From Bosea vaviloviae (GTDB lineage Bacteria > Pseudomonadota > Alphaproteobacteria > Rhizobiales > Beijerinckiaceae): 64,000 nucleotides of DNA. Made by a program: the position numbers and the translations under genes. The notes under the pieces are model-generated. The model was given only the letters and a program-made list of their open reading frames with translations, was not told where the DNA came from and did not search any database. The stretch is from contig NZ_CP017147.1 in the NCBI RefSeq assembly GCF_001741865.1, positions 6,253,001 through 6,317,000 of the forward strand, in the 5' to 3' direction. Positions 1 to 64,000 of the stretch are shown piece after piece. Positions within the stretch are counted from its first letter, which is position 1. The number at the start of each line of letters is the position of its first letter.

Positions 1-817
1 CGTTGCCGTCCCGGATATGGCGCAGCAGCAGCGTCGTCAGCGCGTAGATATGGAACAGCGGCAACACGCAGATCGTCTTCTGCGCGCCGGGCTCCAGCGG
101 CTCGCCATCGGTCCAGAGCCGATAGATGTTCACCGCCGAGACGAGATTGCCATGGCTCAGCATCGCCGCCTTGGGCAGGCCGGTGGTGCCGCCGGTGAAC
201 TGCAGCAGCATGACGTCGTCGGGCGAGACGACGGGCCATGACGCCGGTGGAGCTGCGTCCATGAGGTCGTCGAGCCGGGCGACGCTCGCCTGGTTCGGGA
301 TCGCCAGTGGCGCGGCCTCGCCCTGCCCCCAGCGGCCATCCTCGCCGACAAGCAGGCGCGGGACGGCGCCTGCCTCCAGCAGGCTCCGCGCGTTCGGCAG
401 GAAGCCTGGCAGATTGGTCGTGATCAGCCGGCCCGGTTTCGTCGCCTTGAGCTTGTGCTCGAGCTCGCGCGGTGCATCCAGCGCCGAAAGATGCACCACG
501 CTCGCCCCGCAGCGCGCGATGGCGAAGAAGGCGATCGGGTGCCAGAGCGTATTGGGCAGCAGCAGCGCGACGCGGTCTCCGCGCTTGACGCCGTCGGCGA
601 TCAGCCCGGCCGCCAGCTGCGCGACCATCGCGTCGAGTTCAGCATAGCTCGTCCGGCGTTCGCGGAACTCGATCGCGGGCGCATTCGGGCGCGCCGCCAC
701 GGCAGCCGCCAGCAGATCCGGCACGATGCCGGTCTCGACGCTCGCCTCCCAGTCGCAGGCCTTGGGAAAGCGCTGCTGCCAGACCGGCCGCGGACCGGAA
801 TTCCCGGTCGCGCTCAT
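1..817 (-). CDS. Acyl-CoA synthetase (AMP-forming), C-terminus cut by window edge
   Basis: This gene activates a carboxylic acid to its acyl-CoA through an acyl-adenylate. The first 272 codons are present and the reading frame leaves the left edge open. The translation carries the AMP-binding P-loop signature TGGTTGLPKAAMLSHGN near residues 195-211, followed by an LPLFHIYALT stretch typical of long- and medium-chain ligases. The ATG at 817 overlaps the stop of the upstream fadJ-like gene by four bases (ATGA), so the two are translationally coupled. Next to a beta-oxidation enzyme and an acid importer it probably makes the CoA thioester of the imported substrate. The substrate cannot be told from the sequence, and the C-terminal adenylation lid is not visible. 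Confidence 0.88.
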   Translation of the reverse strand, partial: MSATGNSGPRPVWQQRFPKACDWEASVETGIVPDLLAAAVAARPNAPAIEFRERRTSYAELDAMVAQLAAGLIADGVKRGDRVALLLPNTLWHPIAFFAIARCGASVVHLSALDAPRELEHKLKATKPGRLITTNLPGFLPNARSLLEAGAVPRLLVGEDGRWGQGEAAPLAIPNQASVARLDDLMDAAPPASWPVVSPDDVMLLQFTGGTTGLPKAAMLSHGNLVSAVNIYRLWTDGEPLEPGAQKTICVLPLFHIYALTTLLLRHIRDGN

Positions 818-2895
818 GCGGCCTGCGCCTTCAGCTCCGAGAACCCCTTGCCCTCAGTGGCGAGCCTGCGCAGCAGGGGTGACGGTTCGAGCGTCGCGTC
901 GCCGCTCTCGGCTGCCTGGGCTTCGAGCCGCTTGACGATCACGTCGAGCCCGACCGTATCGGCCCAATGCATCGGCCCGCCGCGCCAGGCCGGCCAGTTA
1001 TAGCCGTTGAGCCAGATGATATCGATGTCGCCCGGCCGCGCCGCGATGCCCTCTTCGAGGATGCGCGCGCCCTCATTGACCATCGGATCCATCAAGCGCG
1101 CCACGATCTCATCGGCCGTGAAGGAACGCCGCGTCACGCCCTTCTGCGCCGAGATGCTCGCGATCAACGCCTCGACCTCGGGGTCGCGCTGGCCCGCGCG
1201 CGCGCCGGCCGGGTAGAGATAATAGCCCTTGCCGGTCTTCTGGCCGAAGCGACCGGCCTCGCAGAGCGCATCCGCAACTGCTGCTTTCTTCCCCAGCGAT
1301 TTGCGCGTGCGCCAGCCGATATCGTTGCCGGCGAGGTCCGACATCGCGAAGGGCCCCATCTTGAAACCGAAAGCGGTCACGGCCGCATCGACCTCATGGG
1401 GCAACGCTCCAGCGATCAGCAAACGTTCGGCCGCCCGCGTGCGTTGCGCCAGCATGCGGTTGCCTACGAAACCGAAGCAATTGCCGACCACGACCGGTAC
1501 CTTGCCGAGCATGCGCCCGAGCGCCACCGCAGTCGCCACCACATCGTCGGCGACGCCGGCCGGCCGCACCACCTCCAGGAGCTTCATGACATTGGCCGGG
1601 CTGAAGAAATGCATCCCGATCACATCCTGCGGCCGCTTGGTCGCAGCCGCGATCGTCGGGATATCGAGATAGGAGGTGTTGCTGGCGAGGATCGCGCCGG
1701 GCTTGGCGATGCCGTCGAGCGCCCCGAAAATCTGCTTCTTGACACCCATCTCCTCGAAGGCCGCTTCGATGACGATGTCCGCATCGGCTGCCGCAGTCAG
1801 TCCCACAGCAGGCGTGATCAGCGCCATGCGCTCGTCGCGCTTCTCCGGCGTCAACGAGCCCCGCGTCACCGACATCTCATAGATCGCCGCGACCCGGTTG
1901 ATGCCGTTGTCGATCTGGGCCTGCTCGGTCTCGATCAAGGTCACGGGAATGCCGGCATTGGCGAAGCACATGGCGATGCCGCCACCCATCGTGCCGGCGC
2001 CGATCACGGCCGCCTTCGCGATCGGGCGCGGCTTCACGCTTGCCTCGATGCCTGGCACCTTGGCGGCCTCGCGCTCGGCGAAGAAGGCGTAGCGCAGCGC
2101 CTTGGAGCGCTCATCGGCGACGAGCGTGCGGAACAGGGCCCGCTCGGCCGCCATGCCCTCCGCGAAGGGCAGCGTGAACACGCCGCGCACCGCCTCGATC
2201 AGCGCCATCGCATTGGGCATGTCGCCGGATTTCTTGGTCGCGTCGGCTGCGAGCGCCTCAAAAGCCTCGCGATCGGCCGCGGTCAATGCCTCCGCGCGGT
2301 CTGCGGTCCGGGGCGGCGCGCCCTTGCTCGCAAGATCCTGCGCCAGGGCCGCCGCCGCCTCGACGACATCGCCGAGCGCGACCATGTCGACGAGCCCGTA
2401 TCCGGCAGCCTTGTCGGCCGAGATCGGCTCGCCGCTCAGCATCATCGGAAACGCCTTCGCCGCACCGATCAGGCGCGGCAGGCGCTGCGTGCCGCCGGCG
2501 CCCGGGATGATGCCGAGCTTGATCTCGGGCAGGCCGAGCCTGGCCGCGGGCGAGGCCACGCGGGCATGGCAGGCCAAAGCCACCTCCAGACCGCCACCCA
2601 ATGCCACGCCCTGGATCGCCGCGACCACGGGCTTGGCGCAACTCTCGATCGCCTCGAGCACATCGGGCAGGATCGGCGCCGCCGGCGGCTTGCCGAACTC
2701 GCTGATATCGGCGCCCGCGATGAAGGCCTTGCCGGCCGCCGCGATCACGATCGCGTCCACTGCGGGATCGGAGCCGGCCTTCGCGACGGCCTCGGCGAGC
2801 CCGGCGCGGACGCCTGCGCTCAGCGCATTGACCGGCGGATTGGCGATCGTCGCGACCGCGACCCTGCCGCGAAGGGCAAGCTGGACCAACTCCAT
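814..2895 (-). CDS. fadJ: Bifunctional enoyl-CoA hydratase / 3-hydroxyacyl-CoA dehydrogenase (FadJ/FadB-alpha type)
   Basis: This 693-residue fusion catalyses two successive beta-oxidation steps, hydration of enoyl-CoA and NAD-dependent oxidation of 3-hydroxyacyl-CoA. The N-terminal crotonase domain (about 1-185) shows the oxyanion-hole and glutamate motifs [17 protein letters not shown] and [16 protein letters not shown]. The dehydrogenase part begins near residue 293 with the Rossmann motif [12 protein letters not shown] and has the catalytic-His segment [18 protein letters not shown]. The length matches the family (about 700). The ATG at 2895 follows AGAGGA at a normal distance. The gene heads a minus-strand operon with the acyl-CoA ligase and is divergent from the liv-type importer, with a 17-bp palindrome between them. 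The exact paralogue assignment (FadJ, FadB or a specialised enzyme) is uncertain. Confidence 0.9.
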
Positions 2896-2921
2896 GAGCG
2901 TTTTCCTCTAGTCGAATGTAT

Positions 2922-2938
2922 GTTCTGCATTGCAGAAC
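2922..2938. promoter_or_regulatory. Perfect inverted repeat, candidate operator of the divergent fad/liv locus
   Basis: GTTCTGCATTGCAGAAC has two perfect 8-base arms around a single T. It lies 27 bases upstream of the fadJ-like start and 220 bases upstream of the divergent substrate-binding protein gene. A possible extra half site (TCTGCAT) follows at about 2945. An IclR-family regulator is encoded in the same locus at 9526-10356 and is the natural candidate ligand, but the pairing is inferred. Confidence 0.6.
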
Positions 2939-3157
2939 GGTCGTCTGCATTTATGGTCCCTAGGAAGTGGCTCGCCGGCGCTTTGTCAAGATGCAGGCCC
3001 GAGACTAACGGGTCGAGCCGATGTCGCGCCTCGCATCATGCTGCAATGCGGAATTGATGTCCGCCGCTTGACCGCTCCCAAAACCCCGTGCCATGCCATT
3101 GGCAACGCCACATCATGCCGCGAAACGGCCCGGTGAAGAAGCACTTCGGAGGAATTC

Positions 3158-4324
3158 ATGATCCGCAGGAATTGTCTTGCAACCGCCTGCCTCGCCGCGA
3201 CCATCGCCTTTGCCGCGAATGCGCGCGCCGAGGACATCACGATCGGCGCGCATATGCCGCTGACCGGTTCGCTCGCCCGTTCCGGCCAGGCCTTCAACGA
3301 GGGCATGCAGGTCGCGCTCAAGGTCTTCAACGAGAGCCAAAGCAAGCACAGGATCAAGGTCACGGTCATCGATGACGAGAGCCAGCCGGCCAAGGCCGTG
3401 ACCGCCGTCGAGAAGCTCGCCTCCGACGGTGCGGCCGCGATCATCGGCGGCTACGGCTCCAACATCGTCGGCCCCGCCTCCGACACCTCGAATCGCCTCG
3501 GCAAGGTCTACATCACCGGCGGCGCCGTCTCCGACGAGCTGGTCCAGCGCGGCAACAAGAACTTCTTCCGGATCAACAACAATGCCGGCTACCAGCGCGG
3601 CGTCGAGGGCTTGATCGAGGAGGTGAAGCCCAACGGCGTCTCGATCATCGCCTCCACCAAGGAAGCGCCGATGCTGCTGGCGAAAGGGCTCGAGGCGAGC
3701 CTCGCCAAGAAGGGCTTCAAGGTCACGCTGCATCCCTTCGACCCCGCCATCACCGACTTCAAGCCGATCATCAACAAGGTGAAGCTGCAGGACAAGTCCG
3801 AGATCATCTTCATGTCGGCCTATGAGAACGACTATGTCGGCATCATCCGTGCCGCCAAGGTCCTCAAGCCCCCGGTCAAGGCCATCGTCGGCGCCTGGTC
3901 GCTGGCGACGCCGAAGATGTATTCCGATTTCCCCGACCTGATGCAGAACATCATCGGCACCACCTTCCTGCCCTTCCCCGTCGAGGTGAAGGACGAGGAA
4001 GGCCGGAAATTCGCCGCCGTCTACAAGGAGATGTTCGGCAAGGAGATCGAGTACGCCTCGACGCTCGCCTTCGTCGAGACGATGGTGCTGAGCGAGGCGC
4101 TTGCCCGCTCAGCCGATGCCGGTACGCTGAAGAGCGCGGGCCTGCTCGCCGAGATGAAGACGACCAACCGCCCCTCGCCGCTCGGCCGCATCACCTTCAA
4201 CGAAGTCGGCGACAACCCGAATTTCGCGCTCAGCATGGGCCAGCACCGAGACGGCAAGATCCCGCTGGTCTCGCCGGCCGAATTCGCCACCGGCAAGCTC
4301 GCCTACCCCGCCGTGCCGTGGTGA
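3158..4324 (+). CDS. ABC transporter substrate-binding protein (Liv/branched-chain amino acid type)
   Basis: This 388-residue periplasmic binding protein captures the ligand for the four downstream Liv-type components. It starts with a type I signal peptide (MIRRNCLATACLAATIAFAA, cleaved after NARA) and continues with ITIGAHMPLTGSLARSGQAF, the usual beginning of Peripla_BP_6/LivK proteins. GGAGGA precedes the ATG at the right spacing. It is the first gene of the importer operon and is followed by a palindromic repeat before the permease. Liv-type binding proteins in such catabolic loci often bind aromatic or dicarboxylic acids rather than amino acids. The ligand here is unknown, but the neighbouring CoA ligase and beta-oxidation genes suggest an organic acid. 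Confidence 0.9.
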   Translation: MIRRNCLATACLAATIAFAANARAEDITIGAHMPLTGSLARSGQAFNEGMQVALKVFNESQSKHRIKVTVIDDESQPAKAVTAVEKLASDGAAAIIGGYGSNIVGPASDTSNRLGKVYITGGAVSDELVQRGNKNFFRINNNAGYQRGVEGLIEEVKPNGVSIIASTKEAPMLLAKGLEASLAKKGFKVTLHPFDPAITDFKPIINKVKLQDKSEIIFMSAYENDYVGIIRAAKVLKPPVKAIVGAWSLATPKMYSDFPDLMQNIIGTTFLPFPVEVKDEEGRKFAAVYKEMFGKEIEYASTLAFVETMVLSEALARSADAGTLKSAGLLAEMKTTNRPSPLGRITFNEVGDNPNFALSMGQHRDGKIPLVSPAEFATGKLAYPAVPW

Positions 4325-4351
4325 TCTCTGAACACGCTCCAACACCCGCGT

Positions 4352-4494
4352 CGTCATTCCGGACAAGCCGCGAAAGCGGCGCCGATCCGGAATCCATCAT
4401 AGAGCACAGTGCCCTGCGATGGATTCCGGGTCTCCGCCGAGTTCATCCTTGGGTCGATCAAAGATCGGACCCGGGGGCTGCGCCCGGAATGACG
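4352..4494. repeat. Palindromic intergenic repeat, family A
   Basis: A 143-bp element bounded by CGTCATTCCGGACAAG and its near inverted complement ending CCCGGAATGACG. An inner pair (GGAATCCATCATAGAGCAC and TGCGATGGATTCCGG) forms a second stem. Related copies occur at 46777-46922 and, split by an insertion sequence, at 47441-47477 plus 48588-48670. It separates the binding-protein gene from its permease and could lower downstream expression or protect the upstream mRNA. Confidence 0.85.
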
Positions 4495-4532
4495 ATGCGT
4501 AAACTGGACTGACGACAGGCCCCAATCGCTTC

Positions 4533-5405
4533 ATGCTCGAACTCCTCCAGCAATCCCTCTTCTCCGGCCTGCTTGTCGGTTCCGTCTATGCGCTGGTCGC
4601 GCTCGGCATCGCGCTGACCTTCGGCGCGATGAAGATCATCAACCTCGCCCATGGCGAACTCGTGCTGCTCGCAGCCTACATGGCCTATGTCATCGAGAGC
4701 CGGACAGGCTGGAACCCTTACGCCGCGATCCCGCTCGCCTTCGTCGTCACCGGCATCGTCAGCGTCGTGATCTATCTGCTGATCGAGCGCATCCGCGAAC
4801 ACCGCGAATTGAATTCGCTGATCCTGACCTTCGCCATCGGCATCATCCTGACCAATGCGATCCTCCTGGTCTTCGCCAGCGATGTGCGCTCGACTGGATC
4901 GCCCTTCCTGCAGGATGCCATCTCCTTCGGCTCGGTCTACGCCATGAAGGGCGAGATCACCGCCTTCATCATCAGCCTTGCCGTGATGGCGGGCCTCTGG
5001 TGGTGGCTGAAGAACAGCTGGTATGGCCGCGCCGTGCGCGCCGTCTCCTCCAACCGCGACGCCTCGATGCTGATGGGCATCGATCCGCGCCGCGTCGAAC
5101 TCGCCGCCTTCATCGTCGCGGGCATCCTCGCCAGCGTAGCGGGCGTGGCGCTCTATACGATGAGCGTCGTACAGCCGGCGCTCGGGCCCGGGCTCACCAT
5201 CAAGGCCTTCATCGTCACCGTGCTGGCCGGCGTCGGTTCGATTCCCGGCGTCTTCTGCGCGGCGCTGCTGCTGGGCGTGACCGAGGCGATGACGGTGACG
5301 CTGGCGAGCTCGGCATTGCAGGAACTCGTCGGCATGGTGCTCTTCCTGCTCGTGCTCTTCTTCATGCCGAACGGCCTGTTCGGCGCACGCGCCAGGCGCG
5401 GTTGA
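4533..5405 (+). CDS. Liv-type ABC transporter permease (LivH family)
   Basis: This 290-residue integral membrane protein is one half of the heterodimeric channel. It opens with LLQQSLFSGLLVGSVYALVA, has the LivH-conserved ALGIALTFGAMKIINLAHGE segment, and ends with FFMPNGLFGARARRG. About eight hydrophobic segments are visible. It lies nine bases before the LivM-type gene and is clearly part of the same operon. Family membership is certain from the motifs. The transported compound is not determined by the sequence. Confidence 0.92.
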   Translation: MLELLQQSLFSGLLVGSVYALVALGIALTFGAMKIINLAHGELVLLAAYMAYVIESRTGWNPYAAIPLAFVVTGIVSVVIYLLIERIREHRELNSLILTFAIGIILTNAILLVFASDVRSTGSPFLQDAISFGSVYAMKGEITAFIISLAVMAGLWWWLKNSWYGRAVRAVSSNRDASMLMGIDPRRVELAAFIVAGILASVAGVALYTMSVVQPALGPGLTIKAFIVTVLAGVGSIPGVFCAALLLGVTEAMTVTLASSALQELVGMVLFLLVLFFMPNGLFGARARRG

Positions 5406-5413
5406 GGAGCCCG

Positions 5414-6356
5414 ATGATGCGCAGCCTTCCCGCTCTCCTGATCCTCGCCGTCGCGATCGCCGTGCCCATCGCCTTCAGCGGCAATTCCTACGTCATGGGC
5501 CTGATGGTCTCCGGCCTCATCGTCGCCGGCGTCGCGCTCGCCTGGGCGCTGCTCGGCAATCTCGGCGGCATGGTCTCCTTCGGCCACGCCGCCTTCTTCG
5601 GCGTCGGCGCCTATACCTCGGCGATCCTCTCGGCGAAGTTCGGCCTGCCCGTACCCCTCGCGCTGCTGGCGGGCGCCTGCGGGGCCGCGCTTTGCTCGAT
5701 CGTGATGCTGCCGGCGCTCAGGCTGTCGGGCCCCTATTTCGCGCTCGCCATCCTGGCCTATGCCCATATCTTCAAGATCCTGGCGACGGAGGCGACCTCG
5801 ATCACCGGCGGCTCAGCCGGCTTCCAGCGCTTCCCGCCCTTGCCGACGATCATGGGGCTCGACCTGTCGAGCCGCGTCGGCAGCTACTGCCTGCTCGTGG
5901 TCCTGGTGGCGATTTGCGCTGCGATCTATCTCGCGGTGAAGCGCAGCCATGTCGGCACGGCCTTGCGCGCCATGGCCGAGAGCGAGGATGCGACACGCGT
6001 CGTCGGCGTCAACGCAACCTTGCTGAAAGCCTGGATGCTGCTGCTCTCGGCCTTCATCACCGGGCTGTTCGGCGCGATGAACGCTCACATCATCAACTTC
6101 CTCGAGCCGGACTACGCCTTCTCGGCGAGCTGGAGCATCCTGCCGATCATCGCCGCGATCTTCGGCGGCTACCGCACCATCCTGGGGCCGGTCGCAGGCG
6201 CGGTGCTGATCTATCTGTTCGACCAGATCATCGCCAAGGAACTGCTGCCGGTGGGGCACGAGATCCTGCTCGGCATCCTGCTCGCCGGCATGATCCTGAT
6301 CGCGCCCAACGGGCTCTTTGGAATGTTCCAGCGCAAGACAGTCAAGGGAGCCGCCC

Positions 6357-6370
<14 letters not shown>
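5414..6370 (+). CDS. Liv-type ABC transporter permease (LivM family)
   Basis: This second permease has 318 residues and pairs with the LivH-type protein. The segment LLGNLGGMVSFGHAAFFGVG is the LivM hallmark, and the C-terminus LIAPNGLFGMFQRK is also typical. The frame stays open upstream, but the start is set at 5414 because GAGGAG sits directly before it and the protein then begins with a normal hydrophobic helix. A second ATG follows at 5417. The last 14 bases overlap the ATPase gene, indicating tight translational coupling. Confidence 0.92.
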
Positions 6371-7062
<692 letters not shown>

Positions 7063-7070
<8 letters not shown>

Positions 7071-7779
7071 GGTCAGGCAATTGCGCGCCGGCTACGGCGC
7101 CATCAACGTGCTCTGGGATATCTCACTCGGCTTTCCCCAGGGCGAGCTGACAGCGATCGTCGGCCCCAACGGCGCCGGCAAAACGACGCTGTTTCGCGCC
7201 CTGATGGGGCTGATCCCGCATCAGGGCGAGATCAGGCTCGACGGGCGCGCGCTCAAGGCCAGGACTTGGGATCTGCTGGAGGCCGGCCTCGTCATGGTTC
7301 CCGAGGGCCGCATGGTCTTCAAGGATATGAGCGTCGAGGAAAATCTGTCGCTGGGCGCCTATCCGCGCCGCTGCCGCAATGCCCGCGCCCGTAATCTCGA
7401 ACGCGTCTACGACCTCTTCCCCCGTCTGAAGGAGCGCCACCGCCAGCTCGCCGGCTCGCTCTCGGGCGGCGAGGCGCAGATGGTGGCGATGGGGCGCGGC
7501 ATGATGAGCGAGCCGCGCATCCTGCTGATCGACGAGCCGTCGCTGGGCCTCGCTCCCGTCATCGTCAAGGAGGTCTTCTCGATCATCCGCCGGCTCAAAA
7601 GCGAGGGCGTCACCATCGCCCTGATCGAGCAGAACACGCATATCGCGCTCTCGGTCGCCGACCATGTCCATCTCATGCGCTCGGGCAAGCTGCTCCTGAG
7701 TCAGAAGGCTGAAAAGGTCGATCTGGAGCGCCTGCACGATCTTTACCTCGCCCGCGAAACCGGCGCGGCGAGCTTCTAA
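7063..7779 (+). CDS. Liv-type ABC transporter ATPase (LivF family)
   Basis: A 238-residue ATPase forming the second motor subunit. Walker A is GPNGAGKTT, the signature is LSGGEAQMVAMGRGMM, and Walker B is ILLIDEPSLGLAP, followed by IALIEQNTHIAL. The signature is canonical, unlike that of its partner LivG-type protein. The gene overlaps the upstream ATPase gene by eight bases and ends the importer part of the operon, 11 bases before a flavoprotein gene. The set (binding protein, two permeases, two ATPases) is complete. Confidence 0.92.
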
Positions 7780-7790
7780 CGGAGACCAGA

Positions 7791-8747
7791 ATGGCCCTGC
7801 CCGCCTCACTCGCCGACACGCTCAGCCTCCCGGTCATCGGCTCGCCGATGTTCATCGTCTCGGGGCCGGAGCTCGTCATCGCACAATGCCTGAACGGCGT
7901 CGTCGGCTCCTTTCCGGCGCTCAATGCCCGCCCGGCCGAGCAACTCGAGCTCTGGATCACCCGGATCAAGACGGAGCTCGCCGCCGCCAAGGCCGCCGAC
8001 CCCATGCGAAAGGTCGCGCCCTTCGCGGTCAACCAGATCGTCCACGCCTCGAACGACCGGCTGATGCATGACATGGAGGTCTGCGTCCGCCAGGAAGTGC
8101 CGATCATCATCACCTCGCTGCGCGCGCCCAACGAGGTCGTCGAGGCCGCCCATTCCTATGGCGGGCTCGTCTTCCATGACGTCACCACCATCCGCCATGC
8201 CCAGAAGGCGCTCGAAGCCGGCGTCGACGGCTTGATCCTGGTCTGCGCCGGCGCGGGCGGCCATGCCGGCACCTTGAGCCCCTTCGCGCTGGTCGGCGAG
8301 GTCCGCCGCTTCTTCGACGGGCCGATCATTCTTTCGGGCGCAATCGCGACCGGGCAGGCGATTCTCGCCACCCAGGCGATGGGCGCCGATCTCGCCTATA
8401 TCGGCACCCGCTTCATCGCCACCGAGGAGGGCAATGCGGCACAGGGCTACAAGGAGATGATCGTCGAGGCCGCCGCCGCCGACATCGTCTACACGCCCTT
8501 CTTCACCGGCGTGCCCGGCAACTATCTCAAGCCCTCGATCGCGGCCCAGGGGCTCGATCCCGACGATCTGCCTCATGCCGACAAGAGCAAGATGAGCTTC
8601 GGCTCGGGCACCGCCAAGGCCTGGCGCGACATCTGGGGCTCGGGCCAGGGTGTCGGGCTGATCGACGACGCGCCCTCCGCCGCCACCGTGATCGCCCGGC
8701 TCAAAGCCGAATATGAACAGGCGAAAGCCGCTCTCTGCAGCCGCTGA
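7791..8747 (+). CDS. Nitronate monooxygenase / 2-nitropropane dioxygenase-like flavoprotein
   Basis: A 318-residue FMN-dependent TIM-barrel protein of the NMO/enoyl-reductase superfamily. Seen motifs are [20 protein letters not shown] at the N-terminus, [18 protein letters not shown] (phosphate binding), and [27 protein letters not shown] precedes the ATG. Members oxidise alkyl nitronates or act as reductases of unsaturated acyl compounds. In this operon, beside acyl-CoA enzymes, a role in unusual acyl-CoA metabolism is as likely as nitronate detoxification. No motif settles the substrate. Confidence 0.8.
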
Positions 8748-8761
8748 CCGAGGATGAGACC

Positions 8762-9520
8762 ATGACCGAAACCATCCTGAGCCAAACCGTCTTGAGTCAA
8801 ACCGTCTTGCCCGGCATCGTTCAGGTCACGATGAACCGGCCCGAGCGCAAGAACGCGCTAGACCGTGCCAGCTATCAGGGGCTGATCGACGCGATCGCGG
8901 CGGCGGAAGCCGATCCGCAGATCCGCGCGATCGTGCTGACCGGGGCAGGCGGCTGCTTCACCAGCGGCAACGACATCAAGGATTTTGCCGCGGTCAGCGA
9001 CAGCGGTCCGCGCGTCGCCATGGATTTCCTCAATGCGATCTCGACCGCGAAGAAGCCGGTCGTCGCGGCGGTCGAGGGTTTTGCGGTGGGCATCGGCACC
9101 ACCATGCTGCTGCATTGCGACCTCGCCTATGCGGCCAAGGGCGCGAGCTTCCGCCTGCCTTTCGTCGCGCTGGGCCTGAGCCCCGAAGGCGCATCGAGCT
9201 ATCTCCTGCCCTTGATCGCCGGCAGCAAGCGCGCCGCCGAACTGCTGATGCTGGGCGAGGCCTTCGGACCTGAAACCGCGGCTGAAGCCGGCCTGGTCAA
9301 CGCCGTGACCATGGAGGGCGGCGCGCTCGCCATGGCGCTGGAAAAGGCCAGGGCGCTCGCTGCCCTGCCGCCGGAATCGGTCGCGCTGACGAAATCGCTG
9401 CTGAAGCGCGGCAACGCGGCCCATGTCGCCGAGACGATCGCCACCGAAGGCCGGCTCTTCGGCGAGCGGCTGCTCTCGGCCGAGGCCAAGGCCGCTTTCG
9501 CCGCCTTCCTGAAGCGCTAA
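8762..9520 (+). CDS. Enoyl-CoA hydratase/isomerase family protein
   Basis: A single-domain crotonase of 252 residues. Conserved pieces are [18 protein letters not shown], the CoA-binding [17 protein letters not shown], the oxyanion segment [22 protein letters not shown], and [17 protein letters not shown], which carries the glutamate expected at the active site. GAGGATGAG precedes the ATG. It follows the flavoprotein by 14 bases and precedes the IclR gene by five. With the FadJ-type protein it would give the locus two crotonase activities, one possibly specialised as an isomerase or for a branched or cyclic acyl-CoA. Confidence 0.85.
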
Positions 9521-9525
9521 AGCTA

Positions 9526-10356
9526 ATGGAGGCCATCCTGCAAGCAAGCTCTCACTCCGACGCCAACGCACATACCGACGAACTCGCCGGCCCCAAGGAG
9601 GACCGTCATTTCGTCACGGCGCTGGCGCGCGGCCTGGAGGTGCTGGCCTGCTTCAGGCGTGGTGAAGCGGCGCTCGCCAATTCCGAGATCGCCGCGCGTT
9701 GCGGCCTTGCCCGCTCGACCGTCTCGCGCCTGACCTACACGCTGACCAAACTCGGCTATCTCCATCATGTCCCGGAATCCGGCAGCTACCGGCTTGGCAC
9801 GGCGCTGATCGCGCTCGGCGCCAACGCGCTCGCCGGGCTCGATGTCCGTCGCCTGGCGCGGGCCGGCATGCGCGATCTCGCGAGCTTCGCCAACGCCACC
9901 GTGGGTCTCGGCGTGCGTGAGCGTCTCAGCATGCGCTATATCGAATGCTGCCGCGGCGAGGCCGCGATCGCACTCAACATGGATACCGGCTCCAGGCTCT
10001 CGCTCGCGCGCAGCGCCATGGGCCGCGCCTATCTCGCCGTCTGCAGCGAAGCCGAGCGGCGCGCGATCATGGAGGATATCCATTCGGTCGACGATGCGGC
10101 CTGGCCGCGCCTGCGCGAGGGCATCGACCGGGCGCTGGAAGACTACGCGACCTTGGGCTGTGCCCGCTCCTTCGGCGAGTGGCAGCCGACGGTGAGCGCC
10201 ATCGCGGTCGCCTTCCAGCCCGGCGGCGGCCTGCCGCCGATGTCGATCAATTGCGGCGCACCGACCGTGATCCTCGACCGGAATTTCCTGATGGACGAGG
10301 TCCGGCCGAGACTGATCGCGCTCGCCGCAAGCCTGGAGGGAGTGATGGGTTCGTGA
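9526..10356 (+). CDS. IclR-family transcriptional regulator
   Basis: A 276-residue regulator. The winged helix-turn-helix covers about residues 25-90 (ARGLEVLACFRRGEAALANSEIAARCGLARSTVSRLTYTL, read in parts). The C-terminal IclR effector domain follows, with the characteristic RLSMRYIECCRGE and GSRLSLARSAMGRAYLA segments. IclR proteins usually control catabolic operons for aromatic or organic acids and bind the substrate or an intermediate. It is inside the operon, downstream of the importer and catabolic genes. The palindrome at 2922-2938 is a plausible target. No strong ribosome-binding site is visible, consistent with coupling to the preceding gene. Confidence 0.9.
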   Translation: MEAILQASSHSDANAHTDELAGPKEDRHFVTALARGLEVLACFRRGEAALANSEIAARCGLARSTVSRLTYTLTKLGYLHHVPESGSYRLGTALIALGANALAGLDVRRLARAGMRDLASFANATVGLGVRERLSMRYIECCRGEAAIALNMDTGSRLSLARSAMGRAYLAVCSEAERRAIMEDIHSVDDAAWPRLREGIDRALEDYATLGCARSFGEWQPTVSAIAVAFQPGGGLPPMSINCGAPTVILDRNFLMDEVRPRLIALAASLEGVMGS

Positions 10357-10877
10357 GGCCGGCTGTGACAGTCCGTCCTATCGCCGCCGCTGACGTGCCG
10401 CATTTTCGAGCGGTGCTCGATGAGGTTGCTCGCGAGCGTCGCTACCTGGCCTTCGAAGAGGCTCCGCCGATCGAGCGCATCGCCGTCTTTGTCGAAGCCA
10501 ATATTGCGACTGGAAACACACATCTTGTCGGGCTCGTCGACGATATGATCGTCGGCTGGTGCGACATCGTCCGCGACGTCAGTAGACCGACCCGGCGCCA
10601 CTGCGGCACGCTCGGCATCGGCATTCTCGCGCAATATCGCGGTTTGGGGCTCGGTCGTTTGCTGATGCAACAGGCGATGGCAGGCGCTGCCGCATCCGGG
10701 CTTAAGCGCATAGAATTGACCGTTCGCAGCTCCAACCAGCGCGCCATAGCCCTTTATGCGCAGCTGGGCTTCGCGCATGAAGGGTGCCAGCGAAACCCAA
10801 TCATGGCCGAGGACGGGTACGAAGACCGCGATCTGATGGCTTATCTCGTGCCTGAGCAGCCCAAGCAAGCAGCGTGA
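10353..10877 (+). CDS. GNAT-family N-acetyltransferase
   Basis: A 174-residue acetyltransferase. The acetyl-CoA binding motif A is visible as GIGILAQYRGLGLGRLLMQQ, followed by LTVRSSNQRAIALYAQLGF and YEDRDLMAYLV at the end. The frame is open far upstream through the IclR gene, but the real start is the GTG at 10353, which overlaps the IclR stop (GTGA) and has GGAGGGAG before it. The substrate is unknown. Similarity to ribosomal-protein or antibiotic acetyltransferases cannot be resolved by eye. Its place between the regulator and a CoA-transferase suggests co-expression rather than a clear pathway role. Confidence 0.8.
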   Translation: MRPAVTVRPIAAADVPHFRAVLDEVARERRYLAFEEAPPIERIAVFVEANIATGNTHLVGLVDDMIVGWCDIVRDVSRPTRRHCGTLGIGILAQYRGLGLGRLLMQQAMAGAAASGLKRIELTVRSSNQRAIALYAQLGFAHEGCQRNPIMAEDGYEDRDLMAYLVPEQPKQAA

Positions 10878-10878
10878 C

Positions 10879-12084
10879 ATGCCGATGACCACTCTCGACC
10901 TCCCCCTTTCCGGCATCCGCGTGCTCGATCTCTCGCGCATCCTCGCCGGGCCCTGGTGCGGCCAGGTCCTGGCCGATCTCGGCGCCGAGGTGATCAAGGT
11001 CGAGCATCCCTTGCGCGGCGACGACACGCGTGACTGGGGCTTTCGGCTGGGCGAGCGCAACACCTGCTATTTCAACAGCGTCAACCGCAACAAGCGCTCG
11101 ATCGGCGTCGATGTCGGCAAGCCCGAGGGGCTGGCGATCGTGCGCGACCTCGCCGCCAGGAGCGACGTGCTGATCCAGAACTTCAAGACCGGCGGCGCCG
11201 ACAAGCTCGGGCTCGGCTACGAGGCGCTGAGCGCGCTCAACCCCGGCCTGATCTACTGCTCGATCGCCGGCTACGGCTCGGATGGGCCGGAGGCCTCGCG
11301 CCCCGGCTACGACCTCGTCATCCAGGGCGAATCCGGGCTGATGGGCATGAACGGCAATGACGACCAGCCGCCGCTGAAATTCGGCGTCGCCATCGTCGAC
11401 CTCTTCACCGGGCAATATTCGGCCCAGGCCGTGCTCGCTGCGCTGATCCAGCGCGGACGCACCGGCAAGGGCCGGCATATCGAGATGGCGCTGTTCGATT
11501 GCGGCCTCTCGGTCACCTCCTATTACGGTTTGGAAGCTCTGGCATTGGGCGAGAACCCGCCACGCTACGGCAACGCCCATCCCTCGATCGTGCCCTATGG
11601 CGTCTTCGACGCCGCCGATGGCCCGCTCGTCATCACCGTCGGCAACAACGCCCAGTATGAGCGCTTCTGCCGGATCGTGATCGAGCGGCCGGACCTGGCG
11701 GAGGATGCGCGTTTCGCCACCAACCTGCTGCGCACCCAGAACCGCCCGGAGCTGCTGCCGATGATCGAGGCGGAGCTGAGGGCGAGGCCGCGCGCGCTGC
11801 TGCTGCAACGGCTCGCCGCGGGCGGCATTCCCTGCGGCGAGGTGCTGGGCCTGAACCAGGCGCTGCGCTCGCCGCGCGCAACACAGGCCGGCATGGTCAG
11901 CGACGACGCCGGCAATGCCGACACGCCCGCCGTGCTCGCCCCGCCCTACCGCCTCGACGGCAAGCGCGCGCCCCTGCGCCACCGCCCACCGGGATTGGGG
12001 CAGGATACGGATGCGGTGCTGGGGGAGCTGGGCCTCGACGGGCCCCGCATCACGGCTTTGCGGCAAACCGGGGCAATTGCCTGA
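10879..12084 (+). CDS. Class III CoA-transferase (CaiB/BaiF family)
   Basis: A 401-residue enzyme that moves CoA between carboxylic acids. It starts with the family pattern GIRVLDLSRILAGPWCGQVL and contains SVNRNKRSIGVD, GYGSDGP and VAIVDLFTGQYSAQAVL. Asp174 in the last motif corresponds to the catalytic aspartate that forms the acyl-aspartyl anhydride in formyl-CoA transferase. It begins one base after the GNAT stop and closes the plus-strand operon. With the CoA ligase at the far end of the locus, the pathway has two ways of making a CoA ester. Substrates are not predictable from the sequence. Confidence 0.9.
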   Translation: MPMTTLDLPLSGIRVLDLSRILAGPWCGQVLADLGAEVIKVEHPLRGDDTRDWGFRLGERNTCYFNSVNRNKRSIGVDVGKPEGLAIVRDLAARSDVLIQNFKTGGADKLGLGYEALSALNPGLIYCSIAGYGSDGPEASRPGYDLVIQGESGLMGMNGNDDQPPLKFGVAIVDLFTGQYSAQAVLAALIQRGRTGKGRHIEMALFDCGLSVTSYYGLEALALGENPPRYGNAHPSIVPYGVFDAADGPLVITVGNNAQYERFCRIVIERPDLAEDARFATNLLRTQNRPELLPMIEAELRARPRALLLQRLAAGGIPCGEVLGLNQALRSPRATQAGMVSDDAGNADTPAVLAPPYRLDGKRAPLRHRPPGLGQDTDAVLGELGLDGPRITALRQTGAIA

Positions 12085-12096
12085 GTGCAAGCCCGC

Positions 12097-12177
12097 CGTC
12101 ATTGCGAGCGCAGCGAAGCAATCCAGCCTCGTAGAGCGCGGCGGCCCCTGGATTGCTTCGCTGCGCTCGCAATGACG
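12097..12177. repeat. Palindromic intergenic repeat, family B (perfect 30-bp arms)
   Basis: An 81-bp palindrome beginning CGTCATTGCGAGCGCAGCGA and ending with its exact complement. The arms are 30 bp with no mismatch, separated by 21 bp. It sits between the convergent CoA-transferase and tctA genes and leaves only a few bases on either side, so it likely serves as a bidirectional terminator. A longer relative is at 24895-25016. Confidence 0.9.
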
Positions 12178-12181
12178 AGCT

Positions 12182-13687
12182 TCAAGCCGCCACCGCCCGC
12201 CGCTCCCGCATCTTCTCCATCGTCCAGGAGAACACCGGCCAGAGCAGCGCGGCAAACGTCATCGCCGCCAGCACGCTCGACACCGAACGGCTGAAGAAGG
12301 GCAGGATCGAGCCGTCCGACTTGATCAGCGAGGTGACGAAGCTCTGCTCCACCATCGTGCCCATGACGATGCCCAGCACCAGGGCCGCGACCGGATAGCC
12401 GTTCTTCTCCATCACGAAGCCGAGCAGTCCGAAGCAGGCGACGCAATAGACCGCGAACAGGTTGTTGCCCGCCGTGGCGAAGGCCCCGACCGCACAGAAC
12501 ACCATGATCACCGGCATCACCGCCGAGCGCGGCGCGCCGACGACGAAGCTCGCGCCCCGGATCATCATGATGCCGAGCGGGATCATGATGATGTTGGCCA
12601 GGATGAAGATGATGTAGAGCGCGTACATGCTGGACGCCTGCTCGGTGAACAGCGTCGGCCCCGGATTGAGCCCTTTCATGTAGAGCACGCCGATGGCGAT
12701 GGCGGTGATCGTGTCGCCGGGAATGCCGAAGAGCAGCGCCGGCACCCAGCCCGAGGCGAGCGAGGCGTTGTTGCTTGCGCCGGCCTCGATCAGGCCCTCG
12801 GGATGGCCGGTGCCGAATTTCTCGGGCGTCTTCGAAAAGCGTTTCGACATCGCGTAGCTGACCCAGGCCGCCATGTCGGCGCCCGCGCCCGGCAGCACGC
12901 CGATGATGATGCCGACGATGTTCCCGCGCGTCTGCTGCTTGGGATATTGCTTCGTCAGCTCCCATTGCCCCTTGAGGATGCTGCCGAGCCGCCGATGCGG
13001 CAGCTTCGGCGGCTCGCGCTCGGTCAGCGCGCGCATCACCTCGGCCAGCGCGAAGACGCCGACCAGCGCCGGGATCGGCTCGATGCCGCCGAGCATGTCC
13101 GTCGAGCCGAAGGTGAAGCGTGCGACGCCACCTGGATTATCGATGCCGATGCAGGTGATCAGCAGGCCGAGCAGCATCGAGGCGATCGCCTTGATCGGCG
13201 AGGAACGCGCCACCAGCGTCGCGCACATCAGGCCGAGCAGAGCGAGCCAGAAATTCTCATAGGTCGAGAAGGAGAGCGCGAATTCGGCCAGAACGGGCGC
13301 CAGGATCATCAGCGACAGCGTCCCGGCGATGCCGCCGAGCGCGGAGAACCAGAGGCAGATGCCCAGCGCCGTCTCGGCCTGGCCCTTGCGCGTCATCGCA
13401 TAGGCTTCATCGGTATAGGCGGCCGAGGCCGGCGTGCCGGGAATACGCAGCAGGCAACCTGGAATATCGCCGGAGAAGATTGCCATGGCCGAGGCCGTGA
13501 TGATCGTGGCGACGGCCGCGATCGGCGAGAGGTAAAAGGTCACCGGCACCAGGAGCGCGGTCGCCATCGTCGCGGAGAGGCCGGGCAGCGCCCCCACCGT
13601 CAGCCCGTAGAAGGCGGAGGCGACGATCGCGATCAGCACGTCGGGCGCGAAGACCAGCCCGAAGGCCTGGACGATGGTGTTCATCAT
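12182..13687 (-). CDS. tctA: Tripartite tricarboxylate transporter, large permease TctA
   Basis: A 501-residue polytopic membrane protein, the main channel of a TTT secondary importer for tricarboxylate or similar acids. Conserved stretches are GLTVGALPGLSATMATALLV, IPGTPASAAYTDEAYAMTRKG, IIIGVLPGAGADMAAWVSYA and GEGLIEAGASNNAS-like EGLIEAGASNNASLASGWVP. About ten hydrophobic helices are visible. The start is set at 13687 (MMNTIVQAF), which gives the usual family length. A frame extension to 13717 lacks a ribosome-binding site. The gene follows tctB with four bases between, and no separate promoter is evident. Confidence 0.92.
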   Translation of the reverse strand: MMNTIVQAFGLVFAPDVLIAIVASAFYGLTVGALPGLSATMATALLVPVTFYLSPIAAVATIITASAMAIFSGDIPGCLLRIPGTPASAAYTDEAYAMTRKGQAETALGICLWFSALGGIAGTLSLMILAPVLAEFALSFSTYENFWLALLGLMCATLVARSSPIKAIASMLLGLLITCIGIDNPGGVARFTFGSTDMLGGIEPIPALVGVFALAEVMRALTEREPPKLPHRRLGSILKGQWELTKQYPKQQTRGNIVGIIIGVLPGAGADMAAWVSYAMSKRFSKTPEKFGTGHPEGLIEAGASNNASLASGWVPALLFGIPGDTITAIAIGVLYMKGLNPGPTLFTEQASSMYALYIIFILANIIMIPLGIMMIRGASFVVGAPRSAVMPVIMVFCAVGAFATAGNNLFAVYCVACFGLLGFVMEKNGYPVAALVLGIVMGTMVEQSFVTSLIKSDGSILPFFSRSVSSVLAAMTFAALLWPVFSWTMEKMRERRAVAA

Positions 13688-13691
13688 CGCA

Positions 13692-14183
13692 TCACCATGG
13701 GAAAGGCAGGAGGCCACCGGGCAACGGCACCCGCAGCAGCTTCAGGAAGATCAGGTTGACGATGAAGGGCGCGATCAGGGCGAGCGGCACCGCAAGCTTC
13801 GCCTTCGCCCCGAAGGCGAAGCTTGCGACGAGCACCATGATCGCCGCCGTCGGCAGGAAGCCGAGCGGCTCGGAAGCGAGCGCGTAGAAGAAGACGAGGC
13901 CGGGCGGCAGCAAGGCGAGCCAGGAACGCCAGGCCGGCAATGGCTCCAGCATCTCGGGCGCGGAGTGATTGACGACATCGGCCTCCGCGACCTCCTCGAA
14001 ATGCCGGCCGACGCCCAGGATGATCAGCGCGCCGCAGATCGCGAGGCCAGCCCCCACGACCATCGGAAAGGCCGATGGCCCGACCTGCTGGCCCGGCACG
14101 GGAGGCAGTTTCGAGCCATAGAAGAACGCCACCGAGCCGAGCGTTGCAATCACGGCTCCGGTGATACGGTCGGACAGTTGCAT
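13692..14183 (-). CDS. tctB: Tripartite tricarboxylate transporter, small permease TctB
   Basis: A 163-residue membrane protein with four hydrophobic helices, the small and poorly conserved membrane subunit of TTT systems. It begins MQLSDRITGAVIATLGSVAF and ends with LIFLKLLRVPLPGGLLPFPW, a typical TctB C-terminus. GAGG lies eight bases before the ATG. It stands between the binding-protein gene (tctC, about 100 bases upstream) and tctA. Identification rests as much on the tctC-tctB-tctA order as on sequence. Confidence 0.88.
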   Translation of the reverse strand: MQLSDRITGAVIATLGSVAFFYGSKLPPVPGQQVGPSAFPMVVGAGLAICGALIILGVGRHFEEVAEADVVNHSAPEMLEPLPAWRSWLALLPPGLVFFYALASEPLGFLPTAAIMVLVASFAFGAKAKLAVPLALIAPFIVNLIFLKLLRVPLPGGLLPFPW

Positions 14184-14285
14184 CGCGGCAACCTCATCAT
14201 GTCAGGTGATCGAGAAGCGAAAGCACCGGAGCCGCTCGCGAGCGGCATCCGGTGCGACGTCAGGATGCGCGCTTAGCTGGCCCGC

Positions 14286-15278
14286 TCAGCTCTTGGCGAG
14301 GCCCGCCGCCTTCATGGCCGAGGCCATCGCCTTGTCGCCCTCATCCATGAACGCCGTGAAGCCGGCCTGGTCGGCGAACTTCATGCCGAAGCCGCGCGAG
14401 TTCATGAAGTCCTGGTACTCCTTGGAGTCGAAGGCCTTCTTCAGCGAGGCGACGAGCTTGGCCTGGATCTCGGCCGGCAGTCCCTTGGGGCCGGCGATGC
14501 CGCGCCAGGCGCCGACAGAGTAGTTGATGCCGAGCGTCTCGTTCAGCGTCGGCACATCCTTGAACTGCGGGTTGCGCTCCTTCGCCATGATGGCGAGCGC
14601 CCTGGCCTTTCCCGCATCGATCATGGCCCGCGCCTCGGGCACCGAGCAGGTGACGATGTCGAGGCCGCCGGCCGCCAGGTCCTGCATGCCGGGAGCCGCG
14701 CCGTTCGACGGCACCCAGGCGACATGATCGGGCTTCAGGCCCATGGCGACGAGCCAACCGATCAGCGCCAGGTGCCAGATGCCGCCCTGGCCGGTACCGG
14801 ACGCCTTGAGCTTGCCGGGAGGCGCGGCCTTGATCGCCTCCGCCAGCGCCTTGATGTCCTTATAGGGGCTCGCCGCGTTCACCTGGACGCCCGGCGGGTC
14901 TTCATTCATCAGCGCCAGCGGCACATAGCTCGTCGGCTTGAGCTCGGTCAGGCCCTGATGATGCATCATCGAGATCTCGACGGTGAGCATGCCGATCGTG
15001 TAGCCGTCGGGCGCGGCCGTCGCGATCGCGGAATGACCGACGACACCGGAGCCGCCGGTGCGGTTGACCACATTGACCGGCTGACCCAGATCCTTCTCCA
15101 GGAGCTGGGCAACGATGCGGGCCGTCGCATCCGTGCCGCCGCCCGCGCCCCATGGACAGATCAAGGTCAGCGGGCGCGCCGGCCAGTTGCCCTGGGCGAT
15201 CGCGGGGCGCGCGAGCAGTCCCGTCGCGCCGGCGACCGCCGCGCCTTTGATAAGCATGCGTCTGCTGATGTCGCTCAT
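14286..15278 (-). CDS. tctC: Tripartite tricarboxylate transporter substrate-binding protein TctC (Bug family)
   Basis: A 330-residue periplasmic solute receptor. The N-terminus has a twin-arginine-like leader (SRRMLIKGAAVAGATGLLA, cleaved at RPAIAQG), so export may use the Tat route. The Bug-family start WPARPLTLICPWGAGGGTDA and the GSGVVGHSAIATAAPDGYT loop are clear. The start at 15278 is supported by GGGGAGGAAATTCTC before the ATG, and longer starts are rejected. It leads the tctCBA operon. Bug receptors bind citrate, aromatic acids, glutamate and others. The ligand here is unknown, but it is next to another acid catabolic locus. Confidence 0.9.
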   Translation of the reverse strand: MSDISRRMLIKGAAVAGATGLLARPAIAQGNWPARPLTLICPWGAGGGTDATARIVAQLLEKDLGQPVNVVNRTGGSGVVGHSAIATAAPDGYTIGMLTVEISMMHHQGLTELKPTSYVPLALMNEDPPGVQVNAASPYKDIKALAEAIKAAPPGKLKASGTGQGGIWHLALIGWLVAMGLKPDHVAWVPSNGAAPGMQDLAAGGLDIVTCSVPEARAMIDAGKARALAIMAKERNPQFKDVPTLNETLGINYSVGAWRGIAGPKGLPAEIQAKLVASLKKAFDSKEYQDFMNSRGFGMKFADQAGFTAFMDEGDKAMASAMKAAGLAKS

Positions 15279-15404
15279 GAGAATTTCCTCCCCTAATCGA
15301 TTTAGCTGCTGAGCGCTCCTCGGCCGGAAGGCGGGGCGCTCTTGAGATACGCGGACTATCTGAGCCGATTGTCGGCCCCGAGACAACTGCCTTTGCGGAA
15401 GATC

Positions 15405-16859
15405 CTACAATCCGCAGATGACGGGCAGGACCGACTTGCCGACCCTCTCGACGATCCGGCCGGTGCTGAGCTCGCCGCCGGCAACGGCTGCGGCAAGCGA
15501 GAGCCCCGCCTTCGCGATCGCGGCCTGCAAGGCCGCAGCGTCCGCCACCGCATAGGCCCGCTGCGGTGCGACGCCAGCGATCAGGATCTTGTCGGAGGGG
15601 TTGGCTGTGACCAGCCCTGCCAGCCTGCCCTGCCGGTCGAAAACCGGGCTGCCGGCCTGGCCCGGCTGGAGCGGCGCGAACACGGCCGCATTCGCCCCGA
15701 TCCGGACAGCTTGCCCTGGCAAGGCGAGGGCGGCACGCTTGCCGGCATCATCGCCGAACGCCACCAGGACGAGGTTTTCGCGTTCGCCCAGCGCCTCGGA
15801 GCGGGACCCGAGCGCGGTCAGCCCCGGCCCGCCATCGAGATCGAGCAAGGCAAGCCCGCTCGCATCATCCTTGGCGCGCAGCCGCGCCGGACGCCCGCCG
15901 ACCCGCAGCGAGCGGCAGCCGTCGATCGCGGACGCCGCCGTGGCCACGACCTTGTCCGATATGACGAGGCCGACGCCATAGCGCTCGGTCGGGGCCGCGA
16001 CCGGGCGAACGATCGGAGACGACGAGCCCGCGACGCTGGCGATAGCGCTCGCCGGGCTCGCCGGCGCAGGCCCGGTCGGGAAGGGTTCGAAACTCCCGGC
16101 GATGGCGATCACCAGCTTGTCGACGCTTGCCGAAAGCACCTTGTCATAGCCGATCGAGAAGCCGCGCAGGCCTTGCGGCCCCGACGCCAGCCGGCGGTAG
16201 AACTTGCCCGTGGCGGTCTCGCCGGTGACCACGAAGAAGTCCGGGCGCAGCAATTTGTAGGTGATCTTGCGGCCCGGATTGTTTGGGTTGACCAGGGTCG
16301 CCTTCTCGAAGACCGAGTCCAGCGTCTCGCCCGGCGGGCTCGCGGTCGCATCGAGCGTGATCTTGCCGTCGGCGCTCTGCCAACGGCTGCCTCCGGTCGG
16401 CGTCGCCTCGCGCTTGGGCAGCACCTTTTCAGGAATGCCGATCCGCATGCCGGTGCGTGCGTCATCGATCAGGCGAAACCCCGCCGCCTCGCGCGCGCCG
16501 CGCGCCGCTTGTGCAAGCGCTGCGCGCTCGGCCGGCGAGAGCACGCCATTGGGCTCGCCGCGCCCGGCCTTCAGCGCATTGATGGCGCGGAAGGTCAGCG
16601 GTCCATAGGAGCCGCTCACCGCCGCGTTGAACAGGCCGGCCCAGATCAGATCGGTCTGAATCGCCTTGCGCTCGGCCTCGGGCAGCGCCTCGAAACTCGC
16701 CTGGGCCGCGGCGAGCTGAGGATTGGGAGCCGGGGCGGGAGCCTGCGCCAGCGCCGTTGGCGGCAGGAACGCCAGGACAGGAGCGGCCAAGGCAGGAGCC
16801 GCCAGCACCAGTCGCAACCCCACGGTCCGTCCGAAACGGAATCTGATCGCATTCGCCAT
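15405..16859 (-). CDS. Trypsin-like protease-fold protein with apparently lost catalytic triad
   Basis: A 484-residue secreted protein (signal peptide ending TALAQA). Residues about 45-115 (FEALPEAERKAIQTDLIW ... GVLSPAERAALAQ) resemble a peptidoglycan-binding-like helical domain. The C-terminal 190 residues follow a trypsin/HtrA fold. At each catalytic position another residue is present: AAS (Ser310) where AAH is expected, SGLALL (Gly335) where SDIALL is expected, and PGQAGSPV (Ala402) where PGNSGG is expected. It is therefore probably a pseudoprotease, used for binding. This rests on alignment by eye. The start at 16859 gives a proper signal peptide and follows GGGGGCG. It is divergent from the macroglobulin gene. 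Confidence 0.7.
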   Translation of the reverse strand: MANAIRFRFGRTVGLRLVLAAPALAAPVLAFLPPTALAQAPAPAPNPQLAAAQASFEALPEAERKAIQTDLIWAGLFNAAVSGSYGPLTFRAINALKAGRGEPNGVLSPAERAALAQAARGAREAAGFRLIDDARTGMRIGIPEKVLPKREATPTGGSRWQSADGKITLDATASPPGETLDSVFEKATLVNPNNPGRKITYKLLRPDFFVVTGETATGKFYRRLASGPQGLRGFSIGYDKVLSASVDKLVIAIAGSFEPFPTGPAPASPASAIASVAGSSSPIVRPVAAPTERYGVGLVISDKVVATAASAIDGCRSLRVGGRPARLRAKDDASGLALLDLDGGPGLTALGSRSEALGERENLVLVAFGDDAGKRAALALPGQAVRIGANAAVFAPLQPGQAGSPVFDRQGRLAGLVTANPSDKILIAGVAPQRAYAVADAAALQAAIAKAGLSLAAAVAGGELSTGRIVERVGKSVLPVICGL

Positions 16860-17200
16860 TGCGCGCCCCCAAGCAAAGAGGCCGCATTGAGCGTCAGATC
16901 GTGCCCGCCCGCAACTGCGATGACGAAGCGGAACAAGACAAGTGAGAGGCCTTTTCGTCATGGTCGGCTTGTCCCGAGCATGACGTCATCCTTTGGCGAG
17001 AGATGCATTCAAGACGTGGATGCCCGCAGCAACGGCGCGCATGATGGAAAGTTCAGTCCTTTTATCCGGCAGCCCGCCACCTTTCGCATTGCGCCGGCAA
17101 GCGCCGGTGCTAGCTTGCCCGCGGGCTCAGAGCTGTCATCGGGCGGACGCGGATCGCGCCGAGATTGACGTGCACGATCGACCGAAGAGGACATAAGACC
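16860..17200. other. Intergenic region between pseudoprotease and macroglobulin genes
   Basis: A 341-bp divergent gap. It contains a diverged family C repeat (16956-17046) and otherwise GC-rich sequence. AGAGGA lies before the macroglobulin ATG. No convincing sigma-70 promoter, operator or small gene was recognised. Confidence 0.6.
16956..17046. repeat. Palindromic intergenic repeat, family C (degenerate copy)
   Basis: Starts CGTCATGGTCGGCTTGTCCC and holds the family core CAAGACGTGGATGC, but the second arm has decayed (CGCGCATGATGG). Better copies are at 22631-22724, 34456-34548 and 43361-43452. Confidence 0.7.
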
Positions 17201-20200
17201 ATGACCCTGCTCGCCCGTCTCGCCTTGCTTTTCGGTCTGGCGCTCGCGGCGCAGCCGGCCTTCGCCCAGAAGGCCTATGTCCGCAACGACCTCGCCGCCG
17301 ACGGGCAGCGGCTGGAGGAGCGCTTGAAGCGCGAGGTCTCGGTCAGCGGCAGGCAGGCGACTGAGGCCCTGCGGATCGGCGCCTCCGCACTCGCCCGCGG
17401 CGATGCCCGCGCCGCCTTGCCCCAGGCCAATGCCGCCGTCGTCGCCGAGCCCAACAACGCCGCCGCATGGCGCCTGATGGCGAATGCGGCCAACGCGATC
17501 GAACCGCGCGACTATCGCGAGCGCTGGGAACTGCGCGAACGCGCCATCTCGGCCGCCTATCTTGCCTATCAGCGCGCCAGCTCGCGCCCCGAGGAGGCCG
17601 CCTCGCTCGGCGTGCTGGCCCGCACCTTCGAGAAGAACGAGCTCTGGCGGCCGGCGCTGACGACCTATCGGCTGAGCCTCGACCTCGCCGACAATGCCGG
17701 CCTGCGCACCACCTATGAGAGCCTGCGCGAGAAGCGCGGCTTCCGCATCCTCTCCAACAAGGTCGATGCCGACGCCGCCTCGCCCCGCGCCTGTTTCGAG
17801 TTCTCGGAGCCGCTGGCGCGCGGCCGCGTCGATTTCGCACCTTATGTCGCGATCTCCGGCGGCAGAAGCACGCAAGGATCGGGCGATTTCGCCGTCAGCG
17901 CCGAGGAGCGCCAGATCTGCGTCGACGGGCTGCGCCATGGCGAGCGCTACGCCTTCGTCATCCGCCAGGGTGTGCCCTCGGCGATTCCCGACGAGAAGCT
18001 GCTGAAATCGGCCGATTACGAGGTCTATGTCCGCGACCGCACGCCTTCGGTGCGCTTCACCGGCAAGAACTACGTGCTGCCGCGCACCGGCCAGCAGGGC
18101 ATCCCCGTCGTCTCCGTCAACGCCGACCGGCTCGACCTCGAGGTCATGCGCATCGGCGATCGCAACCTGATCAACTCGGTCCACTCCGACGATTTTCTCG
18201 GCCAGCTCGGCTCCTCTGCCTCGAAGCAGATCGCCAGCGACAAGGGCCAAAGCGTCTGGACCGGCTCGATGGAGGTGAAGTCCGAACCGAACAAGGACGT
18301 GATCACGGCCTTCCCGGTGATCGAGGCCGTCGGGCGCCTGCAGCCCGGCGTCTATGTGATGTTCGCCAAGCCGACCGGCGGCAAGGTGGCGGCAGCGCAG
18401 ACTGATTCCGACAGCGACTATGACGACGGCACGACGCGCGCGACGCAATGGTTCGTCGTCTCCGACCTCGGCCTGACCTCCTTCTCCGGGCCCGACGGCG
18501 TGCATGTGCTGGTGCGCTCGCTCGCCGACGCCGCGCCCGTCGCCAATGCCGAACTCAGGCTGCTCGCCCGCAACAACGAGGTGCTGGGGACAGTGCGCTC
18601 CGACGCCAATGGCTATGCTCGCTTCGATGCCGGGCTGGGCAAGGGCCAGGGCGGCAACGCGCCGGGCCTCGTCACCGCGTTGCTGGGCGAGGATTACGGC
18701 TTCCTCGATCTGAAGCAGACGGCGTTCGATCTCTCCGATCGCGGCGTCAAGGGTCGCGTCGCGCCCGCGGGCCTCGACGCCTATCTCTACACCGAGCGCG
18801 GCGTCTACCGCTCCGGCGAGACGGTCTATCTGACCAGCCTCCTGCGCGACGCCAAGGGCGCGGCCGTGACCGGCCTGCCATTGACCATCGTGGTCAAGCG
18901 GCCCGACGGCGTCGAGTATCGCCGCCGCCAGGTCGAAGATCAGGGTGCCGGCGGCCGGGCCCATTCGATCCCGCTGTTCTCGGGCGCGCAGACCGGAACC
19001 TGGCGTGTCCAGGCCTATGCCGATCCGAAGGGCCCCGCGATCGGCGAGGCCTCCTTCCTGGTCGAGGATTATGTTCCCGAGCGCCTGGAATTGACCCTGA
19101 CGCCCAAAACCCCGTTGCTGCAGGCGGGCGAGCCGGCCGAGATCGACGTCAACGCGCGCTACCTCTACGGCGCGCCGGGCTCCGAGCTCGACGTCAACGG
19201 CTCGATGACCATCCGCTCTGCCGCCCAAAGCGCGATCCCCGGCTTCGCCGGCTATCAGGTCGGCCTTACCGACGAGGAGTTCCAGCCGGTCCAGACCGAT
19301 TTCGAGGAAAGCACCACGACCGACGCCTCCGGCAAGGTCACGGTCTCCAACCCTGTCGCCCAGCCCGAGACCAACCGCCCGCTCGAGGCGGAGTTCACCA
19401 TCCGCGTCGGCGAGCCTGGCGGGCGCGCCATCGCTCGTTCCGTGACGCTGCCGATCGTGCCCAAGGGCGCGGCGCTCGGCATCAAGGCGCTGTTCAAGGA
19501 CGGCGAGCTCGGCAACGGCCAGACCGCCGGCTTCGAGGTCATCATGGCCAATGGCGACGGCCGTCGCCTCGCGCGGCCCGGGGTGAAATGGACCTTGTCC
19601 AAGGTCACCCGCAACTATCAATGGTTCTTTCAGGACGGGCGTTGGAATTTTGAGGGCGTGAAGCAGACCCGCCGCGTCGCCGATGGCGAGCTCACGGTCA
19701 GCGCCAATGCCGCCGCCTCGATCTCGGCTCCGGTGCAATGGGGCAATTACCGCCTCGACGTCGCCGCGGACGGCCCCGATTCCACCGAGAGCTCGCTGTC
19801 CTTCACCGTCGGCTACGAGGCCGACAAGACCGCCGATACGCCTGATGTCCTCGACGTCGCGCTCGACAAGAACGCCTACGCCAATGGCGAGACCATGCAG
19901 GTGCGCCTGGCGCCGCGCTTCGCCGGCAAGGCGACGCTCGCGGTGATCAGCGACCGCGTCAACGAGATCCGCACCATCGATGTCGCGGCCGGCGGCGCGA
20001 CGGCCTCGATCCCGGTCAAGGCCGAATGGGGCGCGAGCGCCTATCTCGTCGTGCTGGCGCACCGCCCGATGGACACCGCCGCCCAGCGCCTGCCCGGCCG
20101 CGCCATCGGCCTGTCCTGGTTCGCCATCGGCAAGGAGAACCGCACGCTCGCCATCGATCTCGGCGCGCCGCCCCTGGTACGCCCGCAGACGACGCTCTCC

Positions 20201-22468
20201 TTGCCGGTCAAGGTCACCGGCGCCAGGGCCGGCGAGGATGCCTTCGTCACGGTCGCCGCCGTCGATATCGGCATTCTCAACCTGACCCGCTTCGAATCGC
20301 CCGATCCGAGCAGGTTCTTCTTCGGCCAGCGCCAGATCGGCCATGAACTGCGCGATCTCTACGGCTATCTGATCGACGGCATGCAGGGCGTGCGCGGTGC
20401 GATCCGCACCGGTGGCGACGGCGCGCCCACGGCTCAGGGCGAGAAGCCGACGCAGGAACCGCTCGCGCGCTATTCCGGCGTGGTCAAGGTTGGCGCGGAC
20501 GGCATGGCCAAGGTCGATTTCGACCTGCCGGCCTTCAACGGCTCGGTCCGCGTCATGGCGGTCGCCTGGTCGGCCGGACGCACAGGGCAGGCCAGCGCCG
20601 ATGTGATCATCCGCGATCAGGTCGTCGCGCAGGCGACGCTGCCGCGCTTCCTCGCCATCGGCGACCAGTCGCGCTTCCATCTCGCGATCAACAATGTCGA
20701 GGGACCCGCCGGCCCCTATGTCGTCGATCTCGATGTGAGGGGCCCCGTTCTGGTCGCTGCCGACGCGACGCGCAAAACGCTCCAGCTCGCGGCCGGCGCC
20801 AAGAGCGAGCTCACCATTCCCGTCACGGCGGCAGGGCTCGGCCGCGCCGAATTCGATGTTCGCATCACCGGGCCTGGAAGCATCGGGACGGTGCAGAACC
20901 TCGCCGTGCGCGTGCAGCCCTCGGCCAATACGATCGCGCGGCGCATCGTCCGGCCGATCCCCGGCAATGGCGGTTCGATCACGGTCTCCTCCGATCTGAT
21001 GGCCGATCTCGTGCCGAATTCCGGGCAGGTCTCCGTCTCGGTCTCGCCGCTCGCCTCGCTCGACGTGCCGGCGCTGCTGAAGGCGCTCGACCGCTACCCC
21101 TATGGCTGCACCGAGCAGACGGTAAGCCGCGCCCTGCCGCTGCTCTCGGTCAACAAGCTCGCCACGCTGGAGAACCTCTCGCTCGACGCCAATGCCGATG
21201 AGCGGGTCAATGGCGCGATCGAGCGCGTGCTCGCCCGCCAGGGCGCCAACGGCTCCTTCGGGCTCTGGGGAGTCGGCGGCGAGGATCTCTGGCTCGACGC
21301 CTTCGTCGCGGATTTCCTGACGCGGGCTCGTGAGCGCCAGTTCCAGGTGCCGCAGATCGCCTTCAATCTCGCTCTCGACCGTCTGCGCAACCAGGTCGTC
21401 AACACCAGCGAGATCAACAAGGAGGAGGCCGCCGGCATCGCCTATGCGCTTTATGTGCTCGCCCGCAACGGCCGGCCGGTGATGGGCGATCTGCGCTATC
21501 TCGCCGACAACAAGCTCGCCGATTTCGCGACGCCGCTGGCGCGCGGGCAGATCGGCGCCGCGCTCTCGGCGCTGGGCGATCGCGGCCGTGGCCGCGCCGC
21601 CTTCACCAGCGCGCTCGGCCTGTTGCAGGATGCGCGCGACGATGGTCTCTCGCGCCCCGATTACGGCACGCGCCTGCGCGACGGGGCGGGCGTGCTCGCC
21701 TTGATCGCCGAAGCCAATGGCGAGCGCGCCGACATCACCCGCGCTGCCGCGATCGTCGACACGGCGCGCGGCAGCGCGCGCTACACCTCGACGCAGGAGC
21801 AGATGTGGATGGTCGTCGCCGCCCAGGCGCTCGCGAAGGACGCCGAGGGCATGACGCTCACGGTTGATGGCGCCGAACGCAAAGGGCCGCTCTACCGCAC
21901 CATCTCCGCCGAGGCGCTCGAGGCCAAGCCGCTCACCGTCGCCAATCCAGGCGCCGCCTCGGCACAGGCCGTGATCACCGTCTCGGGCATTCCGACCGGC
22001 GCGGAGCCGGCGCTGAACCAGGGCTTTGGCCTGGAGCGGGTGATCTACACGATGAAGGGCGAGAAGGCCGATCCGGCGCGGTTGCGCCAGAACGAGCGCT
22101 ATGTCGTGGCGCTGAACGTCACCGAACCCGCCTTGCGCTATGGCCGGGTGCTGCTGGTCGATCCCCTGCCCGCCGGGCTCGAGATCGAGAACGCCAACCT
22201 GACCGAGGGCGCCTCCGTCGCCGGGCTCGACTGGCTCAAGCAGGAGGTGACGCCGGTGCACACGGAAGCCCGCGACGACCGCTATGTCGCGGCCTTCGAC
22301 CGTGACGGCTCGAACAATCAGAAGCTCGCCTTCACCATCGCCTACATCGTCCGGGCCGTCTCGCCCGGCCGCTATGTCGCGCCGGCGGGCGTGATCGAGG
22401 ACATGTACAGGCCGGATCGTTTCGGACGGACCGCGTTCGGAACGGTGGATATTTCGTCGGCGCGGTAG
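17201..22468 (+). CDS. Bacterial alpha-2-macroglobulin family protein with thioester motif
   Basis: A 1755-residue periplasmic protease trap (YfhM/ECAM type), thought to protect the envelope from host or competitor proteases. The type I signal peptide ends at QPAFAQ. There is no lipobox, so it differs from the lipoprotein form of E. coli. Repeated macroglobulin beta-domains fill the first 1,000 residues, including LDAYLYTERGVYRSGETVYL. The thioester motif is GCTEQ, with Cys1303 in DRYPYGCTEQTVSRALPLLS, followed by the alpha/alpha thioester domain. A terminal receptor-like domain ends with AGVIEDMYRPDRFGRTA. The start at 17201 is chosen for the signal peptide. The next gene is PBP1C, the classical partner of this family. 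Confidence 0.93.
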   Translation: MTLLARLALLFGLALAAQPAFAQKAYVRNDLAADGQRLEERLKREVSVSGRQATEALRIGASALARGDARAALPQANAAVVAEPNNAAAWRLMANAANAIEPRDYRERWELRERAISAAYLAYQRASSRPEEAASLGVLARTFEKNELWRPALTTYRLSLDLADNAGLRTTYESLREKRGFRILSNKVDADAASPRACFEFSEPLARGRVDFAPYVAISGGRSTQGSGDFAVSAEERQICVDGLRHGERYAFVIRQGVPSAIPDEKLLKSADYEVYVRDRTPSVRFTGKNYVLPRTGQQGIPVVSVNADRLDLEVMRIGDRNLINSVHSDDFLGQLGSSASKQIASDKGQSVWTGSMEVKSEPNKDVITAFPVIEAVGRLQPGVYVMFAKPTGGKVAAAQTDSDSDYDDGTTRATQWFVVSDLGLTSFSGPDGVHVLVRSLADAAPVANAELRLLARNNEVLGTVRSDANGYARFDAGLGKGQGGNAPGLVTALLGEDYGFLDLKQTAFDLSDRGVKGRVAPAGLDAYLYTERGVYRSGETVYLTSLLRDAKGAAVTGLPLTIVVKRPDGVEYRRRQVEDQGAGGRAHSIPLFSGAQTGTWRVQAYADPKGPAIGEASFLVEDYVPERLELTLTPKTPLLQAGEPAEIDVNARYLYGAPGSELDVNGSMTIRSAAQSAIPGFAGYQVGLTDEEFQPVQTDFEESTTTDASGKVTVSNPVAQPETNRPLEAEFTIRVGEPGGRAIARSVTLPIVPKGAALGIKALFKDGELGNGQTAGFEVIMANGDGRRLARPGVKWTLSKVTRNYQWFFQDGRWNFEGVKQTRRVADGELTVSANAAASISAPVQWGNYRLDVAADGPDSTESSLSFTVGYEADKTADTPDVLDVALDKNAYANGETMQVRLAPRFAGKATLAVISDRVNEIRTIDVAAGGATASIPVKAEWGASAYLVVLAHRPMDTAAQRLPGRAIGLSWFAIGKENRTLAIDLGAPPLVRPQTTLSLPVKVTGARAGEDAFVTVAAVDIGILNLTRFESPDPSRFFFGQRQIGHELRDLYGYLIDGMQGVRGAIRTGGDGAPTAQGEKPTQEPLARYSGVVKVGADGMAKVDFDLPAFNGSVRVMAVAWSAGRTGQASADVIIRDQVVAQATLPRFLAIGDQSRFHLAINNVEGPAGPYVVDLDVRGPVLVAADATRKTLQLAAGAKSELTIPVTAAGLGRAEFDVRITGPGSIGTVQNLAVRVQPSANTIARRIVRPIPGNGGSITVSSDLMADLVPNSGQVSVSVSPLASLDVPALLKALDRYPYGCTEQTVSRALPLLSVNKLATLENLSLDANADERVNGAIERVLARQGANGSFGLWGVGGEDLWLDAFVADFLTRARERQFQVPQIAFNLALDRLRNQVVNTSEINKEEAAGIAYALYVLARNGRPVMGDLRYLADNKLADFATPLARGQIGAALSALGDRGRGRAAFTSALGLLQDARDDGLSRPDYGTRLRDGAGVLALIAEANGERADITRAAAIVDTARGSARYTSTQEQMWMVVAAQALAKDAEGMTLTVDGAERKGPLYRTISAEALEAKPLTVANPGAASAQAVITVSGIPTGAEPALNQGFGLERVIYTMKGEKADPARLRQNERYVVALNVTEPALRYGRVLLVDPLPAGLEIENANLTEGASVAGLDWLKQEVTPVHTEARDDRYVAAFDRDGSNNQKLAFTIAYIVRAVSPGRYVAPAGVIEDMYRPDRFGRTAFGTVDISSAR

Positions 22469-22499
22469 AGGCTTCGCCGTGAAGGCACAGGGCGACGAG

Positions 22500-22620
22500 A
22501 CGAGCGCGACAGAGCCCCCTCTCCCACCCATCTCGGGCTTGCCCGAGATGGGCAAAGATGAGCGCCAAAGTCGGGAACACCCGACTTTGGTGGGGGAGAG
22601 GGCTGGGGTGAGGGAAGGCG
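22500..22620. repeat. Composite palindromic repeat upstream of PBP1C gene
   Basis: The region is bounded by CCCCTCTCCCACC and GGTGGGGGAGAGGG. Inside are two perfect hairpins: CCCATCTCGGGC with GCCCGAGATGGG, and CAAAGTCGGG with CCCGACTTTG. Together with the adjacent family C copy it fills almost the whole gap between the macroglobulin and PBP1C genes. Confidence 0.8.
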
Positions 22621-22630
22621 AGACGTCTTC

Positions 22631-22724
22631 CGTCATGCTCGCCCTTGTGGCGAGCATCCACGTCTTGAACACCACGCTCGCCAAAGGAAAGACGTGGATG
22701 GTCGGGACAAGCCCAACCATGACG
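22631..22724. repeat. Palindromic intergenic repeat, family C
   Basis: A 94-bp copy running from CGTCATGCTCGCCCTTGTGG to CCAACCATGACG, with core arms ATCCACGTCTT and AAGACGTGGAT. The reading frame of the PBP1C gene passes through it without a stop. Confidence 0.85.
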
Positions 22725-24875
22725 AAAAGCGCCACATTCCCTTCCCTCATCCGTCAGCGCTACGCGCTGCCACCTTCTCCCCCGAGGGGAGAAGGACACC
22801 GCTTTCGCAAACTGAAGATCGCGACCGCCGCTCTTGGCCTTGTGGCAACGGCCTCCGCCGCCGCCCTTCTCGCCTACGCCTCGACCCTGCCGCCGCTCGA
22901 CCTCACCGCCGCCTCGGACCGCTCAGCCGTCGTGCTCGACCGCGAGGGCAAGCTGCTGCGGCCCTTCCTGACCGATGACGGCCGCTGGAAGCTCCCCGTC
23001 ACCACCGAGGACGTCGATCCGCGCTACCTCGCCATGCTCAAAGCCTATGAGGACAAGCGCTTCGACAATCATTGGGGCATCGACCCGCTCGGGCTCATCC
23101 GTGCCGCCGGCCAGATGCTGCTGAGCGGGCGCGTCATCTCCGGCGGCTCGACCCTGACCATGCAGGTCGCGCGCCTGCTGGAGCCGCGCGAGGAGCGCTC
23201 GCTATCCGCCAAGCTGCGCCAGCTCATCCGCGCGATCGAGATCGAGCGCCGCTTCGACAAACCAGGCATTCTCGACCTCTACCTGACGCTCGCTCCCTTC
23301 GGCGGCAATCTCGAAGGCGTACGCGCCGCAAGCTTCGCCTATTTCGGCAAGGAGCCGAAGCGTCTCTCGACGGCGGAAGCCGCACTCCTTGTCGCCTTGC
23401 CGCAATCGCCCGAGACACGCCGGCCCGACCGTCTCAACGAGGCCGCCCGCAAGGCTCGCGAGCGGGTCCTGGCGCGTGTCGAGGCGGCGGGGTTGGCGAC
23501 GGCTTCGGAGGTCGCGGCGGCCCGGGCCGAGCCGATCCCGACGACGCGCAAACCGTTCCCGAACCTCGCGCCGCATGTCGCCGAGCAGGTCGTGGCGGAG
23601 GCCCCGGACACCCATGCCCACAGGCTCACCATCGACGGTCGGCTCCAGGCCAATCTGGAGAACCTCGCCCGCGAGCGCAGCGCAGGGCTCGCGCCGCAGG
23701 TCTCGATCGCCATCCTCGTCGCCGACAACGAGACCGGCGAGATTCGCGCTTCGGTCGGCGGCGTCGATTATTTCGCTGCCGAGCGCGCCGGCTCGCTCGA
23801 CCTGACGCGGGCACTGCGTTCACCCGGCTCGGCGCTGAAGCCCTTCATCTATGCGCTCGCCTTCGACAACGGCATCGCCCATCCCGAAACGATGCTGGAG
23901 GACCGGCCGGCACGCTACGGCATCTATGTGCCGGAGAATTTCGACCTGAGCTTCCAAGGCATGGTGAGCGCGCGAAAAGCCTTGCAGCTCTCGCTCAACG
24001 TCCCCGCCGTCGAGCTCTTATCCGCGCTCGGGCCGCAGCGCTTCCTGTCGCGATTGCGCGACGCAGGCGCCGCCATCGCCATGCCGAAGGAGGGCGGAGC
24101 GCCTGGCTTGGCGGTCGGTCTGGGCGGCTTGGGCATCACGCTGCAGGATCTGACGCGGCTTTATGTCGGGCTGGCGCGCGGCGGCGAGATGACGCCGCTG
24201 CGGCTGAAGACCGAGAGCCAGGCGAGCGAACCCTCGCCTCGTCTCGTCGACCCGGTCGCGGCCTGGTATGTCACCGACACCTTGCTCGGTGCGCCGGCGC
24301 CGCAGAATGCCCTGCCCGGGCGTATCGCCTACAAGACCGGCACATCCTATGGCTATCGCGACGCCTGGGCGGTCGGCTTCGATCGCAAGCACACGATCGG
24401 CGTCTGGGTCGGACGGGCCGACAATGGCGCGGTGCCGGGGCTGGTCGGGCGCCTGGTCGCGGCTCCGATCCTGTTCGACGCCTTCGCCCGGACCGGCATC
24501 GATCCCCGCCCCTTCCCGCAGCCGCCCGACACGATCGTCGCGACCGCCGCGCATCTGCCGCCACCCTTGCGCCATCTGCGTCAGGACGTGCCCAAGACGA
24601 TCGCCGCGATGACGACGCCGGTGCTGAAGCTCGCCTTCCCGCCGGAGGGCGCGCGGATCGATCTCGCAGCCTCGGCGCTCGACGGCCGCAGCCAGCTCAA
24701 CCTCAAGGTCGCGGGCGGCGCACCGCCCTATACCTGGCTCGTCGACGGCGCGCCCGTCCTGGAGCCGACCCGCCGCCGCGAAGCCGCCTGGCAACCACCC
24801 GGAAAAGGCTTCGTCCGGATCTCGGTTATCGACGGGACGGGTGCGAGCGAGAGCGTGTCGGTGCGGCTGCAGTAA
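22719..24875 (+). CDS. pbpC: Penicillin-binding protein 1C (glycosyltransferase/transpeptidase)
   Basis: A class A PBP that polymerises and cross-links peptidoglycan. After one membrane anchor (KIATAALGLVATASAAALLA) come the glycosyltransferase motifs EDKRFDNHWGIDPLGLIRA and GGSTLTMQVARLLEPRE. The transpeptidase motifs are SPGSALKPFIYALAF (SxxK), SLNVPA (SxN) and YKTGTSYGYRDAW (KTG). A C-terminal BiPBP_C beta-domain (about the last 90 residues) marks PBP1C. The start is doubtful. The frame is open back to a GTG at 22479 through repeat sequence. The ATG at 22719 is the last ATG before the anchor but has no ribosome-binding site, and GGGGAGAAGG at about 22785 has no ATG, GTG or TTG at a normal distance. 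It pairs with the macroglobulin gene upstream. Confidence 0.9.
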   Translation: MTKSATFPSLIRQRYALPPSPPRGEGHRFRKLKIATAALGLVATASAAALLAYASTLPPLDLTAASDRSAVVLDREGKLLRPFLTDDGRWKLPVTTEDVDPRYLAMLKAYEDKRFDNHWGIDPLGLIRAAGQMLLSGRVISGGSTLTMQVARLLEPREERSLSAKLRQLIRAIEIERRFDKPGILDLYLTLAPFGGNLEGVRAASFAYFGKEPKRLSTAEAALLVALPQSPETRRPDRLNEAARKARERVLARVEAAGLATASEVAAARAEPIPTTRKPFPNLAPHVAEQVVAEAPDTHAHRLTIDGRLQANLENLARERSAGLAPQVSIAILVADNETGEIRASVGGVDYFAAERAGSLDLTRALRSPGSALKPFIYALAFDNGIAHPETMLEDRPARYGIYVPENFDLSFQGMVSARKALQLSLNVPAVELLSALGPQRFLSRLRDAGAAIAMPKEGGAPGLAVGLGGLGITLQDLTRLYVGLARGGEMTPLRLKTESQASEPSPRLVDPVAAWYVTDTLLGAPAPQNALPGRIAYKTGTSYGYRDAWAVGFDRKHTIGVWVGRADNGAVPGLVGRLVAAPILFDAFARTGIDPRPFPQPPDTIVATAAHLPPPLRHLRQDVPKTIAAMTTPVLKLAFPPEGARIDLAASALDGRSQLNLKVAGGAPPYTWLVDGAPVLEPTRRREAAWQPPGKGFVRISVIDGTGASESVSVRLQ

Positions 24876-24894
24876 AGGCAGCGTTACTGCTTTT

Positions 24895-25016
24895 CGTCAT
24901 TGCGAGCACCCGGGTCTTGCCTTCGGCAAGCCCGAGTACAGGCTCCGCGAAGCAATCCAGGAGGTCGCGCTCGACATCCCTTGGATTGCTTCGTCGCTGC
25001 GCTCCTCGCAATGACG
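24895..25016. repeat. Palindromic intergenic repeat, family B (long form)
   Basis: A 122-bp relative of the 12097 element. It runs from CGTCATTGCGAGC to CTCGCAATGACG with GCGAAGCAATCCA and TGGATTGCTTCG as inner arms. A further small hairpin (CTTGCCTTCGGCAAG) is inserted in one arm. It lies between the convergent pbpC and RND pump genes. Confidence 0.88.
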
Positions 25017-25028
25017 GGGAAGCGCCGA

Positions 25029-28000
25029 CTACTCCGCCGGTGCCGGATGCGGCTCGTGCACCGCATGTCCGTGCACCGAGCGCTTCACCCGTGCCAGATA
25101 GGTATAGGCGACCGGCACTACATAGAGCGTCAAGAGCGTGCCGAAGCTCATGCCGCCGACGATGACCCAGCCGATCTGCGAGCGGCTTTCCGCGCCAGCG
25201 CCATGCGCCAAAGCAAGCGGCAGCGCGCCAAGCACCATCGCGCCCGTCGTCATCAGGATCGGCCGCAGGCGCAATTCCGCCGCCTCGACCAAAGCATCGA
25301 CCATCTCCTTGCCCTCTTCACGCAACTGGTTGGTGAATTCGAGGATCAGGATACCGTGCTTGGTGATGAGGCCGACCAGCGTGATCAGGCCGATCTGGCT
25401 GTAGACGTTCATGGTGCCGCCGGTGAAGTACAAGGCTGCAAGCGCGCCCGTCAGCGAGAGCGGCACCGAGACCATGATCACGACCGGATCAATGAAGCTC
25501 TCGAACTGCGCCGCCAGCACCAGATAGATGAAGCCCAGAGCCAGCAGGAAGACGATCGCGATCGACGAGCCCGACTGCTTGAACTCGCGGCTCTGGCCGG
25601 AATAGTCGATCTGCACCGTCTTCGGCAGCACCTTGGCCGAGGCCTGCTCCAGCACGCTGAGCGCATCGCCCAGCGAATAACCCGGCCCCGGCACCGCCGT
25701 GATGGTGGCGGAGCGCAGCTGGTTGAAGCGGATCAGTTCCTTGGGAGCGACGTTCTCCTCGATCGAGACCAGGCTCGACAGCTGCACCGTCACACCGTTG
25801 CGGCCCATCAGATAGATCGACTGCATCGCCTGGGGCGTGTTGCGATCCTGGCCGGCGACTTGGACGACGACGTCGTATTGCTCGCCATTCATGTTGAAGC
25901 GCGTCACCTGCCGGCCACCCAGCAGCGTCTCCATGGTGCGCCCGATCACATCGACGCCGACCCCGAGATCAGCGGCGCGCTGACGGTCGATCGAGACCCT
26001 GAGCTGCGGCTTGTCGAGGATCAGGTTGGATTCGACGTTGGTCAGCACCGGTGAGCCCGCGACCTCCGCCAGAACCTGGTCGACATAGCCCTTGATCTGC
26101 TCGTAAGGCTCCGACGAGCGCAACACGAACTCGACCGGCTTGCTGTTGGCGCCGCCCTGGCCGAGCGAGGGCGGGTTCGTCGCAAAGAGCCGGATGCCGG
26201 GGATCTGCGAGAGCCCCTTGTTGATCTCGGTGACGATGTCCTGCTGCTTGCGCGTGCGCTCCTCCCAGGGTTTCAGCCGGGCAAAGGCGATGGCGCGCGT
26301 CACATCGGGGAAACCGACGATGACGAGGTAGTTCTGCACCTCCGGCAGCTTGGAGAAGAACTCCTCGACGCGGCGCGCATAATCGGCGGTGAAGGCCAGC
26401 GTCGCACCTTCGGGCGCCACGCCGATCGCGGTGATCGAGCCGCGATCCTCGACCGGCGCGAGCTCCGAACGCAGATGCGTGAAGAAGTAATAGCTGCCGC
26501 CGGCGACACAGAGCGCCAGCAGCACGATGACCGGGCGTATCGCGAGCGCCGCCCGCAGCGAGCGGCGATAGCCGCGCGACATCGCCTCGAATCCGGCTTC
26601 GAGCAGGTTGTAGAGCCGCCCATGCGAGCTTTCATGCTTGAGCAGCTTGGCGCACATCATCGGCGTCAGCGTCAGTGCGACGAAGCCCGAGACCAGCACG
26701 GCGCCAGCAAGCGTCAAGGCGAATTCGACGAAGAGCTTGCCGGTGCGCCCGGTCGAGAACGCCATCGGCGCATAGACCGCGACCAGCGTCAGCGTCATCG
26801 CGATGACGGCGAAGGCGATCTCGTTGATGCCGCGCACCGCCGCCTTGTTGGCCTCCATGCCGTCCTCGATGTGACGGTGGACATTCTCCAGCACGACGAT
26901 GGCGTCGTCGACGACGAGGCCGATGGCGAGCACCATCGAGAGCAGCGTCAGCGTGTTCACCGTGAAGCCGAAGGCATACATCAGCGCAAAGGAGCCGATC
27001 AGCGAAACCGGAATCGTGACCAGCGGGATCAGCGTCGCGCGCGCCGAGCGCAGGAACAGGAAGATGATCAGCACGACGAGGAGAACCGCCTCGCCGACCG
27101 TCCGATAGACGGCCTCGATCGAGCGATCGATGAAGATCGAGGTGTCGTAGGACGTCTCGATCCCCATGCCGTCAGGCAGATCGTCGATGATCTCGGGCAG
27201 AGCGGCGCGGATGCCGGCCGAGACGTCGAGTGGGTTCGCCGTCGCCTGCTTGACGATGCCGATCGTGACCGAGGGCTTGCCGGAGAACCAGGCGGCGTTG
27301 CGCTCGGCGAGCGCGCCGAGCTCGACCTTGGCGACATCGCGCAGCTTGACCGGGAAGCCGTTGGCGTCCTTGACCACGATCTGCTCGAACTGCTCAGGCG
27401 TCGTCAGGCTGGTCTGCGAGAGCACCGTGAATTCACGATTGTTGCTCTCGATGCGGCCGGACGGGATCTCGACATTCTGCGCCCGCAGCGCCGCCTCGAT
27501 CTCCTGCACGGTGATGGTGTAGGCCGCCATCCGGGCGCGATCGAGCCAGATCCGCATGGCGTAGCGGCGCTCGCCCTGGATGCGGACCTCGGCGACGCCG
27601 GTGATGTTCTGGACGCGGTCGGTGATGAAGCGGTCGGCGAAATCGGTCAGTTCGAGCGGGTTGTGACGCGAGCTGATCAGCGAGAGATACATGATCGGCT
27701 GGGCGTCGGCCTCGACCTTGGCGATGATCGGCTCGTCGATCTCGGTGGGCATGCGGCCGCGCACACGGCTGACGCGGTCGCGCACATCGGAGGCGGCGAC
27801 ATCGGGATCGACATCCGGGCGGAAGCGCACCGAGATGTTGCTGCTCTCCTGCCGGCTGGTCGAGGAGATGATCTCGATGCCCTCGATACCGGCGATCGAG
27901 TTCTCCAGGATCTGCGTGACCTGCGTCTCGATGATCTCGGCCGAGGCGCCGGTATAGGTCGTGCGCACCGAGACGATCGGCTCGTCGATATTGGGATATT

Positions 28001-28106
28001 CGCGAACCGTCAGGCGCGTATAGGAGACGGCGCCGATCAGGATGACCAGCAGGCTCAGGACCGTCGAGAGGACGGGCCGGCGGACGAAGAGCTCGAACAG
28101 GCTCAT
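25029..28106 (-). CDS. RND multidrug efflux permease (HAE1 family)
   Basis: A 1025-residue inner-membrane proton/drug antiporter. The N-terminus MSLFELFVRRPVLSTVLSLL is typical. TM4 carries the proton-relay pair Asp400-Asp401 in GLVVDDAIVVLENVHRHIEDG, and TM10 has the matching lysine in LVGLITKHGILILEF. Two large periplasmic loops of about 300 residues follow TM1 and TM7. The ATG overlaps the stop of the adaptor gene by four bases. No outer-membrane TolC-like gene is adjacent, so the pump must use one encoded elsewhere. Substrates are unknown. Confidence 0.93.
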   Translation of the reverse strand: MSLFELFVRRPVLSTVLSLLVILIGAVSYTRLTVREYPNIDEPIVSVRTTYTGASAEIIETQVTQILENSIAGIEGIEIISSTSRQESSNISVRFRPDVDPDVAASDVRDRVSRVRGRMPTEIDEPIIAKVEADAQPIMYLSLISSRHNPLELTDFADRFITDRVQNITGVAEVRIQGERRYAMRIWLDRARMAAYTITVQEIEAALRAQNVEIPSGRIESNNREFTVLSQTSLTTPEQFEQIVVKDANGFPVKLRDVAKVELGALAERNAAWFSGKPSVTIGIVKQATANPLDVSAGIRAALPEIIDDLPDGMGIETSYDTSIFIDRSIEAVYRTVGEAVLLVVLIIFLFLRSARATLIPLVTIPVSLIGSFALMYAFGFTVNTLTLLSMVLAIGLVVDDAIVVLENVHRHIEDGMEANKAAVRGINEIAFAVIAMTLTLVAVYAPMAFSTGRTGKLFVEFALTLAGAVLVSGFVALTLTPMMCAKLLKHESSHGRLYNLLEAGFEAMSRGYRRSLRAALAIRPVIVLLALCVAGGSYYFFTHLRSELAPVEDRGSITAIGVAPEGATLAFTADYARRVEEFFSKLPEVQNYLVIVGFPDVTRAIAFARLKPWEERTRKQQDIVTEINKGLSQIPGIRLFATNPPSLGQGGANSKPVEFVLRSSEPYEQIKGYVDQVLAEVAGSPVLTNVESNLILDKPQLRVSIDRQRAADLGVGVDVIGRTMETLLGGRQVTRFNMNGEQYDVVVQVAGQDRNTPQAMQSIYLMGRNGVTVQLSSLVSIEENVAPKELIRFNQLRSATITAVPGPGYSLGDALSVLEQASAKVLPKTVQIDYSGQSREFKQSGSSIAIVFLLALGFIYLVLAAQFESFIDPVVIMVSVPLSLTGALAALYFTGGTMNVYSQIGLITLVGLITKHGILILEFTNQLREEGKEMVDALVEAAELRLRPILMTTGAMVLGALPLALAHGAGAESRSQIGWVIVGGMSFGTLLTLYVVPVAYTYLARVKRSVHGHAVHEPHPAPAE

Positions 28107-29218
28107 CGCAGGGCGCTCACTGGAGCGGTTTCAGCCGCGCTGGTCCGCAACACCGGTTGAGCGTTCTTGATCGCCACCGTCGCGCCGTCGCGCAGGCGCA
28201 TCTGGCCGGCGCTGACGAGTTGCATCTGGGGGGTCAGCCCCTTCACGATCTCGACCTTGCCCGGCAGCCTCTTGCCGAGCTCGACCGAGACGCGCTTGGC
28301 CTTGCCGTTCTCGACGACGTAGACGATCTTGCCGACACCGTCGGGCACCACCGCAGTCTCGGGAATGACCAGCGCGTTCTCGCGCTGGTCGATGACGATG
28401 ACGATGCGGGCAAAGAGGCCCGGCTTCAGCAAGAGATCGGCATTGGGGATCGTGGCGCGCAGGCGGATGGCGCGGCCATTGACGTCGACGACCGGATCGA
28501 TCGCAAAAATCTTGCCGGCAAAGTCTCGTCCCGGCACGGCGTCGAGCTTCACCTGAATGGTCTGTCCGACCTTGACCCGGGCGAGGAAGATCTCGGGCAC
28601 GCGGAAATCGACCTTGATCGGGTCGATATTGGTCAGGGTGATCAACTGCTTGCCGACCGAGACATAGTCGCCGACGCTGACCGAACGCAGGCCGACGACG
28701 CCATGGAACGGCGCGATCAGGGTCGACTGCGCCAGCTTGGCCTGGGAGAGCTGGACGCGAGCCTCGTTGGAGGCGAGCTGGGCGGTCGCCTGTTCGAGCG
28801 CGACCTGCGTGCCGGCACCGCGCTGGACCAGCGACTGGTTGCGCTGGAAGGTGTCGCGCGCCAGGCTCAGATCCGCCTGCAACTGCTTGAGTTCGGCGTC
28901 GAGGATGGCTGTGTCGAGCTTGACCAGCTCCTGGCCCTTCTGGACGCGCTCGCCCTCCTTGAAGCCGAGCGCGATGACGCGGCCCGCGATCTCGGGGGCG
29001 ATCACCACCGATTCGTCGGCGGCGAGCGTGCCCAGGGCCTCGACCTCCTCATAGACGGTCGTAACCTCGATCTTGCCGATCTCGACCGGCACGCCGGCCG
29101 GCGGCGGAGCAGCCGCACGGGCCTGCGTCGGCTGCAGGCTGGCCTGATAGCTGCGGTAGCCATAATAGCTGCCACCCGCCAGACCGGCGATCAGGATGAG
29201 TAGGACAAACCGCTTCAT
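28103..29218 (-). CDS. RND efflux periplasmic adaptor (membrane fusion protein)
   Basis: A 371-residue adaptor with an uncleaved N-terminal membrane anchor (MKRFVLLILIAGLAGGSYYG) and a Pro/Ala linker. The barrel-sandwich halves are visible as SVVIAPEIAGRVIALGFKEGERVQKGQ and STLIAPFHGVVGLRSVSVGDYV, flanking an alpha-helical hairpin (residues about 110-165). Beta-barrel and membrane-proximal domains follow. It links the RND permease to an outer-membrane channel. The gene is first in the operon and divergent from the TetR regulator, with a palindromic operator in the gap. Confidence 0.92.
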   Translation of the reverse strand: MKRFVLLILIAGLAGGSYYGYRSYQASLQPTQARAAAPPPAGVPVEIGKIEVTTVYEEVEALGTLAADESVVIAPEIAGRVIALGFKEGERVQKGQELVKLDTAILDAELKQLQADLSLARDTFQRNQSLVQRGAGTQVALEQATAQLASNEARVQLSQAKLAQSTLIAPFHGVVGLRSVSVGDYVSVGKQLITLTNIDPIKVDFRVPEIFLARVKVGQTIQVKLDAVPGRDFAGKIFAIDPVVDVNGRAIRLRATIPNADLLLKPGLFARIVIVIDQRENALVIPETAVVPDGVGKIVYVVENGKAKRVSVELGKRLPGKVEIVKGLTPQMQLVSAGQMRLRDGATVAIKNAQPVLRTSAAETAPVSALR

Positions 29219-29252
29219 GACACTGGACGCTCCGGGATCGCGGTCCTAATCT

Positions 29253-29271
29253 AGACTGGACGGTCCAGTCT
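29253..29271. promoter_or_regulatory. Palindromic TetR-type operator between efflux operon and its regulator
   Basis: AGACTGGACGGTCCAGTCT has perfect 9-base arms around a single G. It lies 34 bases upstream of the adaptor ATG and 25 bases upstream of the regulator ATG, so one bound repressor could block both directions. The size and symmetry are those expected of AcrR-like TetR proteins. The link to the adjacent regulator is inferred from position. Confidence 0.8.
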
Positions 29272-29296
29272 GATAAGGGCCTTTGTGGGCGGAAGC

Positions 29297-29977
29297 ATGT
29301 CTGAGGCCAACTCTCTCCGGGCCACGTCGACGGATGCGCAGGACTATGTGCGCATGCCTGCCGAGCTTTCGCGACCCGACAAGCATAGCGCCATCACCAA
29401 GGCCGCAGCCGAGATGTTCCTGGCCGAAGGCTTCGAGCGCGCCAGCCTCGACCAGATCGCCCATCGCGCCGGCGTCTCCAAGCAGACCATCTACAGCCAC
29501 TTCACCGACAAGCAGGCGCTGTTCCGCGCGATCTGCGCCGAACTCACTGAAAAGTTGACGATTCCGCTGCGCAAGCCGCGCAAGGCCGGCGCCGATCTGG
29601 CGAGCATCCTGATCCGTCTTGGAGAGGATACGCTGGCGACGATGCTGCACCCCGCGGCGCTCGATCTGCACCGGCTGGTGCTGAGCGCGGCCGCGCGCTT
29701 TCCAGACCTCGGACGAACCGCCTATGAGGCCGGCGTCGAGCGCATGATCAGCGACCTCGCAGCCCTGCTGGTGCAGCGATCACAACTGCGTGACGGGCTG
29801 GCGCAACCCATCTCCCATGCGCAGGCCAGGCGCATGGCCGAGCAGTTCATCGGCATGTTGCGCGGCTTCCATCAGGTTCGCGGACTGCTCGGCATGCCCG
29901 CCATCCCCGCCGGCGAGCGCAAGGCCTATGTCCGCTCCTGCGTCGAGATGCTCCTGCGCGGCGTCGCGCCGGCCTGA
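29297..29977 (+). CDS. TetR/AcrR-family transcriptional regulator of the efflux operon
   Basis: A 226-residue regulator. Its TetR N-terminal DNA-binding domain covers residues about 30-80 ([20 protein letters not shown] followed by [21 protein letters not shown]). The C-terminal ligand domain is helical with a TetR_C-like region. The ATG at 29297 follows GGCGGAAG. A GTG at 29285 in the same frame is less likely. It is divergent from the RND adaptor gene with the palindromic operator in between, which strongly suggests local repression of the pump and of itself. The inducer is unknown. Confidence 0.9.
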
Positions 29978-30066
29978 GCGGAACCCGCTTTTCCAAGAGA
30001 TTGCGGAGAGCGATTGCGCGGGCTGCGGTTTCCTCCTCTGATCCACCCTTCACCGGAGGAGCCGAG

Positions 30067-30537
30067 ATGTCGCAGCAACGCCCGCCCCTGCCGCCTTTCA
30101 CGGCCGAGACCGCCGCCCAGAAGGCCCGCATGGCCGAGGACGCCTGGAACTCGCTCGACCCGCAGCGTGTCTCCCTCGCCTATACCCAGGACAGCCGCTG
30201 GCGAAACCGGGCCGAGTTCTTCTCGGGCCGCGAGGCGATCATCGCCTTCCTCGAGCGCAAATGGGCCAAGGAGATTGAATACCGCCTGATCAAGGAGGTC
30301 TGGGCCTTCCACAACGATCGCATCGCCGTGCGCTTTGCCTATGAGCACCATGACGATGCCGGAAACTGGTTCCGTTCGCATGGCAACGAGCAATGGGAAT
30401 TCGATGAGAACGGCCTGATGCGCCGGCGTGAGGCCAGCATCAACGACGTGCCGATCCAGCAGGGCGACCGCAAATTCCTCTGGGAGCGGCGGATCAGGCC
30501 GACGGATCATCCAGGGCTGACGGGATTGGGGTTGTAG
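30067..30537 (+). CDS. DUF1348 family protein (SnoaL/NTF2-like fold)
   Basis: A 156-residue protein of the DUF1348 family, with the conserved segments [28 protein letters not shown] and [19 protein letters not shown] (read in parts), and [22 protein letters not shown]. The family has an NTF2-like cone fold and no settled function. GGAGGAGCCGAG precedes the ATG, so a longer in-frame GTG/TTG start is rejected. It stands alone between the TetR gene and the phosphonate cluster. Confidence 0.85.
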
Positions 30538-30559
30538 CGGCTGGCGACAGCCCCTCCCC

Positions 30560-30577
30560 CTGTCACCGCCCTGTCAT
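30560..30577 (+). promoter_or_regulatory. Pho box upstream of phnC
   Basis: CTGTCAC and CTGTCAT occur as direct repeats with four bases between them, an 11-bp period. This is the PhoB recognition pattern, with one mismatch to the consensus CTGTCAT-N4-CTGTCAT. It is 100 bases upstream of the phnC ATG and fits phosphate-starvation control of the phosphonate importer. A weak -10 candidate (TAGCTG) starts 11 bases downstream. Confidence 0.85.
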
Positions 30578-30677
30578 CTCAGCTGGCTAGCTGATCATCC
30601 CGTTCGAAAGCGCGACCCCGGACGGCCCTCGGCCGCCCCGGGCGATGTCGCGCTTGGTTTGCGAGCGGGAGCCCGGC

Positions 30678-31496
30678 ATGCTGCGCATCGAAGGCCTGAC
30701 CAAACGCTTCGGCGACAAGAACGCCGTCGACAACGTCACGCTGTCCATCCCCAAGGGCGAGATGGTCGGCGTCATCGGCCGCTCCGGCGCCGGCAAGTCG
30801 ACGCTGCTGCGCATGCTCAACCGCCTCGCCGACGCGACCAGCGGCAGCATCGTCTGCGAGGAGCGCGACGTGACCGCGCTGAAGGGCGCCGCCTTGCGGG
30901 CCTGGCGCCGCGACACGGCGATGATCTTCCAGCAGTTCAATCTCGTCGGCCGCCTCGACGTCCTCACCAATGTCCTGCTCGGCCGGCTGAACCATCGCTC
31001 GGCGGCCCTGACCCTGGTCAAGAGCTTCTCGCAGGATGACAAGATCCGCGCCATCGCCGCGCTCGAGCGGCTCGACATGGGCCATCTGCTTGCCCAGCGC
31101 GCCGAGACGCTGTCGGGCGGACAGCAGCAACGCGTCGCCATTGCACGTGCCTTGGTGCAGGAGCCCAAGGTCATCCTCGCCGACGAGCCGATCGCCTCGC
31201 TCGACCCGCGCAACACCCAGGTCGTGATGGATGCGCTGTTCCGCATCAATCGCGAGGACGGCATCACCGTCGTCTGCAACCTGCATCATCTCGATATCGC
31301 CTCGAAATATTGTGACCGCCTGATCGGCATGGCTGCCGGCAAGATCGTCTTCGATGGCCCGCCCCACGCTCTGACCACCGAGATCGCGGCCGAGCTCTAC
31401 GGCATCGAGGCCAAGGATGCCGGCGCCGAGGCGCTCGATGCGCTTGATGCCATCGCGGCCTCCGAGGCCCAGCGCGCCAAGCAGAACGTCGCCTGA
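30678..31496 (+). CDS. phnC: Phosphonate ABC transporter ATPase PhnC
   Basis: A 272-residue ATPase driving phosphonate uptake. It has Walker [10 protein letters not shown], signature [15 protein letters not shown], Walker [14 protein letters not shown], and the PhnC-like [19 protein letters not shown] switch region. The ATG at 30678 follows GGGAG, and the preceding frame extension has no support. It is the first gene after the Pho box and starts the phnCDE1E2 operon. Confidence 0.94.
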
Positions 31497-31560
31497 CCGG
31501 GCCAGCCCGGTCGGGAACGCCCGCCCAGACAACTCAATGAACCCGCAACAGGAGCTCACC

Positions 31561-32478
31561 ATGCTGACCCGTCGTCATACGCTCACCCTCGCGACCGCGG
31601 CCTTCGCCGCCTCGCTCGCGGCGCCTGCCTTCGCCCAGGACTGGAAGGCGAAATATCCCGAGATCATCTTCGCCATCATCCCGGCCGAGAACGCGTCCGG
31701 CGTCGTCGAGCGCTACACCCCCTTCGTCAACTATCTCGCCAAGGAGCTCGGCACCAAGGTCACGCTGCGCATCGCCAGCGACTATGCCGCCCTGATCGAG
31801 GGCCAGCGCGCCGGCAACATCCATATCGGCATGTACGGCCCCTCCTCCTTCGCCCGCGCCCTGATGACCGGCGCCAAGATCGACGCCTTCGCGATCGAGA
31901 CCAATCTCGACGGCACCAAGGGCTACTACTCGGTCTTCTACGTGAAGAAGGATTCGCCCTATCAGAAGATCGAGGATCTCAAGGGCAAGAATCTTGGCCT
32001 CGTCGACCCGAACTCGACCTCGGGCAACAACGTGCCGCGCTTCGCGCTCGACGGCATGAAGATCGAGCCCGAGACCTATTTCTCCAAGGTCGTCTACACC
32101 GGCAGCCATGAGAACGCCGTGATCGCGCTCGGCCAGGGCACCGTCGACATCGCCGCCAACTGGTGGAACGATGAGCAGGAATCCAACCTCCTGCGCATGG
32201 CCCGCAAGAACATGGTCAAGGCCGAGGATTTCCGGATCATCTACAAATCCGCGCAGATCGTGAACTCGCCGATGGCCTATCTCTCGGACCTGCCGGAGCC
32301 GCTCAAGGCCACGATCCGCGACGCGGTGTTGAACCTCGCCACCAAGGACAAGGTCGCCTTCGACAAGATCTATGAGGGCAAGCAGGGCCCGCTCGTCGCC
32401 GTCGACAACAAGGCCTACGACCCGATCATCGAGCTGAACAAGTTCGTCGACGCGCTCCGCAAGAAGAAGTCCTCGTAA
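31561..32478 (+). CDS. phnD: Phosphonate ABC transporter substrate-binding protein PhnD
   Basis: A 305-residue periplasmic receptor with a signal peptide (MLTRRHTLTLATAAFAASLA, cleaved at PAFAQD). The PhnD pattern is clear in GIIPAENASGVVERYTPF-like sequence, IHIGMYGPSSFARALMTGAK and LKGKNLGLVDPNSTSGNNVP. CAGGAGCTCACC precedes the ATG. PhnD binds alkylphosphonates such as 2-aminoethylphosphonate. A long palindromic repeat follows before phnE1. Confidence 0.94.
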   Translation: MLTRRHTLTLATAAFAASLAAPAFAQDWKAKYPEIIFAIIPAENASGVVERYTPFVNYLAKELGTKVTLRIASDYAALIEGQRAGNIHIGMYGPSSFARALMTGAKIDAFAIETNLDGTKGYYSVFYVKKDSPYQKIEDLKGKNLGLVDPNSTSGNNVPRFALDGMKIEPETYFSKVVYTGSHENAVIALGQGTVDIAANWWNDEQESNLLRMARKNMVKAEDFRIIYKSAQIVNSPMAYLSDLPEPLKATIRDAVLNLATKDKVAFDKIYEGKQGPLVAVDNKAYDPIIELNKFVDALRKKKSS

Positions 32479-32498
32479 GCTTTGGCTTTGCCGGAAAA

Positions 32499-32665
32499 GG
32501 CGCGGGGAACCCTCTCCCGGAGGGAGAGGGCAGGGTGAGGGGTCGGCCGCTTGACGCCTTGGCCGTAACCTCACCGCAGCCCGCTGCCATGTCGGCGCTC
32601 CACTGCCCCAACGGCCGACACCTCACCCCTGCCCCTCTCCTTACAGGAGAGGGGTTCCCCGCGCC
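32499..32665. repeat. Palindromic intergenic repeat, family E, between phnD and phnE1
   Basis: A 167-bp element with outer arms GGCGCGGGGAACCCTCTCC and GGAGAGGGGTTCCCCGCGCC, and inner arms CAGGGTGAGG and CCTCACCCCTG. It lies inside the phn transport operon, between the highly expressed binding protein and the permeases, where a hairpin could give differential mRNA stability. Confidence 0.88.
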
Positions 32666-32691
32666 CAACCGGCAACGGATTCGCAATTCCC

Positions 32692-33573
32692 ATGACCCTC
32701 GCGATCGACCGCAACGACCCTGCGATCCATGCCCATGTCGAGAGCTATCGCCGCGCCATGTCGGCGAAGCGCCGGCAGACGCTGATCGGCGCTGCGATCT
32801 TCCTGGTCTGCGTCTGGCTCGCGGCGCTCGGCTCCGAGGTCGACCCCGGAAAATTCGTCGAGAACGCCTGGCGCTTCCCGAAATACATCCTCGAGACCAT
32901 GCCGAGCTTGCGCTTCGCGACGTTCGGCGCCGACATGGCCGAATGGTTCTGGGGCATCAAGGGCTGGCTCAAGCTGCTCTGGCAGACCATCCTGATCGCC
33001 TATACCGGCACGATCCTGGGTGCGCTCGCCGGTTTCCTGCTCTGCTTCGTCGCCGCCGCCAATCTCGGCAAATCGCGTGTCTTGCGCTTCGCTACCCGCC
33101 GGTTCCTCGAATTCTCCCGCACCGTCCCCGAGATCGTCTTCGCGCTGATCTTCGTCATCGCCTTCGGTCTGGGACCGCTGCCCGGCGTGCTCGCCATCGC
33201 GATCCACACCATGGGCGCCATGGGCAAGCTGTTCTCCGAAGTGGTCGAGAACATCGACATGAAGCCGGTCGATGGCATGACCGCGACAGGAGCCGGCTGG
33301 TGGCAGATCATCCGCTTTGCCGTGGTGCCGCAAGTCCTCTCCAATTTCGCCAGCTATTCGCTGCTGCGCTTCGAGATCAATGTCCGCGGCGCCTCGATCA
33401 TGGGTTTCGTCGGCGCCGGCGGCATCGGCCAGGACCTGATCGAGGCCATCCGCAAATTCTACTTCACCGACATCAGCGCCATCCTGCTTCTGATCATCGT
33501 CACCGTGATGCTGATCGACTACGGCACCGAGCGGCTGCGCCACGCCCTTCTCAGCCTGGAGCACGGCCGATGA
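32692..33573 (+). CDS. phnE: Phosphonate ABC transporter permease PhnE (first copy)
   Basis: A 293-residue permease with about six membrane helices. The EAA-type cytoplasmic loop is VENIDMKPVDGMTATGAGWW followed by QIIRFAVVPQVLSNFASYSL, and FEINVRGASIMGFVGAGGIG is the PhnE hallmark. The start at 32692 directly follows the family E repeat, and only weak ribosome-binding sequence is left before it. Its end overlaps the second phnE by four bases. Confidence 0.93.
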   Translation: MTLAIDRNDPAIHAHVESYRRAMSAKRRQTLIGAAIFLVCVWLAALGSEVDPGKFVENAWRFPKYILETMPSLRFATFGADMAEWFWGIKGWLKLLWQTILIAYTGTILGALAGFLLCFVAAANLGKSRVLRFATRRFLEFSRTVPEIVFALIFVIAFGLGPLPGVLAIAIHTMGAMGKLFSEVVENIDMKPVDGMTATGAGWWQIIRFAVVPQVLSNFASYSLLRFEINVRGASIMGFVGAGGIGQDLIEAIRKFYFTDISAILLLIIVTVMLIDYGTERLRHALLSLEHGR

Positions 33574-34424
33574 CGCTCGCTCTCTCCGCCAACGACCGCA
33601 CCGCGCTCGTCGCCCGCCACAAGGCCGCGATCGACGGTTCGCTGAAGACGCGCCTGATCACGATCGCCGTCATCGTCGGTCTCACCGGCCTGTTCCTCTA
33701 CGGGCTGACGACGCTCGAGGTCTCGATCTGGAAGATCATCCACGGCCTCAACAATCTCGGCATCTTCGTCGCCCTGATGCTGCCGCCCGACCCCGGCTCG
33801 CTGGCACGCGCCATGCTCTTCGTGAAGGCGCTGTTCGAGACGATCGCGATCGCCTTCCTCGGCACGATCCTGGCCGCGATCTTCGCCTTTCCGCTCGGCT
33901 TCATCGCCGCCAAGAATGTCGTCGCCAACCGCGTCGTGCATTTCCTGGCGCGGCGCTCGCTCGACACGGTGCGCGGGGTTGATGCACTGATCTGGGCCTT
34001 GATCTGGGTCAATGTCGTGGGCCTCGGCCCCTTCGCCGGCATGCTCGCGATCATGACCAGCGATCTCGGCGCCTTCGGCAAGCTCTACTCCGAGGCGATC
34101 GAATCGGCCGACCGCAAGCCGGTCGAGGGCGTGACCTCGCTGGGCGGCAGCAAGCTCCACGAGATCCGTTTCGGTCTGATTCCGCAGGTGCTGCCGGTGA
34201 TCGCGAGCCAGGTGCTCTACTACATCGAATCCAACACCCGCTCCTCGACCATCATCGGTATCGTCGGCGCCGGCGGCATCGGGCTTTACCTGGCCGAGAC
34301 CATCCGCACGCTGGAATGGCAGCAGGTCTCCTTCCTGATCCTGCTGATCCTGGCGGCCGTGACCGCCATCGACTTCCTCTCCAGCAAACTGCGTTTCGCG
34401 ATCATCGGGCAACGGGCGGTTTAA
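33570..34424 (+). CDS. phnE: Phosphonate ABC transporter permease PhnE (second copy)
   Basis: A 284-residue permease homologous to the one upstream. It has the same coupling loop (SADRKPVEGVTSLGGSKLHE) and the ESNTRSSTIIGIVGAGGIGL motif. The ATG overlaps the previous stop (ATGA), and a longer open frame upstream is antisense-like noise. Two different PhnE permeases next to one PhnC and one PhnD are common in alphaproteobacteria and probably form a heterodimeric channel. The gene ends the transport operon and is convergent with phnF. Confidence 0.93.
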   Translation: MTLALSANDRTALVARHKAAIDGSLKTRLITIAVIVGLTGLFLYGLTTLEVSIWKIIHGLNNLGIFVALMLPPDPGSLARAMLFVKALFETIAIAFLGTILAAIFAFPLGFIAAKNVVANRVVHFLARRSLDTVRGVDALIWALIWVNVVGLGPFAGMLAIMTSDLGAFGKLYSEAIESADRKPVEGVTSLGGSKLHEIRFGLIPQVLPVIASQVLYYIESNTRSSTIIGIVGAGGIGLYLAETIRTLEWQQVSFLILLILAAVTAIDFLSSKLRFAIIGQRAV

Positions 34425-34455
34425 GCGCTTTCTCCGGCAATCTTCGGAACCACGC

Positions 34456-34548
34456 CGTCATGGTCGCCCTTGTGGCGAGCATCCACGTCTTGAACACTGC
34501 CCTCGCCGAACGAAGACGTGGATGGTCGCCACAAGGGCGACCATGACG
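34456..34548. repeat. Palindromic intergenic repeat, family C
   Basis: A 93-bp palindrome from CGTCATGGTCGCCCTTGTGG to CCACAAGGGCGACCATGACG, with the core ATCCACGTCTT and AAGACGTGGAT. It lies between the convergent phnE2 and phnF genes and can act as a terminator in both directions. Confidence 0.9.
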
Positions 34549-34604
34549 ATAATGGGAGCCGCGCCACCCTCTGCCCTTCTCTCGCCAAGAGCAGAAGAGC
34601 AGCC

Positions 34605-35360
34605 TCACTCCTTGAACGGCTCGACCACCATTTCCATGCGTTCGCCGGCGAAGACGCTGCTGACCAGATGGATCGGCGTCAGGTCCGGCAAGGCGTCGGT
34701 CGCCGCCGAAACCATCACGGCAGCGCCGGGTGCGATCTCGAGCAGGAGCGCCTCGCGCTCGCTGGCGAGCCGCGCGGTCAAGCGCGTGGAGAGTCGGACA
34801 TAATCGTCGATGCCGACGGCCTTGAACGCCGCCGTCATCGAGGCGCCCGCCTCGCGGAAGACGCGGTCGAAATCCGGGAAGCGCTCGACCGAGAGCCAAT
34901 GCGTGCCTGTTCCCATCGGCGTACCATCGGCACGGCTCAGGCCTTCGAGCCGCCACAGCGGCGCGCCCGCCTCCAGGCCGAGTTGCGCGCAGGTCTCGGC
35001 ATCGCCCGTTACCATCGCCGTCGACAGCGTCTCGCTCGAGCCGACGATACCGAGCTTGCCGAAATTGGTGCGCATGCTGACACGCCGGCCGATCGGATAG
35101 GGCACGCGCCGCGCGCTGACCTGGGTGCCGCGGCCGCGTGCGACCGTGACCAGCCCCTGCTCGGCCAGATGGCGGAAGGCCTGGCGCACCGTGTGGCGAT
35201 GCACGCCATAGCGCTCAGCCAACACGACCGAGGCCGGCAGCGTATCCCCGACGGCGTATTCGCCGCGGCCGATCGCGCTTTCCAGCTCACCCGCGATGCG
35301 GCGCCAGGCCGTGCCGTGCTCCTCGACGGTCTCGGCCGGATCCGGCGCAGCGCCCGTCAT
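34605..35360 (-). CDS. phnF: GntR-family regulator PhnF of phosphonate genes
   Basis: A 251-residue regulator of the HutC subfamily. The winged helix is GEYAVGDTLPASVVLAERYG followed by VHRHTVRQAFRHLAEQGLV, and the C-terminal UTRA effector domain occupies about residues 100-250. The start is uncertain. ATG at 35360 is used, and a TTG at 35375 in the same frame is possible. Neither has a good ribosome-binding site. The gene is divergent from phnG. Two inverted TGT(A/C)TAGAC sites lie in the gap, so it probably represses phnG-M and itself. Confidence 0.88.
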   Translation of the reverse strand: MTGAAPDPAETVEEHGTAWRRIAGELESAIGRGEYAVGDTLPASVVLAERYGVHRHTVRQAFRHLAEQGLVTVARGRGTQVSARRVPYPIGRRVSMRTNFGKLGIVGSSETLSTAMVTGDAETCAQLGLEAGAPLWRLEGLSRADGTPMGTGTHWLSVERFPDFDRVFREAGASMTAAFKAVGIDDYVRLSTRLTARLASEREALLLEIAPGAAVMVSAATDALPDLTPIHLVSSVFAGERMEMVVEPFKE

Positions 35361-35375
35361 CAAAATTTCATCCAA

Positions 35376-35387
35376 AATGTATAGACC
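35376..35387 (+). promoter_or_regulatory. Candidate PhnF-binding site 1
   Basis: AATGTATAGACC, whose TATAGACC core recalls the operator described for mycobacterial PhnF. A second site in opposite orientation is centred 35 bp away at 35411-35422. The assignment is inferred from the match and from position between phnF and phnG. Confidence 0.6.
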
Positions 35388-35410
35388 TTTCCCGGCGATC
35401 GACCTATCAT

Positions 35411-35422
35411 AGTCTAGACATT
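35411..35422 (-). promoter_or_regulatory. Candidate PhnF-binding site 2 (inverted)
   Basis: On the minus strand it reads AATGTCTAGACT, agreeing with site 1 at 10 of 12 positions. It sits 20 bases before the phnG ATG, where a bound repressor would block transcription or initiation. Confidence 0.6.
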
Positions 35423-35442
35423 AGCGAGTGACCAGACGGCGC

Positions 35443-35898
35443 ATGATGATGACCGACACAGATCCGGACAAGACGAGCGCGCGGCAACGCTGGATGGCGA
35501 TCCTCGCCCGCGCCTCGCGCGGCGAGATCGAGACATTGGTTGGGGCCGCACTGCCGGCCCATGAAATCCTCAAGGCGCCCGAGACCGGCACGGTGATGGT
35601 CGAGGGCCGCGCCGGCGGCGCCGGGCGGCGCTTCAACCTCGGCGAGGCGACGGTGACCCGCTGCGTCGTCAGGCTGGAGAACGGCGCAATGGGTTTCTCC
35701 TATGCGCTCGGCCGCGACGGCCGCAAGGCGCGCCTCGCCGCGATCCTCGACGCCAGATTGCAGGGCGAGGATGCCGATGGCGCGCTTCTCGCCGGCGTGA
35801 CGCTGCTCGCCGCGACGCAGGCCGCGGCGCGCGACCGCGCCTCGCGCAAGGCGGCCGCCACCAAGGTCGATTTCTTCACTCTGGTCAGGGGCGCGTGA
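35443..35898 (+). CDS. phnG: C-P lyase subunit PhnG
   Basis: A 151-residue subunit of the PhnGHIJ core complex. Recognisable parts are RQRWMAILARASRGEIETLV, the RFNLGEATVTRCVVRLENGAMGFSYALGRD block, and AAATKVDFFTLVRGA at the end. There are three ATG codons in a row (35443, 35446, 35449) and a GTG at 35428, with no clear ribosome-binding site. With PhnH and PhnI it helps displace adenine from ATP by the phosphonate. The stop overlaps the phnH start. Confidence 0.92.
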   Translation: MMMTDTDPDKTSARQRWMAILARASRGEIETLVGAALPAHEILKAPETGTVMVEGRAGGAGRRFNLGEATVTRCVVRLENGAMGFSYALGRDGRKARLAAILDARLQGEDADGALLAGVTLLAATQAAARDRASRKAAATKVDFFTLVRGA

Positions 35899-36500
35899 TG
35901 CAGACCGAAAACCTGATCGCAGCCGGTTTCACTGATCCGGTCTTCCAGTCGCAAGCCGCCTTTCGCGCCGTGCTCGCGGCCTTGTCCGAGCCCGGCACCC
36001 TGCAGACAGTGTCCGGCGCGATCCTGCCGCCGGACGGGCTTTGCGCCGCGACCGCGACCGCCTTGCTGACATTGGCCGATTACGAGACGCCGATCTTCCT
36101 GCCGCAACAGCTGCGCGACGGCCCGGCCGGCGCCTGGCTGCGCTTTCATTGCGGCGCGGCGATCCTGGACGCTCCCGCCGGGGGGGCCTTCGCAGTCATC
36201 GACGGCGCGAGCGCAGCCCCGCCGCTCGCCGCCTTCGACCCCGGTCACGACCAGTTCCCCGATCGTTCCGCGACGGTGCTCGTGCAATGCGCCGCGCTCA
36301 CCGGCGGCGAGAGCGTGACCCTGAGCGGCCCCGGCATTGCCGGCAGCCGCAGCATCGCCCCGCAGGGCTTGCGCCCCGGCTTCTGGGCTGAGGTTGCGGC
36401 CAATGCCGAGCTCTATCCGCTGGGCGTCGATCTCATCCTCAGCTGCGGCGACGCCCTGATCGGCCTGCCGCGCACCACGCAGATCGAGGAGACGGCTTAA
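35898..36500 (+). CDS. phnH: C-P lyase subunit PhnH
   Basis: A 200-residue core subunit of carbon-phosphorus lyase. Typical segments are FTDPVFQSQAAFRAVLAALS followed by EPGTL, and LTLADYETPIFLPQQLRD, plus the final ELYPLGVDLILSCGDALIGL followed by PRTT. The ATG at 35898 shares its A with the phnG stop (TGATG), and its own stop shares an A with the phnI start (TAATG), giving unbroken coupling. The fold in the family is a vestigial PLP-transferase without cofactor. Confidence 0.94.
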   Translation: MQTENLIAAGFTDPVFQSQAAFRAVLAALSEPGTLQTVSGAILPPDGLCAATATALLTLADYETPIFLPQQLRDGPAGAWLRFHCGAAILDAPAGGAFAVIDGASAAPPLAAFDPGHDQFPDRSATVLVQCAALTGGESVTLSGPGIAGSRSIAPQGLRPGFWAEVAANAELYPLGVDLILSCGDALIGLPRTTQIEETA

Positions 36501-37651
36501 TGTATGTCGCGGTTAAAGGCGGCGAGGCCGCGATCCTCGCCACGCATGATCTGATCGCGGAAGCGCGGCGCGGCGATGAGGCCGTGCCGGAACTCACGGT
36601 CGCGCAGATCCGCGAGCAGCAGGGCCTGGCTTGCGCCCGCGTCATGAACGAGGGCTCCCTCTACGACCTCGACCTTGCGGCGCTGGCATTGAAACAGGCG
36701 CAGGGCGACGCGATCGAGGCCGCCTTCCTGATGCGTGCCTATCGCACGACGCTGCCGCGCTTCGGCTCCTCCGAGCCGGTCGATACCGCGCAGATGGCGA
36801 TCCGGCGGCGGATTTCGGCGACCTATAAGGACCTGCCGGGCGGGCAGGTGCTCGGACCGACCTATGACTACACGCACCGGCTGTTCGATTTTGGGTTGAT
36901 GGATGAGGGGCAGTCGGCAGTAGGCAGTAGGCAATCGTCTTCAGGCGCAAATCCCGACTGCCGACTGCCCACTGCCGACGGCCTCGACACCGCCATGCCC
37001 CGCGTCCCCGACATTCTCGGCGCGGAGGGGTTGATGGAGGCTGAGACCCCGCCCGAGGGCGATCCGCGCCCCTTCGACCTCACCCGCGAGCCGGTCTCCT
37101 TCCCGGCCGATCGCGATGTCCGCCTGCAGGCGATGGCGCGTGGCGATGAGGGCTTCCTGCTCGGGCTCGGCTACTCCGTGCAGCGCGGCTATGGCGGCAA
37201 CCACCCCTTCGTCGGCGAGATCAGGGTCGGCGAGGTCTCTGTCGAATTCGTGCCGGAGGAGCTCGGCTTTTCCGTCGATCTCGGCGAGATCACCCTGACC
37301 GAGTGCCAGATGGTCAACCAGTTCCAGGGCTCGAAGGATGTCGCCCCGCAATTCACCCGCGGCTACGGGCTCTCCTTCGGCCATTCCGAGCGCAAGGCGA
37401 TGTCGATGTCGTTGGTCGACCGGGCGCTGAAATGCCGCGAATTCGGCGAGGCCGCCAACTACCCGGCCCAGCAGGACGAGTTCGTGCTCTACCACTCCGA
37501 CAATGTCGAGGCGGCCGGCTTCGTCGAGCATCTCAAGCTGCCGCATTACGTCGATTTCCAGGGCGAGCTCGAACTGATCCGCCGCATCACCCGCGAGCGC
37601 GAGCAGCGACTGGCGCGCGAACAAGACACCCTGCCGGAGGCAGCCGAATGA
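36500..37651 (+). CDS. phnI: C-P lyase subunit PhnI with in-frame repeat insertion
   Basis: A 383-residue nucleosidase-like core subunit that helps form ribose-1-phosphonate-5-triphosphate. The N-terminal MYVAVKGGEAAILATHDLI and C-terminal DNVEAAGFVEHLKLPHYVDF match PhnI closely, as does the YTHRLFDFGLM segment. Just after that segment, residues about 136-162 (EGQSAVGSRQSSSGANPDCR and onwards) are encoded by an imperfect palindrome (36908-36982) of repeat type. This makes the linker about 14 residues longer than the E. coli one as recalled. The frame is kept and the rest is intact, so the protein is probably functional. Confidence 0.92.
   Translation: MYVAVKGGEAAILATHDLIAEARRGDEAVPELTVAQIREQQGLACARVMNEGSLYDLDLAALALKQAQGDAIEAAFLMRAYRTTLPRFGSSEPVDTAQMAIRRRISATYKDLPGGQVLGPTYDYTHRLFDFGLMDEGQSAVGSRQSSSGANPDCRLPTADGLDTAMPRVPDILGAEGLMEAETPPEGDPRPFDLTREPVSFPADRDVRLQAMARGDEGFLLGLGYSVQRGYGGNHPFVGEIRVGEVSVEFVPEELGFSVDLGEITLTECQMVNQFQGSKDVAPQFTRGYGLSFGHSERKAMSMSLVDRALKCREFGEAANYPAQQDEFVLYHSDNVEAAGFVEHLKLPHYVDFQGELELIRRITREREQRLAREQDTLPEAAE
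36908..36982. repeat. Palindromic repeat inserted in frame within phnI
   Basis: The arms are GTCGGCAGTAGGCAGTAGGCA on one side and, read on the other strand, GTCGGCAGTGGGCAGTCGGC on the other, about 18 of 21 positions equal, around a loop of some 30 bp. Each arm is itself built of a 7-8 bp unit (GGCAGTC/GGCAGTA) repeated three times. Sequence and codon use are unlike the surrounding gene. Confidence 0.8.
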
Positions 37652-38574
37652 CCGCTCATCAGACGCTCCCGGCCGACAATGCAAAGCCGGCTTATAATTA
37701 CGCTTACCTCGACGAGCAGACCAAGCGGATGATCCGTCGCGCCTTGCTCAAGGCCGTCGCGGTGCCGGGCTACCAGGTGCCGTTCGGCTCGCGCGAGATG
37801 CCGCTGGCGCGCGGCTGGGGCACCGGCGGCATCCAGGTCACGGCCGCGATCATCGGCCCCGACGACACGCTGAAGGTGATCGACCAGGGCGCCGACGACA
37901 CCACCAACGCCGTCTCGATCCGGCGCTTCTTCGAGCGCACGGCCAATGCCCGCACCACCGAGGCGACGGAGGAGGCGACGATCATCCAGACCCGCCACCG
38001 CATCCCGGAAGCGCCGCTCAAGGCAGGCCAGATCATGGTCTATCAGGTGCCGACGCCCGAGCCCCTGCGCCGGCTCGAGCCGCGCGAGGCCGAGACGCGC
38101 AAGATGCACGCCTGGGCCGAATACGGGCTGATGCAGGTCAAGCTCTACGAGAACATCGCCCGCTTCGGCGAGGTGACCACGACCTATGACTACCCGGTCA
38201 TGGTCAATGGCCGCTATGTCATGGCGCCCTCGCCGATCCCGAAATTCGACAATCCCAAGATGCACATGTCTCCCGCCCTGCAGCTCTTCGGCGCCGGTCG
38301 CGAGAAGCGCATCTACGCCCTGCCGCCGCATACCAGCGTGAAGAGCCTCGATTTCGAGGATCACCCCTTCCGTATCCAGAGCTGGAACGAGCCCTGCGGG
38401 CTTTGCGGCGCGACCGACAGCTATCTCGACGAGGTCGTCACCGACGACAAGGGCGGACGCATGTTCGTCTGCTCCGACAGCCATCATTGCGAGACCCGGC
38501 GGCAGGCCGGTCATCGCGGCACGATGCTGGCCGACGCCTCGGCGCTGCATCTGGTGGAGGAAATGAAGCCATGA
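37648..38574 (+). CDS. phnJ: C-P lyase catalytic subunit PhnJ (radical SAM)
   Basis: A 308-residue radical S-adenosylmethionine enzyme that breaks the carbon-phosphorus bond. The iron-sulfur and catalytic cysteines are all present: Cys250 and Cys253 in [14 protein letters not shown], Cys275 21 residues on, and Cys281 in [13 protein letters not shown]. This is the unusual CxxC-x21-C spacing of PhnJ plus the thiyl-radical cysteine. The ATG overlaps the phnI stop (ATGA), and an upstream extension of the frame is discarded. It has the expected length and neighbours. Confidence 0.96.
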
Positions 38575-39377
38575 CCGTCCACGTGTCTCCCCCCGAGGCG
38601 AAGCTCGATCCCGAGCCGCTGCTCTCCGTCGCCGGCGTCAGCCGCTTCTATGGCGAGCGTATCGGCTGCCAGGACGTCTCCTTCGACCTCTGGCCGGGCG
38701 AGGTGCTCGGCATCGTCGGCGAATCCGGCTCGGGCAAGTCGACCTTGCTGCGCTGCCTTGCAGGCATCGACCGGCCCGACCAGGGCGAGGTGCTGTTCCG
38801 CGGCTCGGGCCAGCCGCTCGACATCTATTCGGTGGCCGAGCAGGAGCGCCGCCGCCTGATGCGCACCGCCTGGGGCATCGTCCACCAGAACCCGCGCGAC
38901 GGATTGCGCATGGATGTCTCGGCCGGCGGCAATGTCGGCGAGCGCCTGATGGATCGCGGCGACCGGCATTACGGCAAGATCCGCGAGCGCGCGCTCGACT
39001 GGCTCCAGCGCGTCGAGATCGCCGAGAACCGTATCGACGACCGGCCGCGCCAGTTCTCGGGCGGCATGCAGCAGCGCCTGCAGATCGCCCGCGTACTGGT
39101 CTCCGAACCGCGCCTCGTCTTCATGGACGAGCCGACAGGCGGCCTCGACGTGTCCGTGCAGGCCCGCCTGCTCGACCTCCTGCGCGTCCTGGTGCGCGAT
39201 CTCGGCCTCGCCGCCATCATCGTCACCCACGACCTCGCAGTGGCGCGGCTCCTCACCGACCGCTTGATGGTGATGAAGGACGGCCGCGTCGTCGAGCAGG
39301 GCCTGACCGACCAGGTGCTGGACGATCCGCACCACGCCTATACGCAGCTTCTGACTTCGGCGGTGCTGAGTGTGTGA
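38571..39377 (+). CDS. phnK: C-P lyase accessory ABC-type ATPase PhnK
   Basis: A 268-residue ABC-type ATPase that associates with the PhnGHIJ core. Motifs are Walker [10 protein letters not shown], signature [15 protein letters not shown] and Walker [21 protein letters not shown]. It resembles oligopeptide-transporter ATPases but has no membrane partner here. The ATG at 38571 overlaps the phnJ stop (ATGA). Confidence 0.93.
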
Positions 39378-39427
39378 CGCCCGCCCGTCACACCCTCGTC
39401 ACTCCGCCCGCACAAGGCACTGACATC

Positions 39428-40126
39428 ATGACCACGATGATTCACGTCGAGAACGTCGCCAAGCATTTCACCCTGCACAATCAGGGCGGCGTCCGCTTGC
39501 CGGTGTTCGACAACGTCAATTTCAGCGTCGCCGCCGGCGAGGCGCTGGTGCTGGCGGGCGCCTCGGGCGCGGGCAAATCTAGCCTGCTGCGCATCCTCTA
39601 CGGCAATTACCGGCCAAGCGCGGGCATGATCGCCATCACCCATGCCGGACGCCAGATCGACATCGTCTCGGCCGTGCCGCGCACCGTGCTCGACATCCGC
39701 CGCCGCACGCTCGGCTTCGTCTCGCAGTTCCTGCGCGTGATCCCGCGCGTCTCGGCGCTCGACATTGTGCGCGACCCGCTGCTCGCCCGTGGCGTCGACG
39801 CCCTGGAAGCGAGCGAGCGCGCCAAGGCCATGCTGGCGCGGCTCAACCTGCCCGAACGGCTCTGGGGGCTCGCGCCGGCGACCTTCTCCGGCGGCGAGCA
39901 GCAGCGCGTCAACATCGCCCGCTCCTTCGTCGATCCCTCGCCGATCATGCTGATCGACGAGCCGACCGCCTCGCTCGACGCCGCCAACCGCGACATCGTG
40001 GTCGCGCTGATCGCGGAGGCCCGTGCTAAAGGCTGCGCCATCGTCGGTATCTTCCATGATGAGGCGGTGCGCGAGGCCGTCGCCACGCGCTATCTCGACA
40101 TCACCGATTTCAGAAAGGCCGCCTGA
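39428..40126 (+). CDS. phnL: C-P lyase accessory ABC-type ATPase PhnL
   Basis: A 232-residue ATPase, the second ABC protein of the lyase machinery. It shows Walker [10 protein letters not shown], signature [18 protein letters not shown] and Walker [18 protein letters not shown]. The ATG at 39428 gives the family start [23 protein letters not shown] at 39374 overlapping the phnK stop would add 18 unrelated residues and is less likely. It overlaps phnM by one base. Confidence 0.92.
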
Positions 40127-41265
40127 TGCAAACCGTTCTCACCAACGCCAGACTGATCCTCGAGAACGATGTCGTCTCCGGCACAATCGCCTTCGACGAG
40201 ACCGGCATCACATCGGTCGATCAGGGCAAGTCATCCCTGCCGGGCGCCATCGACGTGAACGGCGACTATGTCGCGCCGGGTCTCGTCGAGATGCACACCG
40301 ACAATATGGAAAAGCACTTCATGCCCCGGCCGAAGGTGTTCTGGCCGAACGGGCTTGCGGCCGCCCTCGTCCATGACGCGCAGATGGCGGCGGCCGGCGT
40401 CACCACCGTCTATGACGCGATCTGCGCCGGCACGCCCTTCTCGGCCAAGGACTACCGCAAGGACATCTTCGCCGATGTGATGAAGGCGCTGGCCGAGGGC
40501 CGGCGCGAAAACGTCTTCCGCATCGACCACCGCATCCATATGCGCTGCGAACTGACGAGCCCCGACCTGCTCAAGGACATCGAGCCCTATCAGGAGGATG
40601 AGCTCGTCCAGCTCGTCTCATTGATGGACCACACGCCCGGCCAGCGGCAATGGCGCAACATCGACCATCTCAAGACCTACGCCATGGGCAACGGCAAGAC
40701 CGAGGCCGAGTTCGAGGCCGATGTCGTCGTCCGCCAGTCGGAGGGCGCGGCCAATGTCTCGCGCAACTGGAGCGCCGTCGTCGAGATGTTCGGCTCGCGC
40801 GGCATCCCGATCGCGACCCATGACGACACCACGCTCGAACATGTCGAGGCCGGCATTGCGTCTGGCGCCGTGATCTCGGAATTCCCGACCACGATCGAAG
40901 CTGCGGAAGCCGCCAAGCAGCGCGGGCTCGCAACCGTCGCGGGCGCGCCAAACGTGGTGCGCGGCGGCTCGCATTCCGGCGGCGTCTCGGTCGCAGAGCT
41001 GGCCGAGAAGGGCCTGCTCGACGGGCTCTCCTCCGATTATGTCCCGGCAAGCCTGCTCCAGGCCGTGCTGAAGCTCCATGCCAGCCATGGCATCAGCTTG
41101 CCGCACGCCATGGGCATGGTGACCTGGAAGGTCGCCGACATCCTCGGCCTCAGGGATCGCGGCCACCTCAAGCCCGGCCTGCGCGCCGACCTCGTGCGCT
41201 TCAAGGTGCTGGGCGCGACGCCGGTGCTCGCCGCTGTCTGGTCGAAGGGCGAGCGGGCATTTTGA
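40126..41265 (+). CDS. phnM: Ribose 1-phosphonate triphosphate pyrophosphohydrolase PhnM
   Basis: A 379-residue amidohydrolase-fold enzyme that removes pyrophosphate from alpha-D-ribose 1-methylphosphonate 5-triphosphate before the radical step. Typical motifs are VAPGLVEMHTDNMEKHFMPRP (metal ligands), YDAICAGTPFSAKDYRKDIF-like sequence, ATHDDTTLEHVEAGIASGAV and LPHAMGMVTWKVADILGL. The ATG shares an A with the phnL stop (TGATG). Confidence 0.95.
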   Translation: MQTVLTNARLILENDVVSGTIAFDETGITSVDQGKSSLPGAIDVNGDYVAPGLVEMHTDNMEKHFMPRPKVFWPNGLAAALVHDAQMAAAGVTTVYDAICAGTPFSAKDYRKDIFADVMKALAEGRRENVFRIDHRIHMRCELTSPDLLKDIEPYQEDELVQLVSLMDHTPGQRQWRNIDHLKTYAMGNGKTEAEFEADVVVRQSEGAANVSRNWSAVVEMFGSRGIPIATHDDTTLEHVEAGIASGAVISEFPTTIEAAEAAKQRGLATVAGAPNVVRGGSHSGGVSVAELAEKGLLDGLSSDYVPASLLQAVLKLHASHGISLPHAMGMVTWKVADILGLRDRGHLKPGLRADLVRFKVLGATPVLAAVWSKGERAF

Positions 41266-41957
41266 CCGCGCCGCGCTACGCCCTCTATTACGCCCCCGCC
41301 GCCGACAGCGCACTCTGGCGCTTCGGCAGCGCGACGCTTGGCTATGACGCGATCACGGCCGCGGATGCGCCTTTCACGGTCCCGGCCGGCTGCGACGCGG
41401 AAAGCTGGCCGACGCTCACCGCCGAGCCCCGGCGCTATGGCTTCCACGCGACGCTGAAGGCCCCGTTCGAACTGGCCGTCGGTCGCCAGGAAGCCCAATT
41501 GCGCGCCTTCACGCATAATTTTGCCTCGGGGCTGGATGCGGTTCCGCTCAATGGTCTCAGCGTCACCGCGCTCGGCTCCTTCGTGGCGCTGACGCCATCA
41601 GCCGAGAGCCGGCCACTGCAGAACCTCGCCTTCTCCGTCGTCCAGGCCTTCGAGCCCTTCCGCGCCCCGTTGAGTCCGGCCGATCTGGCGCGCCGCCTCA
41701 AGAGCCCGCTGACGCCGGCGCACCGGGCCTATCTCGAGGCCTATGGCTACCCTTATGTCGGCGACGCCTTCCGCTTCCACATGACGCTGACCGGCTCGCT
41801 GCCGGTGGAACAGGTCGCACCAGTCAAGCAGGCGCTGACGCAGGCCTATGCCGACCATGTCCCATCGGCTCCGGTCGCGATCGACCGGCTCGCGCTCTTC
41901 AAGCAGGACACGCGCGAGAGCCGCTTCCGCCTGCTCGACAGCTTCGTTCTGGGGTGA
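41262..41957 (+). CDS. DUF1045 phosphonate-operon protein (2H phosphoesterase-like)
   Basis: A 231-residue member of the DUF1045 family often found beside phnM and phnN. Two HxT motifs, YGFHATLKAPF and FRFHMTLTGSL, are the signature of 2H phosphoesterases, which act on cyclic phosphodiesters. A role on 5-phosphoribosyl 1,2-cyclic phosphate (the C-P lyase product), similar to PhnP, is attractive, since no phnP is visible in this cluster. This is inference. The start is a TTG overlapping the phnM stop (TTGA). Confidence 0.82.
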   Translation: MTAPRYALYYAPAADSALWRFGSATLGYDAITAADAPFTVPAGCDAESWPTLTAEPRRYGFHATLKAPFELAVGRQEAQLRAFTHNFASGLDAVPLNGLSVTALGSFVALTPSAESRPLQNLAFSVVQAFEPFRAPLSPADLARRLKSPLTPAHRAYLEAYGYPYVGDAFRFHMTLTGSLPVEQVAPVKQALTQAYADHVPSAPVAIDRLALFKQDTRESRFRLLDSFVLG

Positions 41958-41992
41958 TGGGTACGGCCGGGCAACCCGATTGCGTTGGCCAT

Positions 41993-42125
41993 ACCCTGAG
42001 CCCTCATCCTGAGGAGCCATTCCGCCAGGAATGGCGTCTCGAAGGATGCTCCAGCGGACACCAGAGCCTCATTGAGCACCCTTCGAGACGCCGCTCCGCG
42101 GCTCCTCAGGATGAGGGCTCAGGGT
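41993..42125. repeat. Palindromic intergenic repeat, family D
   Basis: A 133-bp palindrome from ACCCTGAGCCCTCATCCTGA to TCAGGATGAGGGCTCAGGGT, with inner arms GGCGTCTCGAAGG and CCTTCGAGACGCC. It separates the convergent DUF1045 and phnN genes. The phnN stop codon at 42119-42121 is inside its end. A second copy is at 45370-45498. Confidence 0.9.
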
Positions 42126-42724
42126 GTTCCAGCAGTCATCAGCCCGCGCAGCACCGCGACGAACTCCGCCGCCGCCTCCGCCACCGTACGGTCGTTCTGG
42201 ATCGTCACCAGCTCGGCGCTCTGCGTCCGCAAGGGCGCTTCGCGGGCGAGCCGGGCTGCGATATCGGCCTCGCTCTCGCGCCCGCGCATGGCGAGCCGCT
42301 TCGCCAGCACCGCATTCGGAGCGGTGATGTTGACGACCGTCACCCGTCCGGCCAGCCGCTCGGCAACTGGAATGACGCCACGCGAGATGTTGACGATCAC
42401 GCCCCGCCCGCACGCGATGCCGGAGAGTTCGGTCGTGGGAATGCCATAGGTCAAGCCATGCGCGCCCCAATGCAGCGCCATCTCGCCGCGCGCGACGGCC
42501 GCCGCGAACTCGGCTTGGGAGCAGCTGTCATGATCCTCGGCGCCCGCCATCGCCGGCCGCGTGATCAGGCGCCGGGCAAAGTGGAACCGGGCATCACCGG
42601 CAAGTGCTGCACGGGCGGCGTCCATCAATGTGTCCTTGCCGGCTCCCGACGGGCCGACGACGAGGACGAGAGCTCCCGGCGCTGCGGCCGGCAATCCTGA
42701 AGCGATCTGAGAAGGAAGCGACAT
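42119..42724 (-). CDS. phnN: Ribose 1,5-bisphosphate phosphokinase PhnN
   Basis: A 201-residue kinase of guanylate-kinase fold that makes PRPP from ribose 1,5-bisphosphate, the salvage step after C-P lyase. The P-loop is VVGPSGAGKDTLMDAARAAL, followed by FARRLITRPAMAGAEDHDS and WGAHGLTYGIPT, as usual in PhnN. The gene is in reverse orientation relative to phnG-M. Its ATG at 42724 is one base from the GTG of the divergent acetyltransferase. A TTG at 42733 is an alternative. No ribosome-binding site is evident. Confidence 0.9.
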   Translation of the reverse strand: MSLPSQIASGLPAAAPGALVLVVGPSGAGKDTLMDAARAALAGDARFHFARRLITRPAMAGAEDHDSCSQAEFAAAVARGEMALHWGAHGLTYGIPTTELSGIACGRGVIVNISRGVIPVAERLAGRVTVVNITAPNAVLAKRLAMRGRESEADIAARLAREAPLRTQSAELVTIQNDRTVAEAAAEFVAVLRGLMTAGTP

Positions 42725-42725
42725 C

Positions 42726-43343
42726 GTGGTCAAAAAACTGGGATTGGAACCTCTGATCGACCCGACCGCGCAGGTGCGGCAGGCGACGCTTGGACGCTAC
42801 ACCGAAATCGGCGCGCGCACGTCCTTCGTCGAGTCGTCGATGGACGACTACTCCTATGTCGTGAACGATTCCAATGTCATCTACACGACGATCGGGAAAT
42901 TCTGCTCCATCGCGGCAATGACCCGCATCAACCCCGGCAACCACCCGATGCAGCGGGCGAGCCAATCGCATTTCACCTATCGCGCCTCGGCCTATTTCGA
43001 CGATGCGGAGGACGATGCCGCGTTCTTCGCCTGGCGGCGCTCGACGCCGGTGACCATCGGCCACGATGTCTGGATCGGCCATGGCGCGATCATCCTGCCC
43101 GGCCGCAAAATCGGTACCGGCGCGGTGGTCGCGGGCGGCGCGATCGTCACCAAGGATGTCGCGCCCTACACCATCGTCGGCGGCAACCCGGCCAAGCCGA
43201 TCCGCCGGCGTTTCCCGGAGCCGATCGCCGAGCGATTGCTGGCGCTGGCCTGGTGGGATTGGGAGCATGCGCGCCTGCGCACGGCGCTGGCGGATTTCCG
43301 CAGCCTATCGGTCGAGGCGTTTCTCGAGAAGCATGGCGCGTGA
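42726..43343 (+). CDS. Phosphonate-cluster hexapeptide-repeat acetyltransferase
   Basis: A 205-residue left-handed beta-helix transferase of the type annotated as phosphonate metabolism protein. Hexapeptide turns are visible in PTAQVRQATLGRYTEIGART, GKFCSIAAMTRINPGNHPMQ and VWIGHGAIILPGRKIGTGAV. It may acetylate aminoalkylphosphonates, a role described for the unrelated PhnO. The GTG at 42726 is supported by AGAAGGAAG eight bases upstream. That ribosome-binding site lies within the 5' coding part of the divergent phnN. Confidence 0.85.
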   Translation: MVKKLGLEPLIDPTAQVRQATLGRYTEIGARTSFVESSMDDYSYVVNDSNVIYTTIGKFCSIAAMTRINPGNHPMQRASQSHFTYRASAYFDDAEDDAAFFAWRRSTPVTIGHDVWIGHGAIILPGRKIGTGAVVAGGAIVTKDVAPYTIVGGNPAKPIRRRFPEPIAERLLALAWWDWEHARLRTALADFRSLSVEAFLEKHGA

Positions 43344-43360
43344 GGCGCTTCAGCTCCTCC

Positions 43361-43452
43361 CGTCATGGTCGGGCTTGTCCCGACCATCCACGTCTTCGTC
43401 GATCGAGTGCGGTGTTCAAGACGTGGATGCTCGCCACAAGGGCGAGCATGAC
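43361..43452. repeat. Palindromic intergenic repeat, family C
   Basis: A 92-bp copy from CGTCATGGTCGGGCTTGTCC to CAAGGGCGAGCATGACG with core arms CCATCCACGTCTT and AAGACGTGGATG. It fills the gap between the convergent acetyltransferase and methyltransferase genes. Confidence 0.88.
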
Positions 43453-43470
43453 GGAAAAGGCACCGCCTCC

Positions 43471-44139
43471 TCACATTTGCGACCGCAACCGCCAGACCGA
43501 GCTTTGCTTGATCTCGGTATCCTCCAGCGAGCGCGTCACCGGAACCTGATAGGTCGCCAGCGCCTCCAGCCTGTCCCGAGGCAGATAGCTGCGACCGGGA
43601 TCGCCGATCAGCACGGTTGCGCCGCGCGCCTGCAATTGCGAGAGCCAGTCAATGATGCTCTCCGCCATCGCGCGCTCATAGCAGACATCGCCGGCGCAGA
43701 TGACGTCCCAGCCCTCGTCGCGGCCGATCAGATCGTCGAGCAGAACCTCGACGTGAACGCCATTGGCCTGCGCGTTGAGCCCTATTGCCTCGCCGGCGAA
43801 GGCATCGATGTCGCAAGCCTCGACCCGCGCTGCACCGGCCTTGGCGGCGGCAATCGCCACGAGCCCCGAACCGCTGGCGAAGTCGAGCACGCGCTTGCCG
43901 GCCACGTGTCCCGGCTGGTCGATGAGATAGCGCGCCAACGCCTGTCCGCCGGCCCAGGCAAAGGCCCAAAAGGGCGGCGGCAGGCCAATGGTGGCAAGCT
44001 CATCCTCGGTCTTTTGCCAGAGCTCCGTCGCCTCCTCGGCGACATGGAGCGAAATCTCCGGCGCATGCGGCACCGGCAGCAACCGCGTCTGCGCCAGGAT
44101 GAAGCCGCGCCGGTCGAGCTCGATGGACACGGCGCTCAC
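43471..44139 (-). CDS. Class I SAM-dependent methyltransferase (ETFB lysine methyltransferase/PrmA-like)
   Basis: A 222-residue methyltransferase. The SAM-binding motif I is VLDFASGSGLVAIAAAKAGA followed by VEACDID (acidic residue of motif II), and WDVICAGDVCYE is the motif IV region. PPPFWAFAWAGGQALARYLI before motif I is characteristic of the group that includes the methyltransferase of electron-transfer-flavoprotein beta and nicotinamide methylase-like proteins. It starts with a GTG overlapping the stop of the glycosyltransferase gene (GTGA). The substrate is probably a protein lysine but is not proven. Confidence 0.82.
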   Translation of the reverse strand: MSAVSIELDRRGFILAQTRLLPVPHAPEISLHVAEEATELWQKTEDELATIGLPPPFWAFAWAGGQALARYLIDQPGHVAGKRVLDFASGSGLVAIAAAKAGAARVEACDIDAFAGEAIGLNAQANGVHVEVLLDDLIGRDEGWDVICAGDVCYERAMAESIIDWLSQLQARGATVLIGDPGRSYLPRDRLEALATYQVPVTRSLEDTEIKQSSVWRLRSQM

Positions 44140-45290
44140 GCCGCGACCTCCGTCGTCGGTTGGTCCAGCAGGCCGCGATAGAGCGCCTTGACCGCATTCA
44201 TCACATCGCGCTCGGTATAGCCGTCGATCAACCTTGCGCGCGCGCTCGTGCCCATGCGCTCGGCCAGCGCCGGGGCGCCGGCGAAGGTGATCAGCGCCTT
44301 GGCGAGCGCAGCGGTGTCGTCGGCGGGCACCACGATCCCGTCGCGCCCGTCGCGGACGAAGCTGCGGCAGCCCGGCACATCCGTGGTCAGAATCGCGCGG
44401 CCGCAGGCGGCCGCTTCCAGGATCGTGCGTGGCAAACCCTCGCCGCCGCGCGAGGGCAGAATGCAGAGATGGTGCTGGCGCCAGACGCCCTCGATATCGC
44501 GTGTCGGGCCGGCCCAGTTGATGCCCGGCCGGGCCGCCCATTGCTGCAGTGTCGCCTCGGGAATCGCCTTGGGATTGGACGGGTCGGGCGCGCCATGCAC
44601 CGTGAGCTCGACGCGCGCGCCCTCCGCCCGCGCCAACCGCACCGCCTCGACCGCAAGGTCGACGCCCTTCGACCAGAGCATGCGCGCAACCAGCGCGACC
44701 TTGAGCGGGGGGGTCGCCGGCATCGGCTCCGGCATCAGGATCAAGGGGTCGACGCCCGCGCCGCCGACGATCGCAACCTTGCCTGCATCCTGCGGATCGA
44801 AGCCCAGCGAGACGGGATCGTCAGGGTTCTCGAACAGGAAGCGGGTTTGCGGCCCGTCGATCGCCGCGCGCAGCCAGAACCGCACGGCCAGCCGCGCCGC
44901 ACCCGCGACCAGACCCTGCTTGGCGCCGAGGAAGCCCAACCCAGTCAACGCATAAACGCGGCGCTCGACCCCCGCGAGCTTGCCGGCGAGGCCGGCGAGC
45001 ACGATCGGCTTCAAGGCGATGCAATGCAGGATGTCGGGCCGCTCGGCCTCGATCAGGCGCTTCAGCGCCGCGATCTGGCGGTAAAGCGCGCGCGGATCGA
45101 GGCTGCGGCGCTCGGCCTCCAGCGCGATCAGACGGGCTCCCGTCGCCTCGATGACGCGGCGATGCTGACGCTCGCGAGCGATGACGACGACGTCGAAATC
45201 AAGCTCGCGCGCAGCCCGCGCCATCGGCAGGAAATGCGAGGCGAAGAACCAGTCTTCCGTGGCGACGAAGAGGAGTTTGGGGCGGCGCAT
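44136..45290 (-). CDS. Glycosyltransferase family 4 protein
   Basis: A 384-residue GT-B fold glycosyltransferase. The N-terminal half starts KLLFVATEDWFFASHFLPMA, a pattern seen in polysaccharide transferases. The C-terminal half has VALVARMLWSKGVDLAVEA and LPSRGGEGLPRTILEAAACG (the E-x7-E donor-binding motif) and TDVPGCRSFVRDGRDGIVV. No membrane anchor is seen. It likely adds a sugar to a cell-surface polysaccharide or lipid carrier. There are no other capsule or LPS genes nearby, so it is an isolated unit with the methyltransferase gene. Confidence 0.88.
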   Translation of the reverse strand: MRRPKLLFVATEDWFFASHFLPMARAARELDFDVVVIARERQHRRVIEATGARLIALEAERRSLDPRALYRQIAALKRLIEAERPDILHCIALKPIVLAGLAGKLAGVERRVYALTGLGFLGAKQGLVAGAARLAVRFWLRAAIDGPQTRFLFENPDDPVSLGFDPQDAGKVAIVGGAGVDPLILMPEPMPATPPLKVALVARMLWSKGVDLAVEAVRLARAEGARVELTVHGAPDPSNPKAIPEATLQQWAARPGINWAGPTRDIEGVWRQHHLCILPSRGGEGLPRTILEAAACGRAILTTDVPGCRSFVRDGRDGIVVPADDTAALAKALITFAGAPALAERMGTSARARLIDGYTERDVMNAVKALYRGLLDQPTTEVAA

Positions 45291-45369
45291 GGCGCGACAT
45301 CAGGCGCAAGCGGCGCGGAAGGTCAAGCGGGAGTGGAACTGCGCAGCAGGACAATCGCATTTGGATCCA

Positions 45370-45498
45370 CAGCCCTCATCCTGTGGTGCGATCCAACGGG
45401 ATCGCGTCTCGAAGGATGTTCCAGAGGGCGCCATCGCTGCGAACTGGAGCATCGCACAAGACGCACGGCTTTGCCTTGCTCCTCATGATGAGGGCTGA
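45370..45498. repeat. Palindromic intergenic repeat, family D
   Basis: A diverged copy of the 41993 element, starting CAGCCCTCATCCTGTGGTGC and ending CTCCTCATGATGAGGGCTG, with TCTCGAAGGATGTTCCAG in the middle. It lies between the start of the glycosyltransferase gene and the HExxH protein gene, and so probably includes or abuts both promoters. Confidence 0.82.
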
Positions 45499-45531
45499 CA
45501 TATCCAAATGCCGACAAGCGAAGGCCGGCTC

Positions 45532-46194
45532 ATGGTCCTGCTGAACGACATCGTCACGATCGACCTTTCGGAAACCCAAAGGGTTTCGGAGCGCATCCGC
45601 ACCATGCTCTTGAGCCTGCGTGCCGAGCACGATCTGGCACCGTGCGAATACACGCGTCGGGTGCGTATTGCGCCTGGCGAAATCTCGCATAGCCATCCTG
45701 TTCTGACATTGAACACCATGGTTCGCGAAGAATCCGCGCTGCTGTCCTTGTACCTGCACGAGCAGATGCATTGGTATGTCACATGGTATTCGCACGCGCA
45801 CCATGATGGTTGGAAAACGATCTGGGCGGCATTGCTGGATCGCTATCCAAACGTGCCTGTCGTGTTTCCCGAAGGAGCCCACAGCGCTCAGTCGTCTTAT
45901 CTGCACCTGATCGTCAATTGGCTGGAGATTGAAGCCACGGCAGGGTTTCTAGGCCGCGAGAAGGCCGTCGAAATCGCTGCGAAGAATTTTGTCTACAGCG
46001 GCTTGTACCGCATCGTGCTTGCTGACTGGGACGCACTGGCGACCCTCTACGGAGACCATGGGCTGACGCCGATCCATCCCGCGACAGCAATGACAGACCA
46101 TGACCTGGAGATTGCGGCGAGGATGGACGAGGCGACGACGGATGCGCTTAGAGACGAGATGCCTGCCGGAAAAGATTGGAGCGCAGCACCGTGA
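45532..46194 (+). CDS. Uncharacterised protein with HExxH metallopeptidase-like motif
   Basis: A 220-residue cytoplasmic protein not recognised as a known family. The segment SLYLHEQMHWYVTW holds an HExxH zinc-binding motif (His76, Glu77, His80). A possible third ligand is Glu in NWLEIEATAGFLGRE, some 45 residues later, which would fit gluzincin spacing. There is no signal peptide or membrane segment. AAGG is seven bases before the ATG at 45532. An ATG at 45508 in the same frame would add eight residues. It overlaps the next gene by four bases (GTGA), so both act together. Codon use looks less GC-rich than neighbours, suggesting transfer. Confidence 0.7.
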   Translation: MVLLNDIVTIDLSETQRVSERIRTMLLSLRAEHDLAPCEYTRRVRIAPGEISHSHPVLTLNTMVREESALLSLYLHEQMHWYVTWYSHAHHDGWKTIWAALLDRYPNVPVVFPEGAHSAQSSYLHLIVNWLEIEATAGFLGREKAVEIAAKNFVYSGLYRIVLADWDALATLYGDHGLTPIHPATAMTDHDLEIAARMDEATTDALRDEMPAGKDWSAAP

Positions 46195-46748
46195 CGGTCG
46201 GAAAGGTCATCCTCCTCAACGGTGCCTCCAGCAGCGGGAAATCCACCCTCGCCCGCGCTGTCCAGGCCAGGATCGGCGAGCCCTTCTGGCACATCTCCAT
46301 CGACCATTTGCGGGATGCCGGCGTCCTGCCATCCGCCCGCATCAAGAGCGGCGAATTCAAATGGGCTGAGATCCGGGTTGGTTTCTTTGCCGGCTTCGAA
46401 CGGTCGCTGACCGCCTATCTCGACTGCGGCAACAATCTCATCGTCGAATACATCATGGAGAATCGCGACTGGCTGCAGCGAACCGCCCGGCTTTTGAAAG
46501 GATATGACGTGTTCTTCGTCGGCATCCATTGCTCATTGGAGGAGCTCGAACGCCGCGAGATCGCCAGAGCCGATCGACCGATCGGCGATGCCCGCCGGGA
46601 CTATCACGCCATCCACGCCTACTGCGCCTACGACGCCGAGTTCGACAGCAGCTTGCTGCCTGACGAGAACGCCGAGCGCTTGATCGCACTCTGGCAGACA
46701 CGCTCGGGCCCTTCGACCCTGGCGCAGTTCGCGGAGGCCGGGGCTTAG
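46191..46748 (+). CDS. P-loop phosphotransferase, chloramphenicol phosphotransferase-like
   Basis: A 185-residue P-loop kinase. The Walker A motif is LLNGASSSGKSTLARAVQAR, and Asp38 in WHISIDHLRD matches the catalytic aspartate of chloramphenicol 3-O-phosphotransferase. The LID-like segment contains REIARADRPIGDARRDYHAI, as in that family. Family members also include kinases of unknown small molecules, so drug resistance is not implied. The start is a GTG overlapping the stop of the HExxH gene, and GGAG lies upstream. Confidence 0.82.
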   Translation: MTVGKVILLNGASSSGKSTLARAVQARIGEPFWHISIDHLRDAGVLPSARIKSGEFKWAEIRVGFFAGFERSLTAYLDCGNNLIVEYIMENRDWLQRTARLLKGYDVFFVGIHCSLEELERREIARADRPIGDARRDYHAIHAYCAYDAEFDSSLLPDENAERLIALWQTRSGPSTLAQFAEAGA

Positions 46749-46776
46749 AGCGCGATCAATTGAGTTGGAAACACGC

Positions 46777-46922
46777 CGTCATTCCGGGGCGACCCGTAGG
46801 GTCGAGCCTGGAACCCAACCACTGCGGTTGCCAGTGAGGGCGCGACCAGCGTCGCACTTTGCCCGTCTGCACCTGAGGATATGGGTTCCGGGCTCAGGCC
46901 TTCGGCCTGCCCCGGAATGACG
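46777..46922. repeat. Palindromic intergenic repeat, family A
   Basis: A 146-bp element from CGTCATTCCGGGGCGACC to GCCCCGGAATGACG, with inner arms GGAACCCA and TGGGTTCC. It lies downstream of the phosphotransferase gene and can terminate transcription from it and from the convergent small secreted protein gene. Confidence 0.85.
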
Positions 46923-47007
46923 ACGTGGGTCCGAGTATGAATATCAAACACCCTCCGGCCCCTCGGGGGAAGCGAGGGGCCGGATCAATGCGGGCCATGC
47001 TTGCCAC

Positions 47008-47307
47008 TCAGTAGAGCGAGCAGACCTTGCGGTAGCCGACGACCTCGCCGAAGCGGTTGACGCGCTCGACCATCTCGCAGCGACGCACCGGAGCATCCTC
47101 CTCATAGACGGGCTCGGCATAGGCGCGGTTGGCGGAGGCCGCGAGCAGGCCGCCGACGGCGAGCGCTCCGACGATGCCGGCGCCGACGCCCCAGCCATGG
47201 CCGCGATGGCGCGGATACGCTTCGGCGCTGCCCGCGCCGGCGAGAATGGCGGTGGAGAGGGTGAGGGCGGCCAGAGCGGCGGTCGCGGTCTTCTTGAAGC
47301 TGGTCAT
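47008..47307 (-). CDS. Small secreted glycine-rich protein, function unknown
   Basis: A 99-residue protein with a signal peptide (MTSFKKTATAALAALTLSTA, cleaved near GSAEA). A His/Gly/Arg-rich patch (PRHRGHGWGVGAGIVGALAV) and a C-terminal pattern with two cysteines follow (RRCEMVERVNRFGEVVGYRK then VCSLY). Proteins of this shape are frequent in Hyphomicrobiales and have no assigned role. The ATG at 47307 is chosen because of the signal peptide and GGGAGATACC upstream. A longer frame to 47361 is not supported. Confidence 0.75.
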   Translation of the reverse strand: MTSFKKTATAALAALTLSTAILAGAGSAEAYPRHRGHGWGVGAGIVGALAVGGLLAASANRAYAEPVYEEDAPVRRCEMVERVNRFGEVVGYRKVCSLY

Positions 47308-47440
47308 GATGGTATCTCCCGAGGTCCAGTCGGCGGCGAACCATTCGCCCTCCATGAGCATTGGTCGCGGCGGGGCGTTGAGAGGTTCAAAGGGAGGCGA
47401 TTATTTTTTCGGAGGCTCGATCCGCCCGAACAACCTCGCC

Positions 47441-47477
47441 GTCATCCCGGACAAGCGCCGAAGCCGCGCAGATCCGG
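47441..47477. repeat. Left half of a family A palindrome, interrupted by IS110 element
   Basis: It begins CGTCATCCCGGACAAGCGCC and stops at GATCCGG, exactly where the intact copy at 4352 goes on with AATCCATC. The other half resumes at 48588 beyond the insertion sequence. Confidence 0.85.
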
Positions 47478-47496
47478 CAACTGTGTTGTTTGGTGG

Positions 47497-48423
47497 TCAT
47501 GATTGGAATGCGGTGCGGGTTTTGAGCATGGCGTTGAGGGTTACGAGGAGCTTTCTTGCGACGGCGATGATGGCGACCTTGGCGGCGCCGCTTCGGGCGC
47601 GGATGGCGTCGTAGAAGGTCTTGAAGCGCGACGATGTCCGGATGGCTGCGAGGGCTGCCATGTAGAGGGCTTTGCGGACGCGCCGCCTTCCGCCCTTGAT
47701 CATGCGCTGTCCGCGCCTGCGCCCGCTGTCGTTATTGAAGGGGGCGAGGCCGGCGAGTGCGGCGACGGCCTTTGGCGAGACGTGTCCGAGCTCGGGCATC
47801 AGGGCGATGAGGGTGGCGGCGGTGACGGGTCCCACGCCAGGGGCCGAGCGCAGCAGGGCTTGCGCCCTGGCCAGCGTCTCGTCGGCCTGCAGGGCTTCAT
47901 TGACGAGGCGCTCGAGCGTGACGATCTCGGCGTCGAGCCAGGCGAGATGACGGGCCAGACTGCCGGAGGGATCTTTTCCTTCGCTGTGGCGGACGCGCTC
48001 GGCGGCGCGCATCTCGACGAGCTGGTCGCGGCGTTTGTGAAGCTGCGCCAGAGCGTTGCGGGCAGGGTCGCAAGCCGGGTCGGGCATGAGCGCGAGGGCG
48101 CGCGCCATCGCCGCGAGCATCTCGGCGTCGATCGTATCGGTCTTGGCCAGGCGGCCGGTGGCGCGGGCGAAGTCGCGGGCGCGCCCCGGGTTGATCCGGG
48201 CGAAGCGGCAGCCCGCCTGCTCCAGGGCCTGGCGCAGCATGCGGTCATAGGGGCCGGTCGCCTCGAAGGCGATGAAGCAGGCCTGGGCGTCGAGAGATGA
48301 CAGCCAGGTCGCGATCGCCTCGCTCGTATTGGCGATCCGAAGGCTCGTCCCGCTCGTCTCATCGAACAGGTCGAGATGGCTTTTGGCGATATCGCAACCG
48401 ATGAAGCAGGGGTGTATGGTCAT
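47497..48423 (-). CDS. IS110-family transposase (DEDD/serine recombinase)
   Basis: A 308-residue RNA-guided-type recombinase. The RuvC-like DEDD residues are visible as Asp11 (FIGCDIAKSHLDLFD), Glu54 (FEATGPYD), Asp96 and Asp99 (KTDTIDAEML). The C-terminal Tnp_20 domain has RSAPGVGPVTAATLIALMPE and Ser233 in APFNNDSGRRRGQRMIKGGR, which aligns with the catalytic serine region of the family. No frameshift or stop is present, so it is probably active. The start at 48423 follows AGGCACC, and a longer frame to 48471 runs into the structured non-coding end. Confidence 0.93.
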   Translation of the reverse strand: MTIHPCFIGCDIAKSHLDLFDETSGTSLRIANTSEAIATWLSSLDAQACFIAFEATGPYDRMLRQALEQAGCRFARINPGRARDFARATGRLAKTDTIDAEMLAAMARALALMPDPACDPARNALAQLHKRRDQLVEMRAAERVRHSEGKDPSGSLARHLAWLDAEIVTLERLVNEALQADETLARAQALLRSAPGVGPVTAATLIALMPELGHVSPKAVAALAGLAPFNNDSGRRRGQRMIKGGRRRVRKALYMAALAAIRTSSRFKTFYDAIRARSGAAKVAIIAVARKLLVTLNAMLKTRTAFQS

Positions 48424-48560
48424 GGTGCCTGTCCCTGTGCTGCGAGGTCCGGTGCAAGCGGCCTCGGTCAACTGTTCAGGATGGGGTCTGCAAAGGCGGG
48501 CGGGAGCCGAGCCGGAACACGGTGTTCACCACCTGGGATCCAACGGCTTCCCGCCCGCTC
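48424..48560 (-). ncRNA. Candidate bridge RNA of the IS110 element
   Basis: Read on the minus strand, this segment forms two stem-loops. The first has a perfect 10-bp outer stem (GCGGGCGGGA with TCCCGCCCGC) and an inner AGCCG/CGGCT stem, closing a loop with TTGGATCCCA on one side and GTGTTC on the other around a GGTG/CACC hairpin. The second has a CGAGG/CCTCG hairpin flanked by GAACAGTTGACC and GCACAGGGAC. TGGATCCC and GTTCCGG match the two sides of the target (the second at 6 of 7), and ACAGTTG and CACAGGG match the element ends. Transcription is not shown by the sequence. Confidence 0.65.
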
Positions 48561-48587
48561 CAATCATGACACACACCAAACACACAG

Positions 48588-48670
48588 GGATCCATCGGAG
48601 GGCCAATCCTATAAAGGGCCTGGCTCTATGATGGATCCCGAATCTCCACTTCGCTGCGTCCGGGATGACG
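48588..48670. repeat. Right half of the interrupted family A palindrome
   Basis: Starts GGATCCATCGGAGGGCC and continues through GGCTCTATGATGGATCCCG to GTCCGGGATGACG. Joined to 47441-47477 it restores a normal palindrome of about 120 bp between the small secreted protein gene and the S8 protease gene. Confidence 0.83.
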
Positions 48671-48696
48671 GCGCGGATGTAAGAGCCCGCCTCGCC

Positions 48697-50610
48697 TCAG
48701 GGCCGCGCCGCCGAGACCGGCAGCGTCCGCGCCAGGGCGGCCGGCGCATCGACGCGGCCGGCACCGAAGATCGGGTTGCGGCCCTTGCCGCCGAGATCGA
48801 TAGCGCTCTCCATCAAGAGCTTGCGCACGCCTTCCAGATCGAGGTCCGGGCGCTTTTCCAGGAGCAGCGCCACCAGCCCCGAGACATGGGCGGCCGCGAT
48901 CGAGGTGCCTGAGGAGAAGGCGTAGCGCCCCTCCGGCTCGGCCGCGAGCACATCGACGCCCGGCGCCGCGACCGCGATGTAGCTGCCGCGATTGGCCTGT
49001 GCGAAGGGCTTGTCCTGGGCGTCGGTTGCGGTGACGGCGATGACGTTGGGATCGGCGCCGGGATAGAGCGGGGCTGCATTCGCGCCGCCATTGCCGGCGG
49101 CCGCGACCGCGACCATGCCCTTGGTCTTGGCCCCAGCGAGCGAACGCGACAGCAAGCGGTCCTGCGGCCCGGCAAAACTCAGATTGACCACCCGCGCCCC
49201 CTCCCCCGCCGCCCAGTCGAGCGCCGAGAGGATGTGGTAGGTCGTGCCGTTGGCCGAGGCCGGAGCGCTGTTGCCGGAAAAGGCGCGCGCCGCGAGCAGG
49301 CGCGCAGCCGGCGCGACGCCCTGCAACTGCGCCTGCGCCATGATGGCGCCCGCCATCGCAGTGCCATGGGCATGGGGCGTGGTATCGCCGCCAACCGCGT
49401 CGAAACTGCCGGCGAGCACGCCCTGCAGTTCGGGATGAGCCAGATCCGCGCCGGAATCGATCACCGCCACGCGGATCTTTTCGCCACGCGCCAGTTTGTG
49501 GATGGCGTCGTAATGCAAGGTCTCGGCGACGTATTGCGGCTGCAATTCGCGCTTGGGCGCGACGGAGGCCAATGGCACGACCGGCGGCAATTCGGGCGAT
49601 GCGATGACGGGCGGAGCGGCCAGGACCGGCGCCGCATCCTCAGGTTTCGGCAGCGAGGCGACAGGCTCGGCGGCAGCGCTTGCAGCTTCAGGCACGGCTT
49701 GTGCGGCCTCGTCCTTGGGCGCTTCCGGCCTCAGTGCATCCTGCTGGAGCGTATAGAGGTAATTCGGCTGCGCGCTGGCGACGCGGGCATCGCCCGCCAT
49801 CTGCGACAGCACCGTGCGGGCGCTGCGGCCATCGTTCAAACGCGCCCGGATGATGGTCACGCCCGCCAGATCGAAGCGGCGGCTCGACATCAAGGTGGCG
49901 CGATGACGGCGCAGGACGGCATCGGCTTGAGCATTGGGCGCCAGCTCGACCAGGATCTCGTCGGCCACGAAACGGCGTTCGCTCGCGGCCGGGACGATGA
50001 TGGGCGGTTGCCCGGGGGTGGGGCGCGCCGTCTGCACCGGGGGCGGCGTCCGGCGCGCTGGCGCGGCAGCGCGCAGCGGAGCCGGCCGGCGCGGATGCCG
50101 CAGCACCGGCTCGTCGAGATCGTCACCGTCGAGGATGACCGGCCGCCTCGGCCGGCGCGGCAAAACCGGCTCGGGCTCATAAGGATCATAGACCGGTCGC
50201 CGCGCCGCCTGGTCGAGGATGATGCCGCCGATGATCCCGGCACCGATGCCGGCCGCGGCAGGCCCCCAGCCACCGCCTCGGCCCGGATAGCGCGGCGGGC
50301 GGCCAGGCCGCCCGGTCTCGACGCGCCCGCCTCGGCCGGGATAGGCGCGGCCGGCATCGGTGCCGGGATAGGTGCGGCCGGGTACGGCGCTCTCACGGGA
50401 TGTTGGAATCGCGGTTTGGCTGCGCAGCGCCGGCTGGGCGCGCGTGACGCCCTGCCGCGTCGCCGGATAGTTGAACTCGCGCCCGCCATAGGTCTGGGCG
50501 CCGAGCTCACTGACAGGTGCGATCAGGCCGAGCAGGAGCGCCAACGCGGCGCCATGCCGAAGGCGCAGACCTGCGCGGATACTGACGAAGCGATCGACAA
50601 AGCGTGACAT
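48697..50610 (-). CDS. S8 family (subtilisin-like) serine protease
   Basis: A 637-residue secreted protease. The first 35 residues form a signal sequence, then comes a Pro/Arg/Gly-rich low-complexity region, then a propeptide-like domain (FVADEILVELAPNAQADAVL onwards). The catalytic domain has Asp385 in RVAVIDSGADLAHPEL, His415 in HAHGTAMAGAI and Ser570 in FSSGTSIAAAHVSGLVAL, with the oxyanion asparagine in VAAAGNGGANA. All essential residues are present. It lies directly downstream of an anti-sigma and ECF sigma gene on the same strand, so it is probably the output, or the activating protease, of that stress circuit. The GTG at 50613 is an alternative start. Confidence 0.9.
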   Translation of the reverse strand: MSRFVDRFVSIRAGLRLRHGAALALLLGLIAPVSELGAQTYGGREFNYPATRQGVTRAQPALRSQTAIPTSRESAVPGRTYPGTDAGRAYPGRGGRVETGRPGRPPRYPGRGGGWGPAAAGIGAGIIGGIILDQAARRPVYDPYEPEPVLPRRPRRPVILDGDDLDEPVLRHPRRPAPLRAAAPARRTPPPVQTARPTPGQPPIIVPAASERRFVADEILVELAPNAQADAVLRRHRATLMSSRRFDLAGVTIIRARLNDGRSARTVLSQMAGDARVASAQPNYLYTLQQDALRPEAPKDEAAQAVPEAASAAAEPVASLPKPEDAAPVLAAPPVIASPELPPVVPLASVAPKRELQPQYVAETLHYDAIHKLARGEKIRVAVIDSGADLAHPELQGVLAGSFDAVGGDTTPHAHGTAMAGAIMAQAQLQGVAPAARLLAARAFSGNSAPASANGTTYHILSALDWAAGEGARVVNLSFAGPQDRLLSRSLAGAKTKGMVAVAAAGNGGANAAPLYPGADPNVIAVTATDAQDKPFAQANRGSYIAVAAPGVDVLAAEPEGRYAFSSGTSIAAAHVSGLVALLLEKRPDLDLEGVRKLLMESAIDLGGKGRNPIFGAGRVDAPAALARTLPVSAARP

Positions 50611-50675
50611 CACCTTCGCCCTCTTTCAGGTTTCACGATAGCACAACCGCTGTTTCGGCAGCGCATGATGCGGTG

Positions 50676-51359
50676 TCACGGTGCGGGCGCGACGAAGCTG
50701 ACGATGGCGCCCTCGGCCTTCATCCGCGCCGCGATGGCGTCGACTTGTGCCGGTGTCAGCTTCGCATCGCCGATGCGGACCTTGAAGAAGCCGTTGGCGC
50801 GCGGTCCGTCGACCACCGAAGCGTCATAGCGCTTGAAGAAAGCAGCGATGTCGCCGGCCTTGGCTTCGGCAGCGAAACTCAGGAGCACATAGCGGTCAGA
50901 GGATTGCACGCCGGGCACCGAGGCTGTCTCGAAACCGCCGCCACCGCCCCGTACGGCAAGACCGGTGATCGCCACGCCCTGGAGCGCGATCAACGCCAGC
51001 GCTGCCGCGCTGGCATAAGCGAGCCGACGCGGCGGCTGGGCCGCGAGCCACTGCCCGAACCAGCCCAGGAGGCCGCTCCTGGCGCGGGACAAGAGCGGCG
51101 CCTGCTTCGGCTCGGCCTCGATGCCGGCCATCAAACGATCGAGTGCCCGAGGTGACGGCGCACCGAGCTGCTCGTTGAACAGGATGGTCTCGGCCATGTC
51201 GTCGCGGATGATGTCGAGCCGCAGGCGCAGTTCGGGCTCAGCCTTGAGCGCCGTCTCGACGCGCAGCTTGTCGGCCGCCGAGATCCGGCCATTGGCATAG
51301 AAGGGCAAAAGCTGTTCGAGTTCGACGCGCTTCGGGTCGGTCGCGATATTATCGGTCAT
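50676..51359 (-). CDS. Anti-sigma factor (single-pass membrane protein)
   Basis: A 227-residue protein with a cytoplasmic N-terminal helical domain (ELEQLLPFYANGRISAADKL onwards), one membrane helix (YASAAALALIALQGVAITGL) and a periplasmic C-terminal domain of about 80 residues. No zinc-binding HxxxCxxC motif is visible, so it is a non-ZAS anti-sigma. GGGGAGGTACGCT precedes the ATG. Its place between the ECF sigma factor gene and the S8 protease gene supports the role. Signal sensing by the periplasmic domain is inferred. Confidence 0.82.
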   Translation of the reverse strand: MTDNIATDPKRVELEQLLPFYANGRISAADKLRVETALKAEPELRLRLDIIRDDMAETILFNEQLGAPSPRALDRLMAGIEAEPKQAPLLSRARSGLLGWFGQWLAAQPPRRLAYASAAALALIALQGVAITGLAVRGGGGGFETASVPGVQSSDRYVLLSFAAEAKAGDIAAFFKRYDASVVDGPRANGFFKVRIGDAKLTPAQVDAIAARMKAEGAIVSFVAPAP

Positions 51360-51530
51360 AGCGTACCTCCCCAACAGATCGTTCGAGCATTCGCCAGCAC
51401 GAGTCGACTGGCGTGGTTTTCGAGAACCGGAGCGGAGCGGACATCGGTCCGTGAGCACCGGAAGCGCAGAAAATCGCGCCAGACGGCCGCGATGGTGGAA
51501 TGCGAGATGGAGGAATGATGGCGCGGTCTG

Positions 51531-52091
51531 TCATGGCCAGCCCCGGTCGATGCCTGCCGCCTTGAGCAGTTCACCCAGCTTCTTGCGGGCGTGGAAAAGC
51601 CGCGTCTTGACCGTGTTCTCCGGGATGCCGACGATGCGGGCAACCTCCTCGACCGAAGTCTCGTGATAATAGACCAGGTCGATGACCTCGCGATGCTCGA
51701 GGCTGAGCTTGCCGAGGCAGGCGCGGATCGCCAGGCCCTTATCCTGCTTCTGCAGCACGATCTCCGGGTCGTCGGCCTCGTCCTCGATGCTTTCGGCGAA
51801 GTCGTCGTCGAGCCCGGCCTCGCGCCGCTTGCGCAGCAGCGAATAGGCCTTGTTGCGGGCAATCGCGAGCAGCCAGGTCGCGACCGAGGCACGCGCCTCG
51901 AAACGATCGGCCTGTCGCCAGAGATCCATGAAGACGTCACTGATCACATCCTCCGCCATCGTCTCGTCGCGGACGAGCCGCAGCACGAAACGGTAGACCC
52001 GAATTTGGTGCCGCGAGAACAGCACCTGCATTGCGAGCCGGTCGCCCGAGGCGATCCGCTTGACGAGGTCGTCGTCCGATTCCGTATGCAT
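51531..52091 (-). CDS. ECF-family RNA polymerase sigma factor
   Basis: A 186-residue sigma factor. Region 2 contains FSRHQIRVYRFVLRLVRDET and AEDVISDVFMDLWRQADRFE followed by ATWLLAIARNKAYSLLRKRR. Region 4 is LSLEHREVIDLVYYHETSVE followed by EVARIVGIPENTVKTRLFHA. The ATG at 52091 is used. The only purine-rich stretch (GAGGGCG) is very close to it, and a TTG at 52100 is possible. A GGAAC/CCGATT promoter-like pair upstream suggests self-activation. The anti-sigma gene follows after 171 bases. Confidence 0.92.
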   Translation of the reverse strand: MHTESDDDLVKRIASGDRLAMQVLFSRHQIRVYRFVLRLVRDETMAEDVISDVFMDLWRQADRFEARASVATWLLAIARNKAYSLLRKRREAGLDDDFAESIEDEADDPEIVLQKQDKGLAIRACLGKLSLEHREVIDLVYYHETSVEEVARIVGIPENTVKTRLFHARKKLGELLKAAGIDRGWP

Positions 52092-52169
52092 CGCCCTCAA
52101 GGCCTGGCATCCCGGCTCGCAAGAGTTGGTCGCAGCGAGCGCGTGAAAGGTTCAATCGGAAACGAGATT

Positions 52170-52197
52170 AATCGGCCCCACGCATTGCGCCAGTTCC
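52170..52197 (-). promoter_or_regulatory. Candidate ECF-type promoter of the sigma factor gene
   Basis: On the minus strand GGAAC (52193-52197) is followed after 17 bases by CCGATT (52170-52175), about 80 bases before the sigma gene. GGAAC is the common -35 element of ECF promoters. The -10 match is only approximate. Confidence 0.4.
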
Positions 52198-52261
52198 ATT
52201 TGTTGCGGGACAGGTGGAGCGGGTAACAATAAGAAGGCGTTGGCTCAGCGAGAGACGGATC

Positions 52262-52804
52262 GTGATCAAGACATTGATCGAAATGGCGTTCGCGGCGACG
52301 GCTCGATATCGGGAAACTGCCGACGAAGCGTTTCGCCCGAAGCTGCTGCCGCCTGAACCGTTCAGCAAGGGTGTTCCAACGCTGCAGGCCGGCGTCTATC
52401 GGTCCGTCAGCCCCATGCTGAAGGAGCGCTTCGAGCGATGCGGCCGCTGGACGGTCGCCAGCCACGGAGACTGGCTCTCGACAGCAGACATGGAGAGCCT
52501 TTGGTCGGAAGCCGATACGGCCGCCGACGCTCTCCTCTACGGGATAAAGCAGTCGCAGATCGCAGCGGCGGAGGGCTGGCCGAATGAAGCCTCCAGCCTG
52601 TTCCGGCCAGAACGGCTCTCCCTCTTTGCCGGCAGTGAGTACAGCTATGAGAGGATCTACCTGCTCTGGATCGAGTTCGAGGACGAGCCGGAACTCTGGG
52701 TTTACGACGCCAATGGCCAGTCCCGCTATCGTGACCTGTCGACTTATCTGCAGGCCTACCTCGCGGAGGATGTCAGCGCGGCCTCGCAGTCCTGGCGCGC
52801 CTGA
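52262..52804 (+). CDS. Hypothetical protein, weakly SUKH/SMI1-KNR4-like
   Basis: A 180-residue protein without signal peptide. The C-terminal half (SSLFRPERLSLFAGSEYSYE then RIYLLWIEFEDEPELWVYDA then STYLQAYLAED) recalls the SMI1/KNR4 fold, where a hydrophobic strand, an acidic strand and a final helix occur in this order. That family includes immunity proteins, but no toxin gene is adjacent, so the assignment is weak. The start at 52262 (GTG) follows GAGAGACGG. GTG at 52214 and ATG at 52283 are alternatives. It is divergent from the ECF sigma gene. Confidence 0.6.
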   Translation: MIKTLIEMAFAATARYRETADEAFRPKLLPPEPFSKGVPTLQAGVYRSVSPMLKERFERCGRWTVASHGDWLSTADMESLWSEADTAADALLYGIKQSQIAAAEGWPNEASSLFRPERLSLFAGSEYSYERIYLLWIEFEDEPELWVYDANGQSRYRDLSTYLQAYLAEDVSAASQSWRA

Positions 52805-52991
52805 GCACCGCTGGCCGAACTTCGCAGTACCCCTGCGGGATTCTCGGCACGGAAACCTCGTTTGCCGATGCCGTCATCCCGCTCGATGGCAGCCCGTATC
52901 CGCAGCCTCTTCGACGCGACCGGCGCAGCGAAACGGCTGGCGAAGTGCCTGCATGGTCGCCGCTGCGATGATCCAGCCGCGCAGCCCCTGA

Positions 52992-54020
52992 TCAGGACAA
53001 GACGAGATCGGGGGCGAGCGCCACCAGGAAGTTCGCGGCGTCGAACAGCGCGCCCGGCGCGAAGACACCGCCCTGTGCCGTCTCGGTGCTCAGGATTCGC
53101 TCAGCGGCTTCGACGACCAGAGGCGCCGTGATCGCATAGATGTCCCGCCCGCGGGCCGCCGCCCGGCGCAGCGTGCTTCCCCGGCGGATTTCGACCTCCA
53201 CGAGGAAGGTTTGCGCCGAGCGTCCCGACGCGTCGGCCGCGACCGGCGCAGGGGTGGCAGCGTCTCGAAGATCGCGCAGCGGCGCCGTGTTCAGATAGGT
53301 GTGGAGTTCGGACAGCTGCAGATGGCGCCCGATCAGGACCGCCTCGGTGAAGGGCAATTCGACCATCTCCTGTGCGCCAAAAGGTTCCGCAAACGTCCAG
53401 ACGGCATTCGGCGCCAGATCGGCCAGCGGCTGCAGCGTCCCACCGGAAAGCGTCAGGCGACGGGCCGTGTTGCGCCGCCCTGTGACGCGCGTCCCCTCGG
53501 TCGGCTCCCAACTGTCCAGAGCGATCCCGATGCGCGCCTCGTCGGCGCGGGACCAGTCGCCCATGGCGGCGGTCGCCAGGAGGTCGCTCAGGCCGCCATA
53601 GAAGCCCATGGCGGGGATGACGACGACACCGGCCGCTTCGGCGGCCGAGGCGTAGCGCGCAAAGGTCGCTTGGGCGCTGCCTTGCTCCGCCGTCACGTCG
53701 AGATAATGGATGCGCGCCTGCAATGCCGCCGAGACCAGGGGCTCGGCCGTGTCGAGGAACGGTCCAGCGCAGTTGATGACCGCGGCGGCCCCATCAAGGG
53801 CGCGGGCCAGCGAGGCGGGATCCTCGAGGCTGGCGACGACCTGTCTGACCCCCGCGGGGAAGCCGGCCGCCGCCAGCTTGGCTGCGTCGCGCCCTATAGC
53901 GATGGCCGTGAAGCCACGTCGCGACAGCTCCCGGACCACGAAGCGGCCGGTATGTCCGGAGGCCCCGTAGACCGCAACCGCCGGCCGGACGCTCTCTGCT
54001 CTCAAAAGCTGCTCAGTCAT
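52992..54020 (-). CDS. Saccharopine dehydrogenase-like NAD(P)-dependent oxidoreductase
   Basis: A 342-residue protein with an N-terminal Rossmann fold (VAVYGASGHTGRFVVRELSR, a GxxGxxG pattern), then AAVINCAGPFLDTAEPLVSA and a central HYLDVTAEQ motif as in trans-acting enoyl reductases and saccharopine dehydrogenase relatives. GGAGGAAAAC lies directly before the ATG at the normal distance. It is divergent from a TetR gene with two palindromic operators in the gap and so is probably its main target. The substrate is unknown. Confidence 0.85.
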   Translation of the reverse strand: MTEQLLRAESVRPAVAVYGASGHTGRFVVRELSRRGFTAIAIGRDAAKLAAAGFPAGVRQVVASLEDPASLARALDGAAAVINCAGPFLDTAEPLVSAALQARIHYLDVTAEQGSAQATFARYASAAEAAGVVVIPAMGFYGGLSDLLATAAMGDWSRADEARIGIALDSWEPTEGTRVTGRRNTARRLTLSGGTLQPLADLAPNAVWTFAEPFGAQEMVELPFTEAVLIGRHLQLSELHTYLNTAPLRDLRDAATPAPVAADASGRSAQTFLVEVEIRRGSTLRRAAARGRDIYAITAPLVVEAAERILSTETAQGGVFAPGALFDAANFLVALAPDLVLS

Positions 54021-54035
54021 GTTTTCCTCCGCGCT

Positions 54036-54049
54036 ACAGACCTGTCTGT
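54036..54049. promoter_or_regulatory. Operator 1 between oxidoreductase and TetR genes
   Basis: ACAGACCTGTCTGT is a perfect palindrome located 16 bases upstream of the oxidoreductase ATG. Its core is shared with operator 2, whose centre is 25 bp away. Confidence 0.75.
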
Positions 54050-54057
54050 TCCTTTTA

Positions 54058-54077
54058 GCTACAGACAGGTCTGTAGC
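54058..54077. promoter_or_regulatory. Operator 2 between oxidoreductase and TetR genes
   Basis: GCTACAGACAGGTCTGTAGC is an inverted repeat with perfect 9-base arms around AG. It lies 48 bases before the TetR ATG. Together with operator 1 it suggests two dimers bound on DNA separated by about two and a half turns. Confidence 0.8.
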
Positions 54078-54125
54078 GCGTCAAGCGCGAAGCTGCTATC
54101 TCTGCCGATGCCAGGAGGACGACAC

Positions 54126-54740
54126 ATGAAGACTGAGCAGGAGGGCGGCCGGCCCAACGCGGAAACCGGCCAGGTCGGCATGCGCGAGCGAATCCTCGCG
54201 ATCGCCTCCGACCTTTTCTACCGTCGGGGTGTGCGTGCTGTCGGCGTCGATCTGGTCGTCGAGGCGGCAGGCATCGCGAAGACGAGCCTCTATCGTCACT
54301 TTCGAACGAAGGACGACCTTATCGCCGCGTTTCTGCAGCGGGAGGACGAGGATTTCTGGGCGTGCTGGGATCGCGTGGCGGCGCCCCATGGACAGGACGG
54401 CGAAGCCGAGCTCGCGGCGCATATGGGCTGGATCGGAGAGCGGGTCGGCCGCCCCAATTATCGCGGCTGTCCCCAGCTCAACGTCGCCGCAGAGTTTCCT
54501 GACGAGGATCACCCGGCTCGGATCGTCGCCCGAACGCACAAGCAGGAACTGCGTCGCCGTCTGCGCGGCATCGCCGAGCGACTGCAGGTCGACCGGCCCG
54601 ACGAGCTCGCCGCCCAGCTGGCGGTGGTCATCAACGGAGCCTTTGTCAGCTCCCAGATTCTGGCCGACGACGACGCGACGGCGATCCTCCTCCACATGGC
54701 GCGCGCCCTGATCGCGGCGGCCAGAAGGTCGCGAACTTGA
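54126..54740 (+). CDS. TetR/AcrR-family transcriptional regulator
   Basis: A 204-residue regulator. The DNA-binding domain is [20 protein letters not shown] then [20 protein letters not shown], and the ligand domain contains [20 protein letters not shown], a pattern common in regulators of oxidoreductase genes. AGGAGGACGACAC precedes the ATG. A much longer open frame upstream is an artefact of the antisense oxidoreductase gene. It probably represses itself and the divergent oxidoreductase gene through the two operators. Confidence 0.9.
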
Positions 54741-54795
54741 CCGCAGGAATCCGAACCCTCATCACGCGATGGACATGGCAGCAGGAGAGGCTTGC

Positions 54796-55869
54796 ATGAG
54801 CCGCTATTGGTCGGAACTTGCCCGGGGTCTGTCGCCCTATGTGCCGGGCGAACAGCCCCGGATTCCAGGGCTGGTGAAGCTGAACACCAATGAAAGCCCA
54901 TTTGGGCCATCTCCAATGGTGCTCGAAGCCATTCGGTCCGCCGCCGCCGACACGCTGCGCCTCTATCCGGACCCACAATCCACGCGCCTGCGGGAGGTGC
55001 TGGCCGAGCATCACGGCGTCGCGCCCGAACAGGTTTTTGTCGGAAACGGCTCAGACGAGGTGCTCGCCCACACCTTCGCGGCGCTGCTGAAGCAGCCCGA
55101 GCCCCTGCTGTTTCCCGACATCACCTACAGCTTCTATCCCGTCTACTGCCGGCTGTTCGGCATCGCGCATGAGACGGTCCCGCTCGACGGCGCGATGCGC
55201 GTCCGCATCGCCGATTATCTCGACCGGGGCGGCGCCATCATCATTCCCAACCCGAACGCGCCGACCGGGATCGCGCTGCCGCGGGCGGAGATCGAACGGC
55301 TCGTGAGCGCGCGGGTCGATGCGCCTGTGGTGATCGACGAGGCCTATGTCGATTTCGGCGCGGACAGCGCCATTCCCCTGATCCGCGACCATCCCAATCT
55401 GCTGGTGGTCCAGACCTTGTCGAAATCGCGCGCGCTCGCCGGCCTTCGCGTCGGTTACGCGATTGGCGATCAGGCGCTGATCGAAGCCCTGACGCGGGTG
55501 AAGGACAGCTTCAACTCCTACCCGCTCGGGCGACCGGCCCAGGCTGGCGCCATCGCCGCCATCCAGGACGAAGCCTATTTCGAGGAGACGCGATCGGCCA
55601 TCATCGCCAATCGGGAGAGCCTGACCGCCTCTCTGATCCGGCTTGGCTTCGATGTGCTGCCCTCCAGCGCCAACTTCGTCTTCGCCCGCCACCCCTGCCA
55701 TACCGGTCAGGCCCTCTCAGCGGCACTGCGCGAGCGCGCTGTGCTCGTCAGGCATTTCTCCGATCCGCGCGTATCCGGTTTCATCCGGATCACTATCGGG
55801 TCGAAGCCGGAACTCGACCGTCTGACGGAGGCGCTGGCAGAATGTCTTGCGACGCCGTCGCCAGTGTAG
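54796..55869 (+). CDS. hisC: Histidinol-phosphate aminotransferase-like PLP enzyme
   Basis: A 357-residue class I/II aminotransferase. The HisC start [20 protein letters not shown], the [12 protein letters not shown] motif, [14 protein letters not shown] and [11 protein letters not shown] are all seen. The PLP lysine is in [20 protein letters not shown]. The ATG at 54796 follows GGAGAGG. An extension to 54769 is rejected. It is not with other histidine genes, so it may be a second copy or act on another amino acid such as aromatic ones. It follows the TetR gene by 55 bases and may share its transcript. Confidence 0.88.
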
Positions 55870-55900
55870 GGGCCGCGGCCAGCCAAGGAGGAGTGACGAT

Positions 55901-56311
55901 ATGAAGAAGAGCGCAACGACCACGGGCGAATCCCCTTCGAGCGAATCCCCAGCGCGATTGATCGATGCGAGAATCGCGGAACTGAGCGACTGGAGAGGCA
56001 AGACGCTCTCCCATATCCGTGCGCTCATCAGGCAGGCGGACCCCGAAGTAGTCGAGGAGTGGAAATGGCGGGGTGTGCCGGTGTGGTCTCACGCCGGAAT
56101 CATCTGCACCGGCGAGACCTATAAGAGCGTCGTCAAGCTGACCTTCGCCAAGGGCGCCTCGCTCGAGGATCCGTCTGCCCTGTTCAACGCCAGCCTCGAA
56201 GGCAACACCAGACGCGCCATCGATCTCCATGAGGGCGATGACATCGATCAAGACGCCTTCAAGGCGCTCATCCGTGCGGCCGTGGCCCTGAACGGAGCTT
56301 CGGCCCGATAA
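55901..56311 (+). CDS. DUF1801 domain protein
   Basis: A 136-residue protein of the YdhG-like DUF1801 family. The central segment HIRALIRQADPEVVEEWKWR followed by GVPVWSHAGIICTGETYKSV and VKLTFAKGASLEDPSALFNA is diagnostic. Function is unknown, though the fold resembles iron chaperone frataxin. AAGGAGGAGTGACG before the ATG is a very strong ribosome-binding site, suggesting good expression. It is followed by a clear terminator. Confidence 0.88.
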   Translation: MKKSATTTGESPSSESPARLIDARIAELSDWRGKTLSHIRALIRQADPEVVEEWKWRGVPVWSHAGIICTGETYKSVVKLTFAKGASLEDPSALFNASLEGNTRRAIDLHEGDDIDQDAFKALIRAAVALNGASAR

Positions 56312-56352
56312 GCGCACGCGGCGGCGGCGGCATGCTCACGAACACCCAATAG

Positions 56353-56390
56353 AAAAGCCCGCCGGGCTCGGGGCCGGGCAGGCTTTTCTT
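56353..56390 (+). terminator. Rho-independent terminator after the DUF1801 gene
   Basis: AAAAGCC and GGCTTTT enclose a GC-rich hairpin (CGCCGGGCTCGGGGCCGGGCA), and the second arm runs into TTTTCTT. It lies about 40 bases after the stop and ends the plus-strand unit. Confidence 0.85.
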
Positions 56391-56435
56391 GAACCAGGAA
56401 ATGATCGTGTCCGATCTCGGACAAGCAGACAGCTC

Positions 56436-56540
56436 AGAGCGTTTTCGAGCGAAGTGGATACCGGTTCGCGTGAAGAAAACGCGTCAAAACAAGGAGCTAG
56501 AGCAATTGAACGATCCAACTGGATCGGAAACTGCTCTAGA
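56436..56540 (+). repeat. 105-bp dispersed repeat, family F, copy 1
   Basis: Runs from AGAGCGTTTTCGAGCGAAGT to AAACTGCTCTAGA. It has internal inverted parts (GTTTTC with GAAAAC, and CTAGAGCA with TGCTCTAG). Copy 2 at 57083-57187 is in the same orientation. The stop codon of the coiled-coil gene 56536-56895 is inside this copy. Confidence 0.88.
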
Positions 56541-56895
56541 CGCGCGCGGCGGCCTTCTTCGCCTTTTCGGCAGCCTTGGCGAGCTTTTCCGCCGCCTTGG
56601 CGATCTTGTCGGTGCTCGCCTTGGTCTTGGCGGCTTTCGCCGCGGCCTTGGCTTCGATCTGCTCGGCCTTGGCCTGTGCCTGCTCAGCCGCGACGATCGC
56701 CGCGGTCTCGGCTTCCACCGCTTCCTTGGCGAGGCGCTGCGCACGAAGACGGGCCGTCTTCTGCATCACGGCGTCGCGTTCGGCCTGTTCGGCCTCCATC
56801 GCGCGCGATGCTTCCTGTTTACGTGCGTCGGCCTTGTCGAAGGCCATTTGCGCCCGCCGCTTGATTTCGTCGGCGGAGAGTCCTCGCGTCGCCAT
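56536..56895 (-). CDS. Small Lys/Ala-rich coiled-coil protein
   Basis: A 119-residue basic protein, mostly one predicted helix with runs such as AKAAAKAAKTKASTDKIAKA and AEKLAKAAEKAKKAAARV. It has the look of a histone-H1-like or nucleoid/ribosome-associated tail and no enzyme motif. It begins MATRGLSADEIKRRAQMAFD, with GGAG nine bases before the ATG. It is flanked on both sides by family F repeats in direct orientation, and its stop codon (TAG) lies in one of them. A longer open frame to 57165 passes through the other repeat and is rejected. Confidence 0.72.
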   Translation of the reverse strand: MATRGLSADEIKRRAQMAFDKADARKQEASRAMEAEQAERDAVMQKTARLRAQRLAKEAVEAETAAIVAAEQAQAKAEQIEAKAAAKAAKTKASTDKIAKAAEKLAKAAEKAKKAAARV

Positions 56896-57082
56896 GGCGG
56901 CTCGCTCCGATGCTGCGCTTGAGCCGAGAGGCGAATTCGCGTTTTGGACCGTGCGGCCCGAAACGACCCGTCTCTCTGAGAGGAGGCGTGTCACGCCGGC
57001 CGAGGCGTAGGGGCCAAGGCCGGAATCGTCGACTGCCGAGCCTCCTGCCGCCGATCGGCCGCGAGCGAGAACCCCGTCAGCT

Positions 57083-57187
57083 AGAGCGTTTTCGAGCGAA
57101 GTGGATACGGGTTCGCGTGAAGAAAACGCTTTAATACAAAGAACTAGAGCGGTTGAACGATCCATTTGGATCTGAAACTGCTCTAGA
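57083..57187 (+). repeat. 105-bp dispersed repeat, family F, copy 2
   Basis: Same length and orientation as copy 1, from AGAGCGTTTTCGAGCGAAGT to CTGAAACTGCTCTAG, with about ten base differences. The two copies enclose a 540-bp segment with a single gene. Confidence 0.88.
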
Positions 57188-57240
57188 GCATCGTCAAGCG
57201 AGGCAGCTCGCGCCGCTTCGCCTTAAAGATAATGCGCTAA

Positions 57241-57291
57241 AAGTAAGAATCCAGGGCAACCGAGCGATCCAAGCGGACCGGATCGCCCTGG
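57241..57291 (-). terminator. Terminator after the DUF6481-like gene
   Basis: On the minus strand CCAGGGC and GCCCTGG form the outer stem with GCGATCC/GGATCGC inside, followed by ATTCTTACTTTT. It lies 13 bases beyond the stop of the gene ending at 57305. Confidence 0.8.
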
Positions 57292-57304
57292 CAATCGTGT
57301 GATA

Positions 57305-57682
57305 TCAGCGGCGGCCCTTGCCGGCGGCGCGGAGCTGGGCGTACTGCACGGCTTCCAGCAGCACCTTGCGCGGACGCTCGGCATCGCGGCGGGCCTGCTC
57401 GGCCTTGCGGGCGGCTTCGCGAGCGATCTCGGCCAGGCGCTCTTCCTCGGCGAGGCGGGCGGCCTCGATAACGGCCAGGCGCTCGGCTTCAGCCCGGGCA
57501 GCGGCCTTCTCTGCATCGCGAACCGCGCGCGCATCGGCAATGGCCTGGCGCTCCGCGCGGCGCTGCTGCATGATCGGGTCATCCGGACCCGGCCTCGCCT
57601 TGAAACGCTCAAGGAGCGCCTGCTTGGCGGCCGCGGAATTGGCCTTGCGATCAGTGAAGCTGCGGTCGTTCGGGTTCTTCAA
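57305..57682 (-). CDS. DUF6481-like charged helical protein
   Basis: A 125-residue protein, almost entirely a charged helix rich in Ala, Glu, Arg and Lys (for example EKAAARAEAERLAVIEAARL). The N-terminal NPNDRSFTDRKANSAAAKQA matches a small alphaproteobacterial family of unknown role. The start is a TTG at 57682 with AGAAGG six bases upstream. No ATG lies near in frame. It lies downstream of rpsU on the same strand after a strong hairpin. Confidence 0.78.
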   Translation of the reverse strand: MKNPNDRSFTDRKANSAAAKQALLERFKARPGPDDPIMQQRRAERQAIADARAVRDAEKAAARAEAERLAVIEAARLAEEERLAEIAREAARKAEQARRDAERPRKVLLEAVQYAQLRAAGKGRR

Positions 57683-57708
57683 GGCTAGCCTTCTCTCGTG
57701 TTGTCACG

Positions 57709-57753
57709 GGCGCGATCTGTGCCCCGCGAGGGGGCAATAATCCAGATCGCGCC
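57709..57753. terminator. Hairpin downstream of rpsU
   Basis: GGCGCGATCTG and CAGATCGCGCC are perfect 11-base arms, and the 23-base loop contains a further hairpin (GCCCC/GGGGC). It lies 16 bases after the rpsU stop. There is no U-run after either arm, so it may be a transcript-stabilising hairpin or an operator rather than a classical terminator. Confidence 0.6.
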
Positions 57754-57768
57754 GAATTGGTATCCAAA

Positions 57769-58032
57769 TCAACGCGCAGGCGCTGCGCCTCCAGCGCGGA
57801 CCGGCTTCGGCTTGGGCTTCGGCGCGGCGATCAAGCCTTCGCGCTGCATCTGCTTGCGCGCAACCTTGCGGGCGCGGCGGATGGCGTCGGCCTTTTCGCG
57901 AACGCGCTTCTCGGACGGCTTCTCATAAGCCGAACGGCGCTTCATTTCGCGGAAGACGCCTTCGCGCTGCATCTTCTTCTTCAGGACCCGGAGGGCCTGG
58001 TCGACATTATTGTCGCGGACGAGAACCTGCAT
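57769..58032 (-). CDS. rpsU: 30S ribosomal protein S21
   Basis: An 87-residue protein starting [20 protein letters not shown] followed by [20 protein letters not shown], the standard S21 sequence. The C-terminal tail is rich in Lys, Pro and Ala ([20 protein letters not shown]), as in other Hyphomicrobiales. S21 binds near the 3' end of 16S rRNA and assists initiation. CAGGAGACAGGC gives a strong ribosome-binding site. The cspA gene lies 156 bases upstream on the same strand. Confidence 0.96.
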
Positions 58033-58059
58033 GCCTGTCTCCTGCGTTTATAGTGACGG

Positions 58060-58088
58060 AAAAAGGGCCGGGCTATGAACCCCGACCC
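58060..58088 (-). terminator. Rho-independent terminator of cspA
   Basis: On the minus strand GGGTCGGG pairs with CCCGGCCC (one G-U pair) around GTTCATAG and is followed by TTTTT. It lies 100 bases after the cspA stop and only 27 bases before the rpsU start. Confidence 0.82.
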
Positions 58089-58188
58089 CTCATCGAACCG
58101 CATCGTCGTTGGACCGGAAGGTTCAGGCGCCAGTACATCCGTGGTCGCCGAACCCAAATTCCGATGCCGACAGATGCGGCTTAGCGGC

Positions 58189-58398
58189 TCACTCAGCGCG
58201 GAGCTGGTCGGCAGACATCTTGCCCGAGCGCTTGTCCTGCACCATCTCGTAGGAGATCTTCTGACCTTCCCGGAGATCGCGCATGCCAGCGCGCTCGACG
58301 GCGCTGATGTGGACGAACACGTCCTGCCCGCCATCATCCGGCTGAATGAAGCCGAAACCCTTGGTGGAATTGAACCATTTAACTGTGCCAGCGGCCAT
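58189..58398 (-). CDS. cspA: Cold-shock domain protein (CspA family)
   Basis: A 69-residue single-domain OB-fold RNA chaperone. RNP1 is KGFGFIQ and RNP2 is VFVHISAVE in the usual positions. It starts [20 protein letters not shown] with GAAAGGTTTC-like purines (CGAAAGG) before the ATG. A promoter-like pair at 58537-58565 implies a 5' leader of about 130 nucleotides, as is common for cold-shock genes. Confidence 0.95.
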
Positions 58399-58536
58399 AA
58401 CGAAACCTTTCGCTAAGTATGTGGGAGCGCGTGATCGCTCACGCGCAAATTTTCGATTTTTTGAGCGGTGAAGGTCGTCAGCAGGCGCACTCTCATGCGC
58501 GGGGCCACGTCGTTCGGCCTAAATATCGACAGGCCT

Positions 58537-58565
58537 CATATGGGCGCTTGAATCGCCATTGTCAA
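58537..58565 (-). promoter_or_regulatory. Candidate sigma-70 promoter of cspA
   Basis: On the minus strand TTGACA (58560-58565) is followed after exactly 17 bases by CATATG (58537-58542). The -35 is perfect and the -10 weak. Transcription would start near 58530. Confidence 0.5.
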
Positions 58566-58656
58566 TGCAACAGCGGATGAAACCGCTATAGGCATGGCCG
58601 CGCAGCCATCGGCGGCGCTTTACAAGCGCGCCGTTTTCGCCAACAGCCAGAGCCGC

Positions 58657-58692
58657 AAGTCTTGAAAGTTCAACAAGTCCTGAAAGTTCAAA
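58657..58692 (+). repeat. 18-bp tandem repeat just upstream of proB
   Basis: AAGTCTTGAAAGTTCAAC is followed directly by AAGTCCTGAAAGTTCAAA, equal at 16 of 18 positions. Each unit has the small palindrome TTGAAAGTTCAA or CTGAAAGTTCAA. It lies 12 bases before the proB GTG and could be a protein-binding site or mere duplication. Confidence 0.7.
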
Positions 58693-58704
58693 CCGGTCAC
58701 AGCC

Positions 58705-59829
58705 GTGAAGACGCCGTCACTGAACCAGTTCCGCCGCATCGTCGTCAAGGTCGGCTCCAGCCTGCTCGTCGACCGGGCGCGCGGCCGTTTGCGCCAGGCC
58801 TGGCTCGCCGCGCTCGCTGAGGACCTCGCCGATCTGCACCAGCGCGGCGCCGATGTGCTCGTCGTCTCATCGGGCGCGATCGCGCTCGGGCGGACCGTGC
58901 TCGGCCTGCCCTCGGGGCCATTGCGGCTGGAGGAAAGCCAGGCGGCGGCGGCCGTCGGCCAGATCGCCCTCGCCCGGACCTGGGCCGAGGCGCTCGGCCA
59001 TCACGGCCTCACTGCCGGCCAGATCCTGCTGACGCTCGCCGACACCGAGGAGCGCCGGCGCTATCTCAACGCACGCGCAACGCTGGGTCGCCTGCTCGAT
59101 CTGCGCGCGATCCCCGTGATCAACGAGAACGACACCGTCGCCACCGCCGAGATCCGCTATGGCGACAATGACCGGCTCGCCGCCCGCGTCGCGACCATGG
59201 CCGGCGCCGACCTGCTGGTGCTGTTCTCCGATATCGACGGTCTCTATACCGCCCCGCCCCTCAGCGATCCCGGCGCGCGCCATATCCCGCTGGTCGAGCG
59301 CATCACGCCGCAGATCGACGCCATGGCGGGTGGCGCTGCTTCCGAACTCTCGCGCGGCGGCATGCGCACCAAGATCGAGGCCGGCAAGATCGCGGCCGCC
59401 GGCGGCACGCATATGCTGATTGCCGACGGGCGGGGGAAGAACCCGCTCAGTGCCATCGCCGATGGCGCGCGCTGCACCTGGTTCCTGACCGCCTCCACGC
59501 CCGCGACCGCGCGGAAAACCTGGATCGCCGGCTCGCTCGAGCCACGCGGCGCGCTCCATGTCGACGAGGGCGCGGCACGAGCCCTGCGTGGCGGGGCGAG
59601 CCTGCTGCCGGTCGGCGTCAGCCGGATCGAGGGCGATTTCGCGCGCGGCGACGCCGTGCTGATCCGCGATCCGCAAGGCGCGGTGCTGGGACGCGGACTC
59701 GTCGCTTATGATGCAAACGAGGCCGCGCTGGTGCTCGGCAAGGCCTCGCGCGACATCGAGGCCGTCCTGGGTTACCCCGGCCGCGCCGAGATGATCCACC
59801 GGGACGACATGGCCCTTGGCGTCAGCTAA
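58705..59829 (+). CDS. proB: Glutamate 5-kinase
   Basis: A 374-residue enzyme for the first step of proline synthesis. The amino-acid kinase domain has [56 protein letters not shown] and [22 protein letters not shown]-terminal PUA domain (about 280-374) is present, as in most bacterial enzymes. The start is a GTG at 58705 without a good ribosome-binding site. It opens the proB-proA-nadD-rsfS-rlmH-envC unit. Confidence 0.95.
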
Positions 59830-59882
59830 GGTCTGGGCGTCGGTTAAGGTCTGAAGGCATAAAGGGTTTGGATAGGCCGGTC

Positions 59883-61190
59883 ATGACGAGCGAGAGCGCC
59901 CTGCGCGTGGTCTCTTCCGACAAGGAGCGCGGCGATGTCGCGGCGCTGATGGGCGATCTCGGCCGGCGCGCGCGCGCCGCCGCGCGCCTGATCGCGCTCG
60001 CCCCGGCGACGAAGCGCGACGCCGCGCTCGTCGCGATGGCCGCGGCCCTGTGCGCCAATGCGGCAGAGATCCTCGCAGCCAACGCGCTCGACATCGCCGA
60101 CGCCAAGGCCAATGGCCAGAACGCCGCCTTCATCGACCGGCTGCTGCTCGACCAGGCCCGCCTCGACGGCGTGGCCGAGGCCGTCGCGTCCGTGGCTGCC
60201 CTGCCTGACCCGGTCGGCCGCGTGCTGGCGAGCTGGACGCAGCCCAATGGCTTGCGCTTCGAGCGTGTCGCGACACCGCTCGGCGTCATCGCGGTGATCT
60301 TCGAGAGCCGCCCCAATGTCACGGCCGATGCCGGCGCGCTCTGCCTGAAGAGCGGCAACGCCGCGATTCTGCGCGCCGGCTCCGACAGTTTCCGCACCTC
60401 CTCGGCGATCGCCGCCGCTCTGCGCCAGGGGCTGGAGGCGGCGGGTTTGCCGGCCGACGCGATCCAGCTCGTGCCGACCCGTGACCGCGCGGCAGTCGGC
60501 GAAATCCTCAAGGGCCTCGACGGCCATGTCGACGTCGTCGTGCCGCGCGGGGGGAAAAGCCTCGTCGCCCGCGTCCAGAGCGATGCCCGCGTGCCGGTCT
60601 TCGCCCATCTCGACGGCAACTGCCATGTCTATGTCCATGCCAGCGCCGATCTCGCCATGGCCCGCGAGATCACCCTCAACGCCAAGCTGCGCCGCACCGG
60701 CGTCTGCGGCGCGGCCGAGACCCTGCTGGTCGACGAGGCCTGCGCGGCGACGCATCTCGCCCCGCTGGTCACCGCCCTGCTCGACGCCGGCTGCGCCGTG
60801 CGCGGCGACGCCGCGACGCAAGAACTCGACGCCCGCGTCACCCCCGCGACCGAGCAGGATTGGGCGACGGAATTCCTCGACCGCATCATCGCGGTGAAGC
60901 TCGTCGCAGGGCTCGACGCCGCGATCGACCATATCGAGCGCTATGGTTCGCACCATACCGAGGCGATCGTCGCCGACGACGCGGCTGCCGCCCGGCGCTT
61001 CCTCGCCGAGGTCGATTCGGCGATCGTGCTGCACAATGCCTCGACCCAGTTCGCCGATGGCGGCGAATTCGGCTTCGGCGCCGAGATCGGCATCGCGACG
61101 GGGCGCATGCATGCGCGCGGGCCTGTCGGCGTCGAGCAGCTCTGCTCGTTCAAATATCGTGTCCATGGCGACGGCCAGATTCGTTCGTGA
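59883..61190 (+). CDS. proA: Glutamate-5-semialdehyde dehydrogenase (gamma-glutamyl phosphate reductase)
   Basis: A 435-residue NADPH-dependent reductase for the second step of proline synthesis. Conserved parts are [20 protein letters not shown], the catalytic-cysteine segment [20 protein letters not shown], and [20 protein letters not shown] followed by [19 protein letters not shown]. The ATG at 59883 is chosen, and a TTG at 59868 is possible. It follows proB by 53 bases and overlaps nadD by four (GTGA). Confidence 0.95.
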
Positions 61191-61816
61191 CGCAGAATCT
61201 TGCCTTGAGCAGCGATCACCTGCGGCTGCCGCCCCATGCGCCGGGCCTGCGCATCGGCCTGTTCGGCGGGAGCTTCAACCCGGCCCATGACGGCCACCGC
61301 ATGGCGAGCCTGACCGCGCTGCGCCGGCTCCAGCTCGACCGCGTCTGGTGGCTGGTGACGCCCGGCAACCCGCTCAAGGACAACGCCGCCCTGCCGCCTT
61401 TGGCTGAGCGCGTCGCCTTCGGGCGCGAGATCGCCGACCATGCCCGCATCCATGTCACCGGGATCGAGGCGCGGCTGCGCACCCGCTACACCGCCGACAC
61501 GCTGCGCGCGCTGAAGCTGCGCTGCCCCGGCGTCCACTTCGTCTGGCTGATGGGCTCGGACAATCTCGCCAGCTTCCATCGCTGGAACGAGTGGCGCGCG
61601 ATCGCCCGGATGATGCCGATCGCGATCATCGACCGGCCGGGTTCGACCCATAGCTCGGTCGCCTCGCCCGCCGCCAACTGGCTCTCGCGCTGGCGGATTT
61701 CGGAAAGCCAGGGCGCCGCGCTCGCCGATGCGAAGCCGCCGGCCTGGATCTTCCTGCACGGCCGCCGCTCCGGCCTCTCCTCCACGCAATTACGCGAACA
61801 GGCCGAATCCGATTGA
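61187..61816 (+). CDS. nadD: Nicotinate-nucleotide adenylyltransferase
   Basis: A 209-residue nucleotidyltransferase that makes deamido-NAD from nicotinate mononucleotide and ATP. The motifs are [20 protein letters not shown] (with the HxGH-type DGHR), [19 protein letters not shown] and [11 protein letters not shown] (the ISSTxIR equivalent). The start is the GTG overlapping the proA stop. An upstream open frame is a proA shadow. Confidence 0.94.
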
Positions 61817-61940
61817 ATTTTAGCCCCGCTGAGCGTAATTTGATCAGGTCGCGCTGTGAGCGCGTCGTGATCGAGAGGATACGGAACTGAACCGTTCAAC
61901 CCTTGGTGAAGCCGAGCCCAAGCCGCTTCCCCAGGCCGCT

Positions 61941-62297
61941 GTGTCGGAAAACCCATCCGCCGACAGCGTAGCCCTCGCATTGCATGTTCTCGAAGAGATG
62001 AAGGCCGAAGACGTCACGGTCATCGACCTTGTCGGCAAGACCTCACTGGCTGATGCGATGATCATCGCGTCGGGCCGGGTGAACCGTCATGTCGCCTCCA
62101 TCGCCGACAGCCTGGTCGAAGCCCTCAAGGCGTCGGGCCTGCCCACGCCCAAGGTCGAGGGCATGCCGGCCTGCGACTGGGTGCTGATCGACACCGGCGA
62201 CATCATCGTCCACGTCTTCCGCCCGGAAGTGCGCCAGTTCTACAATCTCGAGAAGATGTGGGGCGCCGACAGGCCCAACGAGCGCCTCGTCAGCTGA
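61941..62297 (+). CDS. rsfS: Ribosome silencing factor RsfS (Iojap family)
   Basis: A protein of at least 118 residues that binds uL14 and blocks subunit joining in stationary phase. The family core VTVIDLVGKTSLADAMIIAS then GRVNRHVASIADSLVEALK and EGMPACDWVLIDTGDIIVHVFRPEVRQFYNLEKMW (in parts) is clear. The GTG at 61941 has no ribosome-binding site. A CTG at 61887 in frame lies seven bases after GAGAGGA and would add 18 residues (NRSTLGEAEPKPLPQAA), so the real start may be this rare codon. Confidence 0.92.
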   Translation: MSENPSADSVALALHVLEEMKAEDVTVIDLVGKTSLADAMIIASGRVNRHVASIADSLVEALKASGLPTPKVEGMPACDWVLIDTGDIIVHVFRPEVRQFYNLEKMWGADRPNERLVS

Positions 62298-62303
62298 CCA
62301 ACG

Positions 62304-62340
62304 CAGAATGCGAAAAGCGGGAACCGGTTTTCGCATTCTG
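62304..62340. repeat. Short palindrome between rsfS and rlmH
   Basis: CAGAATGCGAAAA and TTTTCGCATTCTG are perfect 13-base arms around GCGGGAACCGG. The element type is common in Hyphomicrobiales. Its position inside an operon suggests a transcript-processing or stability hairpin. Confidence 0.85.
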
Positions 62341-62372
62341 CTCCAACGTTCCAGAACGAGAGACGCGCGCCG

Positions 62373-62852
62373 TTGCGCCTCGCCATCATCGCCATAGGCC
62401 GGCTCAAGGACGGGCCGGAACGTGAGTTGTGCGAGCGCTATCGCGAGCGCGCGCTGGCGCTCGGCCGCGGATTGGGCCTGTCCGGCCCGGAAATCGTCGA
62501 GCTCGCCGAGAGCCGCGGCCGCCGGCCCGACGAGCGCAAGCGCGACGAGGCCCAGGCCATCACCGCCAAGCTCACGCCCGGACTTCTGATCGCGCTCGAC
62601 GAGCGCGGCCGCAGCCTGACCAGCGACGCCTTTGCGGCCAGGATAGCCACTGCACGCGATGCCGGCACGGCAGCCGCCAGCCTCGTCATCGGCGGCGCCG
62701 ACGGGCTCAGCGATGAGATCCGCGACCGGGCCGATCTGACGATCGCGTTCGGGGCCTTGACCATCCCGCACCAGATCGTGCGCGCGCTGGCGCTCGAACA
62801 GCTCTACAGAGCCATGACGATCATCGCCGGACACCCTTATCATCGCGCATGA
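62373..62852 (+). CDS. rlmH: 23S rRNA pseudouridine-1915 N3-methyltransferase
   Basis: A 159-residue SPOUT methyltransferase modifying helix 69 of 23S rRNA. It starts MRLAIIAIGRLKDGPERELC and has the SAM-binding knot LVIGGADGLSDEIRDRADLT and the conserved end HQIVRALALEQLYRAMTIIA followed by GHPYHRA. The start is a TTG at 62373, with GAGAG about 11 bases upstream. It overlaps envC by four bases (ATGA). Confidence 0.95.
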   Translation: MRLAIIAIGRLKDGPERELCERYRERALALGRGLGLSGPEIVELAESRGRRPDERKRDEAQAITAKLTPGLLIALDERGRSLTSDAFAARIATARDAGTAAASLVIGGADGLSDEIRDRADLTIAFGALTIPHQIVRALALEQLYRAMTIIAGHPYHRA

Positions 62853-64000
62853 AACTATTCCGGCCCCTGATTCGCGGATGGCGCAGCCCGGCCCGCCCAC
62901 GGCATCGCGGCATGCCGGATAAAGGCTTCCGCACATCCTATAGGCAGGCCCGCAAAGCCCTTACTGCCCTGTCGCTGGCCCTGTTCATCGCCTCTCTTCC
63001 TGCCGCCGCTCAATCCCCCGATCCCGAGCAATTGACCCGCGAGGCACAGGCCAAGCAGGTCGAGAAACAGGCCCGCGAGGCCGAACTCAAGGCGATCGAG
63101 CAGCGCCTGGCCGGCAATGCCGAGGCGCGCGGCAAGCTGGAGGCGGAGATCGCCGGCATCCGCGCCGACCGCGCCGCCCTCAACAAGGCCCTGCTCGAGG
63201 CGACCCAGCGCACCCAGGCCGTCGAGCGGCGCATCGGCGCGATCGAGGACAGGCTCGGCCTGCTGCAATCCAGCGAAGCGGCGATCCGGCGCTCGCTCGA
63301 AGGCCGGCGCGGCTTGATCTCCGAAGTGCTGGCGGCGCTGCAGCGCATCGGCCGGCGTCCGCCGCCGGCGGTGCTGGTGCGCCCCGAGGATATTCTGGAA
63401 GCGGTGCGGGCCTCGATGCTGCTGGGCGCGGTCGTGCCCGATCTGCGCCAGGAAATCGAGATCCTGGGTTCCGATCTCGGCGAACTGGTGCGCTTGCGCG
63501 AGAACATCACCGGGGACCGTAAGGCCATCACCACCGAGCTGGAGGGCCTGGCGACGGAACGTCAGCGCCTGGCCTCGCTGATCGAGGCCAGGCGCGAGCG
63601 TGAAACGGGCGCCGCGCGCGACGTCGAGGAGCAGCGCAGCGTCGGTGGCGAGCTCGCGGCGCAAGCGCGCTCCCTGCGCGATTTTGTCGAGCGCATGGAA
63701 AAAGAGATCTCGACGGCCAATCGCGCCGCCGAGACCGCGCGCCAGGCCCTCGAATCGGAAACCCGCGAGCAGCGCCAGCGCATGGCCGCGCTCGCCTTCA
63801 AGGACCCCGCACGGCTCGCGCCCAAGATCGCCTTCGCCGAGGCACGGGGCTTGCTTCCCCTGCCGGCGGCGGGATCACAATTGCGTGGTTTCGGCGAAAG
63901 TGACGGCGCAGGCGGCACGACGCGTGGAATATCTGTGAGTACGCGGCCCAATGCCCTAGTTTCGGCACCTTCGGACGCTTGGGTGGTTTATGCGGGTCCC
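62849..64000 (+). CDS. envC: Murein hydrolase activator EnvC family protein, C-terminus cut by window edge
   Basis: The first 384 residues are present and the frame is open to the right edge. After a basic N-terminus comes a hydrophobic segment (ALTALSLALFIASLPAAAQS) that acts as signal peptide, then a long coiled coil (about residues 65-310, for example EQLTREAQAKQVEKQAREAE). The sequence then enters what should be the LytM/M23 domain (PNALVSAPSDAWVVYAGP). EnvC proteins activate amidases at the septum. The ATG overlaps the rlmH stop. Confidence 0.88.
   Translation, partial: MKLFRPLIRGWRSPARPRHRGMPDKGFRTSYRQARKALTALSLALFIASLPAAAQSPDPEQLTREAQAKQVEKQAREAELKAIEQRLAGNAEARGKLEAEIAGIRADRAALNKALLEATQRTQAVERRIGAIEDRLGLLQSSEAAIRRSLEGRRGLISEVLAALQRIGRRPPPAVLVRPEDILEAVRASMLLGAVVPDLRQEIEILGSDLGELVRLRENITGDRKAITTELEGLATERQRLASLIEARRERETGAARDVEEQRSVGGELAAQARSLRDFVERMEKEISTANRAAETARQALESETREQRQRMAALAFKDPARLAPKIAFAEARGLLPLPAAGSQLRGFGESDGAGGTTRGISVSTRPNALVSAPSDAWVVYAGP

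Follow-up and report, generated by a model that had tools for sequence, protein, structure and literature searches.

The window analysed here, a 64,000-nucleotide stretch of the Bosea vaviloviae genome (NZ_CP017147.1, positions 6,253,001 to 6,317,000), contains an apparently intact insertion sequence of the IS110 group, whose features all lie on the minus strand (Table 1). Its transposase gene is free of inner stops and ends only 19 bp from the right end of the element. The encoded protein contains the DEDD_Tnp_IS110 and Transposase_20 domains (Pfam PF01548 and PF02371) and scores 198.7 bits against the NCBIfam IS110 model NF033542, which has a cut-off of 140. Residues 7-306 align with the PDB entries for IS621 (8wt6, E 1e-35) and ISCro4 (E 9.7e-35), and D11, E54, D96, D99 and S233 align with IS621 D11, E60, D102, D105 and S241, the catalytic residues of that enzyme as given in the available text of PMC11208158; a feature that marks membership of the group, a DEDD/RuvC and Transposase_20 recombinase with a catalytic serine, is present. 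The element is neighboured by an open reading frame at 48697-50613, which by eye looks like a secreted serine protease, and by a small one at 47008-47361, both on the minus strand like the element itself. Elsewhere in the genome (L029, G000:C1:467518-467970) there is a second, 97% identical copy of the region on the right of the element (window 47000-47470).

Table 1. Features of the IS110-group element and its host site; positions are those of the window.
Feature	Position	Strand	Evidence
IS110-group element, 1111 bp including one CC core dinucleotide	47478..48588	-	Empty site L143; second copy L002 agrees
Left half of host target, ATGGATC, plus CC core	48587..48595	-	Sequence, empty site
CC core plus right half of host target (CCGGATC...)	47466..47477	-	Sequence, empty site
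IS110 transposase/recombinase, 308 aa	47497..48423	-	Pfam, NCBIfam and PDB matches, catalytic residues
Left subterminal inverted repeat	48560..48586	-	Local alignment score 43; 0/500 shuffles as high
Right end with matching subterminal inverted repeat, including transposase stop codon	47478..47506	-	Alignment, sequence
Predicted bridge RNA, target loop then donor loop, up to transposase start codon	48421..48558	-	Covariance model, covariation
Target-loop stem, 5' arm	48549..48558	-	Helix 1: both partners changed in 9/14 pairs
Target-loop stem, 3' arm	48496..48505	-	Helix 1 covariation
Left target guide TTGGATCCC (positions 2-9 equal left flank)	48535..48543	-	Covariation peak z 7.9; 44/51 insertions
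Small apical hairpin of target loop	48521..48533	-	Helix 2: both partners changed in 3/4 pairs
Right target guide TTCCGG (pairs with CCGGA of right flank)	48512..48517	-	Covariation peak z 6.6, 16 lineages
Left donor guide ACAGTTG, equals right end of element	48469..48475	-	Sequence; changes with the end in sister elements (by eye)
Donor-loop hairpin	48444..48465	-	Helix 4: 99.2% of cells paired, both partners changed in 1/7 pairs
Right donor guide CACAGGG, complementary to left end of element	48433..48439	-	Sequence; RNAalifold pairing
Candidate -10 box CATGAT of circle-junction promoter	48563..48568	-	TTGCCT across joined ends, 17-bp spacer; weak, no control

Both ends of the element are set by an uninterrupted orthologous locus (L143), which reads GATGGATCCCGGATC and whose flanks are contiguous at 93.9% and 91.7% identity; it lies in a genome (G198) whose matches and coordinates equal those of Bosea sp. 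OK403 (G149). Since this empty site reads ATGGATC-CC-GGATC, the core is CC, common to both junctions, and the insertion is clean with its shared 2-bp core. Consistent with these ends is a second copy of the element in the same genome (L002, at 3337415-3338638; 98% over the query, transposase 99%), which is flanked by ATGGATCCC on the left and CCGGATC on the right and sits in a different palindrome; neither a genome search nor the RNA covariance model described below found copies beyond these two in this genome. An earlier reading of the sequence alone (the sequence-only reading) had placed the element at 47478..48589, of which the first coordinate stands and the second lies one base inside the host, the left boundary being 48588. 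The presence of the element and every sequence named in that reading were borne out to within one base by a direct sequence check, and the host sequence that it took to be interrupted, ATGGATCCCGGATC, is the one found whole at the orthologous site. The exact 14-mer occurs at 22 sites in this genome, and its pattern read backwards at none. The CT core of IS621, a trait that we do not take as defining the group, is absent from the window element. Apparent CT cores were seen by eye in three sister IS110 copies of the same genome (L035, L036 and L037 at G000:C1:2349287, 5843590 and 2582928), which have a transposase 42% identical, a different RNA and the ends ACACAGCCG.

The long non-coding end upstream of the gene encodes a structured RNA. 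The perfect 10-bp stem proposed in the sequence-only reading is present (GCGGGCGGGA and TCCCGCCCGC), and the fold of the single copy (48424-48589) has a z of -3.12 against dinucleotide shuffles, 2 of 200 of which fold as well. In an alignment of 17 sequences (A1), the hand-drawn structure leaves 97.6% of cells paired (90.9 in shuffles), both partners have changed in 13 pairs, compared with 4.2 for shuffles, the covariation score is 0.265, compared with 0.128, and none of 500 shuffles reached any of these values; the count of further pair types was less striking (23 versus 20.1, reached by 13 of 500 shuffles). Slid versions of the structure had at most 5 pairs changed on both sides, a control that favours the structure because the latter was drawn from these same sequences. 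RNAalifold, unaided, recovered the outer target stem, the apical hairpin and the donor hairpin, and it also paired parts of both target guides together and the left end of the element with the right donor guide; the outer donor stem, which it did not draw, hardly varies and so lies outside the reach of covariation. Because a search with 4227 Rfam families at gathering scores gave no match in the window, we built our own covariance model from relatives. Based on 11 lineages outside the genus, this model found the window RNA at 132.2 bits (E 1.3e-25, 48421-48557), with the next score at 14.5. The sequence-only reading had named a covariance model as a check on its two loops, and support of this kind exists in both the stem covariation and the out-of-sample model.

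Relatives of the element were collected from 10 of 67 genomes of the genus, 3 of 149 of the family, 9 of 397 of the order and 2 of 385 of the class, in searches that used differing thresholds and counted the window's own genome; GTDB contigs contributed 12 loci, plasmids 17 records at E 1e-50 (9 of which were read), and a protein search across the class brought in one further lineage (G815). Rows were found with a pattern in which guide and flank both had to end in CC, and it skipped elements that have other cores (those of the sister type and of Sphingomonas, L086, L095). Copies identical over 60 nt on the left entered the count as one, so that at least three from Methylocystis (L072, L075 and L078) were merged, five rows were added by hand (L066, L070, L087, L096 and L198), and the row of L130 was corrected for a local duplication. 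Left out of the count were L182, which is of the sister type, L179, which has an apparent CT core and whose guide and flank agree at 8 of 10 positions by eye, and L188, whose guide ends in CG, not CC, and agrees at positions 2-8. The same applies to two further model hits in the genus: L178, in which the normal left end is missing, and L180 (G191, 58 bits), possibly a decayed copy, whose guide does not match the left flank.

In the window copy the left target guide TTGGATCCC equals the left host flank at positions 2-9 and GTTCCGG on the other side of the loop agrees with GATCCGG at 6 of 7 positions, both as the sequence-only reading had it. Among 51 insertions from 18 lineages, with 9 guide types, positions 2-9 all match the left flank in 44. 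Matches by position number 46 at position 2, 50 at position 3, 51 at position 4, 50 each at positions 5 and 6 and 49 at position 7; positions 8-9, which are CC in all 51, carry no evidence because the search pattern demanded CC, and position 1, matching in 2 of 51, is seemingly unused. The seven exceptions have one to three mismatches: three Sinorhizobium copies have one each, L165 (also Sinorhizobium) has two and its right flank fails too, L118 is the worst case with three (6/9), L115 has one, and L066 has one, a possible G-U wobble. When the nine guide types were reassigned in all 362,880 ways, the observed mean of 5.93 of 7 was reached by the true assignment alone (the next best gave 5.72), and none of 20,000 shuffles of the 18 lineages reached the observed match, figures that are not strict probabilities because the lineages are related.

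The signal sits at the guides. In a scan along the RNA with a 6-nt frame in 17 lineages, agreement with the left flank peaks at the left guide, in direct orientation (z 7.9, next 2.9), and with a 4-nt frame in 16 lineages (Agrobacterium is absent, its right end not having been caught) agreement with the right flank peaks at the right guide, as the reverse complement (z 6.6, next 3.0). The right guide is the looser of the two, with a mean of 5.23 of 6 versus 4.25 when permuted and 5 of 6 in the window. Thus, each guide of the target loop varies in step with its own flank, the left guide on one strand and the right guide on the other, the same arrangement as that published for bridge RNAs (PMC11208160, in the available text). 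Copies with this RNA, which the sequence-only reading had suggested comparing, do not sit at unrelated sequences, and its bridge-RNA interpretation is supported by covariation of guide with target and within stems, by the out-of-sample model, by the same target at the second copy and by the exact empty site. We therefore regard it as highly probable that this IS110-group insertion sequence, apparently intact, belongs to the bridge-RNA type and is RNA-guided to ATGGATC-CC-GGA.

The host palindromes occur in two subtypes, marked by ATGGATCCCGG (C-type) and ATGGATTCCGG (T-type), and the target sequences paired with the two natural guides are ATGGATCCCGGATC and ATGGATTCCGGATC. Counts of C-type and T-type sites, the former obtained by subtraction in all five genomes, are 122 and 46 in this genome, where many of the C-type occurrences inspected lie within palindromes, 205 and 67 in G195, 140 and 141 in G162, 189 and 62 in Bosea sp. 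OK403 and 362 and 39 in B. lathyri (G150). Elements with a C-guide sit in C sites in 14 of 14 cases (2 in this genome, 6 in G195 and 6 in B. lathyri), and those with a T-guide in T sites in 6 of 7 (3/3 in G162, 3/4 in OK403), giving a Fisher p of 1.3e-4 for guide type versus site type over the five genomes. Each genome alone is weak evidence for this preference, because site abundance alone would give 14/14 with a chance of 0.05, 3/3 in G162 with 0.13 and 3/4 or better in OK403 with 0.05. The sole exception is L066, a T-guide copy of OK403 that interrupts a LysR-type regulator gene at ATGGATCCC and has no inverted target copy to its left, the only side examined. T-guides may be able to use both subtypes, because the guide U could pair as well with the G present in C-type sites. 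The elements of this genome and of OK403, about 90-93% alike (measured on fragments), differ by one guide base, and the same base differs in their targets; judged from the sequences, this is natural one-base retargeting between two palindrome subtypes.

These observations bear on two other explanations of the match between guide and target. It might reflect shared ancestry only, the guide sequence being inherited in hosts with palindromes of the same sequence, and guides and host palindromes do both vary by lineage in 18 lineages that are not independent. However, insertions follow the guide within genomes that hold both palindrome types, such as G162, and the signal falls at one RNA position per flank, on the strand that pairing requires. 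In addition, the window element and that of G588, only 57% alike, have guide and target letters in common, whereas the far more similar elements of this genome and OK403 differ in both; an explanation by ancestry alone is hardly credible. It is also very unlikely, if a shade less so, that the protein recognises the palindrome, by hairpin or sequence, and that the upstream RNA is only a structured leader regulating the transposase. Most tested insertions do lie in palindromes, 38 of 46 having the left 9-mer repeated in inverted orientation, with no more than 2 mismatches, in the 150 nt to their left, and two small RNAs, together with the structure of the 5' leader, are reported in the available text of PMC8450116 to control expression of the ISPpu9 transposase. 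Yet on the left, the one side that the test covered, such a copy is missing from the other eight and also from L066, which was tested separately, with the limit that one of those eight (L125) is still palindromic by eye. L066 lies inside the regulator gene and nevertheless matches its guide at 7 of positions 2-9, and recognition by the protein does not account well for a single guide base that differs together with the same target base between this genome and OK403.

With guidance by the RNA as the preferred reading, movement of the window copy can be outlined by analogy with IS621 and ISEc21. Excision by the recombinase would release the element in circular form, and the same protein would bind an RNA transcribed from the region upstream of its gene. 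The target loop of this RNA would read the genome through the left guide TGGATCCC and the right guide TTCCGG, the donor loop would read the joined ends of the element itself through ACAGTTG and CACAGGG, and the circle would insert by recombination at the 2-bp CC core. The predicted target is ATGGATC-CC-GGA, and further copies with this RNA would be expected at sites containing TGGATCCCGG. RNA and gene might look intact in an element that no longer moves, and only two copies were found in this genome; we consider this improbable, given an intact open reading frame with its catalytic residues, an RNA scoring 132 bits and two copies at different loci whose proteins are 99% alike.

Among known systems, IS621 of the IS110 group is similar in its recombinase, which aligns nearly full length with its DEDD and serine residues, and in an upstream RNA with a target loop bearing left and right guides, a donor loop and the core dinucleotide in each pairing (PMC11208160, in the available text). 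The window element differs from it in having CC rather than CT as the core, a target in palindromes of Bosea and other alphaproteobacteria, and a longer subterminal inverted repeat in the window copy. ISEc21, also of IS110 type, likewise has an upstream non-coding region that matches both target strands; its target is different, its seekRNA is 74 nt, and donor guides are not described in the available text of that report (PMC11187229). Repeated insertion of IS110-family elements into REP palindromes was described for ISRm19, ISPa11, ISPpu9 and ISPpu10, that of ISRm19 in the alphaproteobacterium Sinorhizobium meliloti, in a 2006 report that predates the RNA mechanism (PMC1525189, in the available text), and the likeness to these elements is one of description, not of sequence. 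Bridge RNAs or seekRNAs and natural agreement between guide and target were reported in 2024 (PMC11208160 and PMC11187229), where the available text gives one case of natural redirection, ISMch6 (PMC11187229), and an analysis restricted to CT-core guides (PMC11208160). A literature search whose scope took in few subscription papers found no paper on IS110 in Bosea, and a CC-core group goes without mention in the available portions of the bridge-RNA and seekRNA literature covered, in a search not aimed at that name. The element adds no new mechanism. It is a well-supported new example, on the evidence of sequence comparison, of the bridge-RNA mechanism first described in 2024, in which guide and target change together, and its lineage, in which the core is different, puts the bridge-RNA rule to an independent test in nature. 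Intact and interrupted sites are available side by side, as are close relatives that differ by one guide base, and such natural pairs make retargeting, wobble tolerance and core choice testable.

The donor-loop guides match the element ends in the window copy, as the sequence-only reading had recognised. ACAGTTG recurs at 47478-47484, and CACAGGG is reverse-complementary to the opposite end together with the residues beside it. Within the clade the donor loop is not strongly testable, because the ends barely vary; one pair between left end and right donor guide is changed from G-C to A-U in G815 (RNAalifold), and the Agrobacterium copy departs by one base (end ACCGTTG, guide ACAGTTG). In distant sister elements, four versions of the left donor guide (ACAGTTG, ACGGTTG, ACAGCCG and ACGGTCG) were each seen by eye to be identical to the end of the element, evidence that is partly circular because several of those ends were placed with the help of the guide match and without empty sites. 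With its end 9 nt ahead of the transposase ATG, the right donor guide occupies the expected place of a ribosome-binding site (window 48421-48439), and the ATG follows at the same place in 15 of 17 aligned lineages; by position alone, the guide may overlap the ribosome-binding site. A speculative proposal, which we think has some but rather low probability, is that in the CC-core lineage one left-guide base sets the palindrome subtype, T-guides using both subtypes and C-guides one, and that RNA folding or protein binding at a right donor guide overlapping the likely ribosome-binding site shuts off translation and so limits copy number.

The subterminal inverted repeats raise the question of the IS110/IS1111 division. 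In the available text of the reports cited, the IS1111 group has subterminal inverted repeats of 7-17 bp and the IS110 group a repeat of 2-3 bp (PMC11208160), and the longer non-coding region precedes the gene in most elements of IS110 type and follows it in most of IS1111 type, though exceptions occur (PMC11187229). The window copy resembles the IS1111 group in having such repeats, which are longer and imperfect, part of the right one being the end of the coding sequence. Unlike in that group, where the RNA usually lies downstream of the gene, it lies upstream here, and we assign the element to the IS110 type because of this RNA position. The repeat scored above every one of 500 letter shuffles in four of the 17 lineages (this genome, G195, G179 and G329), was weaker in OK403 (7/500 as high) and B. 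lathyri (25/500), and in the other 11 was equalled by 76 to 495 of 500. Over all 17 lineages, one of which (G162) is represented by a copy with a shortened left end, true pairs of ends averaged 18.1 versus 15.7 when swapped between lineages, with 33 of 5000 swaps as high. We rejected the repeat as a class-defining feature, since it is patchy and strong in only 4 of 17 lineages. The suggestion of the sequence-only reading that the element blurs the usual split is thus borne out in part: a long subterminal repeat and a 5' RNA do occur together in the window copy, but the repeat is weak in 11 of 17 lineages and exceptions have already been published.

Joining of the ends in a circle would create a candidate junction promoter. 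TTGCCT spans the joined ends in 17 of 17 lineages, largely by how the ends were picked, and the best -10 match is 3 to 5 of 6 with spacers of 16-18 bp, a weak match taken without a control. Lastly, L130 (G329) carries a tandem duplication of the initial stretch of its left end, as far as the left guide, and the break of the duplication falls at a short sequence common to the guide and the host target; the match between guide and target may itself cause such slips, or the duplication may be an assembly error.
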